Below are positions 1 to 64,000 of a DNA stretch of 64,000 nucleotides, in pieces; within the stretch, counting starts at the first letter, position 1, and each line of letters opens with the position of its first letter. The stretch lies in NCBI RefSeq assembly GCF_015070875.1, contig NZ_JADDIV010000004.1:682001-746000 (forward strand), written 5' to 3'. The stretch is from Ramlibacter pallidus. Its GTDB lineage: Bacteria > Pseudomonadota > Gammaproteobacteria > Burkholderiales > Burkholderiaceae_C. The translations under genes and the position numbers were made by a program. The notes under the pieces are model-generated. The model ran no database searches and had not been told where the DNA came from. It saw only the letters and a list, made by a program, of their open reading frames with translations.

Positions 1-1026
1 CCGCAGATCCTGGACCGCAGCCTGTGGGAGAAGACGGGCCACTGGCAGAACTACCGCGAGAACATGTTCACGACGGAGTCGGAGAAGCGCGACTATGCGC
101 TCAAGCCGATGAACTGCCCCGGCCACGTGCTGATCTTCAAGTCGCAGCTGCGCAGCTACCGCGACCTGCCGCTGCGCTACGGCGAGTTCGGCCAGTGCCA
201 CCGCAACGAGCCCTCCGGCGCGCTGCACGGGATCATGCGGGTGCGCGGCTTCACGCAGGACGACGGCCATGCCTTCGTCACCGAGGACCAGATCCTGGAC
301 GAATGCGTGGCGTACACGGCCAAGCTGCAGGAGGTCTACCGCGACTTCGGGTTCACGGACATCCTCTACAAGGTCGCCACGCGGCCGGAAAACCGGGTCG
401 GTTCCGACGCGCTGTGGGACAACGCGGAACACGCCTGCATGGAGGCGCTGCGCCGTTCCGGGGTGGAGTTCGTCGTCTCGCCGGGCGACGGCGCCTTCTA
501 CGGCCCGAAGATCGAATACACGCTCAGGGACGCGCTGGGCCGGCACTGGCAGTGCGGCACGATGCAGGTCGACTTCAACACGGCCGAGCGCCTGGGCGCG
601 GAATATGTCACGGAGACGAGCGGCCGCGCCCACCCGGTGATGCTGCACCGGGCCATCGTCGGCAGCCTCGAGCGTTTTATCGGCATGCTCATCGAGCACC
701 ACGCCGGCGCCCTGCCGGCCTGGATCGCGCCGGTGCACGCGGTGGTGCTGAACATCACCGGCGGACAGGCGGATTACGCCGAATCAGTGGCCAAAACGCT
801 GAGGAATCAAGGGCTTAGGGTGGAGCTGGATCTGCGCAACGAGAAGATCACGTATAAAATACGCGAGCATTCGCTGCAGAAGCCGCCCTATCTCCTCGTC
901 GTTGGCGACAAGGAGAAGGCGGCTGGTGCCGTCGCAGTGCGCGCCCGGGGCAACCAGGACCTGGGGGTGATGTCGCTGGAGGACTTCTCGAAGAGGGTCG
1001 CCGAAGACATCGCCGGCAAGCGCTGA
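1..1026 (+). CDS. thrS: threonyl-tRNA synthetase (5' end outside window)
   Basis: Charges tRNA-Thr with threonine in the cytoplasm. The frame is open from base 1, so the start lies outside the window; 341 residues are visible out of the roughly 640 usual for bacterial ThrRS, so the TGS, editing and early catalytic parts are missing here. Visible are class II motif 2 ([11 protein letters not shown], followed by [13 protein letters not shown]), motif 3 ([14 protein letters not shown]) and the C-terminal anticodon-binding domain from about [10 protein letters not shown] onward. It is followed by infC, rpmI and rplT, the usual proteobacterial order. Identification is firm; only the N-terminus is unknown. 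Confidence 0.97.
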
Positions 1027-1114
1027 ATCTTACAGGATCATGCCGCAAGCCGCGTGCATCAAGGCGGTCATGCTACGAATATCGTAGCCAACTTTGAATT
1101 GAAGGATTTGGACC

Positions 1115-1723
1115 ATCGCTACTGAATTTCGCGACCGCCGCCAGCGCGAGGAACGCAAGCACCGCCTGAACCGGGAGATCATGGCCCCGGAAGTCCGCCT
1201 GAGCGGACCCAACAACGAGCCCCTGGGCATTGTCAGCCTGGCCGAGGCCCTGCGGATGGCAGGCGAGCTGGACGTCGACCTGGTCGAAATTGCCGCCACT
1301 GCGAATCCGCCGGTCTGCCGGCTGATGGACTACGGCAAGTTCAAGTACCAGGAGCAGAAGAAGGCCGCGGAAGCGAAGGCGAAGCAGACGGTCATCGAGA
1401 TCAAGGAAATCAAGTTCCGCCCGGGCACCGACGACGGTGACTACAACATCAAGATGCGCAACATCCGGCGCTTCCTGGCGGAAGGCGACAAGTGCAAGAT
1501 CACGCTGCGGTTCCGCGGCCGCGAGATCACGCACCAGGAAATCGGCATGGCGCTGCTGCAGCGCATCCGCGACGACCTGGGCGACACGATCATCGTGGAG
1601 CAGTTCCCGAAGCTGGAAGGCCGGCAGATGATCATGATGATCGCGCCGGGCAAGAAGAAGCCGGCGCCCGCGAAGCCCGCGGAAGCCGCGGCGGCACCGG
1701 CGACGACCACGACGTCGTCGTAG
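1115..1723 (+). CDS. infC: translation initiation factor IF-3, non-canonical ATC start
   Basis: IF-3 binds the 30S subunit, prevents premature 50S joining and checks the initiator codon. The start is placed at ATC 1115, giving [16 protein letters not shown] and 202 residues, because IF-3 genes typically start at ATT or ATC (the basis of autogenous control) and a Shine-Dalgarno-like GAAGGA lies at 1101-1106. The first ATG (1181) would delete the conserved N-terminal helix. The N domain ([31 protein letters not shown]) and C domain ([15 protein letters not shown]) are intact. The C-terminus has an extra Lys/Pro/Ala-rich tail ending in TTTTSS. Regulation by start-codon discrimination is inferred from the family. 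Confidence 0.95.
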
Positions 1724-1787
1724 CAAGTTTCTAAGCCATCACGGTGGGTCGCCGCGGTGGCGGTGAAGGGGAGGCCCCTGGCCTTCC

Positions 1788-1805
1788 CGGAACCTTCGGG
1801 TTCCG
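1788..1805 (+). promoter_or_regulatory. UUCG tetraloop hairpin in the rpmI leader
   Basis: CGGAACC (1788-1794) pairs perfectly with GGTTCCG (1799-1805) around a TTCG loop, in the 164-base gap between infC and rpmI. The A-rich run AAACAAAAA follows rather than T's, so it is not an intrinsic terminator. It may be an mRNA stability or processing element, or part of an L20-responsive leader like those controlling rpmI-rplT in other bacteria; that role is inference. Confidence 0.4.
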
Positions 1806-1887
1806 AAACAAAAAGTGGCTCGGGGCCATCAAGGCGCGGGAGTTTCCCGCGACGCCTCACGAGCACAAACGAAGAAGGAGCATGTAC

Positions 1888-2091
1888 ATGCCCAAGATGA
1901 AGACCAAGAGCGGAGCCAAGAAGCGCTTCCGCGTCCGTCCCGGCGGGACGGTCAAGCGCGGCCAGGCCTTCAAGCGTCACATCCTGACCAAGAAGTCCAC
2001 CAAGAACAAGCGCCACCTGCGGGGTGCGGTCGCTGTGCATGAGACCAACATGGGTCACATGGCGCAGATGCTGCCTTTCGCGGGCATCTAA
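1888..2091 (+). CDS. rpmI: 50S ribosomal protein L35
   Basis: Small basic 67-residue protein of the large ribosomal subunit. The sequence begins [16 protein letters not shown], the family hallmark, and ends MLPFAGI. The start at ATG 1888 is preferred over ATG 1882 because AAGGAG at 1875-1880 sits 7 bases from 1888 but only 1 base from 1882, and L35 proteins begin MPKMK. It is cotranscribed with rplT, 24 bases downstream. Confidence 0.96.
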
Positions 2092-2115
2092 CGTAGACGA
2101 AGAAGGAGAACACAC

Positions 2116-2475
2116 ATGCCTCGCGTCAAACGTGGTGTAACGGCCCGCGCCCGCCACAAGAAGGTCCTCGCCCTCGCCAAGGGCTTCCGCGGCCGCCGCG
2201 GCAACGTCTTCCGCATTGCCAAAGAGGCAGTGATGAAGGCGGGGCAATATGCCTACCGCGACCGCCGTGCCAAGAAGCGCGTCTTCCGCCAGCTGTGGAT
2301 CGCCCGTATCAACGCCGCCGCGCGTGCGAACGGCCTGACCTACAGCCAGTTCGCCAACGGGATCCGCAAGGCGGGCATCGACATCGACCGCAAGGTCCTT
2401 GCCGACATCGCCTACCACGACCCGGCGGCGTTTACCGGCATCGTGAACCAGGTGAAGGCCAAGCTGGCGGCTTGA
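2116..2475 (+). CDS. rplT: 50S ribosomal protein L20
   Basis: 119-residue early-assembly protein of the 50S subunit that binds 23S rRNA and, in studied bacteria, represses its own operon. The sequence starts [18 protein letters not shown], has the basic N-terminal extension ([15 protein letters not shown]) and full family length. An AAGGAG Shine-Dalgarno lies at 2103-2108. It is followed by a strong intrinsic terminator just before pheS. Confidence 0.97.
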
Positions 2476-2528
2476 GTTCGCCCGGCCCCTGTCTGGCAAC
2501 AGGCGGTGGCCGGTCCAACCCCTCAGGA

Positions 2529-2565
2529 CAGGGCTAGGGCTGCGAGGCGCTAGCCCTGTTTTTTT
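2529..2565 (+). terminator. intrinsic terminator directly ahead of pheS
   Basis: CAGGGCTAG (2529-2537) and CTAGCCCTG (2550-2558) form a perfect 9-bp stem, followed by seven T's (2559-2565). It ends the rpmI-rplT transcript. The pheS ATG lies only 5 bases after the last T, so the hairpin occupies the place where the pheS ribosome-binding site would be. A second, weaker hairpin (CCTGT 2488-2492 with ACAGG 2499-2503) lies upstream. The arrangement suggests attenuation of pheST, but no Phe-rich leader peptide was found. Confidence 0.85.
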
Positions 2566-2570
2566 CTCCC

Positions 2571-3632
2571 ATGACCATCCAAGAATTCGATTCCATCGTC
2601 GGCAGCGCGCGCGACGCCTTCGCGAAGGCGGGGACGCCGGCCGAACTGGAGAACGCCAAGGCGCAGTTCGTCGGCAAGTCCGGCCGCATCACGGAGCTGA
2701 TGAAGGGCCTGGCCGCGCTCTCCGTGGAGGAGAAGAAGACCCGCGGCGCGGCGATCAACCAGGCCAAGCAGGCGATCGAGGCGGCCCTGGCGGAGCGCCG
2801 GCAGGCCCTGGCCGACGCCGAACTGGAGGCGCAGCTGAAGGCCGAGGCGCTGGACGTCTCGCTGCCCGGGCGCGTGCGCGAGCCGGGCGGCCTGCACCCG
2901 GTCAGCCTCACGATGGAACGCATCGAGCTGATCTTCGCCAGCATGGGCTTCGACGTGGCCGACGGCCCGGAGGTCGAAAGCGACTGGCACAGCTTCACCT
3001 CGCTGAACAACCCGCCCAACCACCCGGCGCGTTCGATGCAGGACACGTTCTACGTGGACCTCAACGGCGACGATGGCATCCCGTACAACCTGCGGCCGCA
3101 CACCAGCCCGATGCAGGTGCGCTACGCCCACCAGCACATCAAGCGCTACGCCGAGGCCGTGAAGCGCGGCGAGCCGATGCCGGAGATCCGCGTGATCGCG
3201 CCCGGGCGGACCTACCGCGTCGACAGCGACGCGACGCACTCGCCCATGTTCCACCAGTGCGAAGGCCTGTGGCTGGGCGAGAACGTGAGCTTCAAGGACC
3301 TGAAGGTCGTCTTCACGGACTTCTGCCGCACGTTCTTCGAGAGCGATGACCTCGCGCTGCGCTTCCGCCCGAGCTTCTTCCCCTTCACGGAGCCGAGCGC
3401 CGAGATCGACATCCAGTTCCAGAGCGGGCCGCTGGCCGGCCGCTGGCTGGAGGTCGCCGGTTCGGGCCAGGTGCATCCCACGGTCGTGCGCAACATGGGG
3501 CTCGACCCCGAGAAGCACATCGGCTTCGCCTTCGGCATGGGTCCCGACCGCCTGACCATGCTGCGCTATGGCGTGAACGACCTGCGGCTGTTCTTCGACG
3601 GCGACATCCGCTTCCTGCGCCAATTCCGATGA
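2571..3632 (+). CDS. pheS: phenylalanyl-tRNA synthetase alpha subunit
   Basis: Catalytic alpha chain of the alpha2-beta2 PheRS, 353 residues. The N-terminal coiled coil ([20 protein letters not shown]) precedes the class II core with motif 2 ([18 protein letters not shown]), the [16 protein letters not shown] phenylalanine-site strand and motif 3 ([16 protein letters not shown]). The start at ATG 2571 matches the family N-terminus, but no Shine-Dalgarno precedes it; the bases before it are the T-tract of a terminator. The partner pheT lies 118 bases downstream, separated by a repetitive element. Confidence 0.97.
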
Positions 3633-3633
3633 T

Positions 3634-3713
3634 GGCTCCCCCCCGAAGCGCCTTCGGCGCCTCCCCCTCAAGGGGGCGCCCCCAGCGGCCCGGCGAAGCC
3701 GGTTCCGCGGCGG
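3634..3713 (+). repeat. Comamonadaceae-type palindromic intergenic repeat
   Basis: Three short hairpins lie in a row: GCGCC/GGCGC (3648-3660, loop TTC), CCCCC/GGGGG (3663-3676 region, loop TCAA) and CCGGC/GCCGG (3690-3702, loop GAA), ending in TTCCGCGG. From memory this composite is a common intergenic element in Acidovorax, Variovorax and Ramlibacter genomes. It sits inside the pheS-pheT operon. No second copy was noticed in the window. Confidence 0.6.
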
Positions 3714-3750
3714 CACGCGACAAGACACCTGAGTCCGATAGATAAGACGT

Positions 3751-6168
3751 ATGCAATTCCCCGAGTCCTGGCTGCGCGCGTTCTGCAACCCGCCGCTGAC
3801 CACGCAACAGATCGCCGACACGCTCACCATGGGCGGGCTGGAGGTCGAGGACCTCCGTCCCGTCGCGCCGCCGTTTTCGAAGGTCGTCGTCGGCGAGATC
3901 AAGGAAGCCGTGCAGCACCCCAATGCCGACCGCCTGCGGGTGTGCCAGGTCGACGTGGGACAGGGCACGTTGCTGAACATCGTCTGCGGGGCGCCCAATG
4001 CGCGCGTGGGGATCCGGGTGCCGACGGCGCTCGTGGGCGCCGAACTGCCGCCCGGCGAAGACGGCAAGCCGTTCGCGATCCAGCTGGGCAAGCTGCGCGG
4101 CGTCGAGAGCCAGGGCATGCTCTGCTCGGCCCGCGAACTGCAGCTCTCCGAGGACCATGGCGGGCTGCTCGAGCTGGATGCGTCCGCCCCGCTCGGCAAG
4201 GACCTGCGCGAGGTGCTGAACCTCGACGACCACGTCTTCACGCTCAAGCTCACGCCGAACCTGGCGCACGCGCTGTCGGTGTACGGCGTTGCGCGCGAAC
4301 TCTCGGCGCTCACCGGCGCCCCGCTGCAGGAACCGAAGTTCGATCCGGTCCCTCCCAAGCACGATGCGAAGCTGAAGGTGAAGGTCAGCGCGCCTGACCT
4401 GTGCGGCCGCTTTTCCGGCCGCGTGATCCGCAACGTGGACACCAAGGCGAAGACGCCGCAGTGGATGGTCGAGCGCCTGGCCGGCTGCGGCCAGCGCAGC
4501 GTGACCGCGCTGGTGGACATCTCGAACTACGTGATGTTCGAGTTCGGCCGGCCGTCGCACATCTTCGACCACGACAAGATCCACGGCGGGCTCGACGTGC
4601 GCTGGGGCCGCAAGGGGGAGCAGCTCAAGCTGCTGAACGGCAACACCATCGAGGTGGACGAGAAGGTCGGCGTCATCGCCGACGACGCGCAGGTCGAGTC
4701 GCTCGCCGGCATCATGGGCGGCGACGCTACCGCCGTGTCCGACGACACGAAGAACGTCTACGTCGAGGCGGCCTTCTGGTGGCCCGAGGCGGTGCAGGGG
4801 CGCTCGCGCCGCTTCAACTTCTCCACCGATGCGGGGCACCGCTTCGAGCGCGGCGTGGACCCGGTGCAGACCGTGGACCACATCGAGCACATCACCCGCC
4901 TGATCCTGGACATCTGCGGCGGCGAGGCCGGGCCGATGGACGACCAGCTGGCGAAGTTGCCGGAACGCAAGCCGGTGAGCCTGCGCGTGGCGCGCGCGGC
5001 CAAGGTGATCGGCATGCCGGTGACCGAAGCGCAGTGCGTCGACGCGTTCGCCCGGCTGCGGCTGCCGGCCCGGTCCGAAGCCGGCGTGGTCACCGTCACC
5101 CCGCCGCCGTACCGCTTCGACCTTTCCATCGAAGAGGACCTGATCGAGGAAGTGGTGCGCGTGATCGGCTACGACCGGCTGCCGACCACGCCGCCGCTGG
5201 CGCCGATCACGGCCAAGCTGCCGCCCGAGAACCGCCGCAGCCGGTTCGCCGTGCGCCGCCTGCTCGCCGGCCTGGGCTACCAGGAGACGATCAACTTCAG
5301 CTTCGTCGAAGCGCAGTGGGAGAAGGACCTGGCGGGCAACGCCAACCCGATCCAGCTGCTGAACCCGATCGCCAGCCAGATGAGCGTGATGCGTTCCTCG
5401 CTGCTCGGCTCGCTGCTGCAGGTGCTGAAGTTCAACCTGGACCGCAAGGCCGAGCGCGTGCGCGTGTTCGAGCTCGGGCGCGTGTTCGTGCGCGACGACG
5501 GCGTGCAGACGACCGACACCACCGTGCGCGGCGTGCGCCAGCCGATGAAGGTGGCGGGACTGGCCTATGGCCCGCCGGACGGCCTGCAGTGGGCGCGCAA
5601 GGCGGGGCAGGGCGACTTCTACGACATGAAGGGCGACGTGCAGGCGCTGCTGGCGCCGCTGCAGGCGGAGTTCTCGCCCGGCACGCACCCGGCGATGCAT
5701 CCGGGCCGCTGCGCCGTGATCCGCATCGATGGCCGCGAGGTCGGCTTCGTCGGCGAGCTGCACCCGCGCTGGCGCCAGCAGTGGGAGCTGCCGCAGACGC
5801 CGCTGCTGTTCGAACTGGACCTCGACGCCGTGGCCGCGCGCCGCGTCCCGGTGTTCGAGCCGGTGCCGCGCTTCCAGCCGGCCGAGCGCGACATCGCCGT
5901 CATCGTGGCCGACACGGTGACGCACGACCAGCTGATGGCCGCCATCCGCTCCGCCGATACCGGCGGCCTGCTGCGCCACGCCATGCTGTTCGACGTGTAC
6001 AAGCCGCAGCAGGCGACCGCCGGTCTGGCGATGCACGAGAAGAGCCTGGCCGTGCGCTTGACGCTCGCGCGCAGCGACGCGACACTGACCGACGACCAGA
6101 TCGAATCGGCCGTGCGCGCGGTGGTGGAGCGGGTCGGCGCGCAACTGGGCGCCCGCCTGAGGGGATGA
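3751..6168 (+). CDS. pheT: phenylalanyl-tRNA synthetase beta subunit
   Basis: 805-residue beta chain of PheRS, full family length. Domains in order: the N-terminal B1 part, an OB-fold tRNA-binding domain around residues 40-150 ([13 protein letters not shown]), B3/B4 editing domain in the middle, B5 ([12 protein letters not shown] region), catalytic-like core, and C-terminal FDX-ACB anticodon-binding domain ([18 protein letters not shown] to the end). Together with PheS it forms the heterotetramer. Only a weak Shine-Dalgarno precedes ATG 3751. ihfA follows closely, the usual order in proteobacteria. Confidence 0.97.
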
Positions 6169-6217
6169 GGACGTGGCGGAGCTGACAACGACAAGCGCTG
6201 TGAAGCGAGGGGACACC

Positions 6218-6550
6218 ATGGAGTTTGCCGTCGAGAGCCTGGAAACCCCGGCGTTGACGAAGGCGCAGCTGGCGGAACTGCTGTTCGAGCAGATCGGCCT
6301 GAACAAGCGCGAGTCGAAGGACATGATCGATGCCTTCTTCGACCTGATCTCGGCCAGCCTGGTCGACGGGCAGGACGTGAAGATCTCCGGCTTCGGCAAC
6401 TTCCAGATCCGCACCAAGGCACCGCGCCCGGGCCGCAATCCGCGCACCGGGGAAGCCATCCCGATCGAGGCGCGCCGCGTCGTGACCTTCCACGCCAGCC
6501 ACAAGCTGAAGGAACAGATCCAGGGCAACGGCGCCGGCGGCGACGCCTGA
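6218..6550 (+). CDS. ihfA: integration host factor alpha subunit
   Basis: Sequence-specific DNA-bending protein working as an IhfA/IhfB heterodimer in recombination, replication and transcription. The HU/IHF fold is complete: [20 protein letters not shown], the beta arm with the intercalating Pro ([16 protein letters not shown]) and the C-terminal helices ([11 protein letters not shown]). The start chosen is ATG 6218 (110 residues, GAGGGGA 4 bases upstream), which matches family length; GTG 6173, 4 bases after pheT, would add 15 residues and is possible. It is cotranscribed with pheT, as in E. coli. Confidence 0.93.
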
Positions 6551-6701
6551 CGCCCGGGCGGCGTGGGGCCGGGCCGCCGGGCCGCCCGTCGCCGCCGCGC
6601 TACCTTAAGGCAACGGTCCGGCAAGGCCGCACGGACGCGCTTTGCATCCGTAGGGCTCTTAGAGTAACCTCGAAGCTTTCTCTCCTAGTAGATTGATTTC
6701 A

Positions 6702-7154
6702 ATGGAGAAAGCACTCCCGGCGATCCCTGCCAAGCGCTACTTCACCATCGGTGAGGTCAGCGAGCTGTGTGGCGTCAAGCCCCACGTGCTACGGTATTGG
6801 GAGCAGGAGTTCACGCAGCTGCGGCCCATGAAGCGCCGCGGCAACCGCCGCTACTACCAGCACCACGAGGTGCTGATGATCCGGCGCATCCGGGACCTGC
6901 TGTACGACCAGGGCTTCACGATCAGCGGCGCGCGCAACAAGCTGCAGGAGATCGTGCAGGGCGAGCGCGACAAGCGCCGCGCCGGCGAGGTGATGCTCGA
7001 GGGGGTCGAGGTCATCGAGGTCGAGGAGTCGTCGTTCGGCGAAAGCCAGTTCGAGGACGCCCCGCCCGAAGAGCGCGACATGATCTCGCACAGGCTGCAG
7101 CTGCTGCGCCGCGAGCTGTTCGAAATCCGCGACCTGCTCAGTTCCGCGCACTGA
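6702..7154 (+). CDS. MerR-family transcriptional regulator
   Basis: About 150-residue DNA-binding protein with an N-terminal MerR winged helix (YFTIGEVSELCGVKPHVLRYW, residues about 12-32, then the RRGNRRYY wing) and a coiled-coil dimerisation helix. There are no C-terminal metal-binding cysteines, so it is not a metal sensor of the MerR/CueR kind. The position between ihfA and tRNA-Pro is conserved in many betaproteobacteria; the target is unknown. ATG 6702 is preferred to TTG 6693, although no clear Shine-Dalgarno is seen. The C-terminal part is acidic (VEVIEVEESSFGES). Confidence 0.85.
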   Translation: MEKALPAIPAKRYFTIGEVSELCGVKPHVLRYWEQEFTQLRPMKRRGNRRYYQHHEVLMIRRIRDLLYDQGFTISGARNKLQEIVQGERDKRRAGEVMLEGVEVIEVEESSFGESQFEDAPPEERDMISHRLQLLRRELFEIRDLLSSAH

Positions 7155-7180
7155 CCGCGAAGCAGGTCTTCCACTCGCGT

Positions 7181-7186
7181 TATACT
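7181..7186 (+). promoter_or_regulatory. -10 element of the tRNA-Pro promoter
   Basis: TATACT lies 9 bases upstream of the mature tRNA 5' end. No good -35 box was found at 16-18 bases spacing, so this is a partial promoter call. Confidence 0.45.
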
Positions 7187-7194
7187 TGCGGGCT

Positions 7195-7271
7195 CGGCGT
7201 GTAGCGCAGCCTGGTAGCGCACTTGCATGGGGTGCAAGGGGTCGCGAGTTCGAATCCCGCCACGCCGACCA
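7195..7271 (+). tRNA. tRNA-Pro (anticodon GGG)
   Basis: 77-nt cloverleaf. The acceptor stem CGGCGTG (7195-7201) pairs with CACGCCG (7261-7267), then A and an encoded CCA (7269-7271). The D arm is GCGC...GCGC, and the anticodon stem CTTGC/GCAAG holds the loop ATGGGGT with anticodon GGG, reading CCC/CCU proline codons. The T loop is TTCGAAT. It is transcribed alone from a promoter with TATACT at 7181 and ends at a strong hairpin. Confidence 0.97.
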
Positions 7272-7281
7272 ACATCCGGAA

Positions 7282-7320
7282 CAGCCGATGTGCCGCAAGG
7301 CACATCGGCTGCTTTCATTT
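7282..7320 (+). terminator. terminator of tRNA-Pro
   Basis: CAGCCGATGTGCC (7282-7294) and GGCACATCGGCTG (7299-7311) form a perfect 13-bp stem with loop GCAA, followed by the interrupted T-tract CTTTCATTT. Confidence 0.85.
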
Positions 7321-7323
7321 GGA

Positions 7324-7350
7324 TTGCACGCGCGGTGCAGCGGGCATAAT
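7324..7350 (+). promoter_or_regulatory. putative promoter of the cyclase gene, leaderless arrangement
   Basis: TTGCAC (7324-7329) and CATAAT (7345-7350) resemble sigma70 boxes with a short 15-base spacer. Transcription would begin near 7357-7359, at or beside the ATG at 7359, so the mRNA could be leaderless; no Shine-Dalgarno is seen. Confidence 0.45.
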
Positions 7351-7352
7351 GG

Positions 7353-8249
7353 ATGGGCATGGCCTCCGTCGTATTCGCTGATCTCGTTGGGAGCACTGGC
7401 ATCTTCGAGCGGCTCGGTGACGAGACCGCCGGACGCTTCGTCACCCAGCTGACCACGGCGCTGGCCAAGATCTTCGAACAGCACAACGGCCGGGTCGTGA
7501 AGCTCCTGGGCGACGGACTGTTCGTGGTCTTCCCCGCGGAAACGCAGGCGCTCACCGCCTGCATCGCGATCCAGCGGCGGCTTTCCGACCGCCCCGTCTA
7601 CCCCGCCGGCATGCGCTCGCCGATCCAGATGCAGATGGGCCTCGAGTCCGGCGAAGTGGTCGAGATCGACGGCGACTGCTACGGAGACGCCGTCAACAGC
7701 GCGGCGCGCCTCGCGGACCTCGCCGGCGCCGACCAGATCCTCACCAGCCAGCGCGTGCGCGACCTGCTGCCGCCCGAACACCAGGAACTCCTGCGCTCGC
7801 TCGGTCCGATGTACCTGCGGGGCAAGGCCGATGCCACGGAGGTGTACCGCGTCAACTGGGACGCCGAACGCGATGCCGAAGCCACGGTGATGGGCGTCTC
7901 CATGTTCGCCCCGGTGGGCAAGACGCACCTCGAGATCAGCATCGGCGACCAGAACCGCAAGCTCGACGCCGCGGGAGGGCGGCTCACGCTCGGCCGCGCT
8001 CGCGATGCCGACCTGTCGGTGAACGACACGCGCGTCTCGCGCCTGCACGCCGCCATCGAATGGGTCGGCGGGCACTTCATCCTGAGCGACGCCTCGAGCT
8101 TCGGCACCTGGGTGTACTTCGGCGACCAGCCGGAGCCCGTGGTCCTGCGCCGCACCGAGTGCTACCTCGTCGGCCACGGCTGGATCTCGCTGGGCTGCGA
8201 CCGCAACGCCGAAGCGGCACCCCTCGCCAACTTCACCGTCGTCAGCTAG
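7353..8249 (+). CDS. class III adenylate cyclase with C-terminal FHA domain
   Basis: 298-residue cytoplasmic protein. Residues 4-165 form a class III cyclase domain with both metal-binding aspartates (D10 in VFADLVGST, D54 in KLLGDGLFVVF), the transition-state Asn and Arg (N115, R119 in GDAVNSAARL), and Lys50 plus Asp127 at the purine-specificity positions, which favours ATP over GTP. An FHA phosphothreonine-binding domain follows (about 192-285; LTLGRARDADLSV, RVSRLHAAIE, SSFGTWV). ATG 7353 or 7359 could be the start. The next genes encode another FHA protein and a Ser/Thr kinase, so the FHA domain may read that kinase's phosphorylation; this is inferred. Confidence 0.88.
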   Translation: MGMASVVFADLVGSTGIFERLGDETAGRFVTQLTTALAKIFEQHNGRVVKLLGDGLFVVFPAETQALTACIAIQRRLSDRPVYPAGMRSPIQMQMGLESGEVVEIDGDCYGDAVNSAARLADLAGADQILTSQRVRDLLPPEHQELLRSLGPMYLRGKADATEVYRVNWDAERDAEATVMGVSMFAPVGKTHLEISIGDQNRKLDAAGGRLTLGRARDADLSVNDTRVSRLHAAIEWVGGHFILSDASSFGTWVYFGDQPEPVVLRRTECYLVGHGWISLGCDRNAEAAPLANFTVVS

Positions 8250-8251
8250 CC

Positions 8252-9364
8252 GTGGTGCTGGAACTGCTCGTTTCCGGCCCGGGGCTGGAAGTCACCCGGC
8301 GGCTGGGGCCGGGCGAGCCAGCGCTGATCCTCGGCCGGGATGCCGACTGCGCGATTTGCCTGCCCGACCCGGAACGCAACGTGTCGCGCCGGCACCTGAG
8401 CGTGTGGAACGATGGCGGCCAACTGCACTTCCACGTGCTCTCGGTGGTGAACGGCGTCCTGACCTCGGTCGGCGAACTGCCCCCGGGTGCGCGTGGCGTG
8501 CTCGCCGCTGGCGACGCCATCGAACTGTCGGCCTTTCGCATCGTGCTGCTGCCGCCCGGGGCCCAGCTGGCGCCGCCCGTCGGGGGGCCGGAAGCGGACC
8601 CGTGGGCCGAATTCCAGCGGCAGGCGGCCGAACTTGCCGGCGACGCGGGCCCCGAAACGGTGCCGGCCCCGCTCGACGACGATCCCTTCGGCGATTGGGG
8701 GTTCCAGAGCACCTTCGGTCCCGGCGCGCCGGGCGGCGGGTTGCACGCCGACGCGCTGCTGGCCGCCGAGGACCTGCAGCCGTTCTTCGCGGGCCTCGGC
8801 CTGGAGCGCGGTGCGCAGGGGAAGTACACGCAGGGCGAACTGGAGACGATGGGGCGGCTCACGCGCATCGCCCTGCAGGGGTTGCTGCAGGCCTACCAGG
8901 ACGCCAACGACAGCCGGCGGCAGGTCCGCGCCGAGGAGCGGACGGTGCCGGAAGCGCGCGAGCTGAACCCCCTGCGCCTGGACACGCCGCTGGAGGCCAA
9001 GCTGTTCTACCTGTTCGGGGGGCAGGGAGCGGCCCACGGCTACGTGCCGCCCGACCGCGCCGTCGCCCAGGTGGTGACCGAGCTCACGGCGCACCAGCAG
9101 GCGATGGGCGACGCGGCCCGCGAGGCCCTCGACGGGGTCATCGCGGACTTCGACCCCGAAGCCATCAAGAAGCGGCTGCTGGGCGGCGGCACGCGCCTGT
9201 TCGAGTCGGCGCGTGCCTGGGACGCCTTCGTCCGCGAGTACGCGGAGCGCAGCGGCACCCGCGCCACCTGGGTCCAGCAGCTGCTGGAGAGGCATTTCGC
9301 CCGGGCCTACGCCAGGGCGCTCATGCGTGCGAAACGCAACACATCGGGCCGTCCGCCCTCCTGA
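8252..9364 (+). CDS. TagH-like FHA-domain protein (type VI secretion family)
   Basis: About 370 residues, GTG start two bases after the cyclase stop. The N-terminal FHA domain (LILGRDADCAICLPD, NVSRRHLSVW) is followed by a Pro/Ala-rich linker with DDDPFGDWGF, and a C-terminal domain (about residues 170-355; LNPLRLDTPLEAKLFYLFGG, DRAVAQVVTELTAHQQAM, DFDPEAIKKRL) resembling the C-terminal region of TagH, the FHA protein of T6SS threonine-phosphorylation pathways. No T6SS structural gene is in the window. A stand-alone role with the neighbouring kinase is possible. GTG 8255 is an alternative start. Confidence 0.75.
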   Translation: MVLELLVSGPGLEVTRRLGPGEPALILGRDADCAICLPDPERNVSRRHLSVWNDGGQLHFHVLSVVNGVLTSVGELPPGARGVLAAGDAIELSAFRIVLLPPGAQLAPPVGGPEADPWAEFQRQAAELAGDAGPETVPAPLDDDPFGDWGFQSTFGPGAPGGGLHADALLAAEDLQPFFAGLGLERGAQGKYTQGELETMGRLTRIALQGLLQAYQDANDSRRQVRAEERTVPEARELNPLRLDTPLEAKLFYLFGGQGAAHGYVPPDRAVAQVVTELTAHQQAMGDAAREALDGVIADFDPEAIKKRLLGGGTRLFESARAWDAFVREYAERSGTRATWVQQLLERHFARAYARALMRAKRNTSGRPPS

Positions 9365-9433
9365 GGAACTCAGCCTTGCAAGCAGGGGCAGGGCTAGAAT
9401 GCATCTCCAACTGTTTCCCTTGGCGCTGCTGAA

Positions 9434-11629
9434 GTGACACTCAAAAAGCTCGGACGGTACGAAGTGCTGCGGGTCCTGGGCAAGGGCGCCATGGGCGTGG
9501 TGTACGAAGGCCGGGATCCGAACCTCGATCGTCGCGTCGCGATCAAGACCGTGAAGGTCGAGAACCTCTCCGAGGAAGCCGCGGCCGAGTACGAGCACCG
9601 CTTCCGGACCGAGGCGAGGTCCGCCGCGCGCCTGCAGCACCCCAATATCGTCAGTGTCTACGACTCCGACCGCGATGCGGACGTCGCCTTCCTCGTCATG
9701 GAGTACATCCAGGGCGACGACCTCAAGCACCACCTCGACCGCGGCACCCGCTATTCGCTGGAACAGTCGCTCAAGATCATCCGCGACCTGCTGAGCGCCC
9801 TCGACTACGCGCACAAGCAGGGCATCGTCCACCGGGACATCAAGCCCGCGAACCTGCTGATCGAGCCGGGCGGCCGCGTGAAGCTCACCGACTTCGGCGT
9901 GGCCCGCATCCAGGATTCCGGCGAGGCCACGCGCACCCAGGGCAGCATGGTGGGCACGCTGAAGTACATGGCCCCCGAGCAGGTGCAGGGGCAGAAGATC
10001 GACTCGCGGGCGGACCTGTTCTCGGTCGGCGTGGTGCTGTACCAGCTGCTGACGGACAAGCGGCCCTTCGACGGCGACAACGACTTCTCCATCATCCACC
10101 AGATCATCGGCCACCATCCGCCGCCGCCCAGCTCGGTGAACCCGCGCCTGCCGGGTGCGCTCGACGCCGTGGTCGCACGCGCACTGGCCAAGACGCGCGA
10201 GGAGCGCTTCGCGACCGCGCGCGATTTCGCGGTGGCGCTGCAGGCGGCCATCCGCCGCGCCGAAGACCAGACGGTGGTCCCGCCGCAGAACCCGAACAAG
10301 AAGATGGAGCCGGCGGCCTCGCGGCCGCTGACGGCGCCGGGCAGCGTCCCGGGCCATGCCACCACGCCCTCGACGGCCGGCTCGGTGACGCAGGAACTGG
10401 AGCTGGTCTACTGGAAGGACGTCAAGGACTCCGACGACGTGGAGGACCTGCACGGCTTCCTGGAGAAGTTTCCCGCCGGCATCTATGCCGACCTCGCGCG
10501 CCGCCGCGTCCGCAGACTGACCGGCGGCGAGCCGACGAACATCGGCGCGCCGACCCGCGGGACCTCCGGCACGTCCGGGACGTCCGGCAACAACCCGTTC
10601 GCGGCCACGCAGTTTCCGCCTTCCGAACAGCCGGACGAGGAGGCGACGCGCCTGCGCTCCGACACGTCCCGGCCCGCCGCCGGCGGCGATCCGTCCAACC
10701 TGCGGCCGTCGAACTGGATCGACGAGGAATACACGCGCACCGTGGTGCAGGCGCCGCCGCCCGCCAGCACGCACACCGGTTCGACCACGCCACTGACCGC
10801 GCCGGCCACCGTGGCGGCGGCTGCCGCGGTGCTGGCGACGCCGGCGGAGGCCCCCGCCGCCCAGCCCGCCGAGGCGGCGACTCCCGCGCCGGAGGCAGCG
10901 CCCGCGCCGGCGGTGCCCAGGCGACGTGCGGTGCCCAAGGAGGAGGACACCTCCGTCCCGCTCGCGCCACCCCCGCGCAAAAAGGTCCCCGTGGCCGTTC
11001 TCGCCGGCATCGGCGCCCTCGCCGTGGCCGGCCTCGTGGCCGCCTTGGTGATCGGGCGCGGCGGCAGCACCGCGGAGACGGACACCGTCGCTGCAGTGGC
11101 CCCCGCGACCCACGCCGCCGCGGCCGGCGCCGCCCGCGCCTTGCCTGCCCCGCCGGCCCCCGCGGCGGCACCGGCCGACGCGCCCGTGCCGGCGCCCACC
11201 GCGGTGGCTGCAATTCCGGCCCCGGCGCCCGGCCCGGCCGCTGCCGCGCCGACCCTCGCCGGTGGTTCACCGGCGATCGCGCCTGCGCCTGGAGCGAAGG
11301 CCCTCCCGCCCAAGAAGGAACCGCGGCCGGTGCGTCCCGCGACGACGCCGTCCGGCACGCAGCAGCCGGCGCCCGGTGCGGCCGTCGCGGCCGCGCCCCG
11401 CATCGAACCCGAGCCGCCGCCGCGCGCGCCGGCGGCCAGCACGCAGACGGCCGGCGCCGGCAACTACCAGGCCGTCGAGGCGTGCCGCGAGCGTGTGTTC
11501 CTCTCCCGCGAGATCTGCCTGGCCGACGCCTGCGAGAAGGCCGGCACGCGCAACCATCCCCTGTGCGTGAAGCGCCGCGAGGACGCACGCCTGCGCGAGG
11601 AAAGCAAGCAGAACGGCCCGGCGCGCTGA
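9434..11629 (+). CDS. membrane-anchored Ser/Thr protein kinase (PpkA/PknB type)
   Basis: 731 residues, GTG start. Residues 5-270 are a complete Hanks-type kinase: glycine loop GKGAMGVV, ATP lysine K38 (VAIKTVK), catalytic HRD at 133-135 (HRDIKPANLL), DFG Asp at 153, APEQ loop. A 45-residue segment (LELVYWKDVKDSDDVEDLHG, EKFPAGIYADLARRR) links to a long Pro/Ala/Thr-rich region, one transmembrane helix at about 517-540, a second Ala/Pro-rich stretch and a C-terminal tail with four cysteines (ACRERVFLSREICLADAC, PLCVK). The tail is predicted periplasmic and may be disulfide-bonded. Likely substrates are the adjacent FHA proteins. No cognate PP2C phosphatase is in the window. Confidence 0.88.
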   Translation: MTLKKLGRYEVLRVLGKGAMGVVYEGRDPNLDRRVAIKTVKVENLSEEAAAEYEHRFRTEARSAARLQHPNIVSVYDSDRDADVAFLVMEYIQGDDLKHHLDRGTRYSLEQSLKIIRDLLSALDYAHKQGIVHRDIKPANLLIEPGGRVKLTDFGVARIQDSGEATRTQGSMVGTLKYMAPEQVQGQKIDSRADLFSVGVVLYQLLTDKRPFDGDNDFSIIHQIIGHHPPPPSSVNPRLPGALDAVVARALAKTREERFATARDFAVALQAAIRRAEDQTVVPPQNPNKKMEPAASRPLTAPGSVPGHATTPSTAGSVTQELELVYWKDVKDSDDVEDLHGFLEKFPAGIYADLARRRVRRLTGGEPTNIGAPTRGTSGTSGTSGNNPFAATQFPPSEQPDEEATRLRSDTSRPAAGGDPSNLRPSNWIDEEYTRTVVQAPPPASTHTGSTTPLTAPATVAAAAAVLATPAEAPAAQPAEAATPAPEAAPAPAVPRRRAVPKEEDTSVPLAPPPRKKVPVAVLAGIGALAVAGLVAALVIGRGGSTAETDTVAAVAPATHAAAAGAARALPAPPAPAAAPADAPVPAPTAVAAIPAPAPGPAAAAPTLAGGSPAIAPAPGAKALPPKKEPRPVRPATTPSGTQQPAPGAAVAAAPRIEPEPPPRAPAASTQTAGAGNYQAVEACRERVFLSREICLADACEKAGTRNHPLCVKRREDARLREESKQNGPAR

Positions 11630-11638
11630 GCGCCGCCG

Positions 11639-12187
11639 CTAGACGATGTCGTACGCGTGCACGCCGAAGTGTCCGCGGGCGCGGTCGGCGAAGAAGCGCT
11701 CCAGCGTTTCCTTGACGGTCCGGAAGGCGATCTCTTCCCAAGGGATCTCGTGCTCCGCGAACAGCCGCGCCTCGATCGTCTCGAAGCCGGGGTCGAACAC
11801 GTCGCTCAGGAGCCGCGCCCGGTAGAACAGGTGCACCTGTCCCACGCGCGGCACGCTCAGGACCGTGAACAGGCCTTCCATCTCGATCTGCGCGCCCGCT
11901 TCCTCGTCGGTCTCGCGGGCGGCGCCCTCGGCGGTGCTTTCGCCCAGCTCCATGAAGCCGGCCGGCAGCGTCCACTTGCCCCAGCGCGGCTCGATGTTCC
12001 GCTTGCACAGCAGCACCTTGTCGCCGAAGTAGGGCACGGTGCCGACCACATTCAGCGGGTTCTCGTAGTGGATGGTGTCGCAGGCCGGGCAGACGGCACG
12101 CTCGTGCGTGTCCCCGTCGTCGGGCACGCGGTAGACGACGCCGGCGCCGCAGTTGCGGCAATGCTTGATGGGGCTGCGGAGGGTCAC
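11639..12187 (-). CDS. Nudix hydrolase with N-terminal zinc ribbon
   Basis: 182 residues. The N-terminal zinc ribbon (HCRNCG and VCPAC, four cysteines) precedes a Nudix domain with an intact box, GFMELGESTAEGAARETDEE continuing AGA, matching Gx5Ex7REUxEExGU. It resembles NudC-like/ADP-ribose pyrophosphatase-type proteins common beside metabolic genes in Burkholderiales; the substrate cannot be read from sequence. The start is GTG 12187: the first ATG lies inside the Nudix box, so an alternative codon is needed. No Shine-Dalgarno is seen and a terminator hairpin ends 7 bases upstream. Confidence 0.85.
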   Translation of the reverse strand: MTLRSPIKHCRNCGAGVVYRVPDDGDTHERAVCPACDTIHYENPLNVVGTVPYFGDKVLLCKRNIEPRWGKWTLPAGFMELGESTAEGAARETDEEAGAQIEMEGLFTVLSVPRVGQVHLFYRARLLSDVFDPGFETIEARLFAEHEIPWEEIAFRTVKETLERFFADRARGHFGVHAYDIV

Positions 12188-12193
12188 GCGGAA

Positions 12194-12219
12194 GGAAAAG
12201 GGCTCCCGAGGGAGCCCTT
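12194..12219 (-). terminator. terminator of the TRAP/gentisate operon
   Basis: On the minus strand AAGGGCTCC and GGAGCCCTT pair around a CTCG loop and are followed by TTCCTT, 22 bases after the dctP stop. It lies immediately upstream of the Nudix start codon. Confidence 0.75.
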
Positions 12220-12240
12220 GCGCTGGGGATCGGGAGGAGT

Positions 12241-13305
12241 TTAAGCCTTCTTCGGCGCCGGCGTGGCCTTGCCGTGCTTCTCGATCAGGGCGCGCGCGGT
12301 TTCCAGCAGCTTCTTGCCGTCGAAGCCGCGCTTGTCCATGTCCTGTGCCCACTCCACTTCGACCAGGCGCGCCTTGCGCTTGAACTCCTGCGCGTCGGCG
12401 GCGGAGATGGTGTGGATGGTGTTCTTGCGGTCCACGGCGGACTTGCGGCCGATGCCGTCGTTGCCCTGCTGCACCTTGCCCAGCCAGCCCGAGGTGGCCA
12501 TGCCGGAGTTGGCGTCGATCACCTTCTTCAGGTCCGGCGCCAGCGCGTTGTACTTCGCCTTGTTCATCGCCATCACGAAGGTGGTCGTGTAGAGCGCGCC
12601 GCCGGCGGGATCGAACTCGCTGTGGAACTTGGTCAGCTCGTGCACCTTGACCGAGGGGACGACTTCCCACGGGATCACGCAGCCGTCGATGGTGCCCTTG
12701 GACAGCGCATCGGGGATCTGCGGCAGCGGCATGCCCACGGGCGTGGCGCCGAGGAAGCCGAGCATCTTGGTGATCTGGCGGGTGGGGCCGCGAACCTTCA
12801 GGCCGCGCAGGTCGTCCGCGGTCTTGATCAGCTTTTCCTTGGTGTGGAACATGCCGGGGCCGTGCACCTGCAGCGCGAGCACCTGCGTGTCCTTGAACTC
12901 GTCCGGCGCGACCGTCTGCACGTACTCCCAGTACGCCTTGGACGTGGCTTCGGCGTTGTTCATCATGAACGGCAGCTCGAACACCTCGATGCGGGGGAAG
13001 CGGCCGGCCGTGTTGCCGGGCAGCGTCCAGACGATGTCGACGACGCCGTCCTTGGCCTGGTCGTACAGCTGCACCGGCGTGCCACCGAGCTGCATGGCGG
13101 GATAGCCCTCGAACTTGATGCGGCCGCCGGAGTCCTTCTCGACCTTGTCCATCCACGCCTTGTGCATCGTCAGCCAGACGTTGGACTGCGGCGCCATGAA
13201 GGTGTGGAACTTCAGGGTCACGGACTGCTGCGCGAGGCCGCTCAGGCCGGGCGCGCCGAGCGCCACCGCGGCGGTGGACTTCAGGAGGGTGCGTCGCTGG
13301 ATCAT
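12241..13305 (-). CDS. TRAP transporter solute-binding protein, DctP family
   Basis: Periplasmic receptor that delivers an organic acid to the DctQM permease. The start at ATG 13305 (MIQRRTLLKSTAAVALGAPG, 354 residues) is preferred to 13332 because GGAG lies upstream at suitable distance and the leader then begins at the signal peptide. The RRTLLK motif with a hydrophobic stretch resembles a Tat signal. The mature part (VTLKFHTFMAPQSNVW, AMQLGGTPVQLYDQAKDGVV, MPLPQIPDALSKGTIDG) is typical DctP. The ligand is unknown; placement downstream of gentisate genes suggests an aromatic acid. Confidence 0.9.
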   Translation of the reverse strand: MIQRRTLLKSTAAVALGAPGLSGLAQQSVTLKFHTFMAPQSNVWLTMHKAWMDKVEKDSGGRIKFEGYPAMQLGGTPVQLYDQAKDGVVDIVWTLPGNTAGRFPRIEVFELPFMMNNAEATSKAYWEYVQTVAPDEFKDTQVLALQVHGPGMFHTKEKLIKTADDLRGLKVRGPTRQITKMLGFLGATPVGMPLPQIPDALSKGTIDGCVIPWEVVPSVKVHELTKFHSEFDPAGGALYTTTFVMAMNKAKYNALAPDLKKVIDANSGMATSGWLGKVQQGNDGIGRKSAVDRKNTIHTISAADAQEFKRKARLVEVEWAQDMDKRGFDGKKLLETARALIEKHGKATPAPKKA

Positions 13306-13351
13306 TTCGGGAAGGCTCCGTTGGGATGGCATGAAGTTAACTGCAGGAGGT

Positions 13352-13368
13352 GCCCCGCGCTACGGGGC
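13352..13368 (-). promoter_or_regulatory. intercistronic hairpin between dctM and dctP
   Basis: GCCCCG (13352-13357) and CGGGGC (13363-13368) pair in the 69-base gap between dctM and dctP. On the transcribed (minus) strand no T-tract follows, so it is more likely an mRNA-stability element that could raise receptor output relative to permease than a terminator. Role inferred. Confidence 0.4.
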
Positions 13369-13374
13369 TTTCCC

Positions 13375-14694
13375 TCAACGGATGAACCCCACCAGCCAGA
13401 GCGGGATGATGGGGAAGAACAGGAACAGCAGCGTGCGCAGCACGTCGCTCACCAGGAAGGGCATGACGCCGCGGTAGGTCTCGCCCATGGGCACGTCCTT
13501 GGCCAGGCCGTTGACGATGTAGACGTTCAGCCCCACCGGCGGCGCGATGAGGCCGAAGCCCACCGTCATCAGCACCATGATGCCGAACCAGATCGCCGCC
13601 GACTCCTTGGGCATGCCGAAGTCCAGGCCCATGATGATGGGGAAGAAGATCGGGATGGTCAGCAGCAGCATGGACAGTTCGTCCATCACCGCGCCTAGCA
13701 GCACGTAGAACAGCAGGATCGCCACCACCACCAGCAGCGGCGACACGCCCCAGCTGCCCACCACCTCGGCCAGCTGGTTGGGCACCTGCGTGAGCGCCAG
13801 CGCGGAGTTCATCAGGTCGGCGCCCAGGAAGATCAGGAAGATCATCGCGGCGCTGATGGCGGTGCCGTAGAAGCACTCCTTGAACTTCTCCAGGCTCATC
13901 TCGCCCTTGATCAGGGCCGTGAGGAAGGTCGTGGCCGCACCCACGGCGGCGCCCTCGGTGGGCGTGAACAGGCCGCCGTAGATGCCGCCGAACACCAGCG
14001 CGAAGATCACCACGATCGGCAGCACGCCCATGACCGCGCGGAACGTCAGCGGCGGCGGGGCATCCTCGACGGCGGGCGCGTGGCCGGGGACCAGGCGAAC
14101 GTAGATCGCGACGGCGACCATGTAGCCGACCATCGCGATGATGCCGGGGAGCACCGCCGCGGCGAACAGCTTGCTGATGTTCTGCTCGGTCAGGATCGCG
14201 TAGATCACCAGCACGATCGAGGGCGGCAGCTGGATGCCCAGCGTGCCGCCGGCGGCCAGCGTTCCGGTGGCGATGCGCCCCGAGTAGCCGTGGCGCCGCA
14301 TCTCCGGCAACGCCACGCTGGTGATCGTCGCGGCGGTCGCCACCGACGACCCGCTGATGGCGCCGAAGGCCGCGCAGGCGAGCAGCGAGGCCATCGCCAG
14401 GCCGCCCTTGAAGCGGCCCATCACCGCGGCCGCGAACTCGAACAGCGACTTGCTGATGCCGCCCTTGGTGGCGAAGTGCCCCATCAGGATGAACAGCGGG
14501 ATCACCGACAGGTCGTAGCTGGCGAAGCGCGCGAACGCCTGCGTGTTGAGGAAGTTGGCGTAGGGCAGCCAGCCGGTCTGCGCGAGGTAGCCGATGGTGC
14601 CGGCGGCGAACATGCTGGCGGCGATGGGAATGCGGATGGCCATCAGCACCAGCATCGACCCGAAGATCAGCGCGGTGAGCGCGAGCGGGCTCAT
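13375..14694 (-). CDS. TRAP transporter large permease, DctM
   Basis: 439-residue, about 12-helix membrane subunit that couples solute uptake to the sodium gradient. The N-terminus is MSPLALTALIFGSMLVLM. Family signatures include AAFGAISGSSVATAATITSV and GGTLGIQLPPSIVLVIY, and GLFTPTEGAAVGA. ATG 14694 overlaps the dctQ stop by four bases (ATGA), giving translational coupling. The longer upstream open frame is dctQ read in another frame. Confidence 0.93.
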   Translation of the reverse strand: MSPLALTALIFGSMLVLMAIRIPIAASMFAAGTIGYLAQTGWLPYANFLNTQAFARFASYDLSVIPLFILMGHFATKGGISKSLFEFAAAVMGRFKGGLAMASLLACAAFGAISGSSVATAATITSVALPEMRRHGYSGRIATGTLAAGGTLGIQLPPSIVLVIYAILTEQNISKLFAAAVLPGIIAMVGYMVAVAIYVRLVPGHAPAVEDAPPPLTFRAVMGVLPIVVIFALVFGGIYGGLFTPTEGAAVGAATTFLTALIKGEMSLEKFKECFYGTAISAAMIFLIFLGADLMNSALALTQVPNQLAEVVGSWGVSPLLVVVAILLFYVLLGAVMDELSMLLLTIPIFFPIIMGLDFGMPKESAAIWFGIMVLMTVGFGLIAPPVGLNVYIVNGLAKDVPMGETYRGVMPFLVSDVLRTLLFLFFPIIPLWLVGFIR

Positions 14695-15185
14695 ATCGCT
14701 CCCTCCCCGGCGGCGTCTTCCGGCACGGCAAAGCCGAACGCCGCCTGGTGCAGCGCGATGAGCGCGGCAAGCACGAATGCCGGCACCATGAAGGCGAACA
14801 CGATCCACTCGGGAAAGCCCATGATCTGCGTTTCGGAGCCGTAGGAGTGGCTGTTGAGGCCGCCGAGCGTGGAGCGCCAGGCGAGCAGGGCGAAGATCGC
14901 GGCGATGACGAAGGCGCCCAGCCGGTCGAGCCCGGCCTGCGTGCGCTCGCTGGCTTTCGCGGTGAAGAAGTCCACGATGATGTTGCCGCGTCGGGCCTGG
15001 CAGATCGGCATGAACAGCGCGATGGCGGCGCCAGCGGCCACGCCGGTGAGTTCGAAGGCGCCGACGATGGACACGCCCACCGTGTTGCGCCCGATCAGGC
15101 TGCCGCAGGTCATGAGGGTGATGGCCGTCAGCAGGATGCCGGCCAGGATGGCGCAAAACTTCGCCAGGTCTTCCAGTACGCGCAA
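14691..15185 (-). CDS. TRAP transporter small permease, DctQ
   Basis: 164-residue, four-helix small subunit (helices near AILAGILLTAITLM, TGVAAGAAIALFM, AFVIAAIFALLA, IVFAFMVPAFVLAALIAL). The start is TTG 15185, preceded by an AGGAG Shine-Dalgarno six bases upstream on the minus strand; no ATG fits. A 117-base gap separates it from the fumarylpyruvate hydrolase gene on the same strand, with no terminator seen, so the transporter may be part of the gentisate operon. Confidence 0.88.
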   Translation of the reverse strand: MRVLEDLAKFCAILAGILLTAITLMTCGSLIGRNTVGVSIVGAFELTGVAAGAAIALFMPICQARRGNIIVDFFTAKASERTQAGLDRLGAFVIAAIFALLAWRSTLGGLNSHSYGSETQIMGFPEWIVFAFMVPAFVLAALIALHQAAFGFAVPEDAAGEGAI

Positions 15186-15302
15186 ACGCGGCTCCTCGTT
15201 CTTGTGGTCGTTCGGTGCCGGGCGCGGGGCTTCACCCGCGGCGGCAGGCCGCGCGATTATCCGGGACGGCCCGAGCCGGTCCGCCCCGTGCTATCCCGGT
15301 CG

Positions 15303-16004
15303 TCAGCCGGCGCGAACCTCGACGGTGATGTCCGTGAGGCCCGCGACGCCGCCATGCAGCGTGTCACCCGCCACCACGGCCGCCACGCCTTCCGGCGTGC
15401 CCGTGTACACCAGGTCGCCGGGCTGCAGCTCCCAGGCGGCGGAGACGTGCTCGATGATTTCGCCGATGTTCCAGATCAACTTGGACACGTTGCTGCGCTG
15501 CCGGTCCTTGCCGTTCACCTGCAGCCAGATCTCGGCCTGCTCGATGTCGCCGGCCTGTTCCGCCGGGGTGATCGGGCCGATCGGCGCCGACTGGTCGAAC
15601 CCCTTGCCGATGCACCAGGGGCGGCCCTGCTTCTTCATCTCGCCCTGCAGGTCGCGGCGCGTCATGTCGAGGCCGACCGCGTAGCCGAAGATGTGCTTCT
15701 TCGCGTCGGCGGCCTGGATGTTCTTCCCGCCCTTGCCGATGCAGGCGACGAGCTCGATCTCGTGGTGCAGGTCCCTGGTGAGGCTCGGGTAGGCGATCGT
15801 GGCTTCCTTCCCGGCCTCCACCACCACCGCGGCGTCGCCGGGCTTGAGGAAGAAGAAGGGCGCCTCGCGGCCGGTGAAGCCCATCTCCTTGGCGTGCTCC
15901 ACGTAGTTGCGGCCCACGCAATAGATGCGGCGCACGGGGAAGCGTTCGGCGCGGCCGACCACCGGCACGCCTACCGTGGGGGCGGGTTGGAAGACGTAGC
16001 TCAT
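15303..16004 (-). CDS. nagK: fumarylpyruvate hydrolase (FAH family)
   Basis: 233 residues. Cleaves fumarylpyruvate to fumarate and pyruvate, the last step of the glutathione-dependent gentisate pathway. FAH-fold signatures: [24 protein letters not shown], the metal ligands in [11 protein letters not shown], and [21 protein letters not shown] near the end. It is directly downstream of gentisate dioxygenase with a four-base overlap (start ATG 16004), which supports fumarylpyruvate rather than fumarylacetoacetate as substrate. The symbol follows Ralstonia naphthalene/salicylate usage. Confidence 0.88.
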
Positions 16005-17056
16005 GACAACCTTTCTTCGTTGTGGATGCCCAGGGCCTGGTGCACGGGGCGGTCGGAAAAACTGAACAGAACGCAGCCCCGCTCGCTGGAGAGGCGGGCA
16101 GTGTGCCACGAGGGAACGACGAAATGGTCGCGGGGTCCGAACGCGTAGCGGGTCTCCTGACCATCGCGCGCGATGGCGATCTCGCCTTCGCCTTCGACCA
16201 CGCTGTAGACGGCGCCATCGGTCTGGCGCCAGCCCTTGCCGGCGAAGCCGGCCGGCAGCTTCTGCAGGAAGGTGCCGATCGTCGGCATGGGCCAGCCGCC
16301 GGTGAGCGGGTTGACGTAGCGCAGCTTGGTGCCGTCCCAGGGGTCGACGGGCGCGTGCCGTTCCAGCTGCTCCAGCGCTTCGCGGCTGCGCTCGTACGGG
16401 TAGCTGAAGATCGGCGACGTGGCGCCATAGGGCGCCACCGGCCGCACCGGGCCCATGTTGTGGGCGAAGCGCGCGTCGCTCGTGCCTTCGCTGCGCGTCA
16501 CCTGCTGCGACTTGGTCGTGTCGTTCTGCGCGAAGCCGGCGTCGAAGAAGCGCACCATCGGGATGTCCAGGCCGTCGAGCCAGACCACCGGCCGGTCGGC
16601 CTCGTGTCCGTGGTCGTGCCAGGTCCAGCTGGGCGTGATGATGAAGTCGCCCGGCTTCATGGTGGTGCGCTCGCCGTCGACGGCGGTGTATGCGCCCGAG
16701 CCTTCCACGATGAAGCGCAGCGCGCTCTGCGTGTGCCGGTGGCTGGGGGCGACTTCGCCGGGCAGGATCAGCTGCAGGCCCGCATAGAGCGACTGCGTGA
16801 TGGCCGACTGGCCGCGCAGCTTCGGGTTCTCGAGGATCAGCACGCGGCGCACGGCTTCCTCGGCGGTGATCACCTCGCCGGCCCGCATCAGGTAGGGCCG
16901 CACGTCGGCGTACTTCCAGAAGGCCGGCACGCATGGCGTGTTCGGCTGCGGGGGCACCAGGGCGTGCAGCACCTCCCACAGGGGCGTGAGGTGGTGCGGG
17001 TCCATGTCGCGGTACAGCTGCTGGCGCAGCTGCGCGGTGGGCAGGGGAGCGTTCAT
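16001..17056 (-). CDS. gentisate 1,2-dioxygenase
   Basis: 351 residues, bicupin Fe(II) ring-cleavage enzyme converting gentisate to maleylpyruvate. The first cupin carries the metal-binding pattern ([19 protein letters not shown], then [20 protein letters not shown]), the second HFVVPSWHT. The N-terminus is [19 protein letters not shown]. It lies 10 bases downstream of the FAD enzyme and overlaps the hydrolase, so the three genes form one transcript. Homologues are called nagI, gtdA or sdgD depending on species. Confidence 0.93.
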
Positions 17057-17066
17057 GGGAAGTCCT

Positions 17067-18413
17067 TTACCAGCTGCGTCCCAGGTCGACGCCATTGTCC
17101 GCGAGGAGCGCCTGCAGCGTGGGCACGTCGACCGCCGCCGCGGTGCCTCCCGCCTGCAGCGCGAGGTGGGCCGCCGCGCCCGCCGCCTCGCCCATGACGA
17201 AGCACGCACCGGTCACGCGCGCGGCCGATTGCGCCTCGTGGCTCATGGAGGCGCAGCGTCCGGCGATCCAGACGTTGTCGAGGCCCTGCGGCACCGTCAT
17301 GCGATAGGGCAGGTGGTTGAAGCCGCGGCTTTCGGGGATCTTCGGCCAGCGGAACTCCACGTCGCCCTTCAGGTGCAGTTCGAGCGGCCAGCCGTTGACG
17401 CCGATGGTGTCGTCGAAGCTGGCGCAGTCCAGCACGTCGGATTCGGCCAGCTCGTAGAGGCCGCGCACCCGGCGCGTTTCGCGGATGCCGACCTGCGGCG
17501 CGATGTCCGAGACGTAGCTGCGCTCGAAGCCCGGCACCTCGCGCAGGAAACCGGCGACCGATGCGATCTGCCGGCGGCCGAGCACTTCGGCCTGCGAGAG
17601 CTCCAGCGCGTCGGTGCCGTCGATGGCGTTGCCCTCGGCGTTGGCGAGCTGCGTGAGGTTCACGCGCCATTCGATGCCGCTCTTCTGCGGCCGCACGATG
17701 GCGCCCTTGCGCGGGAAGCGGTACCGGCCTTCGGCCTCGGCCTGCGCCATCAGCTTCGGGATCACTTCCCAGGCCTTGCCGGCACGGTCGGCGTCCACAC
17801 CGTTGACGCGGAACATCGTCGAGGGATAGAGCATGTTGCCCTGGCCGTCGCCCTTCACGTAAGGTGCGCCGGCCCAGGCGGCGAGGTCGCCGTCGCCGGA
17901 AGCGTCGACGAACGCGCGCGCGCGCACCGCGCGGCGGCCGGACTTCGTCTCCAGCAGCAGCGCCTGCACACGGCGGCCCGCGTCCATCACCACGCCGGCG
18001 GCCAGCGCGTGGAACAGGATCTCCACGCCCGCCGACAGCAGCAGGTCGTCGGCGGCGATCTTGTAGGCGGCGGTGTCGTAGGCCTGCGCCACGATCTTGC
18101 CGCCGAAGAGCGAATGCGGCGCGTTCAGGCCGCCCAGCCGGTCGATGCGCTCCAGCAGCCCGTCGGCCACCCCGTGCACGACCTGCCGGATCTCGCCATG
18201 CACGTTGGCGTGCAGGCCGCAGAAGTTGGTGACGCCCGCCGCCGTGCCCATGCCCCCCAGGAAGCCGTAGCGCTCCACCAGCAGGGTGCTGCGGCCGCTG
18301 CGGGCGGCGGCGACCGCGGCGGCCATGCCGGCCGGGCCGCCGCCCAGCACCACGACGTCGTATTCGCCATGGACGGGCGTCCGCCGGGCGGGTTCGTTGA
18401 GGGTGCGTTCCAT
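17067..18413 (-). CDS. FAD-dependent oxidoreductase (FAD_oxidored family)
   Basis: 448 residues, first gene of the gentisate operon. The N-terminal Rossmann FAD motif [20 protein letters not shown] is followed by [20 protein letters not shown] and a later [15 protein letters not shown]; the end has [19 protein letters not shown]. This matches a broad FAD-dependent oxidoreductase family rather than 3-hydroxybenzoate 6-hydroxylase or salicylate hydroxylase. It may form or process the compound that becomes gentisate, but the reaction is unknown. The divergent MarR gene and a palindrome in the shared promoter suggest control by a pathway compound. Confidence 0.75.
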
Positions 18414-18431
18414 CGGGTTTCGCTCGGATGC

Positions 18432-18447
18432 TAAGCATGCATACTAA
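18432..18447. promoter_or_regulatory. putative MarR operator between divergent genes
   Basis: TAAGCATGCATACTAA is a 16-base imperfect palindrome (12 of 16 positions self-complementary) centred in the 72-base divergent intergenic region. It is AT-rich against a GC-rich background and has the size of MarR-family operators. Binding by the adjacent regulator is inferred. Confidence 0.5.
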
Positions 18448-18485
18448 TGCAGCCGCGGGGGGTTCGCGCCGCTACACTGCCGCGC

Positions 18486-18947
18486 ATGGCGAAGAGCTTC
18501 GATTTCCGGCATGCGCCCGGCCACCTGATCCGGCGCGCGCACCAGGTGTGCGTGGCCCTCTTCATGGAGGAAACGGCCGGCTACGACGTCACGCCCGTGC
18601 AGTTCGCGATCCTCAATGCGCTGCTGGAGGACCCGGGCGAGGACCAGGTGACGCTGGCACGCAAGGTCGCGTTCGACGCGGCGACCTTCGGTTCGGTGAT
18701 CACGCGGCTGGAGGCGCGGGGGTGGGTGCGGCGCGAGCCGGACCCTGCCGACCGCCGGCGCAAGCTTCTGTGGGTCACGGAGCAGGGCGCCGAGGCGGCC
18801 CGAGAGATGAAGCGCCCGGTGGGCAAGGTGCAGTCGCGCATCCTGGCACCGCTGGACGCGCAGGAGCGGGAGCAGCTTCTGGCCTTGCTGGACCGGCTCG
18901 TGGCCGGCCACGAGGAGGAGGCGCCTAGCCCGCCACCACCTGCGTGA
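18486..18947 (+). CDS. MarR-family transcriptional regulator
   Basis: 153 residues with a winged helix-turn-helix (DQVTLARKVAFDAATFGSVI, then RLEARGWVRREPDPADRRRK). It is divergent from the gentisate/TRAP operon and probably represses it until an aromatic ligand binds. ATG 18486 gives the family-like N-terminus MAKSFDFRHAPGHLIRRAHQ; the frame extends upstream to 18447 but that part is not conserved-looking. Its last 23 bases overlap the convergent gene at 18925. Confidence 0.87.
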   Translation: MAKSFDFRHAPGHLIRRAHQVCVALFMEETAGYDVTPVQFAILNALLEDPGEDQVTLARKVAFDAATFGSVITRLEARGWVRREPDPADRRRKLLWVTEQGAEAAREMKRPVGKVQSRILAPLDAQEREQLLALLDRLVAGHEEEAPSPPPPA

Positions 18948-19224
18948 AGTGCTCCACCACGGGCGGCTGCGCGAAGAGCGGCCCGACGATGGCGCGCCAC
19001 TCGGCGAACAGCGGGCTCTGGCGGAAGCCGACGGTGTGCGCCTCCAGCGTGTCCCACTCGATCATCAGGACGTAGCGCTCCGGCGACTCGATGCCTTTCT
19101 GCACCTGGAACCGCCGCACGCCCTGTGCGCGCGAAATGACGGTGCGCAGGCCCTTCTCGATGGCGGCGTCGAATTCCGGCTGCTTGCCCGGCGGGATGCG
19201 GATGTCGGCGATTTCCAGGACCAT
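18925..19224 (-). CDS. ABM-fold small protein (antibiotic biosynthesis monooxygenase-like)
   Basis: 99 residues, MVLEIADIRIPPGKQPEFDA start preceded by AAGGAG 8 bases upstream. It is a dimeric ferredoxin-like alpha/beta barrel of the ABM type (FQVQKGIESPERYVLMIEWD, VGFRQSPLFAEWRAIVGP). Members range from quinone-forming monooxygenases to proteins of unknown role; no function can be assigned here. It overlaps the 3' end of the MarR gene tail to tail. Confidence 0.8.
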   Translation of the reverse strand: MVLEIADIRIPPGKQPEFDAAIEKGLRTVISRAQGVRRFQVQKGIESPERYVLMIEWDTLEAHTVGFRQSPLFAEWRAIVGPLFAQPPVVEHFTQVVAG

Positions 19225-19336
19225 GCGTGAACTCCTTCGTGGCGGCGGGCGCAGTCTAACGGTAAGCGAACGCAACGGACGTGCCTCCAGTCACACTGCG
19301 CGCTATCTTCGGCGTTCCAAACGGAAGGAGAGAACC

Positions 19337-19987
19337 ATGAAGAAGATCCACATCGCCGCCGCCGCACTGGGAGCGGCTTCCCTGCTGGCAGGTTGCGCCG
19401 GCCAGCAGATGAGCGAGACCGGCCGGAACACCGCGATCGGCGCCGGCATCGGCGCGCTCGCGGGCGCGGCGATCGGCGGCAACGCGAAGGGCGCGCTGAT
19501 CGGTGCCGGCGTCGGCGCCGCGGGCGGCTACATCTGGTCGCAGCACATGGAGCAGAAGAAGCAGGCGATGCAGCGCGCCACCATGGGCAGCGGCGTCGCC
19601 GTGGTGCAGACCCCCGACAACCAGCTGAAGCTGGAAGTGCCCAGCGACGTCTCGTTCGCCGTGGGGCGCGCCGACATCAACCCGCGCATGCGGCCCATCC
19701 TCGACCAGTTCGCCAGCGGCCTCGCGCAGCAGCAGGGCACCGAGGTGCGGATCATCGGCCACACCGACAACACCGGCAGCGACGAGCTGAACAACCGCCT
19801 GTCGCTGGACCGCGCGCAGTCCGTGCGCGACTACCTCCTGTCGCGCGGCGTGCGGGCGGATTCGGTGCAGATCGCCGGCCGCGGCGAGCGCGAGCCGGTC
19901 GCGGAGAACACGACCGAGGCCGGCCGTGCGAAGAACCGCCGCGTGGAGATCTTCCTGGGCGAGCGTGCCAACGTGGCCGCGCGCTGA
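19337..19987 (+). CDS. OmpA-family outer-membrane lipoprotein
   Basis: 216 residues. Lipoprotein signal peptide with lipobox LLAGC, a glycine-zipper segment (about 35-68; IGAGIGALAGAAIGG, LIGAGVGAAGGY) and a C-terminal OmpA peptidoglycan-binding domain (about 100-210; IIGHTDNTGSDELNNRLSLD, GRGEREPVAENTTEAGRAKN, NRRVEIFL). Similar to YiaD-type lipoproteins that tie the outer membrane to the wall. GGAAGGAG at 19323-19330 marks the start. Confidence 0.93.
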   Translation: MKKIHIAAAALGAASLLAGCAGQQMSETGRNTAIGAGIGALAGAAIGGNAKGALIGAGVGAAGGYIWSQHMEQKKQAMQRATMGSGVAVVQTPDNQLKLEVPSDVSFAVGRADINPRMRPILDQFASGLAQQQGTEVRIIGHTDNTGSDELNNRLSLDRAQSVRDYLLSRGVRADSVQIAGRGEREPVAENTTEAGRAKNRRVEIFLGERANVAAR

Positions 19988-19999
19988 GCGGGCCAGCGC

Positions 20000-20323
20000 C
20001 TAGTACTGCGTGGGCGGCAGGTCCACCGTGAGCCCGTCGAGGGCCGCGGTGAGCTCCACCTGGCAGCTCAGGCGGCTGTTCGGCCGGCGCTCGGCCGCGG
20101 CGAACTCCAGCATGCCGAGTTCGTCCGGGCCGGGCGGCGGCAATTGCGCCGCGAACGGTTCGCGCACGTAGACGTGGCAGGTGGCGCAGGTCAGCAGGCC
20201 GCCGCAGTCGGCCGCGATCCCGTCGACGTTGTGCTTCACGGCAGCCTCCATCAGGCTGCCGGCGGGCTTCACTTCCAGGGCGGTCTCGGCGCCGTCCGGC
20301 GCCACCAGGTGGATCTTGATCAT
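20000..20323 (-). CDS. 2Fe-2S ferredoxin
   Basis: 107 residues. A plant/adrenodoxin-type ferredoxin: the cluster cysteines are in ADCGGLLTCATCHVYV, with the fourth in RLSCQVEL. It lies last in a three-gene operon with a Rieske oxygenase, so it is the likely electron donor; no ferredoxin reductase is encoded nearby. Start ATG 20323 overlaps the stop of the ligase gene by one base (TGATG), indicating coupling. Confidence 0.9.
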   Translation of the reverse strand: MIKIHLVAPDGAETALEVKPAGSLMEAAVKHNVDGIAADCGGLLTCATCHVYVREPFAAQLPPPGPDELGMLEFAAAERRPNSRLSCQVELTAALDGLTVDLPPTQY

Positions 20324-21801
20324 CAGAATCGGGCGAAGTATTCGCGCCGCTGGAACGCGTCGCGGTCCTCGGCGGCGTCGAAGCGCTGCTGCTCGGAGCG
20401 CTTGATGCGGGTGAAGTAGTCGATGAAGCCGCGGCCGAAGGCCTCGCACAGCACGGCGTCCGACTCCAGCGCGGCGAGCGCCTCGCCGAGGCTGGTGGGC
20501 AGGCGTTCGCCGGCGCCGGCATAGGGCGCGTCGGTCGCGGGCGGGGCCTTCAGCCCGCGCGCGATGCCGTCCAGGCCGGCATGGACCTGGGAGGCGAGGT
20601 ACAGGTAGGGGTTTGCGGCCGGCTCGCCGATGCGGTTCTCGATGCGCGTGCCTTCGTCTCCGCAGGCACCGACCACCCGCAGCATCGCCCCGCGGTTGTC
20701 ACGCCCCCACAGCACCGATTGCGGCGCGAGCGCGTTCGGGCGGAAGCGGCCGAAGCCGTTCGCCGTCGGCGTGCAGAACACGGCCATCCCGCGGGCATGC
20801 GCGAGCAGCCCGGCGAGGTATTGCTCGCCGAGGGTGGACAGGGTGTGGCCCGCGTGGGAGCCGTCCGTGCCGGGCGCCGGCTGCTCGCGGCGGAACACGT
20901 TGCGGCCGGTGCGGCCATCCACCAGCGACTGGTGCAGGTGCCAGCCGCTGGACATGATGTTCGGGAACGGCGGCCGGCACATGAAGGTAGCGTGGTAGCC
21001 GGCGCGGCGCAACGCCATCTTCACGGCATTGCGGAACAGCACCATGTTGTCGGCGGCGGTCACCGCATCGGTCGCGTCGAACACCGCCTCCACCTGGCTG
21101 GGACCCAGCTCGACCTCCAGCGACAGCAGCGGCAGGCCCAGGGCCTGGGCCGTGTGCTGCACGATCCGCAGCGGCTCTTCCGCCAGGTCGTACCAGCTTT
21201 CCGCCAGCAGGTTGTAGCCGGGATGGACCAGGCTGACGGCGGGAGGCGGCCCGGGCCAGTCCGCCTCCATCGGGTCCAGTTGGGGCCGCGCATCGTCGAT
21301 GCGGTAGATGTGGAACTCGACCTCCAGCCCGCACTTCATCGCGAGGCCCGCGGCATCCAGCTTCGCCAGCGCGCGCTGCAGCACGCGCCGCGTGTCCAGT
21401 TCCACCGGCGTGCCGTCCTCGAAGTACGGCTGCGCCCGCAGCCAGCCCGTCGACGGCGTCCAGGGCAACTGGCGGAAGCTGTCCGGATCGGCCAGCAGCA
21501 GGAGGTTGTTGGCGAAGCCGAAGCCCGGCAGCGAGGCCGTCCCGCCCGGCTCGAAGACCTTGAACGCGGTGCGGTCCGAGGTGTCCTTGAGCATCAGCGT
21601 GCTGACCATGCCGACGCCCTCGCGCATCGCCTTGGCCGCGGCCGAGGCCACGAGGGTCTTGCCGCGCTGGAAGCCGTGCAGGTCGCACCAGGCGAAGCGC
21701 ACCAGCTCCAGGCCCTGCGCCTCGAGCAGCCGGCCGACGCGCGCGACCGCCTGTTCGCGCGCCGCGTCGTGGATGCCGCAGCGCTCGGCGAAGGAACTCA
21801 C
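20323..21801 (-). CDS. glutamine synthetase-like ligase
   Basis: 492 residues, GTG start overlapping the Rieske gene stop by four bases. The GS catalytic core is recognisable (MKCGLEVEFHIYR metal site, SLEVELGPSQVEAVFDATDA, GWHLHQSLVDGRTG with the catalytic His region, RPNALAPQSVLWGRDNR, RIENRIGEPAANPYLYLASQ). The N-terminal beta-grasp is divergent (MSSFAERCGIHD, WCDLHGFQRGKTL). Such paralogues gamma-glutamylate amines (as in aniline or polyamine catabolism) rather than ammonia. Context with an oxygenase suggests activation of an amine substrate before oxidation; the substrate is unknown. Confidence 0.85.
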   Translation of the reverse strand: MSSFAERCGIHDAAREQAVARVGRLLEAQGLELVRFAWCDLHGFQRGKTLVASAAAKAMREGVGMVSTLMLKDTSDRTAFKVFEPGGTASLPGFGFANNLLLLADPDSFRQLPWTPSTGWLRAQPYFEDGTPVELDTRRVLQRALAKLDAAGLAMKCGLEVEFHIYRIDDARPQLDPMEADWPGPPPAVSLVHPGYNLLAESWYDLAEEPLRIVQHTAQALGLPLLSLEVELGPSQVEAVFDATDAVTAADNMVLFRNAVKMALRRAGYHATFMCRPPFPNIMSSGWHLHQSLVDGRTGRNVFRREQPAPGTDGSHAGHTLSTLGEQYLAGLLAHARGMAVFCTPTANGFGRFRPNALAPQSVLWGRDNRGAMLRVVGACGDEGTRIENRIGEPAANPYLYLASQVHAGLDGIARGLKAPPATDAPYAGAGERLPTSLGEALAALESDAVLCEAFGRGFIDYFTRIKRSEQQRFDAAEDRDAFQRREYFARF

Positions 21802-23186
21802 GAGGCCTGGGCCTCGGCGGGCGCGATGGCCTGCCGCAGCCAGGGCGCGCCGGCGCGCTTGGCCTGCACCTTCTCCTGCCACCACGTGCCCCACGCACCG
21901 GCGGGCGCGATGCCGTCGACGGTGTCCGGGCCGCGCATCTCGGCCGCGAGGGCCGGATCGGCCACGCCCGGCGCCGTGCCGCCCGCCTGCACCGTCTCGA
22001 TGGCCTGGAGCAGCATGCGCCGGTTGGCCATGATCACCTTGTCGCTGGTGCCCAGGTGTTCGCGCGTGCGATCCTGGATGGGGCCCATGCTCTCCACGGC
22101 CCACTGGTCGTGCACGTTGATGTCTTCCTCGCCCATGCCCAGGTAGGTCTGCGCGCGCTGCTCGTCGGGGTTGAAGCCCCAGTGGTTGTGGCGCCCGTTC
22201 TTCGGCACGTAGTCGGGCAGCGAAATGAACTGCAGGCGCTGGCTGCGCATGGCGTCCTTGTCGACCGGGCCGGCGAAGCTGGTGAAGAAGGAGTACCAGT
22301 AGGTGCGGGTGTCGTCCACCGGGACGTGCATCTGCGTGATCGTCAGCGTCTCGGACAGCGGGATCACGAAGGTGTGCGGGAAGATCGCGTGGGTGATCCG
22401 CACGTGGGTGAGTTCGTCGGTCATGGGGCGCAGCGCGGTCAGCTGCAGTCCCCACGGCTTGGTCGCGAACGAGATGTCCGGCTGGTGGAACTCGCGCATG
22501 ATGCGCGTCATCGGCCATTTCTCGCCGCCGAAGTCCCCCGCGCTGGCACTGCGGAACTGCCGGCCCGCCGCGTTCTCGCCGACGGCCTCCAGCGCCGCGT
22601 CGCTCAGGAAGCGGTGCAGGAAGGACGGATGCGCGGGGTCGATGCCGACTTCGAAGGCCTGCAGCCAGTTGGCCTGCCACAGGCCCTTGAAGGCGAAGGT
22701 ATGGCTGTCGGGCGCGGCGAAGCAGTCGAACGCGGGGAAGGGCGGCGCCTTGCCTTCGTCGCCGAACCACGCGAAGAGCACGCCGCTCTTTTCCACGACC
22801 GGGTAGCTGCGCTGCTTCACGCGTTCGCACAGCTTGCTGCCGGTCGGCTCCGCCGGCGTTTCCAGGCAGCGGCCGGTCGCGTCGAACTTCCAGCCGTGGA
22901 AGGGGCAGCGCAGGCCGTCGCCTTCGTGCCGGCCGAAGGAGAGGTCGGCATTGCGGTGCGGGCAGTCGCGATCCAGCAGGCCCCAGCGGCCGGCCGCGTC
23001 GCGGAACAGCACGAGGTCCTGGCCGAGCACGCGGACGGCCTTCACCGGGCGGTCCTTCATGCGGGGATCCAGCCCCGGGTCGAATTCGTCCACCAGCGCC
23101 ACCGGCTGCCAGTAGGCCCGCAGCACCGCGCCGCACGGCGTGCCGGGGCCGACGCGGGTGATCAGTTCGTTCTGTTCCGCCTTCAT
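21798..23186 (-). CDS. Rieske non-heme iron oxygenase, alpha-only type
   Basis: 462 residues. The Rieske centre (CPHRNADLSF...RCPFHGW, a C-x-H and C-x2-H pair) lies near residue 75-100, and the mononuclear iron ligands are in FEVGIDPAHPSFLHRFL. The overall layout resembles phthalate 4,5-dioxygenase-type oxygenases. There is no beta subunit gene. The start ATG 23186 has GGAGG 9 bases upstream. It is first in an operon with a GS-like ligase and a ferredoxin. The substrate is not known; the aniline-dioxygenase logic (ligase plus Rieske enzyme) is a comparison, not an identification. Confidence 0.87.
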   Translation of the reverse strand: MKAEQNELITRVGPGTPCGAVLRAYWQPVALVDEFDPGLDPRMKDRPVKAVRVLGQDLVLFRDAAGRWGLLDRDCPHRNADLSFGRHEGDGLRCPFHGWKFDATGRCLETPAEPTGSKLCERVKQRSYPVVEKSGVLFAWFGDEGKAPPFPAFDCFAAPDSHTFAFKGLWQANWLQAFEVGIDPAHPSFLHRFLSDAALEAVGENAAGRQFRSASAGDFGGEKWPMTRIMREFHQPDISFATKPWGLQLTALRPMTDELTHVRITHAIFPHTFVIPLSETLTITQMHVPVDDTRTYWYSFFTSFAGPVDKDAMRSQRLQFISLPDYVPKNGRHNHWGFNPDEQRAQTYLGMGEEDINVHDQWAVESMGPIQDRTREHLGTSDKVIMANRRMLLQAIETVQAGGTAPGVADPALAAEMRGPDTVDGIAPAGAWGTWWQEKVQAKRAGAPWLRQAIAPAEAQAS

Positions 23187-23265
23187 CCTGGGATCCTCCG
23201 CGGCACGACTGCAGCCGCTGCGGGACCAGTTTACCCGCCGGTGCCGCGCGACGCCGGCCGGGGCG

Positions 23266-24222
23266 TCAGGTGGCGACGGAGAGCGGCACGTCCCCCACGC
23301 GATGCCACGCAGGCACGGCGCGATCCGGGAAGTCCGCAGCGAGCGGCTGGGGCGTCTCGGGAAAGGCGCGGCGCAGCAGCCCGGTGAGCAGCGCATCGTC
23401 GCGGCCGAGTGCGCTGCGCAAGGCCTGGCGCGCCTGGCCCAGGTGCGCGTCGACGGAGCGGCGCACGGCGTCGGCGCCCAGCAACTGCACGACGGTGCTC
23501 TTGCCCGCATCCTGCAGCGGGTCCTCGCGGCCCTCGCCGGCGGGCAGCAGGTCCTCGAGGTCGTCGCGCAGCTGGAAGGCCTGGCCGATCGCCAGCGCCG
23601 CGCGGCGCAGGTCGGGCACCGCGCGGGCGCGGCCGGCGGCGCAGGCCGAGAGTTCGAGGGCCGCGGCGAACAGCACCCCGGTCTTCTGGTCGTTGGTCTC
23701 CGCCGCCGCCGCGGCGCTGCGGGCGCCGGCGCCTTCGTGCAGGTCGCGGTACTGCCCGCGGACCAGGCCGAGCGGGCCGACCGCCTCGCACAGGACCTGC
23801 ACCGCCCGCGCCCGGGCCGGCGCGCGCAGGGCGGGCGCGCTGGCCGCGACGCGGCAGGCTTCGGAGACCAGCGCCACCGCGGCCAGCATCGCCACGTCCT
23901 CGCCGAAGCGCAGGTGCACGGTGGGCTGGCCGCGCCGCAGGCGGGCGTCGTCCATGGCGGGCATGTCGTCCAGGACCAGGGACGCGCAATGGATCATTTC
24001 CACGGCACAGGCGAAATCGAGCAGCCCCGGTCCGCGCGCGCCGAGAGCTTCGCCCACGGCCAGGACCAGCAGCGGGCGCAGCCGCTTGCCCGGCGTGAGC
24101 ACCGCCGCCTGCATGGCGCCGGCCACGCCGGCGGCTTCGGCCGGCAGGAGCGCGGCGAGGCGGCGCTCGACGGCACGGCGCCACTGGGCCAGCGCGTCGT
24201 CCGGCTGGAAAGCTGTACTCAT
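23266..24222 (-). CDS. crtE: geranylgeranyl diphosphate synthase
   Basis: 318-residue polyprenyl synthase making the C20 precursor of carotenoids. First aspartate motif in ASLVLDDMPAMDDARLRRG, second in FQLRDDLEDL. The residues before the first motif (HCASLVL) resemble CrtE rather than IspA, which has an aromatic there. ATG 24222 has AGGAG 7 bases upstream and is preferred to TTG 24228. It is transcribed away from crtX-Y-I-B across a 136-base AT-rich promoter region. Confidence 0.9.
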   Translation of the reverse strand: MSTAFQPDDALAQWRRAVERRLAALLPAEAAGVAGAMQAAVLTPGKRLRPLLVLAVGEALGARGPGLLDFACAVEMIHCASLVLDDMPAMDDARLRRGQPTVHLRFGEDVAMLAAVALVSEACRVAASAPALRAPARARAVQVLCEAVGPLGLVRGQYRDLHEGAGARSAAAAAETNDQKTGVLFAAALELSACAAGRARAVPDLRRAALAIGQAFQLRDDLEDLLPAGEGREDPLQDAGKSTVVQLLGADAVRRSVDAHLGQARQALRSALGRDDALLTGLLRRAFPETPQPLAADFPDRAVPAWHRVGDVPLSVAT

Positions 24223-24358
24223 CCGCAACTCCTGGGCAACGCGCCCTGATGGACCGGCAGGTTAGCGCCGTGGAGGTCAAACCGGAAGCATTTGGATCAG
24301 TTATGGCATTTGTCCTACAACAAAAAAGAAACCGGCTGCTACCTTCGCCTTGTTCCCC
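24223..24358. promoter_or_regulatory. divergent crtE/crtX promoter region
   Basis: The stretch 24281-24335 is markedly AT-rich (CATTTGGATCAGTTATGGC and CAACAAAAAAGAAACC) against GC-rich surroundings. A plausible forward promoter is TTGGAT (24292-24297) with TACAAC (24316-24321), spacing 18. No firm operator palindrome, such as a LitR/CarH site, was recognised. Confidence 0.45.
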
Positions 24359-25663
24359 GTGACCCATTTCGTCGTCCTCGCCCCTCCCTTCCCGAGCCAC
24401 GTCCGGGCCATCGAAGCCCTGGCCAGCGTGTTGCTCGATCGCGGCCATCGCGTGACCTGGGTGCACCAGCCGGAGGTCAGGGCCTTGCTGCGCGAGCCGC
24501 GCATCGGCTTCGAGCCCGTCGGGGAGATGGAGCCCGGCGCGTTGGCCGCGCTGGTCGACCGCGCTGCGCGGCCCGGCGGTCCCGTCGGCCTGTCACGGGT
24601 GATCCGCGACGTGGCGGACGGTACCGACCTGCTGTGCCGCGAAGCGCCGGCGGTGCTGCGCCGCGTGGGCGCGCAGGCCGTGATCGCCGACGAGATGGAG
24701 GCAGCCGGCGGGCTGGTCGCGCGCGGCCTGGGCCTGCCCTACGTTTCCGTCGCGTGCGCGCTGCCGGTGGCACGGGATCCGCGGGTGCCGCTGCCGGTGA
24801 TGCACTGGGGGCTCGCGCGGGACGAGACGGGCCTGCATCTCAACCTGCACAGCACGCGCGTGTACGACTGGCTGATGCGGCCGCACGCCCGCGTGATCGA
24901 ACGCCACGCAGCCGCCTTCGACCTGCCGCCGCTGCATTCACTGGCCGACTGCGTGTCGCCCCTGGCGATCCTGAGCCAGACGGCCGCCGCCTTCGATTTC
25001 CCCCGCACGGCGCCGCCGCCGCAGTTGCACCATGTCGGCCCCTTGCGTGTGGACACCGGGCAGGAGGCACCGGCCTGGCCGGCCGCCTGGACGCCGCCCC
25101 CCGGCCGGCCGTTCGTCTTCGCGTCGCTGGGCACCCTGCAGGGCGGGCGCTTCGGCCTGCTGCGCCGCATCGCCCGCGCCTGCCACGCCGAAGGCGCCAC
25201 GCTGCTGCTGGCGCATTGCGATCGCCTGGATGCCGGGCAGGCGCGCGCACTGGAGTACGCCGGCGCGACCTGGGTCACCGGATTCGCCCCGCAGCAGGAG
25301 GCCATCGCCCGGGCGGACGCGGTGGTCACGCACGCGGGGCTGAACACCGTGATGGACGCGCTGGTCGCCGGCAAGCCGATGGTGCTGCTGCCGATCGCTT
25401 TCGACCAGCCGGGCGTCGCGGCCCGCGTCGTCCATGCGGGAGCGGGCGTGCGCGTGCTGCCGCCGCTGGCCACCGTGTCGGCGCTGCGGCGCGCGCTGCG
25501 CCAGATCCTGGAAGATCGCCTGTACGCACAGCGCGCGCAGGCCTTGGGCGAGCAGGTGCGTGCGGCGGGCGGCGCCCGACGGGCGGCCGACATCATCGAA
25601 TCTGTGCTGCCCGCGCCGGTGTCCCGCGACCGGGCCGGGACGATGGCGGGAGCCCTTGCGTGA
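24359..25663 (+). CDS. crtX: zeaxanthin glucosyltransferase
   Basis: 434-residue GT1-family UDP-glycosyltransferase that attaches sugar to carotenoid hydroxyls. N-terminal MTHFVVLAPPFPSHVRAIEA and C-terminal donor-site segment (PFVFASLGTLQGGR, ADAVVTHAGLNTVMDAL, KPMVLLPIAFDQPGVAARV). Its place between crtE and crtY is the same as in Pantoea. GTG 24359 is chosen; TTG 24350 is possible, and neither has a clear Shine-Dalgarno. The stop overlaps crtY by four bases. Confidence 0.88.
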   Translation: MTHFVVLAPPFPSHVRAIEALASVLLDRGHRVTWVHQPEVRALLREPRIGFEPVGEMEPGALAALVDRAARPGGPVGLSRVIRDVADGTDLLCREAPAVLRRVGAQAVIADEMEAAGGLVARGLGLPYVSVACALPVARDPRVPLPVMHWGLARDETGLHLNLHSTRVYDWLMRPHARVIERHAAAFDLPPLHSLADCVSPLAILSQTAAAFDFPRTAPPPQLHHVGPLRVDTGQEAPAWPAAWTPPPGRPFVFASLGTLQGGRFGLLRRIARACHAEGATLLLAHCDRLDAGQARALEYAGATWVTGFAPQQEAIARADAVVTHAGLNTVMDALVAGKPMVLLPIAFDQPGVAARVVHAGAGVRVLPPLATVSALRRALRQILEDRLYAQRAQALGEQVRAAGGARRAADIIESVLPAPVSRDRAGTMAGALA

Positions 25664-26826
25664 ACGACGCCGACCTGGTCCTCGTCGGTGGCGGGCTGGC
25701 GAACGGCCTCATCGCCTGGCGGCTGCGGCAGTTGCGTCCGGACCTGCGCGTCCTCGTGCTGGAGGCCGGCCCGAGCGCCGGCGGCAACCACACCTGGTCT
25801 TTCCACGCGACCGACCTGGAGGACGCGCAGCAGGCGTGGCTGGCGCCTTTGGTCGCCCATCGCTGGGCCTCGCATGCCGTGCGCTTTCCTGCGCTGCAGC
25901 GGCATCTGCGGGGCGGCTATGCCAGCATCACCTCGGCCCGCTTCGACGAGGTGCTGCGGCGCGACCTGGGCGCGTCGCTGCGGCCCGGTGTGCGCGTCCT
26001 GGACGTCCGCCCGCAGGAGGTCACGCTGGACGACGGCAGCACCTTGCGCGCCGGCGCCGTGATCGACGGCCGGGGGCGCCTGCCCGAAGCGGGCATCCGC
26101 CTGGGCTGGCAGAAGTTCATCGGCCGCGAGTTCCGGCTCGAAGGCGACCATGGGCTCGACGGCCCGGTGCTGATGGATGCGACGGTCCCCCAGCGCGACG
26201 GCTACCGTTTCGTCTACACCTTGCCGCTGGACGCGCGCACGGTGCTGGTCGAGGACACCTACTACGCCGACGGAGCGGCGCTGGAGCCCGATCGCGTGCG
26301 GCGCGACATCGATGCTTATGTGCAGGCCCAGGGCTGGCGCACGGGCGAGCTGCTGCGCGAAGAGCAGGGCGTGCTGCCGATCGTGCTGGACGGCGATCCG
26401 CGCGTGCTCTGGGACGCCGCCGGTGGCGTGCCCCGCACCGGGCTTTCCGCGGCACTGTTCCACCCCACCACGGGCTATTCGCTGCCCGATGCGGTGCGGG
26501 TCGCCGACCTCGTTGCGCGGCTGCCGGACCTCCGCGCGGGCGCGCTGTTCGCCGCCTTGCGCGGCCATGCCCTCGCGCAATGGCGCGACCAGGCCTTCTT
26601 CCGCCTGCTCAATCGCATGCTGTTCCAGGCCGCCGTGCCGACGGAGCGCTGGCGCGTGATGCAGCGGTTCTACGGACTGCCGGAACCGCTGGTCGCGCGC
26701 TTCTACGCGGGCCGGCCGACGCTGGCCGACAAGCTGCGCATCGTCAGCGGCAAGCCGCCGGTGCCCCTGGCCGCGGCGTTGCAGGCAGCATTGGGGCGCC
26801 GGGCCCCCACGGAGAGCTTCACATGA
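25660..26826 (+). CDS. crtY: lycopene beta-cyclase
   Basis: 388 residues, GTG start within the crtX stop (GTGA). Converts lycopene to beta-carotene at the membrane. The CrtY N-terminal flavin motif is DADLVLVGGGLANGLIAWRL; further family segments are GGNHTWSFHATDL, LMDATVPQRDGYRFVYTLPL, VEDTYYAD and FHPTTGYSLPDAVRVADLVA. Full length for the gammaproteobacterial-type enzyme. Confidence 0.92.
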   Translation: MNDADLVLVGGGLANGLIAWRLRQLRPDLRVLVLEAGPSAGGNHTWSFHATDLEDAQQAWLAPLVAHRWASHAVRFPALQRHLRGGYASITSARFDEVLRRDLGASLRPGVRVLDVRPQEVTLDDGSTLRAGAVIDGRGRLPEAGIRLGWQKFIGREFRLEGDHGLDGPVLMDATVPQRDGYRFVYTLPLDARTVLVEDTYYADGAALEPDRVRRDIDAYVQAQGWRTGELLREEQGVLPIVLDGDPRVLWDAAGGVPRTGLSAALFHPTTGYSLPDAVRVADLVARLPDLRAGALFAALRGHALAQWRDQAFFRLLNRMLFQAAVPTERWRVMQRFYGLPEPLVARFYAGRPTLADKLRIVSGKPPVPLAAALQAALGRRAPTESFT

Positions 26827-28313
26827 ATCCGCCGGTGCGCACCGCCGCCGTCATCGGGGCCGGCTTCGGCGGCCTCGCCCTGGCCATCCGCCTGCAATCG
26901 GCTGGCGTGCAGACCACCCTGTTCGAGTCGCGCGACAAGCCGGGCGGCCGCGCGTACGTGTGGCACGACGAGGGCTTCACCTTCGATGCCGGCCCGACTG
27001 TCATCACCGACCCCTCGGCGCTGGAGGAGCTCTTCGCACTCTCCGGCCGCAAGCTCTCCGACTACGTCGAGCTGCTGCCCGTGGCGCCTTTCTACCGGCT
27101 CTGCTGGGAAGACGGCGCCGTGTTCGACTACGCCAACGACCAGGCTGCGATGGACCGGCAGATCGCCGCGCTGAACCCGGCCGACGTCGAGGGCTACCAG
27201 CGCTTCCTGGCGTATTCGCGCGCGGTGTTCCGCGAAGGCTACGTGAAGCTGGGCGCCGTCCCCTTCCTGAACTTCCGCAGCATGGTGCAGGCGGGTCCGC
27301 AGCTCGCGCGGCTGGGGGCCTGGCGCAGCGTGTACGACGCGGTGTCCGGCTTCATCCGCGACGAGCACCTGCGCCAGGCCTTCTCCTTCCATTCGCTGCT
27401 GGTGGGTGGCAGCCCGTTCGCCACCTCGTCGATCTACGCGCTGATCCATGCGCTGGAACGCGAGTGGGGCGTGTGGTTCCCGCGCGGCGGCACCGGCGCG
27501 CTGGTGCAGGCGATGGTGCGGCTGTTCCAGGACCTCGGCGGGCAGCTGCGCCTGTCCGCCCCCGTGGAGCGCATCGAAGTGGAGGCGGGACGCGCGAGCG
27601 CCGTGCGCGTCGGCGGCGAGCGCATCGCCTTCGACCAGGTGGCGTCGAACGCCGACGTCGTCCACACCTACGAGCGCCTGCTCGGGCACGTGCCGCGCGG
27701 CGCCCGCGAGGCGGAGCGGCTGAAGTCCAAGCGCTTCTCGATGTCGCTCTTCGTCATCCACTTCGGTCTGCGCCGGCCGCAGCCGCAGCTGGTGCACCAC
27801 ACCGTGTGCTTCGGCCCGCGCTACCGCGAGCTGATCCAGGACATCTTCCAGGGCGACGCCATCCCGGACGATTTCTCGCTGTACCTGCACGCGCCCTGCG
27901 CCACCGACCCCTCGCTGGCGCCGCCCGGCTGCTCCACGCACTACGTGCTGGCGCCGGTGCCGCACCTGGGCAATGCGCCCCTGGACTGGGACGTGGAAGG
28001 GCCGCGGCTGCGGGACCGCATCCTTGCCTACCTCGAGAGGCGCTACATGCCCGGCCTGCGCGACGACCTGGTCACCTGCCGGATCTTCACGCCGGCCGAC
28101 TTCCGCGACGAACTCGGTGCCCACGTCGGCTCGGCGTTCTCGCTCGAGCCGGTGCTGACGCAAAGCGCGTGGTTCCGGCCGCACAACCGCGACGACGCGA
28201 TCCCCAACCTGTACATCGTCGGCGCCGGAACGCACCCGGGCGCCGGGGTGCCCGGCGTGGTCGGCTCCGCCAAGGCCACCGCCGGATTGATGCTCACGGA
28301 GGCTCCCCAGTGA
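26823..28313 (+). CDS. crtI: phytoene desaturase
   Basis: 496-residue bacterial-type FAD desaturase taking phytoene to lycopene in four steps. FAD motif AAVIGAGFGGLALAIRLQ, DKPGGRAYVWHDEGFTFDAG, and the C-terminal signature YIVGAGTHPGAGVPGVVGSA. ATG 26823 overlaps the crtY stop (ATGA); crtB overlaps its own stop, so crtX-Y-I-B are all translationally coupled. Confidence 0.95.
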   Translation: MNPPVRTAAVIGAGFGGLALAIRLQSAGVQTTLFESRDKPGGRAYVWHDEGFTFDAGPTVITDPSALEELFALSGRKLSDYVELLPVAPFYRLCWEDGAVFDYANDQAAMDRQIAALNPADVEGYQRFLAYSRAVFREGYVKLGAVPFLNFRSMVQAGPQLARLGAWRSVYDAVSGFIRDEHLRQAFSFHSLLVGGSPFATSSIYALIHALEREWGVWFPRGGTGALVQAMVRLFQDLGGQLRLSAPVERIEVEAGRASAVRVGGERIAFDQVASNADVVHTYERLLGHVPRGAREAERLKSKRFSMSLFVIHFGLRRPQPQLVHHTVCFGPRYRELIQDIFQGDAIPDDFSLYLHAPCATDPSLAPPGCSTHYVLAPVPHLGNAPLDWDVEGPRLRDRILAYLERRYMPGLRDDLVTCRIFTPADFRDELGAHVGSAFSLEPVLTQSAWFRPHNRDDAIPNLYIVGAGTHPGAGVPGVVGSAKATAGLMLTEAPQ

Positions 28314-29242
28314 ACACCGACACGCTCTACGAGCAAGCCAGCCGCACCATCGCGACCGGCTCGCGCAGCTTCGCAGCCGCCAGCCGCCTGATGGACACCC
28401 GCACGCGCGAGAGCACCGTGCTGCTGTACACGTGGTGCCGGCACTGCGACGACGTCGTCGACGGCCAGACCCTCGGCCACGGCCAGCGCTTCGCCGGCGC
28501 CACGGACGGCGCGTCGCGCCTGCGGCAGCTGCAGGAACTGACGCGGGCAGCCTGCGAAGGCGAGCCCGTGTGGGACCCGGTGTTCCAGGGCCTCGCGCAG
28601 GTCGTGCAGCGCCACGACGTTCCCGCGTCGCTGCCGCAGGAGCACCTGGCCGGTTTCGCCATGGACGTGCACGGCACGCAGTACCGCAACCTCGACGACC
28701 TGCTGCTGTACTGCTGGCGCGTGGCCGGCGTCGTGGGCGTGATGATGGCGCGCGTGATGGGCGCCGAGCGGCCGGAAACGCTGGACCGCGCCTGCGACCT
28801 CGGCATGGCGTTCCAGCTCACGAACATCGCCCGCGACGTGCTGGAGGACGCCGCCATCGGCCGCGTGTACCTGCCGGCCGACTGGCTGGCGGAAGAGGGC
28901 ATCCACGGCCTGGAGGGCGTGCTCGACCCGGACAAGCGCGACGGCATCGCGCGGGTGGCGGCACGGCTCGTGGCGGAAGCCGAACCCTATTACCGTTCCG
29001 CGCGGGCCGGCATCGCGGACCTGCCCATGCGCTGCGCGTGGTCGATCGCCACGGCGCGCGACGTGTACCGCGCGATCGGCCGCAAGGTCGTGAGCAAGGG
29101 CGCGAGCGCCTGGGACCACCGCATCGCGACCAGCGCGGTGGAGAAGCTGTGGTTCGTGGCCCGGGGCGCGGGCGTGGCCCTGGCGGCCTCGCACGTGCCG
29201 ACGGCGCCGCGGCCGCCGCACCTGTTCAGGCGCCCGCTGTAG
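28310..29242 (+). CDS. crtB: phytoene synthase
   Basis: 310 residues, GTG start overlapping the crtI stop. Condenses two GGPP to phytoene. Aspartate-rich motifs are in CRHCDDVVDGQ and LTNIARDVLEDAAIGRVYLP, both intact. Its last 17 bases overlap the 3' end of the convergent crtZ gene. Confidence 0.94.
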   Translation: MNTDTLYEQASRTIATGSRSFAAASRLMDTRTRESTVLLYTWCRHCDDVVDGQTLGHGQRFAGATDGASRLRQLQELTRAACEGEPVWDPVFQGLAQVVQRHDVPASLPQEHLAGFAMDVHGTQYRNLDDLLLYCWRVAGVVGVMMARVMGAERPETLDRACDLGMAFQLTNIARDVLEDAAIGRVYLPADWLAEEGIHGLEGVLDPDKRDGIARVAARLVAEAEPYYRSARAGIADLPMRCAWSIATARDVYRAIGRKVVSKGASAWDHRIATSAVEKLWFVARGAGVALAASHVPTAPRPPHLFRRPL

Positions 29243-29729
29243 CGCGCGTGGCCCGCAGCCGCTGCAACTGGGCCTTCAGGCGCTGCGGCGACGGCGCCCA
29301 GAGGAAGCCGAAGGACACGCCCGCGCCGGGCAAGTCCAGCGCGTGGTGCAGGCGGTGCGCCTGGTACAGCCGCTTGAGGTAGCCGGTGCGCGGGATCCAG
29401 CGGAACGGAAAGCGCCGGTGCACCATGCCGTCGTGCACGATGAAGTACAGCAGGCCATAGAGCGTCATGCCGGCGCCGACCCAGCGCAGCGGCTCGACCG
29501 CCGGCCAGTGGCTGCCCAGCGCGATCAGCACGATGGCGACACCGGCGAACACCACCGCGTAGAGGTCGTTGCGCTCGAACCAGCCCGCGCGCGGCGCGTG
29601 GTGCGAGCGGTGCCAGCCCCAGCCCCAACCGTGCATCACGTGCTTGTGGATCCACCAGGCGGCGGCCTCCATGCCGACGACCGCCCCGAGCACCAGGGCC
29701 ACGCGCAGCAGGAGTTCGGCGGACGGCAT
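29226..29729 (-). CDS. crtZ: beta-carotene hydroxylase
   Basis: 167-residue membrane di-iron hydroxylase making zeaxanthin from beta-carotene. Histidine clusters: HKHVMHGWGWGWHRSHH, HDGMVHRRFPF and YQAHRLHHA; several hydrophobic helices. ATG 29729 (MPSAELLLRVALVLGAV) is the natural start; the frame runs further upstream into the azlC region. Convergent with crtB, as in Pantoea clusters. Confidence 0.93.
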   Translation of the reverse strand: MPSAELLLRVALVLGAVVGMEAAAWWIHKHVMHGWGWGWHRSHHAPRAGWFERNDLYAVVFAGVAIVLIALGSHWPAVEPLRWVGAGMTLYGLLYFIVHDGMVHRRFPFRWIPRTGYLKRLYQAHRLHHALDLPGAGVSFGFLWAPSPQRLKAQLQRLRATRATAGA

Positions 29730-29794
29730 GCTCCGAGCATAGACGAAGGCGCTGCCCGGCAGGTGCCGCCACGCCGGTGTAAAGTCGCCGGCCG

Positions 29795-30502
29795 ATGAGC
29801 CAGGACGACCCACGCGCCACCGCACCGATGTTCACCGCCGCCGGCTTTCGCCGCGGCTTCGTGCAAGGCCAGCCGCTGGCCCCGGGCACCTTCCTCTACG
29901 GCATGGTGTTCGGCGTGCTGGCGAGCGAGAAGGGCCTCGCGCTGCTCGAGGCCATGCTCATGAGCGTGCTGGTGTACTCCGGCAGCGCGCAGCTGGCGGC
30001 GCTGCAAGGCTGGAGCGCCGCGCCCGTGATTGCGCCGCTGGTGGTCACGGTGCTCCTGATCAACGCCCGCTACGTGCTGTACGGCGCTTCCATCCAGCCC
30101 TGGCTGGGCGGCGCCCGGGCGTCGCAGGCGCTGCCGACGCTGTTCTTCCTGGGCGACGGCAACTGGGCGCTGTCGATGCGCGAGTACCACGCCGGCTACC
30201 GCGATGCCGCCTTCCTGTTCGGCTCGGGCGTGGCCACGGCGTTGCCCTGGATGCTCGGCACGTTGGGCGGACACGTCGTCGGGCGCGGCGTGCCGCATCC
30301 GGCCTCCCTCGGGCTCGACTTCATGCTGGTGGCCTTCGCCGCGGCGATCGGGGTGAGCGTGTTCCGCGGACGGGCGGACCTCTGGCCGGCCGCGGCGGCC
30401 GTGCTGGCTGCCGTGGTGCTCTCGCTGTGGTTGCCGGGCTGGACCATCGTCGGTGCCGGCCTCGCCGCCGGCCTGGTCGGAGGCGCGCGCGATGGCCGTT
30501 GA
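29795..30502 (+). CDS. azlC: branched-chain amino acid exporter large subunit, AzlC family
   Basis: 235-residue membrane protein of the AzlC/YgaZ family that exports branched-chain amino acids with a small partner. Signatures GFVQGQPLAPGTFLYGMVFG, LMSVLVYSGSAQLAAL and LINARYVLYGAS. It overlaps azlD by 11 bases. Divergent from crtZ. Confidence 0.88.
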   Translation: MSQDDPRATAPMFTAAGFRRGFVQGQPLAPGTFLYGMVFGVLASEKGLALLEAMLMSVLVYSGSAQLAALQGWSAAPVIAPLVVTVLLINARYVLYGASIQPWLGGARASQALPTLFFLGDGNWALSMREYHAGYRDAAFLFGSGVATALPWMLGTLGGHVVGRGVPHPASLGLDFMLVAFAAAIGVSVFRGRADLWPAAAAVLAAVVLSLWLPGWTIVGAGLAAGLVGGARDGR

Positions 30503-30797
30503 CCTGCATTTCCTGCTGGCGATCCTGGCGATGGCGGTGGCGTCCTTCGCCTGCCGGGTCACCGGCTACTTCCTCATGGGCTACGTGCCGATCACGCCGC
30601 GGGTGCAGGGTGCCCTCAAGGCGATCCCACTCGGCGTGATGATCGGCATCGTCATGCCGTCGGTGCTGGCGGGCAAGGTGCCGGAGATGGTCGGCCTGGT
30701 CGTGGTGTTCGCGGCCATGAAGCTCACGGGCAAGGACGTCGTGGCCGCGCTGGCCGGAGCCGGCGCCGTGGGGATCTGCCGCTCCTTCGGGCTCTGA
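30492..30797 (+). CDS. azlD: AzlD-family small exporter subunit
   Basis: 101 residues, start ATG 30492 (MAVDLHFLLAILAMAVASFA) inside the azlC 3' end. Three to four hydrophobic helices, typical AzlD/YgaH partner of AzlC. The frame continues upstream to 30453 but that part is within azlC. Confidence 0.86.
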   Translation: MAVDLHFLLAILAMAVASFACRVTGYFLMGYVPITPRVQGALKAIPLGVMIGIVMPSVLAGKVPEMVGLVVVFAAMKLTGKDVVAALAGAGAVGICRSFGL

Positions 30798-30804
30798 TCC
30801 CGGC

Positions 30805-31746
30805 TCAGGGCCGCAGCGCCTGCCGCAGTTCCGCCGCGCACATCCGCACTGCCACGTTCGCTTCGTCGATCACCCGGCCCATGGTGATGAAGCCGTGGAT
30901 CTGCCGCTCGAAGTTCACCAGGGTCGCCTGGGTGCCGGCGGCGGAGAGCTTGGCGGCATACGCAACGCCTTCGTCGCGCAGCGGATCGAACCCGGCCACC
31001 AGCACGAACGCCGGCGGCAGGTTCCCGTGGTCGGCGTGCAGCAGCGGCGAGGCGCGCCAGTCCAGGTCCTGCGACCGGTCCGCGATGTAGTGGTCGTGGT
31101 AGTAATCCATGCTGTCGCGCGTGAGCAGGTAACCCTGGCCGTTCGTGGTGTGCGAAGGCGCGCCGCGGCGCTGGTCGGTCGCCGGGTAGACCAGCAGCTG
31201 GAACGAGAGCGGCAGGTCGCCCTGTTCGCGCGCCACCAGCGCCACGGCCGCGGCGAGGTTGCCGCCGGCGCTGTCGCCGCCCACCGCCACGCGGGCCGCG
31301 TCCACCTTCAGCGTCGCCGCGTTCGCCCGTACCCACCTGGCGGCGGCCACGGCGTCGTCGAGGGCCGCGGGGAAACGGTGCTCGGGCGCGAGCCGGTAAT
31401 CCACCGCCACCACCGCGCATCCGGAGAAGTTGCACAGCTGGCGGCACAGCACGTCGTGCGTGTCGAGGTCGCCGATCACCCAACCGCCGCCGTGGTAGTA
31501 GACGAGCACGGGCAACAGGGCCTCGGCGGACACGCCGGCGGGCCGGTAGCTGCGCAGCGGGATCGGGCCGGCAGGACTTTGGGCCTCCAGGTCGCGCACC
31601 GCGCCGACCTCGGGCGGATCGGGCTGCGTGAACGTGCGGCGTTCGCGGTAGAACGCGCGGGCGTCCGGCGGCGCCAGCGTGTGCGTCGGCGGCACGCCCT
31701 TGTCCTCGATCAGCCGCAGCAGGGCCTGCGCTTGCGGGTGCAGCAT
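30805..31746 (-). CDS. alpha/beta hydrolase, hormone-sensitive-lipase family esterase
   Basis: 313 residues. The oxyanion-hole motif YYHGGGWVIGD, nucleophile elbow GGDSAGGNLA, catalytic Asp in AGFDPLRDEG and His in RQIHGFITMG identify the HSL family of carboxylesterases. Cytoplasmic, no signal peptide. Substrate probably short acyl esters; the neighbours give no clear clue. Convergent with azlD at its 3' end (7 bases apart), divergent from maiA. Confidence 0.9.
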   Translation of the reverse strand: MLHPQAQALLRLIEDKGVPPTHTLAPPDARAFYRERRTFTQPDPPEVGAVRDLEAQSPAGPIPLRSYRPAGVSAEALLPVLVYYHGGGWVIGDLDTHDVLCRQLCNFSGCAVVAVDYRLAPEHRFPAALDDAVAAARWVRANAATLKVDAARVAVGGDSAGGNLAAAVALVAREQGDLPLSFQLLVYPATDQRRGAPSHTTNGQGYLLTRDSMDYYHDHYIADRSQDLDWRASPLLHADHGNLPPAFVLVAGFDPLRDEGVAYAAKLSAAGTQATLVNFERQIHGFITMGRVIDEANVAVRMCAAELRQALRP

Positions 31747-31805
31747 GGCTCTCGTCTCCTGTCGTGAGGGCCGCAGTGTACGGGGCGAAGGTTTATGCTT
31801 CGCGC

Positions 31806-32447
31806 ATGAAGCTGCACAACTACTTCCGCTCGTCCGCTTCCTTCCGCGTGCGCATCGCGCTGGAGCTCAAGGGCCTGCCGTACGACTATCGCGCGGTGCA
31901 CCTCGTGAAGGGCGAGCACAAGCAGCCGGACTTCGCGGCCGTCACCGCTTCGGCGCTGGTCCCCGCGCTCGAGACCGACGAAGGCGCGGTCCTGAGCCAG
32001 TCCATGGCCATCATCGAATACCTCGACGAGACCCACCCGAACCCCCCGCTGCTGCCGAAGGACCCCCTCGGCCGCGCCCGCGTGCGTGCGCTCGCGCAGC
32101 TGATCGCCTGCGAGATCCACCCGCTGAACAACCTGCGCGTGCTGAAGTACCTGGTGCGCGAGATGAAGGTGGAGGAAGAGGCCAAGAACACCTGGTACCG
32201 CCACTGGGTGCGCAGCGGCCTGGAGATGTTCGAGCAGGAGCTGCAGCGCCTGCCCGCCTCCCCGTATTGCCACGGCGACGCGCCGACGCTGGCGGACTGC
32301 TGCCTGGTGCCGCAGATCTTCAACGGCCAGCGCTTCAACGTCGACATGGCGGGGCTGCCGCGCACCATGGGCGCTTTCGAAGCGTGCATGAAGCTGCCGG
32401 CTTTCCAGAAGGCGCAGCCGTCCAACTGCCCGGACAACGAAGGCTGA
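31806..32447 (+). CDS. maiA: maleylacetoacetate/maleylpyruvate isomerase (zeta-class GST)
   Basis: 213 residues. Glutathione-dependent cis-trans isomerase with the zeta-class N-terminal active-site pattern YFRSSASFRVRIALELKG and later NGQRFNVDMAGL. In tyrosine breakdown it isomerises maleylacetoacetate; related enzymes act on maleylpyruvate. No other tyrosine-pathway gene is nearby, and the gentisate operon at 15303-18413 lacks this activity, so it may serve that pathway. Confidence 0.9.
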   Translation: MKLHNYFRSSASFRVRIALELKGLPYDYRAVHLVKGEHKQPDFAAVTASALVPALETDEGAVLSQSMAIIEYLDETHPNPPLLPKDPLGRARVRALAQLIACEIHPLNNLRVLKYLVREMKVEEEAKNTWYRHWVRSGLEMFEQELQRLPASPYCHGDAPTLADCCLVPQIFNGQRFNVDMAGLPRTMGAFEACMKLPAFQKAQPSNCPDNEG

Positions 32448-32450
32448 GCC

Positions 32451-33200
32451 ATGCAACCGCAGTGGCCGGCACCCGCGGGCGTGCGCGCCTGGTGCAGCAC
32501 GCGCGACGGCGGCGTCTCCGCCGCACCCTACGACACCCTCAACCTCGGCGACCACGTGGGCGACGACCCCGCCGCCGTCGCCGACAACCGGCGTCGCTTC
32601 GCGGCGCAATTGCAGGCGCGTCCGGTGTTCCTGAAGCAGGTGCACGGCCGCGGCGTGGTGCGGCTCGGCACCGATGCCGTGAATGGCACCGAGGCGGACG
32701 CCTGCTGGACGACCGAGCGCGGCGTGGCCTGCACGATGATGGTCGCCGACTGCCTGCCGGTGCTGCTGGCCGACGCGGCCGGACGCACAGTGGGCGCCGC
32801 GCACTGCGGTTGGCGCGGGCTGGCGGGGGAGGGCGGTTCGGGCGTGCTCGAAGCGCTCTGGACGGAGATGGCTCCGGCGGCCGGGTCGCCCGAAGGCATG
32901 CTGGCGTGGTTGGGCCCTTGCATCGGCCCGGACGCCTTCGAGGTCGGTCCGGAAGTCCGCGACGCCTTCACCGTCCACGATGCGGGCGCGGCGTCCCTGT
33001 TCCGGGTGCACCGCGACGGCAAGTTCCTGGGCGACCTGCAGGGCCTCGCGCGGCGGCGGCTGGAGCGGCTGGGCATCCGGCAGGTGCACGGCAACGATGG
33101 CAGCGCTGCGTGGTGCACCGTCACCGGACGGTCACGGTTCTTTTCGCACCGGCGCGACCGCGTCAGCGGCCGGTTCGCCGCCGCCGCCTGGCTGGCCTGA
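32451..33200 (+). CDS. pgeF: peptidoglycan editing factor PgeF (YfiH/laccase-domain family)
   Basis: 249 residues. Family signatures STRDGGVSAAPYDTLNLGDH, LKQVHGRGVV, VADCLPVLLAD, GAAHCGWRGLAG and LGPCIGPDAFEVG, with the conserved His/Cys metal site. Homologues remove wrongly incorporated residues from UDP-MurNAc peptides or act as purine nucleoside phosphorylases/laccase-like enzymes. Three bases after maiA. Its last 69 bases overlap the convergent small membrane protein gene. Confidence 0.9.
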   Translation: MQPQWPAPAGVRAWCSTRDGGVSAAPYDTLNLGDHVGDDPAAVADNRRRFAAQLQARPVFLKQVHGRGVVRLGTDAVNGTEADACWTTERGVACTMMVADCLPVLLADAAGRTVGAAHCGWRGLAGEGGSGVLEALWTEMAPAAGSPEGMLAWLGPCIGPDAFEVGPEVRDAFTVHDAGAASLFRVHRDGKFLGDLQGLARRRLERLGIRQVHGNDGSAAWCTVTGRSRFFSHRRDRVSGRFAAAAWLA

Positions 33201-33413
33201 CGCCGCTGCTGCCGCCTCGGCCTCGGCCTCGCGCCGGGCCCGGGCGGCGCGGCGTGCCGGCCGCCCCATGAGGTAGATCAAGAGCGCCACGGGGCCCACG
33301 CCATAGAGTACAAAGGTGAAGAAGGCGCCGAGCAGGCCGCCGCGGGGGTGCGTCGCCTCGGCCAAGGCCATCATCAGCGCGACGTAGAGCCAGGCGACGA
33401 CTACGAGGTACAA
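33132..33413 (-). CDS. small conserved membrane protein
   Basis: 93 residues with two hydrophobic helices (YLVVVAWLYVALMMALAEA and GAFFTFVLYGVGPVALLIY), then a basic Arg/Ala-rich segment and an acidic, Pro-rich tail. Similar short proteins are found beside phaC in other Burkholderiales, as far as recalled; function unknown. It is divergent from phaC and overlaps pgeF tail to tail over 69 bases, so both genes share sequence. Confidence 0.7.
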   Translation of the reverse strand: MYLVVVAWLYVALMMALAEATHPRGGLLGAFFTFVLYGVGPVALLIYLMGRPARRAARARREAEAEAAAAASGQPGGGGEPAADAVAPVRKEP

Positions 33414-33431
33414 GCGCCCTCCGAAGGGTCA

Positions 33432-33463
33432 ATGTTGCGGTGCAACATCGGCGATGGGATACT
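33432..33463 (+). promoter_or_regulatory. phaC promoter with overlapping palindrome
   Basis: ATGTTGC (33432-33438) and GCAACAT (33442-33448) are a perfect inverted repeat with a 3-base spacer. It overlaps a possible -35 TTGCGG (33435-33440), which is 17 bases from GATACT (33458-33463). The TGC/GCA-rich palindrome resembles sites bound by the PHB regulator PhaR; that binder is inferred and its gene is not in the window. Confidence 0.55.
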
Positions 33464-33497
33464 GCGGGGGCGCGCGAGAACAACAGGAGACATGGGC

Positions 33498-35177
33498 ATG
33501 AATTCTGACGTGGACTGGGTCGCCCAGGCCGGCCGGTTCCAGCAGGAACTGGGCAAGCAATGGTCGCAGGCGTTGTCCGCGCTCCAGCCCGCGGCCGGTG
33601 CCTTCCCCCGCCTGGCGTTCGCGCCCGACAAGCTGCAGGCGCTGCAGCAGGCCTATGTGCGCGAGGCCACCGAGCTGTGGAACCAGGGACTCTCCGGCGG
33701 CCCGAAGAACGGCGACAAGCGCTTCGCGGGCGACGCCTGGTCGCACAACCCGGTTGCCGCCTTCTCCGCCGCGATCTACCTGCTGAATGCGCGCACGCTG
33801 CTCGGCCTGGCCGAAGCGGCCGACACCGACCCCAAGACCAAGGCGCGGCTGCGCTTCGCGGTCGAACAGTGGATGGCGGCGTCGGCCCCCAGCAACTTCC
33901 TGGCCCTGAACGCGGAAGCGCAGCAGAGGGCGGTGGAGACGCACGGCGAAAGCATCGCCCGCGGCATGCAGAACCTGCTGGCCGACCTGCAGCAGGGGCA
34001 CGTGTCGATGACCGACGAACGCGCCTTCGAAGTGGGGCGCAATGTCGCGACCACCGAGGGCGCCGTGGTGTTCGAGAACGACCTGTTCCAGCTGATCGAA
34101 TACAAGCCGCTGACCGCCAAGGTGTACGAGCGGCCCTTCCTCGTGGTGCCGCCCTGCATCAACAAGTTCTACATCCTCGACCTGCAGCCGGAGAACTCCC
34201 TCATCCGCTACCTGGTGGAGCAGGGCCATCGCACCTTCGTCATGAGCTGGCGCAACCCGGATGCCGCCATGGAGGACAAGACCTGGGACGACTACGTCGG
34301 CGATGCGGCGCTGAAGGCGATCTCGGTGGTGCAGGAGATCGGCGGCGGCAAGCCGATCAACGCGCTGGGCTTCTGCGTCGGCGGCACCATCCTGGGCACC
34401 GCGCTCGCGGTGCTGGCGGCGCGCGGCGAGAAGCCGGTCGCCTCGGCCACCCTGCTGACGTCCTTCCTCGACTTCAGCGAGACCGGGGTGCTGGACCTGT
34501 TCATCGACGAGAACGCCGTGAAGTTCCGCGAGCTGCAGCTCGGGCAGAAAGGCATGCTGAAGGGGCAGGACCTCGCGTCCACCTTCAGCTTCCTGCGCCC
34601 CAACGACCTGGTGTGGAACTACGTCGTCGGAAACTACCTCAAGGGCGAGACGCCGCCGCCCTTCGACCTGCTGTACTGGAACAGCGATTCGACCAACCTG
34701 CCGGGCCCCATGTACGCCTGGTACCTGCGCAATACCTACCTGGAGAACAACCTCGTCCAGCCCGGCAAGTGCACCGTGTGCGGCGAGAAGGTGGACCTGC
34801 GCAAGGTCGACATCCCCGTCTTCATCTACGGTTCGCGCGAGGACCACATCGTGCCCATCGCCGGCGCGTATGCGTCCGTCAAGCACCTGCCGGGCAAGAA
34901 GAAGTTCGTGATGGGCGCGTCGGGGCACATCGCCGGCGTGATCAACCCGCCGGCGAAGAAGAAGCGTTCGTACTGGACCAACGACAAGCTGCCCGCGACG
35001 CACGAGGCCTGGCTGCAGGGCGCGAAGGAGCATCCCGGCAGCTGGTGGCCCGAATGGGCGGCCTGGCTCAAGCCGCACGGCGGCAAGCAGGTCGCGGCGC
35101 CCAAGGCCTACGGCAAGGGCACGAAATACAAGGCGATCGAGCCCGCGCCCGGCCGCTACGTCAAGGCGAAAGCCTGA
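33498..35177 (+). CDS. phaC: class I polyhydroxyalkanoate synthase
   Basis: 559 residues. Polymerises (R)-3-hydroxyacyl-CoA on PHB granules. Lipase-like box GFCVGGT with the catalytic Cys, then Asp in GSREDHIVPIAGAY and His in GASGHIAGVINPPA; FVMSWRNPD and YIDENAVKF-like class I segments are present. ATG 33498 is chosen because AGGAGA ends 7 bases before it, while ATG 33492 is only one base away. Followed by phaA (15 bases) and phaB. Confidence 0.95.
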   Translation: MNSDVDWVAQAGRFQQELGKQWSQALSALQPAAGAFPRLAFAPDKLQALQQAYVREATELWNQGLSGGPKNGDKRFAGDAWSHNPVAAFSAAIYLLNARTLLGLAEAADTDPKTKARLRFAVEQWMAASAPSNFLALNAEAQQRAVETHGESIARGMQNLLADLQQGHVSMTDERAFEVGRNVATTEGAVVFENDLFQLIEYKPLTAKVYERPFLVVPPCINKFYILDLQPENSLIRYLVEQGHRTFVMSWRNPDAAMEDKTWDDYVGDAALKAISVVQEIGGGKPINALGFCVGGTILGTALAVLAARGEKPVASATLLTSFLDFSETGVLDLFIDENAVKFRELQLGQKGMLKGQDLASTFSFLRPNDLVWNYVVGNYLKGETPPPFDLLYWNSDSTNLPGPMYAWYLRNTYLENNLVQPGKCTVCGEKVDLRKVDIPVFIYGSREDHIVPIAGAYASVKHLPGKKKFVMGASGHIAGVINPPAKKKRSYWTNDKLPATHEAWLQGAKEHPGSWWPEWAAWLKPHGGKQVAAPKAYGKGTKYKAIEPAPGRYVKAKA

Positions 35178-35192
35178 TCACTGGAGAACCCC

Positions 35193-36374
35193 ATGGAAGA
35201 CATCGTCATCGTTTCCGCCGTCCGCACCGCCGTCGGCAAGTTCGGCGGCTCGCTCGCCAAGGTCCCCGCCACGGAGCTGGGCGCGATCGTGATCAAGGAG
35301 GCGCTGGCCCGCGCGAAGGTCGACCCGGCGCAGGTGGGCGAAGTGATCATGGGCCAGGTGCTCACGGCCGGGGCCGGCCAGAACCCCGCCCGGCAGGCGC
35401 TGCTGAAGGCCGGGCTGCCCAAGGAAGTGCCGGGGCTGACGATCAATGCCGTGTGCGGGTCGGGGCTGAAGGCCGTGATGCTCGCTGCGCAGGCCGTGGC
35501 CTGGGGCGACGCCGAGATCGTGGTGGCCGGCGGGCAGGAGAACATGAGCGCCGCGCCGCACGTGCTGCCCAACTCGCGCGACGGCCAGCGCATGGGCGAC
35601 TGGAAGATGGTCGACACGATGATCGTCGACGGGCTCTGGGACGTCTACAACCAGTACCACATGGGCGTGACCGCGGAGAACGTGGCCAGGGAACACACCA
35701 TCGACCGCGCGGCGCAGGATGCGCTGGCGCTCGCCAGCCAGCAGAAGGCCGCGGCCGCGCAGGACGCCGGCAGGTTCAACGACGAGATCGTCCCGGTCAG
35801 CATCCCGCAGAAGAAGGGCGACCCGCTGCTGTTCGACACGGACGAGTACATCAACCGCAAGACGAGCGCCGAAGCGCTGGCCGGCCTGCGCCCGGCGTTC
35901 GACAAGGCTGGTTCCGTCACCGCCGGCAACGCTTCCGGGCTCAACGATGGCGCCGCCGCGGTGGTGGTGATGAGCGCGAAGAAGGCGAAGGAACTCGGCC
36001 TGAAGCCGCTGGCCACCATCCGGGCGTTCGCTACCAGCGGCCTGGATCCGAAGACGATGGGCATGGGCCCCGTGCCCGCGACGAAGAAGGCGCTGGAGCG
36101 CGCGGGCTGGAAGGCCGCCGACGTCCAGCTGTTCGAGCTGAACGAGGCCTTCGCCGCGCAGGCTTGCGCCGTGAACAAGGCGCTGGACATCGACCCCGCG
36201 AAGGTCAACGTCAACGGCGGCGCGATCGCGCTGGGGCACCCGATCGGTGCATCCGGCGCGCGCATCCTCGTCACGCTGCTGCACGAGATGCAGCGGCGCG
36301 AGGCGAAAAAAGGTGTCGCGGCGCTGTGCATCGGCGGCGGCATGGGGGTTTCCCTTGCCGTGGAGCGCACCTGA
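35193..36374 (+). CDS. phaA: acetyl-CoA acetyltransferase (beta-ketothiolase)
   Basis: 393 residues. Condenses two acetyl-CoA to acetoacetyl-CoA. Nucleophilic Cys in [21 protein letters not shown] and the C-terminal general-acid Cys in [11 protein letters not shown] are intact, as is [12 protein letters not shown]. Second gene of the phaCAB operon. Confidence 0.95.
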
Positions 36375-36418
36375 GCGCGCAGAATCGATCGACCGCAAAC
36401 GCAACCAGGGGAATGGAC

Positions 36419-37159
36419 ATGGCTAAGGGCAAAGTGGCCTACGTGACGGGCGGCATGGGGGGCATCGGCACCGCCATCTGCCAGCGGCTGCACCAGGAAG
36501 GCTTCACCGTGATCGCGGGCTGCGGTCCGACGCGCGACTACGACAAGTGGCTGGCCGAGCAGAAGGGGCAGGGCTTCACCTTCTACGCCTCCGTCGGCAA
36601 CGTCGGCGACTGGGATTCCACCGTCGCGGCCTTCAGCAAGGCCAAGGCCGAGCACGGCAGCATCGACGTGCTCGTGAACAACGCCGGCATCACGCGCGAC
36701 CGCATGTTCCTGAAGATGACCCGCGAGGACTGGGACGCGGTGATCGAGACCAACCTCAATTCGATGTTCAACGTGACCAAGCAGGTCGTCGGCGACATGG
36801 TCGAGAAGGGCTGGGGGCGGATCATCAACATCTCGTCCGTCAACGGCGAGAAGGGCCAGGCCGGCCAGACCAACTACTCGGCGGCCAAGGCCGGCATGCA
36901 TGGCTTCACGATGGCGCTCGCGCAGGAACTGGCCAACAAGGGCGTGACGGTCAACACCGTGAGTCCGGGCTACATCGGCACCGACATGGTCCGCGCGATC
37001 CGCAGCGACGTGCTGGACAAGATCGTCGGCACGATCCCGGTCAAGCGCCTGGGCGAACCCAGCGAGATCGCGTCGATCATCGCCTGGCTGGCCGGCCCGG
37101 AAAGCGGCTACTCCACCGGTGCGGACTTCTCCGTCAACGGCGGCCTGCACATGGGATGA
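36419..37159 (+). CDS. phaB: acetoacetyl-CoA reductase
   Basis: 246-residue NADPH-dependent short-chain dehydrogenase giving (R)-3-hydroxybutyryl-CoA. Cofactor motif TGGMGGIGTAI, NNAG, catalytic Ser in ISSVNGEKGQ, YSAAK (Tyr-x3-Lys). ATG 36419 (AGGGGA 6 bases upstream) preferred to ATG 36413. Ends at a strong terminator. Confidence 0.95.
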   Translation: MAKGKVAYVTGGMGGIGTAICQRLHQEGFTVIAGCGPTRDYDKWLAEQKGQGFTFYASVGNVGDWDSTVAAFSKAKAEHGSIDVLVNNAGITRDRMFLKMTREDWDAVIETNLNSMFNVTKQVVGDMVEKGWGRIINISSVNGEKGQAGQTNYSAAKAGMHGFTMALAQELANKGVTVNTVSPGYIGTDMVRAIRSDVLDKIVGTIPVKRLGEPSEIASIIAWLAGPESGYSTGADFSVNGGLHMG

Positions 37160-37179
37160 GGCCCGGCGCCTGCAGCACG

Positions 37180-37208
37180 AAAGGCCCGCTCCGGCGGGCC
37201 TTTTCCTT
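37180..37208 (+). terminator. terminator of the phaCAB operon
   Basis: AAGGCCCGC (37181-37189) and GCGGGCCTT (37194-37202) form a perfect 9-bp stem with loop TCCG, followed by TTCCTTT. It lies between convergent genes. Confidence 0.88.
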
Positions 37209-37222
37209 TGCTGGGGGCAGCC

Positions 37223-37627
37223 TCAGGTGACGATGTCCTCGATGACGAGGTGGCGGTACTTCTGCCCGTAGGAGATCTCGGCCCCCTCCAGCAGCTGCAT
37301 CACGCGGTCCGAGGCGTCCGCCTTGGGCGCATGCACCAACAGGCCGTAGTGGCCCTTCTCGACGCATTCGTTGAACATGCGGATGGTGTCGCCTTCGGTG
37401 CCGGCGGAGGGCAGGATCGCGTCGTCGCCGCGGGTGTCGAAGATGTCGCGGCGGAAGTCGGCGGGCGTCATGAGCATGACGTCGTCGGAGGCGATCCCGT
37501 TGTCCTCCAGCTTCCTCGCGGCGTCGCGCGCCTGCTGCTCGCCCGGAAACATCAGAACGAGCCAGCCCGTCGGGTAGAACGCCCCGGTCATGTTCTTCAT
37601 GGAAGAGTCGAAGCTAAACGGCCTCAT
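37223..37627 (-). CDS. conserved small protein, unknown function
   Basis: 134 residues, start ATG 37627 with AAAGGA 7 bases upstream. Begins MRPFSFDSSMKNMTGAFYPT. A segment VLMFPGEQQARDAARKLEDN looks like the alpha/beta start of proteins related to general-stress YflT-like folds; that is weak. Acidic, no signal peptide or membrane helix. Convergent with phaB, so perhaps linked to storage or stress, but nothing proves it. Confidence 0.7.
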   Translation of the reverse strand: MRPFSFDSSMKNMTGAFYPTGWLVLMFPGEQQARDAARKLEDNGIASDDVMLMTPADFRRDIFDTRGDDAILPSAGTEGDTIRMFNECVEKGHYGLLVHAPKADASDRVMQLLEGAEISYGQKYRHLVIEDIVT

Positions 37628-37734
37628 GTGCGGTCCTTTCTCGTTTCCTGCATTGCAGCGCAACGGCAGGGCCACGCCTGTCGGTGCGGAAGGCGCCGGC
37701 AGGTAGGAGGGGCCGGACAACGCGTGCCGGCGGC

Positions 37735-38319
37735 TCAGGCGGCCTTGCGGCCGAGGGCGCGCAGGCGGTCCAGCCATTTCGCGGCCGCGGCGGCGTCGAG
37801 ATGCCCGACGTTGCCGACGAGGGTCTCGTGCACCGGCGCGATGCCGACGAAGCCCAGAATGTTGCGCTCCAGCGATTTCACGCTGTGCGCGCGGAAGTAC
37901 CAGCGGTAGACGAGGGCGGGCATGCCCATGGTCACGACCAGGCGGGCCGACCGCCCCGTGAGGCCCTTGCGGGTGAAGGCGTTGCGTTCGCCCTTGCCGA
38001 AGGCGAAGCCGGGCCGCGCCACCTGCTCCAGGAATCCCTTGAGCAGGGCCGGCATGTCCCCGAGCCAGAGCGGGAACATCATCACGATGTGTTCCGCCCA
38101 GCCGATGGCCTCCTGCGCCTCGCGCAGGCCTTCCGGAAGCTCGCCTTCCTCCCAGGCCTGCTGGCTGCGCAGCAGCGGGAAGTCGAGCCTGGCGACATCG
38201 AGGCTCCGCACCTCGTGGCCGGCGGCTCGCGCGCCCTCCCCATACGCATCGGCCAGGGCATGGCAAAGGTGGGGATGGTCGCCATCGGGGTGGCCCTGGA
38301 GCAGGAGGATGCGGGTCAT
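37735..38319 (-). CDS. flavodoxin-like NAD(P)H-quinone reductase family protein
   Basis: 194 residues. RILLLQGHPDGDHPHLCHAL is the FMN-phosphate region of the NQO1/MdaB/KefF family; EHIVMMFPLWLGDMPALLKGF and the following YRWYFRAHSVKSLER segment also match. Likely a soluble two-electron quinone reductase. Divergent from dusA; an FNR/CRP-like palindrome lies between them. Confidence 0.85.
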   Translation of the reverse strand: MTRILLLQGHPDGDHPHLCHALADAYGEGARAAGHEVRSLDVARLDFPLLRSQQAWEEGELPEGLREAQEAIGWAEHIVMMFPLWLGDMPALLKGFLEQVARPGFAFGKGERNAFTRKGLTGRSARLVVTMGMPALVYRWYFRAHSVKSLERNILGFVGIAPVHETLVGNVGHLDAAAAAKWLDRLRALGRKAA

Positions 38320-38353
38320 GCGCCGACTCTAGGTTCGGGGACGTCCCGGCCGC

Positions 38354-38367
38354 TTGACGCGGGTCAA
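38354..38367. promoter_or_regulatory. FNR/CRP-like palindrome between the quinone reductase gene and dusA
   Basis: TTGACGCGGGTCAA consists of TTGAC and GTCAA separated by four bases, close to the FNR-family consensus TTGAT-N4-ATCAA. It is 34 bases upstream of the quinone reductase start and 24 bases upstream of dusA. Which gene it serves, if any, is unknown. Confidence 0.35.
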
Positions 38368-38391
38368 GCGCCGCGCTGGGACAATGGCGGC

Positions 38392-39396
38392 ATGAGCAAA
38401 CTGGAAGCGGGGCCCTGGCGCACCAGCGTCGCCCCCATGATGGACTGGACGGACCGGCACTGCCGGTACTTCCACCGCCTGTTGAGCCGCCGCACGCGCC
38501 TGTACACCGAGATGGTCACCACCGGCGCGCTGCTGCATGGCGACGTGCCGCGGCACCTGGACTTCGACGAGACCGAACACCCCGTGGCCCTGCAGCTCGG
38601 CGGCAGCGAGCCGGCCGACCTGGCGCAGTGCGCGAAGCTGGGGGCGCAATGGGGCTATGACGAGATCAACCTCAATTGCGGCTGCCCGAGCGAGCGCGTG
38701 CAGCGCGGGGCCTTCGGCGCCTGCCTGATGGCGGAGCCCAGGCTGGTGGCCGACGGCGTGAAGGCGATGGTGGACGTGGTGGACGTCCCCGTGACCGTCA
38801 AGCATCGCATCGGGATCGACAAGGTGGAGAGCTATGCCTTCGTGCGCGATTTCGTCGGCACCGTCGCCGAAGCGGGCTGCGGCGTGTTCATCGTGCACGC
38901 GCGCAATGCGTGGCTCAAGGGGCTGTCGCCCAAGGAGAACCGCGAAGTCCCGCCCTTGCGCTACGAACTGGTGCACCAGCTCAAGCGCGAGTTCCCGCAC
39001 CTGGTGATCGCGGTGAACGGCGGCATCACCACCGACGACGTCTTCGACGCGCAACTGCAGGCGGTCGATGGCGTGATGATCGGCCGCGAGGCCTACCACC
39101 ACCCGTGGTGGCTGGCGCGCTGGGACGAGCGTTTCTACGGCGACGCGCCTTCCGCGCTGGTGCGCGAGGACGTGGAGGAGCGGATGGTGGCCTACATGGA
39201 GCGCGAGCACGCCGCCCGCGGCACGCCCTGGCATTCCATCGCGCGGCACATGATGGGCCTCTACAACGGGCTGCCGGGGGCGCGGCGCTGGCGCCAGGTC
39301 TGGAGCGACCACCGCCTGAAAGGCGAGCCGGCGCGCGAAGTGATGCGCCTGGCGCACGAAAGGCCGGTGCTGGCCGCTGGGGCCGAATTGCTTTAA
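38392..39396 (+). CDS. dusA: tRNA-dihydrouridine(20/20a) synthase
   Basis: 334-residue FMN enzyme reducing uridine 20/20a in the tRNA D loop. Signatures [16 protein letters not shown], the catalytic Cys in [48 protein letters not shown] and VNGGI. Full DusA length. Its stop codon lies within the AT-rich promoter-like region of the next operon. Confidence 0.95.
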
Positions 39397-39419
39397 ACTT
39401 AAAATATCTAGGCTTGGAG
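39395..39419 (+). promoter_or_regulatory. AT-rich leader of the aromatic-CoA operon
   Basis: The 28 bases between dusA and the monooxygenase include ACTTAAAATATCTAGG, an AT-rich stretch with a possible -10 TAAAAT (39400-39405), and GGAGC at 39415-39419 as Shine-Dalgarno. It is the only candidate promoter space; an operator for an unlinked regulator is possible. Confidence 0.35.
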
Positions 39420-39424
39420 CAACC

Positions 39425-41755
39425 ATGAACATCGTCTGCATCGGCGGCGGACCCGCGGGACTGTATTTCGCGTTGCTCATGAAGAAGCAGGACCCGTCGC
39501 ACCGCATCCGCGTGGTGGAGCGCAACAAGCCCTACGACACCTTCGGCTGGGGCGTGGTCTTCTCCGACCAGACCCTCGGCAACCTGCAAGCGGCCGACCC
39601 CGAGACGGCCGGCGAGATCCTCGGCGCCTTCAACCACTGGGACGACATCGAGGTCAACATCCGCGGCCACAAGGTGGTCTCGGGCGGCCACGGTTTCTGC
39701 GGCATCGGTCGCAAGCGCCTGCTCAACATCCTGCAGCGCCGCTGCGAACAGCTCGGCGTGGAACTCGAGTTCGACACCGACGTGCGCGACGACGAGGCGT
39801 ACGCCGATGCCGACCTCATCATCGCCAGCGACGGCCTCAACAGCCGCATCCGCGCCAAGTACGCCGCCACCTACCAGCCGGACATCGACACGCGGCAGTG
39901 CCGCTTCGTCTGGCTGGGCACGCACAAGAAGTTCGATGCCTTCACCTTCGCCTTCGAGGAGACGCCGCACGGCTGGTTCCAGGCCCACGCCTACCAGTTC
40001 GACGGCGACACCTCCACGTTCATCGTGGAGACGCCCGAGGACGTGTGGCTCAAGGCCGGCATGGACCGGATGGAGAAGGAGGAGTCGATCGCCTTCTGCG
40101 AGAAGCTGTTCGCGAAGTACCTCGATGGCCACCCGCTGATGTCGAACGCCGCGCACCTGCGCGGCTCGGCGCAGTGGATCAAGTTCCCGCGCATCATCTG
40201 CAAGACCTGGGTGCACCACAACGGGCGGGCGCCGGTGGTGCTGATGGGCGATGCGGCGCACACCGCGCACTTCTCGGTCGGCTCCGGCACCAAGCTGGCG
40301 CTGGAGGATTCGATCGAGCTGGCCCGCTGCATCGGGCGGGCGCCGCGCGACCTGCCGCAGGCGCTGCGGGAGTACGAGGCGGTGCGCAGCGTCGAGGTGC
40401 TGAAGATCCAGAATGCCGCCCGCAACTCCACCGAGTGGTTCGAGAACGTCTCGCGCTACGTCAACCTGCCGCCCGAGCAGTTCGCCTATTCGCTGCTCAC
40501 GCGCAGCCAGCGCATCAGCCACGAGAACCTGCGCCTGCGCGACAAGCGCTACGTGGAGCAGTACGAAGACTGGATCGCCGCCCGCGCCGGGGCCCACCGC
40601 AGCCCGCAGCAGCAGCCGATCCCGCCGATGTTCACGCCGTTCACGCTGCGCGCCGTCACGCTGAAGAACCGCGTGGTGGTCTCGCCGATGGCGCAGTACT
40701 CCTGCATCGACGGGTTGCCGGCGGACTTCCACCTGGTGCATCTCGGCGCCCGCGCCATGGGCGGCGCCGGCATGGTGGTGGCCGAGATGACGTGCCCGAG
40801 CCCGGATGCCCGCATCACGCCCGGCTGCCCGGGGCTCTGGAACACGCAGCAGCGCGACGGCTGGAAGCGCATCGTCGACTTCGTGCACGCGAGCACCGAC
40901 GCGAAGATCGCGATGCAGCTGGGCCACGCGGGGCCCAAGGGCTCGACGCGCGTGCCCTGGGAAGGCGAGGACCTGCCGCTGGCCGCCGGCAACTGGCCGC
41001 TGCTCTCGGCTTCCCCCCAGCAGTACATCGACGGCGTCAGCGACTGGTCGCGTGCCATGTCACGCGAAGACATGGACCGCGTGCGCGACGACTTCGTGCG
41101 CAGCACGCGCTACGCCGCCGAGGCCGGCTTCGACTGGCTGGAACTGCATTGCGCGCACGGGTACCTCCTGTCCAGCTTCATCTCGCCGCTGACCAACCAG
41201 CGCACCGACGCCTACGGCGGTTCCCTGGAGAACCGCATGCGCTTCCCGCTCGAGGTGTTCCAGGCCATGCGCGCGGCCTGGCCTTCGCACCTGCCGCTGT
41301 CGGTGCGCATCTCCGCGCACGACTGGGTCGAAGGCGGCATCACGCCCGACGACGCGGTGGCCATCGCCGGCCTGCTGAAGGCGGCGGGCTGCGACCTGGT
41401 CGACTGCTCCTCGGGCCAGGTGAGCAAGAAGCAGAAGCCGGTCTACGGCCGCATGTACCAGACCCCCTTCGCGGACCGCGTCCGCAACGAAGTGGGCATC
41501 GCGACGATGGCGGTCGGCGCCATCTCCGAGGCCGACCACGTCAACAGCATCATCGCCGCCGGCCGCGCCGACCTGTGCGCCGTGGCCCGCCCGCACCTGG
41601 CGAACCCCGCCTGGTCGCTGCTGGAAGCGGCGAAGATCGGCTACCACGACGTGCCCTGGCCGAAGCAGTACCTTTCCGGCAAGACCCAGCTCGAACGCAA
41701 CCTGGAGCGCGAGCGCGCCCAGGCACCAGGAGGCCCCATTGAACGCTTCAACTGA
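39425..41755 (+). CDS. bifunctional 2-aminobenzoyl-CoA/salicylyl-CoA monooxygenase-reductase
   Basis: 776 residues, two enzymes in one chain. Residues 1-395 are a class A flavin monooxygenase ([55 protein letters not shown]). Residues 405-770 are an old-yellow-enzyme domain ([52 protein letters not shown]). This is the architecture of 2-aminobenzoyl-CoA monooxygenase/reductase (Azoarcus) and of salicylyl-CoA 5-hydroxylases. The following hydratase, dehydrogenase and RidA genes favour a CoA-thioester aromatic pathway. The needed aryl-CoA ligase is not in the window. Confidence 0.9.
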
Positions 41756-42599
41756 ACGCGTGGACCCGGCGCTCGCCGCCGGCAACCGCAAGGCGCTCGC
41801 CGGCTACCGGGCCGAGCATTTCGTCTGGCGGGTCGAGGGCGGCGTGGCCACGATCACGCTGAACCGGCCGGAGCGCAAGAACCCGCTGACCTTCGCGTCG
41901 TATGCGGAGCTGCGCGACCTGTTCGGCGACCTGAAATACGCCACGGACGTCCACGCGGTGGTCGTCACCGGCGCCGGCGACAACTTCTGTTCCGGCGGCG
42001 ACGTGCACGAGATCATCGGCCCGCTGGTGCGCCTGAAGGCGCCCGAGCTGCTGATGTTCACGCGCATGACGGGCGACCTGGTGAAGGCCATGCGCGCCTG
42101 CCCGCAACCGATCGTGGCGGCGGTCGACGGTGTCTGCGCGGGCGCGGGTGCGATCGTCGCCATGGCGTCCGACCTGCGCGTCGGCACCCCGCGCAGCAAG
42201 ACCGCCTTCCTGTTCAACCGCGTCGGCCTGGCCGGCTGCGACATGGGCGCCTGCGCGATGCTGCCGCGGATCATCGGGCAGGGCCGCGCCAGCGAGTTGC
42301 TGTACACCGGCCGCTCCATGTCCGGGGAGGAAGGCGAGCGCTGGGGCTTCTTCAACCGGCTCGCGGCGCCCGAGGCGCTGCTGCAGGAGGCGCAGGCCCT
42401 GGCCACCAGCCTCGTGCAGGGGCCGACCTTCGCCAACGGCATCACCAAGACCATGCTGCACCAGGAGTGGGCCATGACCCTCGAGCAGGCGATCGAGGCC
42501 GAAGCGCAGGCCCAGGCCCTGTGCATGCTGACGCAGGACTTCACCCGGGCCTACGAGGCCTTCGTGGCGAAGCAGAAGCCGAAGTTCGAGGGCAACTGA
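41739..42599 (+). CDS. enoyl-CoA hydratase/isomerase family protein
   Basis: 286 residues, TTG start at 41739 with AGGAGG 5 bases upstream; overlaps the previous stop by 17 bases. Crotonase fold: [20 protein letters not shown], oxyanion segment [15 protein letters not shown] and [19 protein letters not shown]. Likely hydrates or cleaves the alicyclic CoA intermediate formed upstream; the precise step is inferred. Confidence 0.88.
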
Positions 42600-42600
42600 C

Positions 42601-43761
42601 ATGCGCGAACTCGCCCACCTCGACTGGCCTTTCCTGGAGGAAAGGCACGGCATCTTCGCATCGGAACTCGACACCTGGGCGCGGCAGCACGTCGCGCACG
42701 TCCACGGCCCGGACGTCGATGCGGCCTGCCGCAGCCTGGTCCGTTCGCTGGGCGAGGGCGGCTGGCTGCGCCACGCGGTCGGCGGCCCCTACGGCGAGCA
42801 GGAGGTGATCGACACGCGGGCGATCTGCCTCGCGCGCGAGACCCTCGCGTACCACAACGGCCTGGCGGACTTCGCTTTTGCGATGCAGGGCCTGGGCTCC
42901 GGCGCCATCAGCCTGCAGGGCACGCCGGCGCAGAAGGAACGCTACCTGCCGCGCGTGGCGCGGGGCGAGGCGATCGCTGCCTTCGCGCTGAGCGAACCGG
43001 ATGCCGGCTCCGACGTCGCCAACCTCCAATGCGCCGCCCACTTCGACGGTGACCATGCGGTGCTGGAGGGCGAGAAGACCTGGATCTCCAACGGCGGGAT
43101 CGCCGATTTCTACGTGGTGTTCTGCCGAACCGGCGAGGCGCCGGGGCCGCGCGGCATCTCGGCGTTCATCGTCGATGCCGGCACGCCCGGCTTCGAGATC
43201 GCCGAGCGTATCGAGGTGATCGCGCCGCACCCGCTGGCGCGGCTGCGCTTTCGCAACTGCCGCATTCCGCTGTCGCAGCGCGTCGGCGGGCCCGGTGAAG
43301 GCTTCAAGGTGGCCATGCGCACGCTCGACGTCTTCCGCACCTCGGTGGCGGCCGCGGCGCTGGGCTTCGCCCGCCGCGCGATGGACGAGGCACTGCAGCG
43401 CGCCACCACCCGCAAGATGTTCAACCAGACGCTGTCCGACTTCCAGCTGACCCAGGCCAAGCTGGCGCAGATGGCCACCACCATCGACAGCGCCGCGCTG
43501 CTGGTGTACCGCGCCGCCTGGCAGCGCGACCAGGGGCAGGGCGTCACCAAGGAAGCCGCGATGGCCAAGATGGTCGCCACCGAAGGCGCGCAGCAGGTGA
43601 TCGACGCCGCCGTGCAGATGTTCGGCGGGCTCGGCGTCACCAGCGGGCAGCCGGTGGAACAGCTCTACCGCGAGATCCGCTCGCTGCGCATCTACGAAGG
43701 CGCTACCGAAGTCCAGCAACTGATCATCGCGCGCGAACTGCTCAAGGAGATGAAGGGATGA
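42601..43761 (+). CDS. acyl-CoA dehydrogenase family protein
   Basis: 386 residues. ACAD fold with [33 protein letters not shown] and the C-terminal [37 protein letters not shown] (catalytic Glu region). One base after the hydratase gene. Oxidises a CoA thioester in this pathway; exact substrate unknown. Confidence 0.88.
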
Positions 43762-44165
43762 CCGATTCCACCCGCCCCCAGGCCGTCCTGCCGCAGGGCT
43801 GGCCGCGCCCCAAGGGCTACGCCAACGGCGTCGTGGCCCAGGGCCGGATGCTCTTCATCGCCGGCATGATCGGCTGGGACGGCGATTGCGTCTTCCACAC
43901 CGACGATTTCGGCGGCCAGGCGCGGCAGGCGCTCCAGAATGTCGCCGACGTGCTGAAGGCCGCGGGCGGGAGCGGCGAGAATATCGTCAGGATGACCTGG
44001 TACGTCACCGACAAGCGCGAATACCTGGCGGCCGCCCGCGCGGTGGGCCAGGCCTTCCGCGAGATCATCGGCCACTACGACATCGCCATGACGGCGGTGG
44101 AGGTGAAGGCGCTGATCGAGGACCGTGCCAAGGTCGAGATCGAAGTGACGGCGATGCTGCCGTAG
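43758..44165 (+). CDS. RidA/YjgF family enamine/imine deaminase
   Basis: 135 residues, ATG 43758 inside the upstream stop (ATGA). Trimeric RidA-like fold: [20 protein letters not shown], the region [20 protein letters not shown] and the C-terminal [20 protein letters not shown]. The usual active-site Arg is represented by R in the VRMTWYV segment. In this operon it could hydrolyse the enamine left by dearomatised 2-aminobenzoyl-CoA and release ammonia; that is a hypothesis. Confidence 0.85.
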
Positions 44166-44196
44166 CCCACCTGCAATCGAGACCCGGAGTTTCCTC

Positions 44197-45378
44197 ATGG
44201 CCAAAGCCAAAGCCGCCTTCCAGTGGGCCGACCCGCTGCTGCTGGACAGCCAGATCACCGACGACGAACGCGCCGTGCGCGATGCGGCGCATGCCTACTG
44301 CCAGGAAAAGCTCCTGCCGCGCGTCACCGAGGCCTTCCGCCACGAGACGACCGACGTGGCGATCTTCCGCGAGATGGGGTCGCTGGGCCTGCTCGGCGCG
44401 ACCATCCCCGAGCAGTACGGCGGCGCAGGGCTCAACTACGTCTGCTACGGGCTGGTGGCGCGCGAGGTGGAGCGCGTCGACTCGGGCTACCGCTCGATGA
44501 TGTCGGTGCAGTCCTCGCTGGTGATGGTGCCGATCAACGAGTTCGGCAACGAGGCGACCAAGCAGAAGTACCTGCCCAGGCTCGCCAGCGGCGAGTGGAT
44601 CGGCTGCTTCGGCCTGACCGAACCGAACCACGGTTCCGACCCGGCCAGCATGATCACCCGCGCCCGCAAGGTGGACGGCGGCTACAAGCTCACCGGCAGC
44701 AAGATGTGGATCACCAACTCGCCCGTCGCCGACGTGTTCGTGGTCTGGGCCAAGGACGACGAGGGCGCCATCCGCGGCTTCGTGCTGGAGAAGGGCTGGA
44801 AAGGCCTCTCCGCGCCCAAGATCTCCGGCAAGGTCGGCCTGCGCGCCTCCATCACCGGCGAGATCGTGATGGAGGACGTGTTCTGCCCCGAGGAGAACGC
44901 CTTCCCCGAGGTGCGCGGCCTGAAGGGCCCGTTCACCTGCCTGAATTCCGCCCGCTACGGCATCGCCTGGGGCGCGCTGGGCGCGGCCGAGGACTGCTGG
45001 TTCCGCGCGCGCCAGTACGTGCTGGACCGCAAGCAGTTCGGCAAGCCGCTCGCGGCCAACCAGCTGGTGCAGAAGAAGCTGGCCGACATGCAGACCGAGA
45101 TCACGCTGGGCCTGCAGGGCTGCCTGCGCCTGGGCCGCATGAAGGACGAGGGCACGGCCTCGGTGGAGATCACCTCCATCATGAAACGCAACTCCTGCGG
45201 CAAGGCACTGGACATCGCCCGCGTCGCCCGCGACATGATGGGCGGCAACGGCATCAGCGACGAGTTCGGCGTGGCCCGCCACCTGGTGAACCTGGAAGTG
45301 GTGAACACCTACGAGGGGACGCACGACATCCATGCGCTGATCCTCGGCCGGGCGCAGACGGGCATCGCTGCCTTCTAG
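44197..45378 (+). CDS. gcdH: glutaryl-CoA dehydrogenase
   Basis: 393 residues. Oxidative decarboxylation of glutaryl-CoA to crotonyl-CoA. Begins [73 protein letters not shown] and [20 protein letters not shown], with the catalytic Glu in YEGTHD. The close match to betaproteobacterial GcdH and the place at the operon end suggest the aromatic pathway feeds through glutaryl-CoA. Confidence 0.93.
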
Positions 45379-45388
45379 CCTCGCCCGC

Positions 45389-45408
45389 CGTCCCCGCCGC
45401 CGGGGACG
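45389..45408 (+). terminator. GC-rich hairpin after gcdH, no T-tract
   Basis: CGTCCCCG (45389-45396) pairs with CGGGGACG (45401-45408). No T-run follows, so it may be an mRNA end-protecting hairpin or a weak terminator. Confidence 0.35.
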
Positions 45409-45470
45409 CGCAGCATTGGCGCCGGCGCGCCGGCCCTCCATAATCCGCACGGAAGAGGAGAGGCCCGCGC

Positions 45471-47558
45471 ATGGCGATGATCGACGACCTGTTGGCCCTG
45501 CGGCCTCCCGCCGGGGCTTCGCCCCGTGCGCCCGGGGAACTCGCCGAGGGCTTCGTCGACGCGCACCGGCAGAAGATCTTCCTGGGGCTTTCGCTTGCCG
45601 GCACGCTGCTGCTCGGCCCGTTCGCGATCAACAACTTCTTCCAGGACCGGCTGGTCCTGGGGCTTGCCACCAGCGGCTTCGTGGTGTGCCTGCTGGCGAA
45701 CGCGCTGGCCATCCTGCGCGGCCGCCGGGCGCCGGTGCCCGCCACGCTGATCTTCGTGGTCTCCGTGATCGGGCTGGCCACGGCCATGTACAACAACGGG
45801 CTGATCGGCATCCTGTGGGTGTATCCCGGCATCCTGCTGTTCCACTTCATGCTGCCGCGCCGGCGGGCCAACCTGTTCAACGTGACGCTGGTGGCGATGG
45901 CCATCCCCATGGCCTGGATGCACCTGACGCCGCAGCTCACGATGCGGGTGGGAGTGACGCTCATCCTGCTGCTGATCTTCAGCAACATCTTCTCGTACAT
46001 CGCCGACGCGCAGCAGGCCAAGGAGGCGGAGCAACGGGACAAGCTCGATGCGCTGGTGCGCCAGCTGGAGGCGCAGAACAACGCGCTGCGCGAGGCGTTC
46101 CGCCTGCGCGAGGAGGTCGAGCGCATCGCCCGGCACGACCTGAAGACCCCGCTGGCCAGCATCGCCTCCGTGCCGCGCCTGCTGCGCGAGAGGCACAGTC
46201 CCGACGCGCAGGAGGCCGAGCTGCTGGGGATGGTCGAGCGCGCTGCGTTGCGCGTCCTGAGCATGGTCAACCTGTCGCTGGACCTGTACCGCATGGAGGA
46301 GGGCACTTACCGGCTGCGGGCGCAGGCGGTCGACCTGGCCGGACTGGTGCAGACCGTCAGCCGCGAGCTGCAGGCCCACACGCGCTCCAAGAACCTGCGC
46401 CTGGTGCTCGACCTGCCCGCGGAGCCGCTGTACGCGCAAGGCGAGGAACTGCTTTGCTATTCCACGCTGGCCAACGTGCTGAAGAACGCGCTGGAGGCCT
46501 CGCCGGAAGGCGCGGAGGTGCGCGTGACCCTGCGCCGCTACCGCGAGCATGGCGAGGACGCCGTGGTGCTGGAGATCCACAACCGCGGGGAGGTGCCCGC
46601 GGAGATCCGCGAGTCCTTCTTCGCCAAGTACAACACCTTCGGCAAGCCGGGCGGCACCGGCCTGGGCGCCTATTCGGCGCGCCTCATGGCGCGGGTGCAG
46701 CGCGGGGACCTGAGCATGAAGTCCGGCCCCGACGGGACGACGCTCACGCTGGGCCTGCCGCGCTGGCGGGGGCCGGCCCCGGTGCGCTCCGTCGCCGGCA
46801 CCCTGCCGCCGCAGGCGGGTGCGCAGGTGCGCACCCTGCCGCCCCTGTCCGTGCTGGTGGTGGACGACGACGAGTACAACATCGTGGTGCTGAAGAACCT
46901 CTTGCCGAGCCCGCCCCTGAACGTGCGCACGGCGGTCAACGGGCGCGCGGCGCTCGAGCAGGTGCGCGAGGTGCGGCCGGACGTGATCTTCATGGACGTC
47001 GAGATGCCCGTGATGGGGGGCATCGAGGCCGTGCGGCAGCTGCGCGAACTGCAGCGCGAACGCGGCGAGCGCCCCAGCATCGTGGCCGCCTTTTCCGCGA
47101 ACGACGACGAGACGACGCGGCGGCGCTGCCTGGAAGCGGGATTCGACCTCTACCTCGCCAAGCCCGCTTCGCGCGAGGAGGTGTTCGCCGTCCTCCTGGG
47201 CCACGACCCGGCGGACGCACCGTCGTCGGACCACGCGCCGCTGCAACCCGACGACAGGCGCGTCCGCATCGAGCCGTGGATGGTGCCGCTGCTGCCGCAG
47301 TTCCTGGCTTCGCGGCTGGAACTCACGCACCAGCTGGCCGCGGCGGTGGAGGGCCAGGACCGCGAGCGCCTGCGCGTGCTCGCGCACAAGCTGGCCGGCA
47401 GCCTGGCGATGTACAACTTCTGGGAGGCCAGCGGGGCCAGCCGGGCCCTGGAGCAGGCGGCGGCCTCCGAGGCGTTCGACGCGCTGCGGGCGCGCTGCGA
47501 AGGGTTGGCGCGGATGCTGGCCGAGTCGGAGACGGTCGTGAGGGAGGTCGCGGCCTAA
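45471..47558 (+). CDS. hybrid sensor histidine kinase with receiver and Hpt domains
   Basis: 695 residues. About six N-terminal membrane helices (residues 35-175) with no periplasmic sensor domain, a coiled coil (about 178-215), HisKA with the H-box ARHDLKTPLAS, an HATPase with N-box NVLKNALEA and GGTGLGAYSARLM, a receiver (LPPLSVLVVDDDEYNIVVL, phosphoacceptor Asp in DVIFMDVEMPVMGG) and a C-terminal Hpt (LRVLAHKLAGSLAMYNFW). A complete phosphorelay except for an output regulator, which is not adjacent. The 3' end is 9 bases from the GntR gene. Confidence 0.9.
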   Translation: MAMIDDLLALRPPAGASPRAPGELAEGFVDAHRQKIFLGLSLAGTLLLGPFAINNFFQDRLVLGLATSGFVVCLLANALAILRGRRAPVPATLIFVVSVIGLATAMYNNGLIGILWVYPGILLFHFMLPRRRANLFNVTLVAMAIPMAWMHLTPQLTMRVGVTLILLLIFSNIFSYIADAQQAKEAEQRDKLDALVRQLEAQNNALREAFRLREEVERIARHDLKTPLASIASVPRLLRERHSPDAQEAELLGMVERAALRVLSMVNLSLDLYRMEEGTYRLRAQAVDLAGLVQTVSRELQAHTRSKNLRLVLDLPAEPLYAQGEELLCYSTLANVLKNALEASPEGAEVRVTLRRYREHGEDAVVLEIHNRGEVPAEIRESFFAKYNTFGKPGGTGLGAYSARLMARVQRGDLSMKSGPDGTTLTLGLPRWRGPAPVRSVAGTLPPQAGAQVRTLPPLSVLVVDDDEYNIVVLKNLLPSPPLNVRTAVNGRAALEQVREVRPDVIFMDVEMPVMGGIEAVRQLRELQRERGERPSIVAAFSANDDETTRRRCLEAGFDLYLAKPASREEVFAVLLGHDPADAPSSDHAPLQPDDRRVRIEPWMVPLLPQFLASRLELTHQLAAAVEGQDRERLRVLAHKLAGSLAMYNFWEASGASRALEQAAASEAFDALRARCEGLARMLAESETVVREVAA

Positions 47559-47567
47559 GGCCTGCGG

Positions 47568-48203
47568 CTACGCCGCCGCTTCCAGCCCGTTGCGGAAGTG
47601 GTCGAGCATGCGCAGCCGCGCCGCTTCCGGGTCGCGCCGCGCCAGCGACTCCATGACGCCGGCGTGTTCGGCCAGCGACTCCTGGATGCGCCCGGACTTC
47701 AGCAGCGAGTGGTGGCGGTTCAGCTTCATGACCTTGCGCAGGTCGGCGACCATCTGGTTGCGCCAGCGGTTGCCGGCGATCTCCAGCAGCCGCATGTGGA
47801 AGCGCTCGTTGACGGCGAAGAAGCGCTCGCGGTCCTTGACGGCTGCCTCCAGTTCGCGGTGCAGCTTCTGCAATTCCTTCAGCTGCGCCTCGGTGGCGTG
47901 GCCGGCGACGGCGGCGGCCGCATCGCTCTCCAGCAGCGCGAGCAGGTGATAGACCTCTGCGAGGTCCTGCTCGGAAACTTCCGTGACGTAGGCGCCGCGG
48001 CGCACCTTCATCGTCACCAGGCCTTCGGCGGCCAGCACCTTCAGGGCCTCGCGCAAGGGCGTGCGGCTGATGCCGTATTCCTGCGCCAGCTTGACCTCGT
48101 CGATCCAGCTGCCCGGTTCCAGTTCGCGCCGGAAGATGCGCTGGCGCAGCAGCTCCGCCACCTCTTCGTAGAGGGCGCGGGGCGCGAGGGACGGGGCGGA
48201 CAT
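47568..48203 (-). CDS. GntR-family regulator, FCD subfamily
   Basis: 211 residues. N-terminal winged helix (LYEEVAELLRQRIFRRELEP, EYGISRTPLREALKVLAAEG) and all-helical FCD ligand domain with the metal-binding Asp and His residues (LALLESDAAAAVA, FHMRLLEIAGN, LAEHAGVMESLA). ATG 48203 (MSAPSLAPRALYEE) is preferred to 48239. Divergent from the methylmalonyl-CoA mutase gene; probably its regulator. Confidence 0.88.
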   Translation of the reverse strand: MSAPSLAPRALYEEVAELLRQRIFRRELEPGSWIDEVKLAQEYGISRTPLREALKVLAAEGLVTMKVRRGAYVTEVSEQDLAEVYHLLALLESDAAAAVAGHATEAQLKELQKLHRELEAAVKDRERFFAVNERFHMRLLEIAGNRWRNQMVADLRKVMKLNRHHSLLKSGRIQESLAEHAGVMESLARRDPEAARLRMLDHFRNGLEAAA

Positions 48204-48227
48204 GCGGCGGATTCTAGGGCCATCCGC

Positions 48228-48250
48228 ATTCTTTATCAATAATTATGAAT
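48228..48250. promoter_or_regulatory. putative GntR operator in the divergent mutase promoter
   Basis: ATTCTTTAT (48228-48236) and ATTATGAAT (48242-48250) are imperfect inverted repeats (7 of 9) with a 5-base spacer, the only AT-rich patch between the GntR and mutase genes. A possible forward promoter, TTTATC (48232-48237) with TAAGAT (48255-48260), spacing 17, overlaps it. Confidence 0.5.
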
Positions 48251-48305
48251 CAGGTAAGATGGCGCCGCCCGCGGGTGGACCCGCCGGCTGCCCCGAGGAA
48301 ACGCC

Positions 48306-50465
48306 ATGCCCGCCCAGCCCGTATACCCCACCGCCTCGCTCGAGGACTGGAAGAAAGCCGCCGCGAAGTCCGCCCCGGGCGGCAACGTCGAGGCGCTGAA
48401 CTGGGTGACGCCGGACGGCATCACCGTCAAGCCGCTTTACACCGGCGCCGATCTCCAGGGCTTGCCGCACGCCGACACGCTCCCCGGCTTCGCGCCCTAC
48501 CTGCGCGGGCCGCAAGCCACCATGTACGCGGCGCGTCCCTGGACGATCCGCCAGTACGCCGGCTTCTCCACCGCGGAGGAGTCCAACGCTTTCTACCGCA
48601 AGGGCCTCGCGGGCGGCGGCCAGGGCGTGAGCGTCGCCTTCGACCTGGCCACCCACCGCGGCTACGACAGCGACCATCCGCGCGTGGTCGGCGACGTCGG
48701 CAAGGCGGGCGTGGCGATCGACTCCGTCGAGGACATGAAAATCCTGTTCGACGGCATCCCGCTCGACAAGGTGTCGGTGTCGATGACCATGAACGGCGCC
48801 GTGCTGCCGGTGCTGGCCGGCTACGTCGTGGCGGCCGAGGAGCAGGGCGTGTCGCAGGACCAGCTGTCCGGGACCATCCAGAACGACATCCTCAAGGAGT
48901 TCATGGTCCGCAACACGTACATCTATCCGCCCGAGCCCTCGATGCGGATCGTGGGCGACATCATCGAGTACACGGCGCGCCACATGCCGAAGTTCAACTC
49001 GATCTCGATCTCCGGCTACCACATGCAGGAGGCGGGCGCGAACCAGGCGCTGGAGCTGGCCTTCACGCTGGCCGACGGCAAGGAATACGTGAAGACGGCC
49101 ATGGCAAAGGGCCTGGACGTCGACGACTTCGCCGGCCGGCTGTCCTTCTTCTGGGCGATCGGGATGAACTTCTACCTCGAGATCGCCAAGATGCGCGCCG
49201 CGCGGCTGCTCTGGTGGCGCATCATGCAGGGCTTCGGCGCCAAGAACCCCAAGAGCCTGATGCTGCGCACGCACTGCCAGACCTCAGGCTGGTCGCTCAC
49301 CGAGCAGGACCCCTACAACAACATCGTGCGCACCACGATCGAGGCGATGGCGGCGGTGTTCGGCGGCACGCAGTCGCTGCACACCAACAGTTTCGACGAG
49401 GCCATCGCGCTGCCGACGGAGTTCTCCTCGCGCATCGCCCGCAACACGCAGCTGATCATCCAGGAAGAGACCCACATCACGAACGTGATCGACCCCTGGG
49501 CCGGCAGCTACATGATGGAGAAGCTCACCCAGGACATGGCCGACGCCGCCTGGGCGATCATCGAGGAAGTCGAGGCCATGGGCGGCATGACGCGTGCCGT
49601 GGACTCGGGCTGGGCCAAGCTGAAGATCGAGGCCGCCGCCGCCGAGAAGCAGGCGCGCATCGACGCGGGGCGCGACGTGATCGTCGGCGTCAACAAGTAC
49701 AAGCTGGGCAAGGAGGATCCGCTCGAGATCCTCGAGGTGGACAACCTGCGCGTGCGCGAACAGCAGGTCACGCGCCTGCAGAAGATCCGTGCCGCGCGCG
49801 ACGGCCAGGCGGTGCAGTCGGCGCTGGAAGCGCTGACGGCCGCGGCCCGCAGCGGCCAGGGCAACCTGCTGGACCTGGGCATCCGTGCCATGCGGCTGCG
49901 GGCGACCGTGGGCGAGGTGAGCGATGCGCTGGAGAAGGTGTTCGGGCGCCACCGCGCCGATACGCAGAAGGTGACCGGTGTGTATGCAGCTGCCTACGAC
50001 TCGGCCGAGGGCTGGGACAAGTTGAAGACGGAGATCGCGGCCTTCGCCGAGGAGCAGGGCCGCCGGCCGCGCGTGATGATCGCCAAGCTGGGGCAGGACG
50101 GCCACGACCGCGGCGCCAAGGTCGTGGCCACGGCCTACGCCGACCTCGGTTTCGACGTCGACATGGGCCCGCTGTTCCAGACGCCCGAGGAATGCGCGCG
50201 CCAGGCCATCGAGAACGACGTGCACGCGGTCGGCATCAGCACGCTCGCCGCCGGCCACAAGACGCTGGTGCCGGCGATCATCGCGGAGCTGGAGAAGCAG
50301 GGTGCCAACGACATCATCGTGTTCGTCGGCGGCGTCATCCCGCAGCAGGACTACGAGTTCCTCTACAACTCGGGCGTCAAGGGCATCTACGGCCCGGGCA
50401 CGCCGATCCCGGCCAGCGCCAAGGACGTGCTGGAACAGATCCGGCAAGCCGTCGCGCGTGCGTGA
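48306..50465 (+). CDS. scpA: methylmalonyl-CoA mutase
   Basis: 719-residue single-chain, homodimer-type mutase (like E. coli Sbm/ScpA). The catalytic TIM barrel holds [40 protein letters not shown] and [19 protein letters not shown]; the C-terminal B12 domain has D598-x-H600-x-x-G603 ([12 protein letters not shown]), whose His ligates cobalt. GAGGAA ends 5 bases upstream of ATG 48306. Interconverts succinyl-CoA and methylmalonyl-CoA; paired with meaB. Confidence 0.95.
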
Positions 50466-50495
50466 TGCCGAGAAATTGGAATCTGACCCCGGTTT

Positions 50496-50532
50496 TTCTC
50501 CCTCTCCCTCTGGGAGAGGGCAGGGGTGAGGG
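50496..50532 (+). repeat. REP-like palindromic element between scpA and meaB
   Basis: CCCTCTCCC (50500-50508) and GGGAGAGGG (50512-50520) form a perfect 9-bp stem, followed by CAGGGGTGAGGG. This C/G-rich element is a widespread proteobacterial intergenic repeat from memory. It ends 9 bases before the meaB GTG, so it supplies the meaB leader. Confidence 0.6.
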
Positions 50533-50541
50533 CAGGCGGCG

Positions 50542-51549
50542 GTGAATCTCTCCCAGGCCATCGTTGCGGGCGATGAAACCGCCCAACGCCGCGCCATCGC
50601 CAAGGGCATCACGCTGCTGGAATCGACGCGCGCGGACCACCGCGCGCAGGCCGACGCCCTGCTCACCGAACTGCTGCCGCACGCCGGCCGGTCGTTCCGC
50701 CTGGGCATCTCGGGCGTGCCCGGCGTGGGCAAGAGCACCTTCATCGAGGCGCTGGGCCTCTTCCTGATCGCGCAGGGGCACCGCGTGGCGGTGCTGGCGA
50801 TCGATCCCTCGTCGTCGGTATCCGGCGGGTCGATCCTCGGCGACAAGACGCGGATGGAGCACCTGTCGGTCCACCCGCAGGCCTATATCCGGCCCAGCCC
50901 GGCGAGCGGCACGCTGGGGGGCGTCGCAGCGAAGACGCGCGAGGCGATGCTGGTGTGCGAGGCGGCGGGCTACGACATCGTGATCGTGGAGACGGTGGGC
51001 GTCGGCCAGAGCGAGACCGCGGTCGCCGGCATGACGGACATGTTCGTGCTGCTGCAGCTGCCCAACGCCGGCGACGACCTGCAGGCGATCAAGAAGGGCG
51101 TGATGGAGCTGGCCGACCTGGTCGTCATCAACAAGGCGGACATCGACCCGGATGCGGCCATGCGGGCGCAGGCGCAGATCACCAGTGCCATGCGCATCCT
51201 GGGCCAGCACGGTCGCGCCGAGCATGCGCACCACGACGAGACGCTGTGGCATGCACAGGTGCTCCAGCTGAGCGCGCTGAAGGCCGAAGGGCTGGACCGC
51301 TTCTGGGCCGCGGTCAGCCGCTTTCGTCATCTCCAGGAAGCCGGCGGCCGGATCGCAGCGCGCCGGCGCCAGCAGTCCCTGGCATGGATGTGGGAGCGCA
51401 TCGAAAGCGGGCTGAAGCAGGCGTTCCGGCAGCACCCGCAGGTGCAGGCCCTGCTGCCGCAGCTCACGCGCGAAGTGGAGAAGGGCGGCATCGCTGCCTC
51501 GACCGCCGCCCGCCAGTTGCTGGCGGCCATGCTGGAGCCGCGGCCATGA
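50542..51549 (+). CDS. meaB: methylmalonyl-CoA mutase GTPase chaperone MeaB
   Basis: 335 residues, GTG start. G3E GTPase that loads and protects the mutase B12 cofactor (ArgK/YgfD/MeaB). Walker A GVPGVGKS at residues 58-65, switch region [29 protein letters not shown], and base-recognition NKAD. The next gene overlaps the stop (ATGA). No clear Shine-Dalgarno apart from the repeat's own GGTGAGGG. Confidence 0.94.
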
Positions 51550-52322
51550 ACCCGCAGGACGTGGAGCGGATCCGCGCCTCCGGCGGCTGGAAGCGCTTCC
51601 GCACGGAGGCGATGGAAACCTCGGAAGGCCCCGTGGTCGTGAAGGGGCAGCGCCGGCCGCGCACCGTGGTCGCGGCCTGGTTGCTGAACCTGGTGGCCCG
51701 CCTGGCGCGCTCTCCCGAAATGCGGCCGATCCCGGCGCCGGGCGGCGCGCAGGGCCAGGCCATCGAACTGCGGCGGCTGCAGGAACTCGCGGCTGCCGGC
51801 GTGCAGGTGCCGCGGGTGCTGCATGCCGACGCGGGCTTCTTCGTCATGGAACGCCTGCCGGGCCAGAGCCTCGGGGAGCGGCTGGCCGCCCAACCTGCCG
51901 ACGCGCGTGCGCTGTGGGAGCAGGGGCTGCGGTTCCTGCGCGACGTGCATGCCCGCGGCCAGTACCTGAGCCAGGCCAGCGCCCGCAACCTGATCGTCAC
52001 GCCCGAGGGCATCGCGGCCATCGATTTCGAGGACGACCCGCGCGAGGTGCTGCCGCTGGCCGCCGCGCAGGTGCGGGACTGGCTCCTCTACCTGCAATCG
52101 ACGGTGTGGCTGCTGCCCGGCTCCGTCGACGAACTGCTGCCGCTGTGGGCCAGGCTCGCCCCCGCCGGGGCGGATGCGGCGGCGATGCTGGAGTCGGTGG
52201 AACGCATGGCATGGATGCGGCACCTGCCGCGCAAGCGCAAGCCCTGGGGCCGCGACATCGTCAGCGCGCAGGCGGCCGCGGCGCTGCTGCACGCCTGGGC
52301 GCGGCGCTGGCAGGGCCTTTGA
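51546..52322 (+). CDS. kinase-fold protein, possible pseudokinase
   Basis: 258 residues, start inside the meaB stop. It has features of the Bud32/lipopolysaccharide-kinase group: [12 protein letters not shown] (possible ATP lysine), [16 protein letters not shown] (hinge-like), and [21 protein letters not shown] in the catalytic-loop and metal-site place. The loop keeps Asn and the Asp of DFE but lacks the usual HxD; aligned on Asn, Gln occupies the catalytic Asp position. Whether it phosphorylates anything is doubtful. It sits between meaB and pccB; function unknown. Confidence 0.65.
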
Positions 52323-52341
52323 GATTCAAGGAGAAGAAAGC

Positions 52342-53874
<1,533 letters not shown>

Positions 53875-53886
53875 GAAGGAAGCCCC

Positions 53887-54507
53887 ATGGCCCTCACCCT
53901 CCATTACCACCCTTACTCCCGCGCGGCCGGCACGCTCTGGGCGCTGGAAGAAGCCGGCGTGCCCTATGAACTGCAGGTGGTCGACCTCCTGAAGGGGGCG
54001 CAGAAGCATCCCGACTACCTCGCGATCAACCCCATGGGCAAGATGCCGACGCTGGTCGACGACGGTGTCGTCGTGACCGAAGCCGCCGCGATCGCGCTGT
54101 ACCTCGCCGACCGCTACGCCCCCGGACGGCTGGCGCCGGCACTGGACGACCCGCGGCGCGGCAGCTACTTGCGCTGGTCCTTCTTCACGCCGGGCGTCAT
54201 CGAGCCCGCCGTGATGGCCAAGGCCTCGGGCTGGGAAGTGAAGGAGGTCTCGGCCGGCTGGGGCAGCTACGCCGCGATGATCGCGGCGGCCGAGAGCGCC
54301 ATCGCCAAGGGGCCGTTCCTGCTCGGCGAGGAGTTCTCGATGGCGGACGTCGTCTTCGGCGGCATGCTGCGCTTCCTGATCGGCTTCCAGCAGATCGAGC
54401 CGCGTCCGCTGTTCACCGCCTATACCGAGCGGCTGGACCGCCGTCCCGCCTTCCAGCGCGCCGAGGCGCGCAACCAGGCGATGCGCAAGGAGCTGGGTCT
54501 CCAGTGA
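53887..54507 (+). CDS. glutathione S-transferase family protein
   Basis: 206 residues. Thioredoxin-like N-terminal domain (LHYHPYSRAAGTLWALEEAG, NPMGKMPTLVDDGVVVTEAA) and an all-helical C-terminal domain ending in ARNQAMRKELGLQ. Substrate unknown. It is inserted between the two carboxylase subunit genes on the same strand, with a four-base GTGA possibility at its stop, so it is probably cotranscribed. Confidence 0.85.
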   Translation: MALTLHYHPYSRAAGTLWALEEAGVPYELQVVDLLKGAQKHPDYLAINPMGKMPTLVDDGVVVTEAAAIALYLADRYAPGRLAPALDDPRRGSYLRWSFFTPGVIEPAVMAKASGWEVKEVSAGWGSYAAMIAAAESAIAKGPFLLGEEFSMADVVFGGMLRFLIGFQQIEPRPLFTAYTERLDRRPAFQRAEARNQAMRKELGLQ

Positions 54508-54512
54508 CGCCA

Positions 54513-56560
54513 ATGTCCATGTTCACCAAGATCCTGATCGCCAACCGGGGTGAGATCGCGTGCCGCGTGATCGCCACGGCGAAGAAGATGGGCATTGCCA
54601 CCGTCGCCGTCTACTCCGACGCCGACCGCGATGCCCGCCACGTGCAGCTGGCCGACGAGGCCGTGCACATCGGCCCCGCGCCTTCGCGCGAGAGCTACCT
54701 GCAGGCCGACCGCATCATCGCGGCCTGCAAGCAGACCGGCGCGCAGGCGATCCATCCCGGTTACGGGTTCCTCTCGGAGAACGAGGCGTTCGCCAGGCGC
54801 GTCGAGGAAGAGGGGCTCGTCTTCATCGGCCCCAAGCACCATTCGATCGCGGCGATGGGCGACAAGATCGCGTCCAAGAAGCTGGCGAAGGAAGCCCGCG
54901 TCAACACCATTCCCGGCTGGAACGACGCCATCGATTCGGCGGAGCGCGCCGTGGAGATCTCCAAGGACATCGGCTACCCCGTCATGATCAAGGCGTCGGC
55001 CGGCGGCGGTGGCAAGGGCCTGCGCGTGGCCTACGACGACAAGGAAGCGTTCGAGGGCTTCAGCTCGTGCCGCAACGAGGCGCGCAACAGCTTCGGCGAT
55101 GACCGCGTCTTCATCGAGAAGTTCGTCGAGGAGCCGCGCCACATCGAGATCCAGGTGCTGGGCGACGCGCACGGCAACGTGGTCTACCTCAACGAACGCG
55201 AGTGCTCCATCCAGCGCCGGCACCAAAAGGTGATCGAGGAAGCGCCGTCGCCCTTCATCAGCGACGCCACGCGCAAAGCCATGGGCGAACAGGCGGTGGC
55301 GCTGGCGAAGGCCGTGCAGTACCAGAGTGCCGGCACGGTGGAGTTCGTGGTCGGCAAGGACCAGTCGTTCTATTTCCTGGAGATGAACACCCGCCTGCAG
55401 GTGGAGCACCCGGTCACCGAGTGCATCACCGGCCTGGACCTGGTGGAACTGATGATCCGCGTGGCCGCCGGCGAGAAGCTGCCGTTCACGCAGGCCGAGG
55501 TGAAGCGCGAGGGTTGGGCGATCGAGTGCCGGATCAACGCGGAGGACCCGTTCCGCAGTTTCCTGCCGTCCACCGGACGGCTGGTGCGCTTCCAGCCGCC
55601 GAAGGCCAGCATGTGGGCGTCGGACACGGAACACCTGCACGGCGTGCGGGTCGACACCGGCGTGGGCGAGGGCGGCGAGATCCCCATGTACTACGACTCG
55701 ATGATCGCCAAGCTGATCGTGCACGGCAGCGACCGCCGCGACGCGATCGCGAAGATGCGCGAGGCGCTCGACGGCTTCGTGATCCGGGGCATCTCCAGCA
55801 ACGTGCCGTTCCAGGCCGCGTTGCTGGCGCACCCGAAGTTCGTGGCCGGCGACTTCAACACCGGCTTCATCGCGGAGCACTATGCCGGCGGCTTCCGGGC
55901 CGAGGACGTGCCGCATGACGATCCCGATTTCCTGGTGGCGCTCGCGGCCTGGGCCAACCGGCGCGCCCTCAAGCGCTCGGCGGGCATCAGCGGACAGCTG
56001 CGCGGCCACGAGTTCAAGGTCGGCGAGGACTTCGTGGTGGTGAAGCTGGATGCCGCCGGCCGGCACCAGTACCAACCCGCCACCGTGCGCGACACCGAGC
56101 CGGGCACCAGCGTGGTGGAAACCAACGGCCGCCGCTACACGCTCGCCAGCTCCTGGCACCTGGGCGGCGCCCGCATCCGCGGCACCGTCGACGGCCGGGC
56201 CTTCATGGCGCAGGTGGAGCGCGGCGTGGGCAAGAACCCGCTGGCGCTGCGCATCGCGCACCAGGGCACGCGGCTGGACGCGATGGTGCTCACCCCGCGC
56301 TCGGCCGAGCTCCATGCGCTGATGCCCTTCAAGGCGCCGCCGGACCTGAGCCGCTTCCTGCTGTCGCCGATGCCGGGCCTGCTGGTCGACGTCGCGGTGC
56401 AGCCGGGCCAGCGCGTGCAGGCCGGCGAGCGCATCGCCGTGATCGAGGCGATGAAGATGGAGAACGTGCTGTTCGCGGCGGCGGACGGCGTGGTCGGCAA
56501 GGTGCTGGCGGCCAGGGGCGAATCGCTCGCGGTGGACCAGCCGATCGTGGAGTTCGAGAA

Positions 56561-56564
<4 letters not shown>
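54513..56564 (+). CDS. pccA: propionyl-CoA carboxylase alpha subunit (biotin carboxylase-BCCP)
   Basis: About 683 residues. Biotin carboxylase domain ([51 protein letters not shown]), a middle linker/BT domain, and a C-terminal biotinyl domain with the attachment lysine K648 in EAMKMEN. ATG 54513 is chosen; GTG 54504 would overlap the GST stop by four bases and ATG 54519 would give the usual [11 protein letters not shown], so the first residues are uncertain. The stop overlaps the VOC gene. Confidence 0.92.
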
Positions 56565-57052
<488 letters not shown>

Positions 57053-57135
57053 CGGCTGGGCGCCACAGGCGGCCCGCGTCAGGGCCGATCCCCTTCCGTG
57101 GCCGAGGCGGCGCGGGGGACAATGCCAGCCCAGCC

Positions 57136-58521
57136 ATGGACAAAGCACCGCCCCAGCTCGTCGCGAGCGCCGCCGCCGGCCTGCCGGCGCAGGATGCCGT
57201 CCTGCGCTGCCAGGCCGCGGTGCTGGCGCGCCCGCGGCTGGAGGAAGCGGCCACCGCCCTCGCGGCCGAACTGGCGGAACTGCTGCACTGCCGGCGCGTG
57301 AGCGTGGGCCTGCTGGAGGGCGAGCGCATGCGCATCGCCGGCAGCTCGCAGGCCGGCGAGATCGATTCCCGGCACGCGGCGGCCGCGGCCCTGGGCGCCG
57401 CGATGCACGAGTCCATCGACCAACGCCTGAGCGTCGCCTGGCCCGCATTGCTGCCCCACCCGCCCGTCAGCCTGGCGCAGCGGCAGCTGGCTGGCGCCGG
57501 CCAGGCCTGCAGCGTACCGATCGTCTCCGGGACCGAAGTGGTGGGCGCGGTGACGCTGGAGCGCGATGCCCAGCCGCGCTTCCTGGCGACCGAGATCGCG
57601 CTCTGCGAGGACGTCTGCAGCTTCGCCGGGCCCGTGCTGGAACTCAAGCGCCTGAACGAGACGCCGTGGCACCGCCGCATGCGGGACCGCATTCGCGAGA
57701 ACCTTGCGGCACCCGGTCGCCGCCGCATGGCGTGGGCGGGCGGGCTGCTGGCGCTGGCGATCGCGATGGCGGTGCCGCTGCCCTGGCGCGTGAGCGCGCC
57801 GGCGCGCCTCGAAGGCTCGGTGCAGCGCGCGGTGGTGGCCGCCGCCGACGGCTTCCTGCAGCAGACCCACGTGCGTCCGGGCGACCGCGTCACGGCGGGG
57901 CAGGTGCTGGCGCAGCTGTCCTCGCAGGATCTCGAACTGGAGCGCGCGCGCCGCGAAAGCGAACTGCGCCAGCACGAGAACGGCTATCGCGCCGCGCTCG
58001 CCCGCAACGACCGCACGCAGATGGTCATCAGCCAGTCGCGCGCGGCCGAGGCGCAGGCGCTGCTGACGCTGGCGGAGACGCAGCTGGAGCGCAGCCGGCT
58101 GGTCGCCCCGTTCGACGGCATCGTCATCAAGGGAGACCTGACGCAGAACCTGGGCGCGCCGGTGCAGAAGGGCGAGACGCTGATGCTGCTGGCGCCGAGC
58201 GACAGCTTCCGGCTGATCGTCGAAGTCGACGAGAGCGACGTCGGCGCGGTGCGCGCCGGGCAGAAGGGCCAGCTGGCTCTCGCGGCGCGCCCCGACGAGC
58301 CGTTGCGCTTCACCACGCGGCGCATCGTGCCGGTGGCAACGGCCGCCGACGGGCGCAACTACTTCGAAGTGGAGGCCACGCCCGAGGTGCAGCAGGCGGA
58401 CTTGCGCCCGGGCCTGACCGGCGTCGCGAAGATCGAGGTGGGCCGCCGGTCGCTGGCCTGGCTGCTGTTCCACCGCGCGGTCGACTGGCTGCGGCTCGCG
58501 CTGTGGACCATCGCCCCATGA
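57136..58521 (+). CDS. GAF-domain HlyD/RND-type periplasmic adaptor
   Basis: 461 residues. An unusual fusion: residues about 20-175 look like a cytoplasmic GAF domain (LEEAATALAAELAELLHCRR, CSVPIVSGTEVVGAVTLERD), one membrane helix at about 198-217 (MAWAGGLLALAIAMAVPLPW), then an HlyD-type adaptor (LEGSVQRAVVAAADGFLQQT, DRVTAGQVLAQLSSQDLELE, LERSRLVAPFDGIVIKGDLT). A GAF-adaptor fusion could couple ligand sensing to export. First gene of a coupled set, ending in an ATGA overlap. Confidence 0.8.
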   Translation: MDKAPPQLVASAAAGLPAQDAVLRCQAAVLARPRLEEAATALAAELAELLHCRRVSVGLLEGERMRIAGSSQAGEIDSRHAAAAALGAAMHESIDQRLSVAWPALLPHPPVSLAQRQLAGAGQACSVPIVSGTEVVGAVTLERDAQPRFLATEIALCEDVCSFAGPVLELKRLNETPWHRRMRDRIRENLAAPGRRRMAWAGGLLALAIAMAVPLPWRVSAPARLEGSVQRAVVAAADGFLQQTHVRPGDRVTAGQVLAQLSSQDLELERARRESELRQHENGYRAALARNDRTQMVISQSRAAEAQALLTLAETQLERSRLVAPFDGIVIKGDLTQNLGAPVQKGETLMLLAPSDSFRLIVEVDESDVGAVRAGQKGQLALAARPDEPLRFTTRRIVPVATAADGRNYFEVEATPEVQQADLRPGLTGVAKIEVGRRSLAWLLFHRAVDWLRLALWTIAP

Positions 58522-60668
58522 CCCCACCGCTGGTCAGCGGCTCCTGGTACCGGGTCGCGCCGCTCAAGCCCAGCCTGGCCGGCGGCCTGCGCATCGTGCG
58601 CCAGCGCGTGCGCGACCAGCTCTGGCACGTGCTCGTGGAGCCCGGCTCCGGCCGGCAGGTGCGGCTGAACCCGGCGGCCTACGCTTTCGTCGGCCGCTGC
58701 GACGGCCAGGCCACGGTGGGGGCGCTGTGGGACCGCCTGCTGGCGCAAGGCGGCGACGATGCACCTACGCAGGACGACATCCTGCGCCTGCTCGCGCAGC
58801 TGTTCCGCGCCGGCATGCTGCAGTTCGACGCCGCACCGCACCTGTCGCTGCTGTTCGCGCGCCGCGGCGAAGACCAGGACCGCCGGCGCCGCGCCTTCGT
58901 CAACCCGCTGGTGCTGCGCACGCGCCTGTTCGATCCCACGCGCCTGCTGGACCGCCTCGCGCCGATCGCATCCGCGCTGTGGCGCTGGCCGGTGTTCCTG
59001 CTGTGGCTGCTCGCCGTCGGCATGGGCCTGCTGGCGGCGGCGAGCGAGTACCCGGCGCTGCGGGCCGACGCGCTCCGCCTGCTCGCCACGCCGTCGAGCT
59101 ATGCGCTCGCCTGGCTGGCGTACCCGCTGGTGAAGGCGCTGCACGAGCTGGGCCACGGGATGGCGGTGCGCCGCTTCGGCGGCGAGGTGCGCGAGTTCGG
59201 CGTCTCGCTGCTCCTGCTGACGCCGGCGCCGTACGTGGATGCGAGCGCGGCCAATGCCTTCGCCACGGCACGCCGGCGCGCCGCGGTGAGCGCCGCCGGC
59301 ATCATGGTCGAACTGGCCCTCGCGGCCCTCGCCATGGCCGCATGGCTCGCGTTCAGCCCCGGGCTCCTGCGCGACTTCGCACTGGTCGTGGTGCTGATCT
59401 GCTCGGTGTCCACGGTGCTGTTCAACGCCAACCCCCTGCTGCGGCTGGACGGCTACCACCTGCTCTGCGACCTGCTGCAGCTGCCGAATCTGGCCACGCG
59501 CAGCCAGGCGTGGTGGGGCGCGCAGTGGCGCCGGCTGGTGGCCGGCGAAGAGGCTTTGCCGGCGAGCGCGATCGCGGCCGGCGAAACCAAGTGGCTGGCG
59601 TTCTACGCGCCTGCCTCCTGGCTCTATCGCGCCGGCCTCCTGGTGGCGCTGGTGTTCTGGGTCGGGCACCAATCCTGGCTGCTGGGATGGCTGGTCGCCC
59701 TGGGCCTGGCGGGATGGCTGGCCACCACGGCCGTGCGGGGCCTGCTGCGCAGCGCGGCCCAGGCGCCGGACCTGCCGGCACGCCGGCGGGCGCTGGGCAC
59801 CGCGGCAGTCCTTGCTGCCGGCGTGCTGGTCCTCCTCTTCGTTGTGCCGGCGCCTTCCAGCGTGGTGGCGCGCGGCGTCGTCTGGCCACCCGAGCGCGCA
59901 CTCCTGCGGCCCCAGGCCGCCGGCTTCGTCGAGTCCGCGGTGGTGCGGGACGGCACCCCCGTGCAGGCGGGCGACGTGGTGGTGAAGATGCTCGACCCGG
60001 TGCTGCTCGCGCAGCATGAGAAGGCCCTCGGCGAGCGCACCGGCCTCATGGCGCAGCAATACCAGGCGCTGCTGCACGACCCCGCCCGGGCCGGCGACAT
60101 CAACGAACAGATCGCGCGCAACGAAGCGGAGCGCCAGCGGGCCGAACAGCAGCTCGCCGACCTCGACGTCCGTGCGCACAGCGCCGGCCGTGCGGTCCTG
60201 CCGCGGGAACAGGACCTCGCCGGCAGCTATGCCGCGCGCGGCGCGATGCTGGGTTACGTGCTGGGACCGGAGGCGGCGCAGGTGCGCGCCGTGTTGCGCG
60301 ACGAAGACCTGCTGCGCGTGCGCGGCCACCTCCAGGGCATCGAGGTGCGGCTGGCCGGGCAGCCCGGCCGGGTGCACACCGGCAACCTGCGCAACGAGAC
60401 CCCGGCGGCCACGCGCGAGCTGCCGAGCGCGGCGCTCGGCGACCGGCACGGCGGCCCGGTGGCCGTCGACCCGGCGGACACCACGGGCGTGCGCACGCAA
60501 CTGCCCGTGTTCCTGGTCGACGTGGACGTGCCCGGCCTGCCCGTGGACCACATCGGTGGCCGGGCCTGGGTCAAGCTGGAGCTCGCGAGCGAGCCGCTGG
60601 GACTGCAGGTGCTGCGCGTGCTGCGGCAGTTGCTGGTGCGCCAGTTCAGTCCCACCGGCCAGGCATGA
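58518..60668 (+). CDS. M50-family membrane protease with adaptor-like C-terminus
   Basis: 716 residues. Site-2-protease type: zinc motif H209ELGH213 in ALHELGHGM and the second site NPLLRLDGYH with D311, among several membrane helices (about 150-430). The N-terminal 140 residues are soluble, and residues 440-716 resemble a HlyD/barrel-sandwich region with a coiled coil (VVWPPERALLRPQAAGFVES, QAGDVVVKMLDPVLLAQHEK, INEQIARNEAERQRAEQQLA). It may cleave or pull substrates within the membrane. Coupled to both neighbours by ATGA overlaps. Confidence 0.82.
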   Translation: MTPPLVSGSWYRVAPLKPSLAGGLRIVRQRVRDQLWHVLVEPGSGRQVRLNPAAYAFVGRCDGQATVGALWDRLLAQGGDDAPTQDDILRLLAQLFRAGMLQFDAAPHLSLLFARRGEDQDRRRRAFVNPLVLRTRLFDPTRLLDRLAPIASALWRWPVFLLWLLAVGMGLLAAASEYPALRADALRLLATPSSYALAWLAYPLVKALHELGHGMAVRRFGGEVREFGVSLLLLTPAPYVDASAANAFATARRRAAVSAAGIMVELALAALAMAAWLAFSPGLLRDFALVVVLICSVSTVLFNANPLLRLDGYHLLCDLLQLPNLATRSQAWWGAQWRRLVAGEEALPASAIAAGETKWLAFYAPASWLYRAGLLVALVFWVGHQSWLLGWLVALGLAGWLATTAVRGLLRSAAQAPDLPARRRALGTAAVLAAGVLVLLFVVPAPSSVVARGVVWPPERALLRPQAAGFVESAVVRDGTPVQAGDVVVKMLDPVLLAQHEKALGERTGLMAQQYQALLHDPARAGDINEQIARNEAERQRAEQQLADLDVRAHSAGRAVLPREQDLAGSYAARGAMLGYVLGPEAAQVRAVLRDEDLLRVRGHLQGIEVRLAGQPGRVHTGNLRNETPAATRELPSAALGDRHGGPVAVDPADTTGVRTQLPVFLVDVDVPGLPVDHIGGRAWVKLELASEPLGLQVLRVLRQLLVRQFSPTGQA

Positions 60669-62599
60669 ACCGGCGCGGACCGGCCGCCCGGTGGCCTGCG
60701 CCCGGCGTGGTGTGGGGCAGCCATCCCGAGCGCGTGCCGACGGCGCGCAACCACCGGCGCGCGCTCTCCACCGGCACCTCCGCGCTGCGGCGTTTCGCCG
60801 ATGACGTGGCCGCGGCCCCGCTCGTGGCGCAAGAGGATTTCGCGCGCGCGCTGCAGGCCGTGCGGGATCAGCCGGCCGGTGGCGAGGACTGGCTGCGGCA
60901 GGCGGTGCTGCTGGCCGCCAGCGCCCTGGCGCTGGCCGGTGGCCACCCGCCGCACCGCCAGCAGCTGCTGGCCGCGCGCGTGCTGCTGGACGACCGGCTG
61001 GCCGAGATGGCAACCGGGGAGGGCAAGACCGCGGCGATCGCGATCGCCGCGGCCGTGGCGGCGCTCGCGCGGACGCCCGTCCACGTGGTCACGGCCAACG
61101 ACTACCTGGCCCAGCGCGATGCCGCACGCCTGCGGCCGTTCTACGAACGGCTGGGCCTGCGCGTGGACTGCGTGGTGCAGCCGATGGACGCCCAGCGGCG
61201 GCGCGAGGCGTACGGCGCCGACGTCACGTACTGCACCGCGAAGGAGCTGGCGTTCGACCACCTGCGCGACGGAAGCTTGCGCGCGGCGGACCTGTCGCCG
61301 CTGGAGCAGCGCGCGCTGCGCCTGTCCGGGGCCGGCGCACCGCCCGCGCCGGTGCTGCGCGGGCTCTGCATGGCGATCCTGGACGAGGCCGACACCGTGC
61401 TCATCGACGAGGCAAGGGTTCCCCTGGTGCTGGCGCAGGCGGAGGGTTCGGCGGGAGAAGCCGCCTTCTACCGGGACGCGCTGGCCGCGGCGCGGCGGCT
61501 GGCGCAGGACGACGATTTCGGGCGCCGCGCCGACGGCCGCAGCTTCGCGCTGACGGCCTCGGGCCGCGCGAAGCTTGCCGCCTGGCCTCCCGCGGACCAC
61601 CCCCTGCTGGGACACCGCGCCCACCGCGAAGCAGCGGTGGAAATGGCCCTGGTGGCGCTGCACGTGCTGCGGCGGGACCATGACTACGTCGTGCGCGACG
61701 GCGAAGTGATGCTGGTCGACGAGACGACGGGCCGCGCCGCCGCCGGCCGCGCCTGGGCGTCGGGGCTGCACCAGCTGGTGGAGTGGAAGGAGGGAGTGGC
61801 TCCGTCGCAACGCAACGCCACGCGCAGCCAGACGACGTTCCAGCGCTTCTTCCCGCGCTACCTGCGACTGTCGGGCGCCAGCGGAACGCTTGCCGAAGCG
61901 AGGGGTGAGCTGCGGCAGGTCTACGGCCTGGAAGTCTTCGTCGTGCCGCGCCGCGCCCCATGGCAGGTGTCGGAGCGGCCCGTGCACCTGTTCGAGGACA
62001 GCACGCGCCTGTGGCAGGCCGTCGTCGAAGAGGCACGGACCGAATCCGCCAGGGGGCGGGCGGTGCTGGTGGGCACCGAGACCGTGGCGCAGTCCGAGGC
62101 GCTGTCCCGGCTCCTCCACGGGGCCGGATTGCCGCACCGCGTGCTGAACGCACGGCAGGACCGGGAGGAGAGCGAGCTGGTGGCCCAGGCCGGCCAGCCG
62201 GGCTGCATCACCGTGGCCACCAGCATGGCGGGACGCGGAACCGACATTCCCGTGGCACCCGACGTGCTGGCGCAGGGCGGCCTGCACGTCATCCTCTGCC
62301 AGCTGAACGCTTCGGCGCGCATCGACCGGCAATTCCTGGGGCGGGCGGGTCGCCAGGGCCAGCCCGGGTCCGTCCACCGCATGGTGGCCGCCGACTTCCC
62401 CTTGCTGCAGCGATGGTGGCCATCCTGGTGGCTGCGCTGGCGTGCCCGGTCCGCCCCGGGTTCGGCGGGGACAAAGATCACGCTTTCGCTGGCGCAGAGG
62501 CGAGAGTCCTTTACCCTTCGTTACCAGCGTGTGAAACTCAGCCTTGTGGCGGAGTCGCAAGCACGCGAACTCACGTTCAGCCGGCAGGTGCAGCAATGA
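60665..62599 (+). CDS. shortened SecA-like ATPase
   Basis: 644 residues, a SecA paralogue. Walker A G118EGKT (K121), Walker B D240EAD followed by TVLIDEARVPL, a PPXD-like part (FALTASGRAKL, HDYVVRDGEVMLVDETTGR), SGLHQLVEWKEGV, M521AGRGTDI and the arginine-finger motif G559RAGRQG. The C-terminus stops about 80 residues later at an AQRRESFTLRY segment matching the start of the helical scaffold domain; the two-helix finger, wing and zinc tail of the 901-residue E. coli SecA are missing. This is not the housekeeping secA. Translationally coupled to the protease and to the adaptor after it. Confidence 0.88.
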   Translation: MNRRGPAARWPAPGVVWGSHPERVPTARNHRRALSTGTSALRRFADDVAAAPLVAQEDFARALQAVRDQPAGGEDWLRQAVLLAASALALAGGHPPHRQQLLAARVLLDDRLAEMATGEGKTAAIAIAAAVAALARTPVHVVTANDYLAQRDAARLRPFYERLGLRVDCVVQPMDAQRRREAYGADVTYCTAKELAFDHLRDGSLRAADLSPLEQRALRLSGAGAPPAPVLRGLCMAILDEADTVLIDEARVPLVLAQAEGSAGEAAFYRDALAAARRLAQDDDFGRRADGRSFALTASGRAKLAAWPPADHPLLGHRAHREAAVEMALVALHVLRRDHDYVVRDGEVMLVDETTGRAAAGRAWASGLHQLVEWKEGVAPSQRNATRSQTTFQRFFPRYLRLSGASGTLAEARGELRQVYGLEVFVVPRRAPWQVSERPVHLFEDSTRLWQAVVEEARTESARGRAVLVGTETVAQSEALSRLLHGAGLPHRVLNARQDREESELVAQAGQPGCITVATSMAGRGTDIPVAPDVLAQGGLHVILCQLNASARIDRQFLGRAGRQGQPGSVHRMVAADFPLLQRWWPSWWLRWRARSAPGSAGTKITLSLAQRRESFTLRYQRVKLSLVAESQARELTFSRQVQQ

Positions 62600-63528
62600 A
62601 AAAGTACGGACGTTGGGTCCTGGCGGGATCCTTCCTCGGCCCGGCCGCGGTGGCCGCCCAGGCGCTGGGCTGCCTGATCGAGCCGTTCCGCGTCTCCGAC
62701 GTGGGCAGTCCCGTGATCGGCGTGATCGGCTCCACCCTCGTGGAACGGGGCGACCGCGTGGCGGCGGGCCAGGTCCTGGCCACCCTGCGGTCCGAGGTCG
62801 AGCGCCAGTCGGTGGCGGTGGCTTCGAGCAAGGCGCAGGCCGTGGGCGAGCTCAAGGCGGCGGAAGCCAATGCCGAACTCGCGCGCCAGAAGCTCGCGCG
62901 CGCCGCCGACCTGGCGAACCAGCAATTCATCTCCAGCCAGGCGCTGGAACAGGCGCGGGCCGAGGCGATGGTGGCCGAGAACCGGCTGGCGCAGGCACGC
63001 GAGCAGCGCAACGTCTTCGCCCGCGAACACGAGCTCGCGCAGGCGCAGCTGGGCCTGCGCACCATCCGCAGCCCGATCAGCGGCGTGGTGGTCGAACGCT
63101 ACCTGTCCACGGGGGAGCGCGTCGAGGAGAAGCCGATCTACCGCATCGCCGTGGTCGACCCGTTGCGGGTGGAAGTGGTGCTGCCCTCGGCCATGTACCC
63201 CAGCATCCGCAAGGGCATGCAGCTGGCCGTGACGCCCGACTTCCCCTCGGCGCAGCCCCGCATGGCCACCGTGACCCTGGTCGACCGGCTGATCGACGGC
63301 GCCAGCAACACCTTCCGCGTGCGCATGGAACTGCCGAATGCGGACCACGCACTGCCCGCCGGCCTGCGCTGCAAGGCGGACCTGGGCTTGCCGGCCCCGG
63401 CCGGCCGCCCGGCCGCGCCGCGCCCGGCATCGGCCACGCCCGCCAGCACGGTGCCCGCGAAGGGGGAACCGGCCCTGCGGCTGCAGATGGACCCCACGCT
63501 GGTCCGTCCCGCCCGTCCGCGGGCCTGA
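62596..63528 (+). CDS. HlyD/RND-type periplasmic adaptor
   Basis: 310 residues, start inside the SecA-like stop (ATGA). N-terminal signal or anchor helix (WVLAGSFLGPAAVAAQALG), barrel-sandwich and coiled-coil hairpin (VIGVIGSTLVERGDRVAAGQ, ADLANQQFISSQALEQARAE, QLGLRTIRSPISGVVVERYL). The C-terminal tail is Pro/Ala-rich. It probably links an inner-membrane component to an exit duct, but no outer-membrane TolC-like gene is visible. Confidence 0.85.
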   Translation: MKKYGRWVLAGSFLGPAAVAAQALGCLIEPFRVSDVGSPVIGVIGSTLVERGDRVAAGQVLATLRSEVERQSVAVASSKAQAVGELKAAEANAELARQKLARAADLANQQFISSQALEQARAEAMVAENRLAQAREQRNVFAREHELAQAQLGLRTIRSPISGVVVERYLSTGERVEEKPIYRIAVVDPLRVEVVLPSAMYPSIRKGMQLAVTPDFPSAQPRMATVTLVDRLIDGASNTFRVRMELPNADHALPAGLRCKADLGLPAPAGRPAAPRPASATPASTVPAKGEPALRLQMDPTLVRPARPRA

Positions 63529-63542
63529 GCGGAGCAGGCCGC

Positions 63543-64000
63543 ATGCGCTGGCTCTCCCGCTTTCGCCGCAGGGTGCCCGCACGCGCGCGGCCCGTGGCGG
63601 AGGCCATGGAGCCGCGGCTGCTGTATTCGGCGGACCTCACGGGCGGGCTGATGCTCGGCGCGGACGCGGCACCGGCGCCCGACATCCGTACGCTGTCGGA
63701 AGGCGGCGAGTACGCCACGGCCGGCGTCATCACCGCGCCGTCCGCCGCGACGGTCTCCGCCTCTCCGGCCACGGCCTCGACCTTCGCCGCCACCTACGCG
63801 GCGCTGCCCATGAGTTTCGAGGCCAACCAGGGCCAGGCGCCGGCGGGCATCGATTTCGTGGCGCATGGCGGCGGCTACGGCATCGCGCTCCATGGCGGCA
63901 ACGCCTCCCTGACCCTCGCGACCGAGGCCGGGCAACGCACCGTGCAACTGGACCTCGTGGGTGCACGCGAGGACGTGCAGGGCGAAGGCGAGGGGCTGCT
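63543..64000 (+). CDS. LEPR-XLL/SBBP-type large surface protein (3' end outside window)
   Basis: Only 152 codons are visible and the frame is open at the window end. The basic N-terminus MRWLSRFRRRVPARARP is followed by M22EPRLLYSADL, matching the LEPR-XLL pattern found at the start of very large bacterial surface or secreted proteins. Residues from about 88 (ALPMSFEANQGQAPAGIDFV, HGGGYGIALHGGNASLTLAT) resemble the domain that precedes SBBP beta-propeller repeats. No standard signal peptide is seen. It is 14 bases after the adaptor gene and is the obvious cargo for the preceding cluster; that is inferred. Confidence 0.8.
   Translation, partial: MRWLSRFRRRVPARARPVAEAMEPRLLYSADLTGGLMLGADAAPAPDIRTLSEGGEYATAGVITAPSAATVSASPATASTFAATYAALPMSFEANQGQAPAGIDFVAHGGGYGIALHGGNASLTLATEAGQRTVQLDLVGAREDVQGEGEGL

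Follow-up and report, generated by a model that had tools for sequence, protein, structure and literature searches.

Ligases resembling glutamine synthetase (GS) are coupled to Rieske oxygenases in the aniline, chloroaniline, and 1-naphthylamine systems (AtdA, TdnQTA, DcaQTA, and NpaA1–A5), where the oxygenase is of the αβ type and an amidotransferase or hydrolase and a reductase are usually adjacent. According to the available text of PMC11335346, NpaA1 is a proven γ-glutamyl-arylamide synthase, the dioxygenase then acts on the amide, and the naphthylamine system does not require the amidotransferase NpaA2. The sad operon of Hydrogenophaga, discovered via transposon mutagenesis and fairly conserved among the Hydrogenophaga genomes then reported, is reported to convert 4-aminobenzenesulfonate to 4-sulfocatechol by a 4-aminobenzenesulfonate 3,4-dioxygenase (PMC5632844), and the same pairing of an oxygenase with a GS-like protein was described in Novosphingobium Rr 2-17 (PMC3704786). 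In the available text of these two reports, the natural substrate of the sad oxygenase group is left open; the 4-aminobenzoate proposal made below addresses this gap.

Here we analyze a gene trio in a 64,000-nucleotide stretch of Ramlibacter pallidus DNA (contig NZ_JADDIV010000004.1, positions 682,001–746,000; hereafter the window) within a genome of 4,310,278 bases. Judged by its genes, the trio is related to the sad operon already described, and its arrangement is not new in kind. It is ordinary in type and well conserved, and what is new is a specific proposal for its substrate.

Organization of the trio and its relation to the sad operon

The three genes occupy 23186–20000 of the minus strand (Table 1), with overlaps of 4 bp between the Rieske stop and the ligase start (GTGA) and of 1 bp between the ligase and ferredoxin genes (TGATG), exactly where a preliminary description of this DNA had placed one coupled Rieske-ligase-ferredoxin unit; its remark that the unit has neither an amidase nor a reductase is also correct for the window. 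Pfam assigned the oxygenase to PF00355 (Rieske) and PF19301 (LigXa_C), the ligase to PF00120 (Gln-synt_C), and the ferredoxin to PF00111 (Fer2). No promoter- or terminator-like consensus sites were found in 19900–23600.

Table 1 Features of the trio, in positions of the window
Feature	Position	Strand	Details
SadA-type α-only Rieske oxygenase	21798..23186	−	462 aa, ATG start, Rieske and LigXa_C domains
SadB-type GS-like ligase (glutamyl-organic-amide synthetase relative)	20323..21801	−	492 aa, GTG start
2Fe-2S ferredoxin, putidaredoxin-like, third gene of the trio	20000..20323	−	107 aa
GGAGG before the Rieske gene, probably its ribosome-binding site	23195..23199	−	by inspection only
Ligase codons 65–78	21568..21609	−	loop matching NpaA1 V68–M81 (amine-binding motif 15), with T68, K72, and T78 inside
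Ligase K72 codon AAG	21586..21588	−	NpaA1 F75 position
Oxygenase R263 codon CGG	22398..22400	−	aligned with 7fjl R244

The kinds of genes, their order, and their contiguity are identical to those of the sad operon of Hydrogenophaga intermedia PBC. The 2012 paper on that operon reportedly found sadB to be essential in E. coli. In H. intermedia MER 62 (genome G783, locus L061), the Rieske, ligase, and ferredoxin proteins are 70%, 66%, and 61% identical to those of the window, respectively; this locus was equated with sad by species, by gene order, and as the sole such trio found. The only other MER 62 ligase of comparable score is DcaQ, which is 99.8% identical to the Variovorax DcaQ of chloroaniline breakdown, adjoins an amidotransferase and an aniline-type oxygenase, and has Phe at the K72 position. 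The window ligase and L061 fall into one 23-row clade with SH-aLRT support of 100 in IQ-TREE. Compared with the sad operon, the window trio differs in that no GntR regulator adjoins it and that its genome has no pcaH-type gene over the cut-off. A SadD is also named in the available text of PMC5632844, and the third gene here is therefore termed ferredoxin. Since the trio matches the sad operon in composition, its substrate class is not wholly unknown; the preliminary description had called the substrate unknown.

Oxygenase and electron supply

The solved structures closest to the oxygenase are 7fjl, 7fhr, and 9ina (E values of 1e-54 to 1e-59), all of the phthalate-dioxygenase type and of the same family. 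The Rieske and LigXa_C domains, with no β subunit gene alongside, agree with these relatives and bear out the earlier assignment to an α-only, phthalate-dioxygenase-like type. Phthalate-type α-only oxygenases are known for acting on free aromatic acids without a ligase, which is where they differ from the window trio. When relatives of the oxygenase were aligned (109 rows kept after those outside 400–520 aa were dropped), R263 was Arg in 109/109 and aligned with R244 of 7fjl, an Arg that presumably has a role in carboxylate binding.

In several relatives a FAD reductase adjoins the ferredoxin gene, and the window is without one; no dedicated reductase was found in its genome, where the best match to the relatives' FAD reductase is 34% identical over 277 aa. 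SadA would thus receive its electrons from the ferredoxin and from a reductase encoded elsewhere and acting in trans.

Ligase residues and the predicted reaction

The ligase has 8wwu as its closest solved relative (E 1.5e-99), with the next at 2.2e-42. We take 8wwu to be NpaA1, and by eye its residues match the translation of the JS3066 gene nearly throughout; the window ligase and NpaA1 are 37% identical. Ten ligase residues (E160, E162, E231, E238, H288, R352, R370, R375, E388, and R390) line up with residues of the genome's own GlnA that, by the roles known from StGS, bind metal, ATP, or glutamate. At the position of StGS E327, which we take to be the flap residue (ammonium site, Glu-flap), the window ligase has L358, and every ligase that has a SadA-type partner (116/116) carries Leu, Met, or Asn there. 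S90 stands at the position of the catalytic D50 of StGS, in a part where the alignment is uncertain. The flap residue is printed as Glu357 in the available text of PMC11335346; at the position that aligns with E357, the window ligase retains the Glu (E388). With the active-site residues kept and the flap Glu and D50 lost, the ligase is predicted to be a glutamyl-organic-amide synthetase (GoaS), and its residues argue against a glutamine-only ligase. A plain GS was set aside, as a GlnA-type gene lies elsewhere in the genome and the ammonium-site Glu is replaced.

On the precedent of NpaA1, and as the ligase retains its metal-, ATP-, and glutamate-site residues, the best-supported mechanism is γ-glutamylation followed by ring dihydroxylation with loss of glutamine. 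SadB would use ATP and L-glutamate to form the γ-glutamyl amide of the aromatic amine, SadA would dihydroxylate the ring carbon that bears the amide together with the adjacent one, and the unstable diol would shed glutamine to leave a catechol, a step for which an amidase would be unneeded. The missing amidase would be no obstacle given that NpaA2 is dispensable. The reverse order, in which hydroxylation of the free amine by the oxygenase comes first and the GS-like protein strips the amino group afterwards, was offered as a hypothesis for SadB in the available text of PMC3704786; we regard it as improbable, because NpaA1 forms the γ-glutamyl amide first and its dioxygenase uses the amide (PMC11335346, available text), and because the ligase retains the residues aligned with the GlnA sites.

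The least probable of the readings considered is glutamylation of an aliphatic amine or polyamine by a PuuA/GmaS-like ligase working with a demethylase-type Rieske enzyme. LigXa_C oxygenases do include O-demethylases, and the NCBIfam matches of the ligase are to type III GS and γ-glutamylputrescine synthetase, both far below their cut-offs; against this, 8wwu/NpaA1 is the closest solved ligase by a wide margin, and the genome's own PuuA-like paralogue (so labeled by us) lies far outside the clade of the window ligase. The unit of amine activation and oxygenation envisaged in the preliminary description fits the 8wwu match, the replaced ammonium-site Glu, and the phthalate-dioxygenase-type oxygenase, but the description missed the sad operon.

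Conservation of the trio

Gene neighborhoods were compared among the best 80 of 518 confirmed ligase relatives; as these are the closest ones, the resulting figures overstate conservation. A Rieske match adjoins the ligase in 80/80 of them (as contig-end fragments in L063, L072, and L083, and in two frames in L032), a pairing that, being shared by all of these closest relatives, is not due to chance. The preliminary description had named separation of the genes in close relatives as a reason to abandon the unit, and the Rieske-ligase pair is together throughout this sample of the best 80 of 518. With starts chosen by script, the spacing of the two genes in these 80 is −60 to +200 bp in 79, they overlap in 75, and the overlap is exactly 4 bp in 67. 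A ferredoxin gene on the same strand lies less than 200 bp away in 69 of the best 80 of 518, with a 1 bp overlap in 11 of the 69, and no ferredoxin match was found in the other 11 loci, including L078, which ends at a contig edge.

The nearest ligase relatives are from Ramlibacter and a Comamonadaceae bacterium. The ligase was found at E ≤ 1e-80 in 21 of 25 genomes of the genus (the window's own counted, two as fragments), at E ≤ 1e-180 in 38/299 genomes of the family, at 1e-80 in 9/369 of the class, and at 1e-60 in 20/398 of the phylum. In 37 further loci, whose ligases are mostly 37–52% identical to that of the window, a SadA-type Rieske match lies within the stretch and in most is adjacent; in the exceptions (L121, L122, L123, and L142) it is on the opposite strand or some kilobases off. 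The Rieske and ligase genes are thus mostly together also in more distant Alpha- and Betaproteobacteria.

A signature in the amine-binding loop

We compared the 116 ligases that have a SadA-type partner (window included) with 12 that have an aniline-type αβ partner, among which are two near-identical pairs. All 492 columns were scanned for residues conserved to at least 98% in a 117-member clade (the 116 plus L144, whose stretch holds no Rieske match) and never present in the 12 aniline-type ligases. The scan yielded only three columns, T68, K72, and T78, and all three fall within a 14-residue loop that corresponds to the lining of the amine entry in NpaA1. At the K72 position, Lys is found in all 116 ligases that pair with a SadA-type oxygenase and in 0/12 aniline-type ligases, and residue 77 (R77 in the window ligase) is Arg in 104 and Lys in 9 of the 116. 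K72 replaces F75, a Phe of the NpaA1 tunnel; in the available text of PMC11335346, the activity left in the F75A variant is 15–25% with 1-naphthylamine and close to zero with aniline. Some clade members are only 37–42% identical to the window ligase and the 12 aniline-type ligases are 37–44% identical to it, so the signature is not mere overall similarity; as the clade is one lineage, it counts as one event.

The clade of ligases with α-only partners had SH-aLRT support of 99 in a 76-row subsample (20 random core rows, L061, L053, and all other rows) analyzed non-bootstrapped with the quick mode of IQ-TREE, in a tree where two outgroup branches are long; FastTree support at the clade node after rerooting was 0.171. 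Rows dropped were L072, L078, L115, and the class- and phylum-sample loci duplicated by longer stretches of the 134-row set. Membership in the aniline systems was ruled out by subunit type (no β), partner genes (three genes only, and a best match to NpaA2 of E 4.3e-7 in the window's genome), and the tree.

Together, K72 and the mostly Arg or Lys residue 77 suggest an acid group on the ring of the substrate, although K72 could serve any anionic group.

The natural substrate

On balance we incline to the view, built from these sequence comparisons, that the trio is a chromosomal sad-type operon through which an anionic para-amino-aromatic acid is degraded aerobically; this acid is most likely 4-aminobenzoate, which would be converted to protocatechuate. 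A LigA-type 4,5-dioxygenase gene of the host would then be available for protocatechuate. A wider claim, which we are slightly more disposed to doubt than to accept, is that SadAB supplies Alpha- and Betaproteobacteria with a missing aerobic route that leads from 4-aminobenzoate to protocatechuate by dihydroxylation of the amide-activated ring, with K72 recognizing the acid group and action on 4-aminobenzenesulfonate being a side activity on a sulfonate mimic.

The same mechanism may instead serve another anionic aromatic amine, such as 3-aminobenzoate, aminosalicylate, aminophenylacetate, or an aromatic sulfonate, a reading we consider unlikely but worth keeping in view. The evidence from family, clade, and residues fits it equally, the Hydrogenophaga enzyme uses a sulfonate, and regulators and transporters vary among subclades, so that substrates may vary too. 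In favor of 4-aminobenzoate, no other natural compound is as close an analogue of the sole reported substrate, and the genes that neighbor some relatives point the same way, namely those for PnbB and for PcaR/PobR-type regulators. In 6 of the 37 further loci the stretch encodes a lyase of the PnbB family (PF16155), accompanied in five of these six by a nitroreductase; all six lie on plasmids, represent few lineages, and were chosen from best hits rather than at random, and members of PF16155 are found in benzoate box operons as well. Any PnbB was present in 4/299 genomes of the phylum, and none was found in 81 core stretches, some of them short. An IclR-type regulator occurs with a Rieske match in 21 of 58 stretches scanned; it diverges from the Rieske gene in 20 of them, and the distance is at most about 620 bp in 16. 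TIGR02431 (PcaR/PcaU/PobR) was the top family in 10/10 of the IclR-type regulators tested, 5 of them over the cut-off. In Palleronia, pca genes are found close to the copy.

Other observations bear on 4-aminobenzoate less favorably. Both the PnbB and the Pca-type regulator markers are absent from the flanks of the trio in the window, and in 42/81 core stretches (some short, the window not among them) the divergent regulator is of the GntR rather than the Pca type. The GntR regulator of L117 fits a phosphonate-regulator model best, below the cut-off, and is uninformative. Neighbors of the 81 core loci were sought with annotated proteins, as clustering of open reading frames gave mostly shadow ORFs. 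The window's genome has LigA over the cut-off and, as noted, no pcaH, and LigA is found in 23/25 genomes of the genus, including all four that have no ligase, so it does not discriminate. 4-Aminobenzoate is a building block of folate. Since it is a vitamin precursor, and since H. intermedia PBC is auxotrophic for p-aminobenzoate and needs the compound to be added, its degradation would be costly, which counts against the proposal. The window's genome has a single pabB-family match, below the pabB cut-off and possibly TrpE, and may be without a dedicated PabB.

An Alcaligenes strain grows on 4-aminobenzoate, and in the available text of PMC6460240 the responsible genes were not found; the proposal links this growth with the orphan substrate question of the sad group. 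We found no earlier proposal of 4-aminobenzoate for the group in the open-access literature, outside which others may exist. If correct, the assignment would provide a natural, rather than pollutant-driven, case of glutamyl-amide activation preceding ring oxygenation; a single residue might also serve as a marker to tell ligases of acidic aromatic amines from those of neutral ones. As to the compounds themselves, 4-aminobenzoate is the carboxylate twin of the reported 4-aminobenzenesulfonate, and protocatechuate is the twin of 4-sulfocatechol.

Genomic surroundings of the trio

Upstream of the Rieske oxygenase gene and on the same strand, a polyprenyl synthetase gene ends at a distance of 79 bp, and beyond it, on the opposite strand, lie a UDP-glycosyltransferase-like gene and a lycopene-cyclase-like stretch, the latter recognized by eye. 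With these three neighbors, the trio borders what looks like a carotenoid cluster.

Features flanking the trio in the window and the second ligase system of H. intermedia MER 62
Feature	Location	Strand	Remark
OmpA-family protein with glycine zipper	window 19091-19987	+	convergent with the 3' end of the trio
Polyprenyl synthetase gene	window 23266-24228	-	PF00348 match
UDP-glycosyltransferase-like gene and lycopene-cyclase-like stretch	window 24292-26826	+	latter by eye
DcaQ-type chloroaniline ligase, amidotransferase, oxygenase	L180 6444-10061		genome G783

Elsewhere in the host genome, the family of PabB, an enzyme of 4-aminobenzoate synthesis, has a single match (G000:C1:858108-859208), which scores below the pabB cut-off; this possibly reflects either 4-aminobenzoate auxotrophy or a divergent PabB.

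Loci of the ligase relatives

The genome of H. intermedia MER 62 carries both a sad trio and a DcaQ-type ligase (99.8% identical) with an amidotransferase and an oxygenase. A small CHMI-like protein, assigned to PF02962 in both of the two cases tested, is encoded next to the ligase gene or within about 6 kb of it at six loci (L120, L121, L123, L130, L143, and L150). At L121 and L123, which are on two rhodobacteral plasmids, the Rieske-domain part is matched a second time next to the oxygenase gene, and a flavodoxin-like gene lies close by, as does an FAD reductase. The ferredoxin gene is followed at L035, L039, L042, L051, L058, and L071 by two matches, one to an amidohydrolase and a weak one to an ABC-ATPase.
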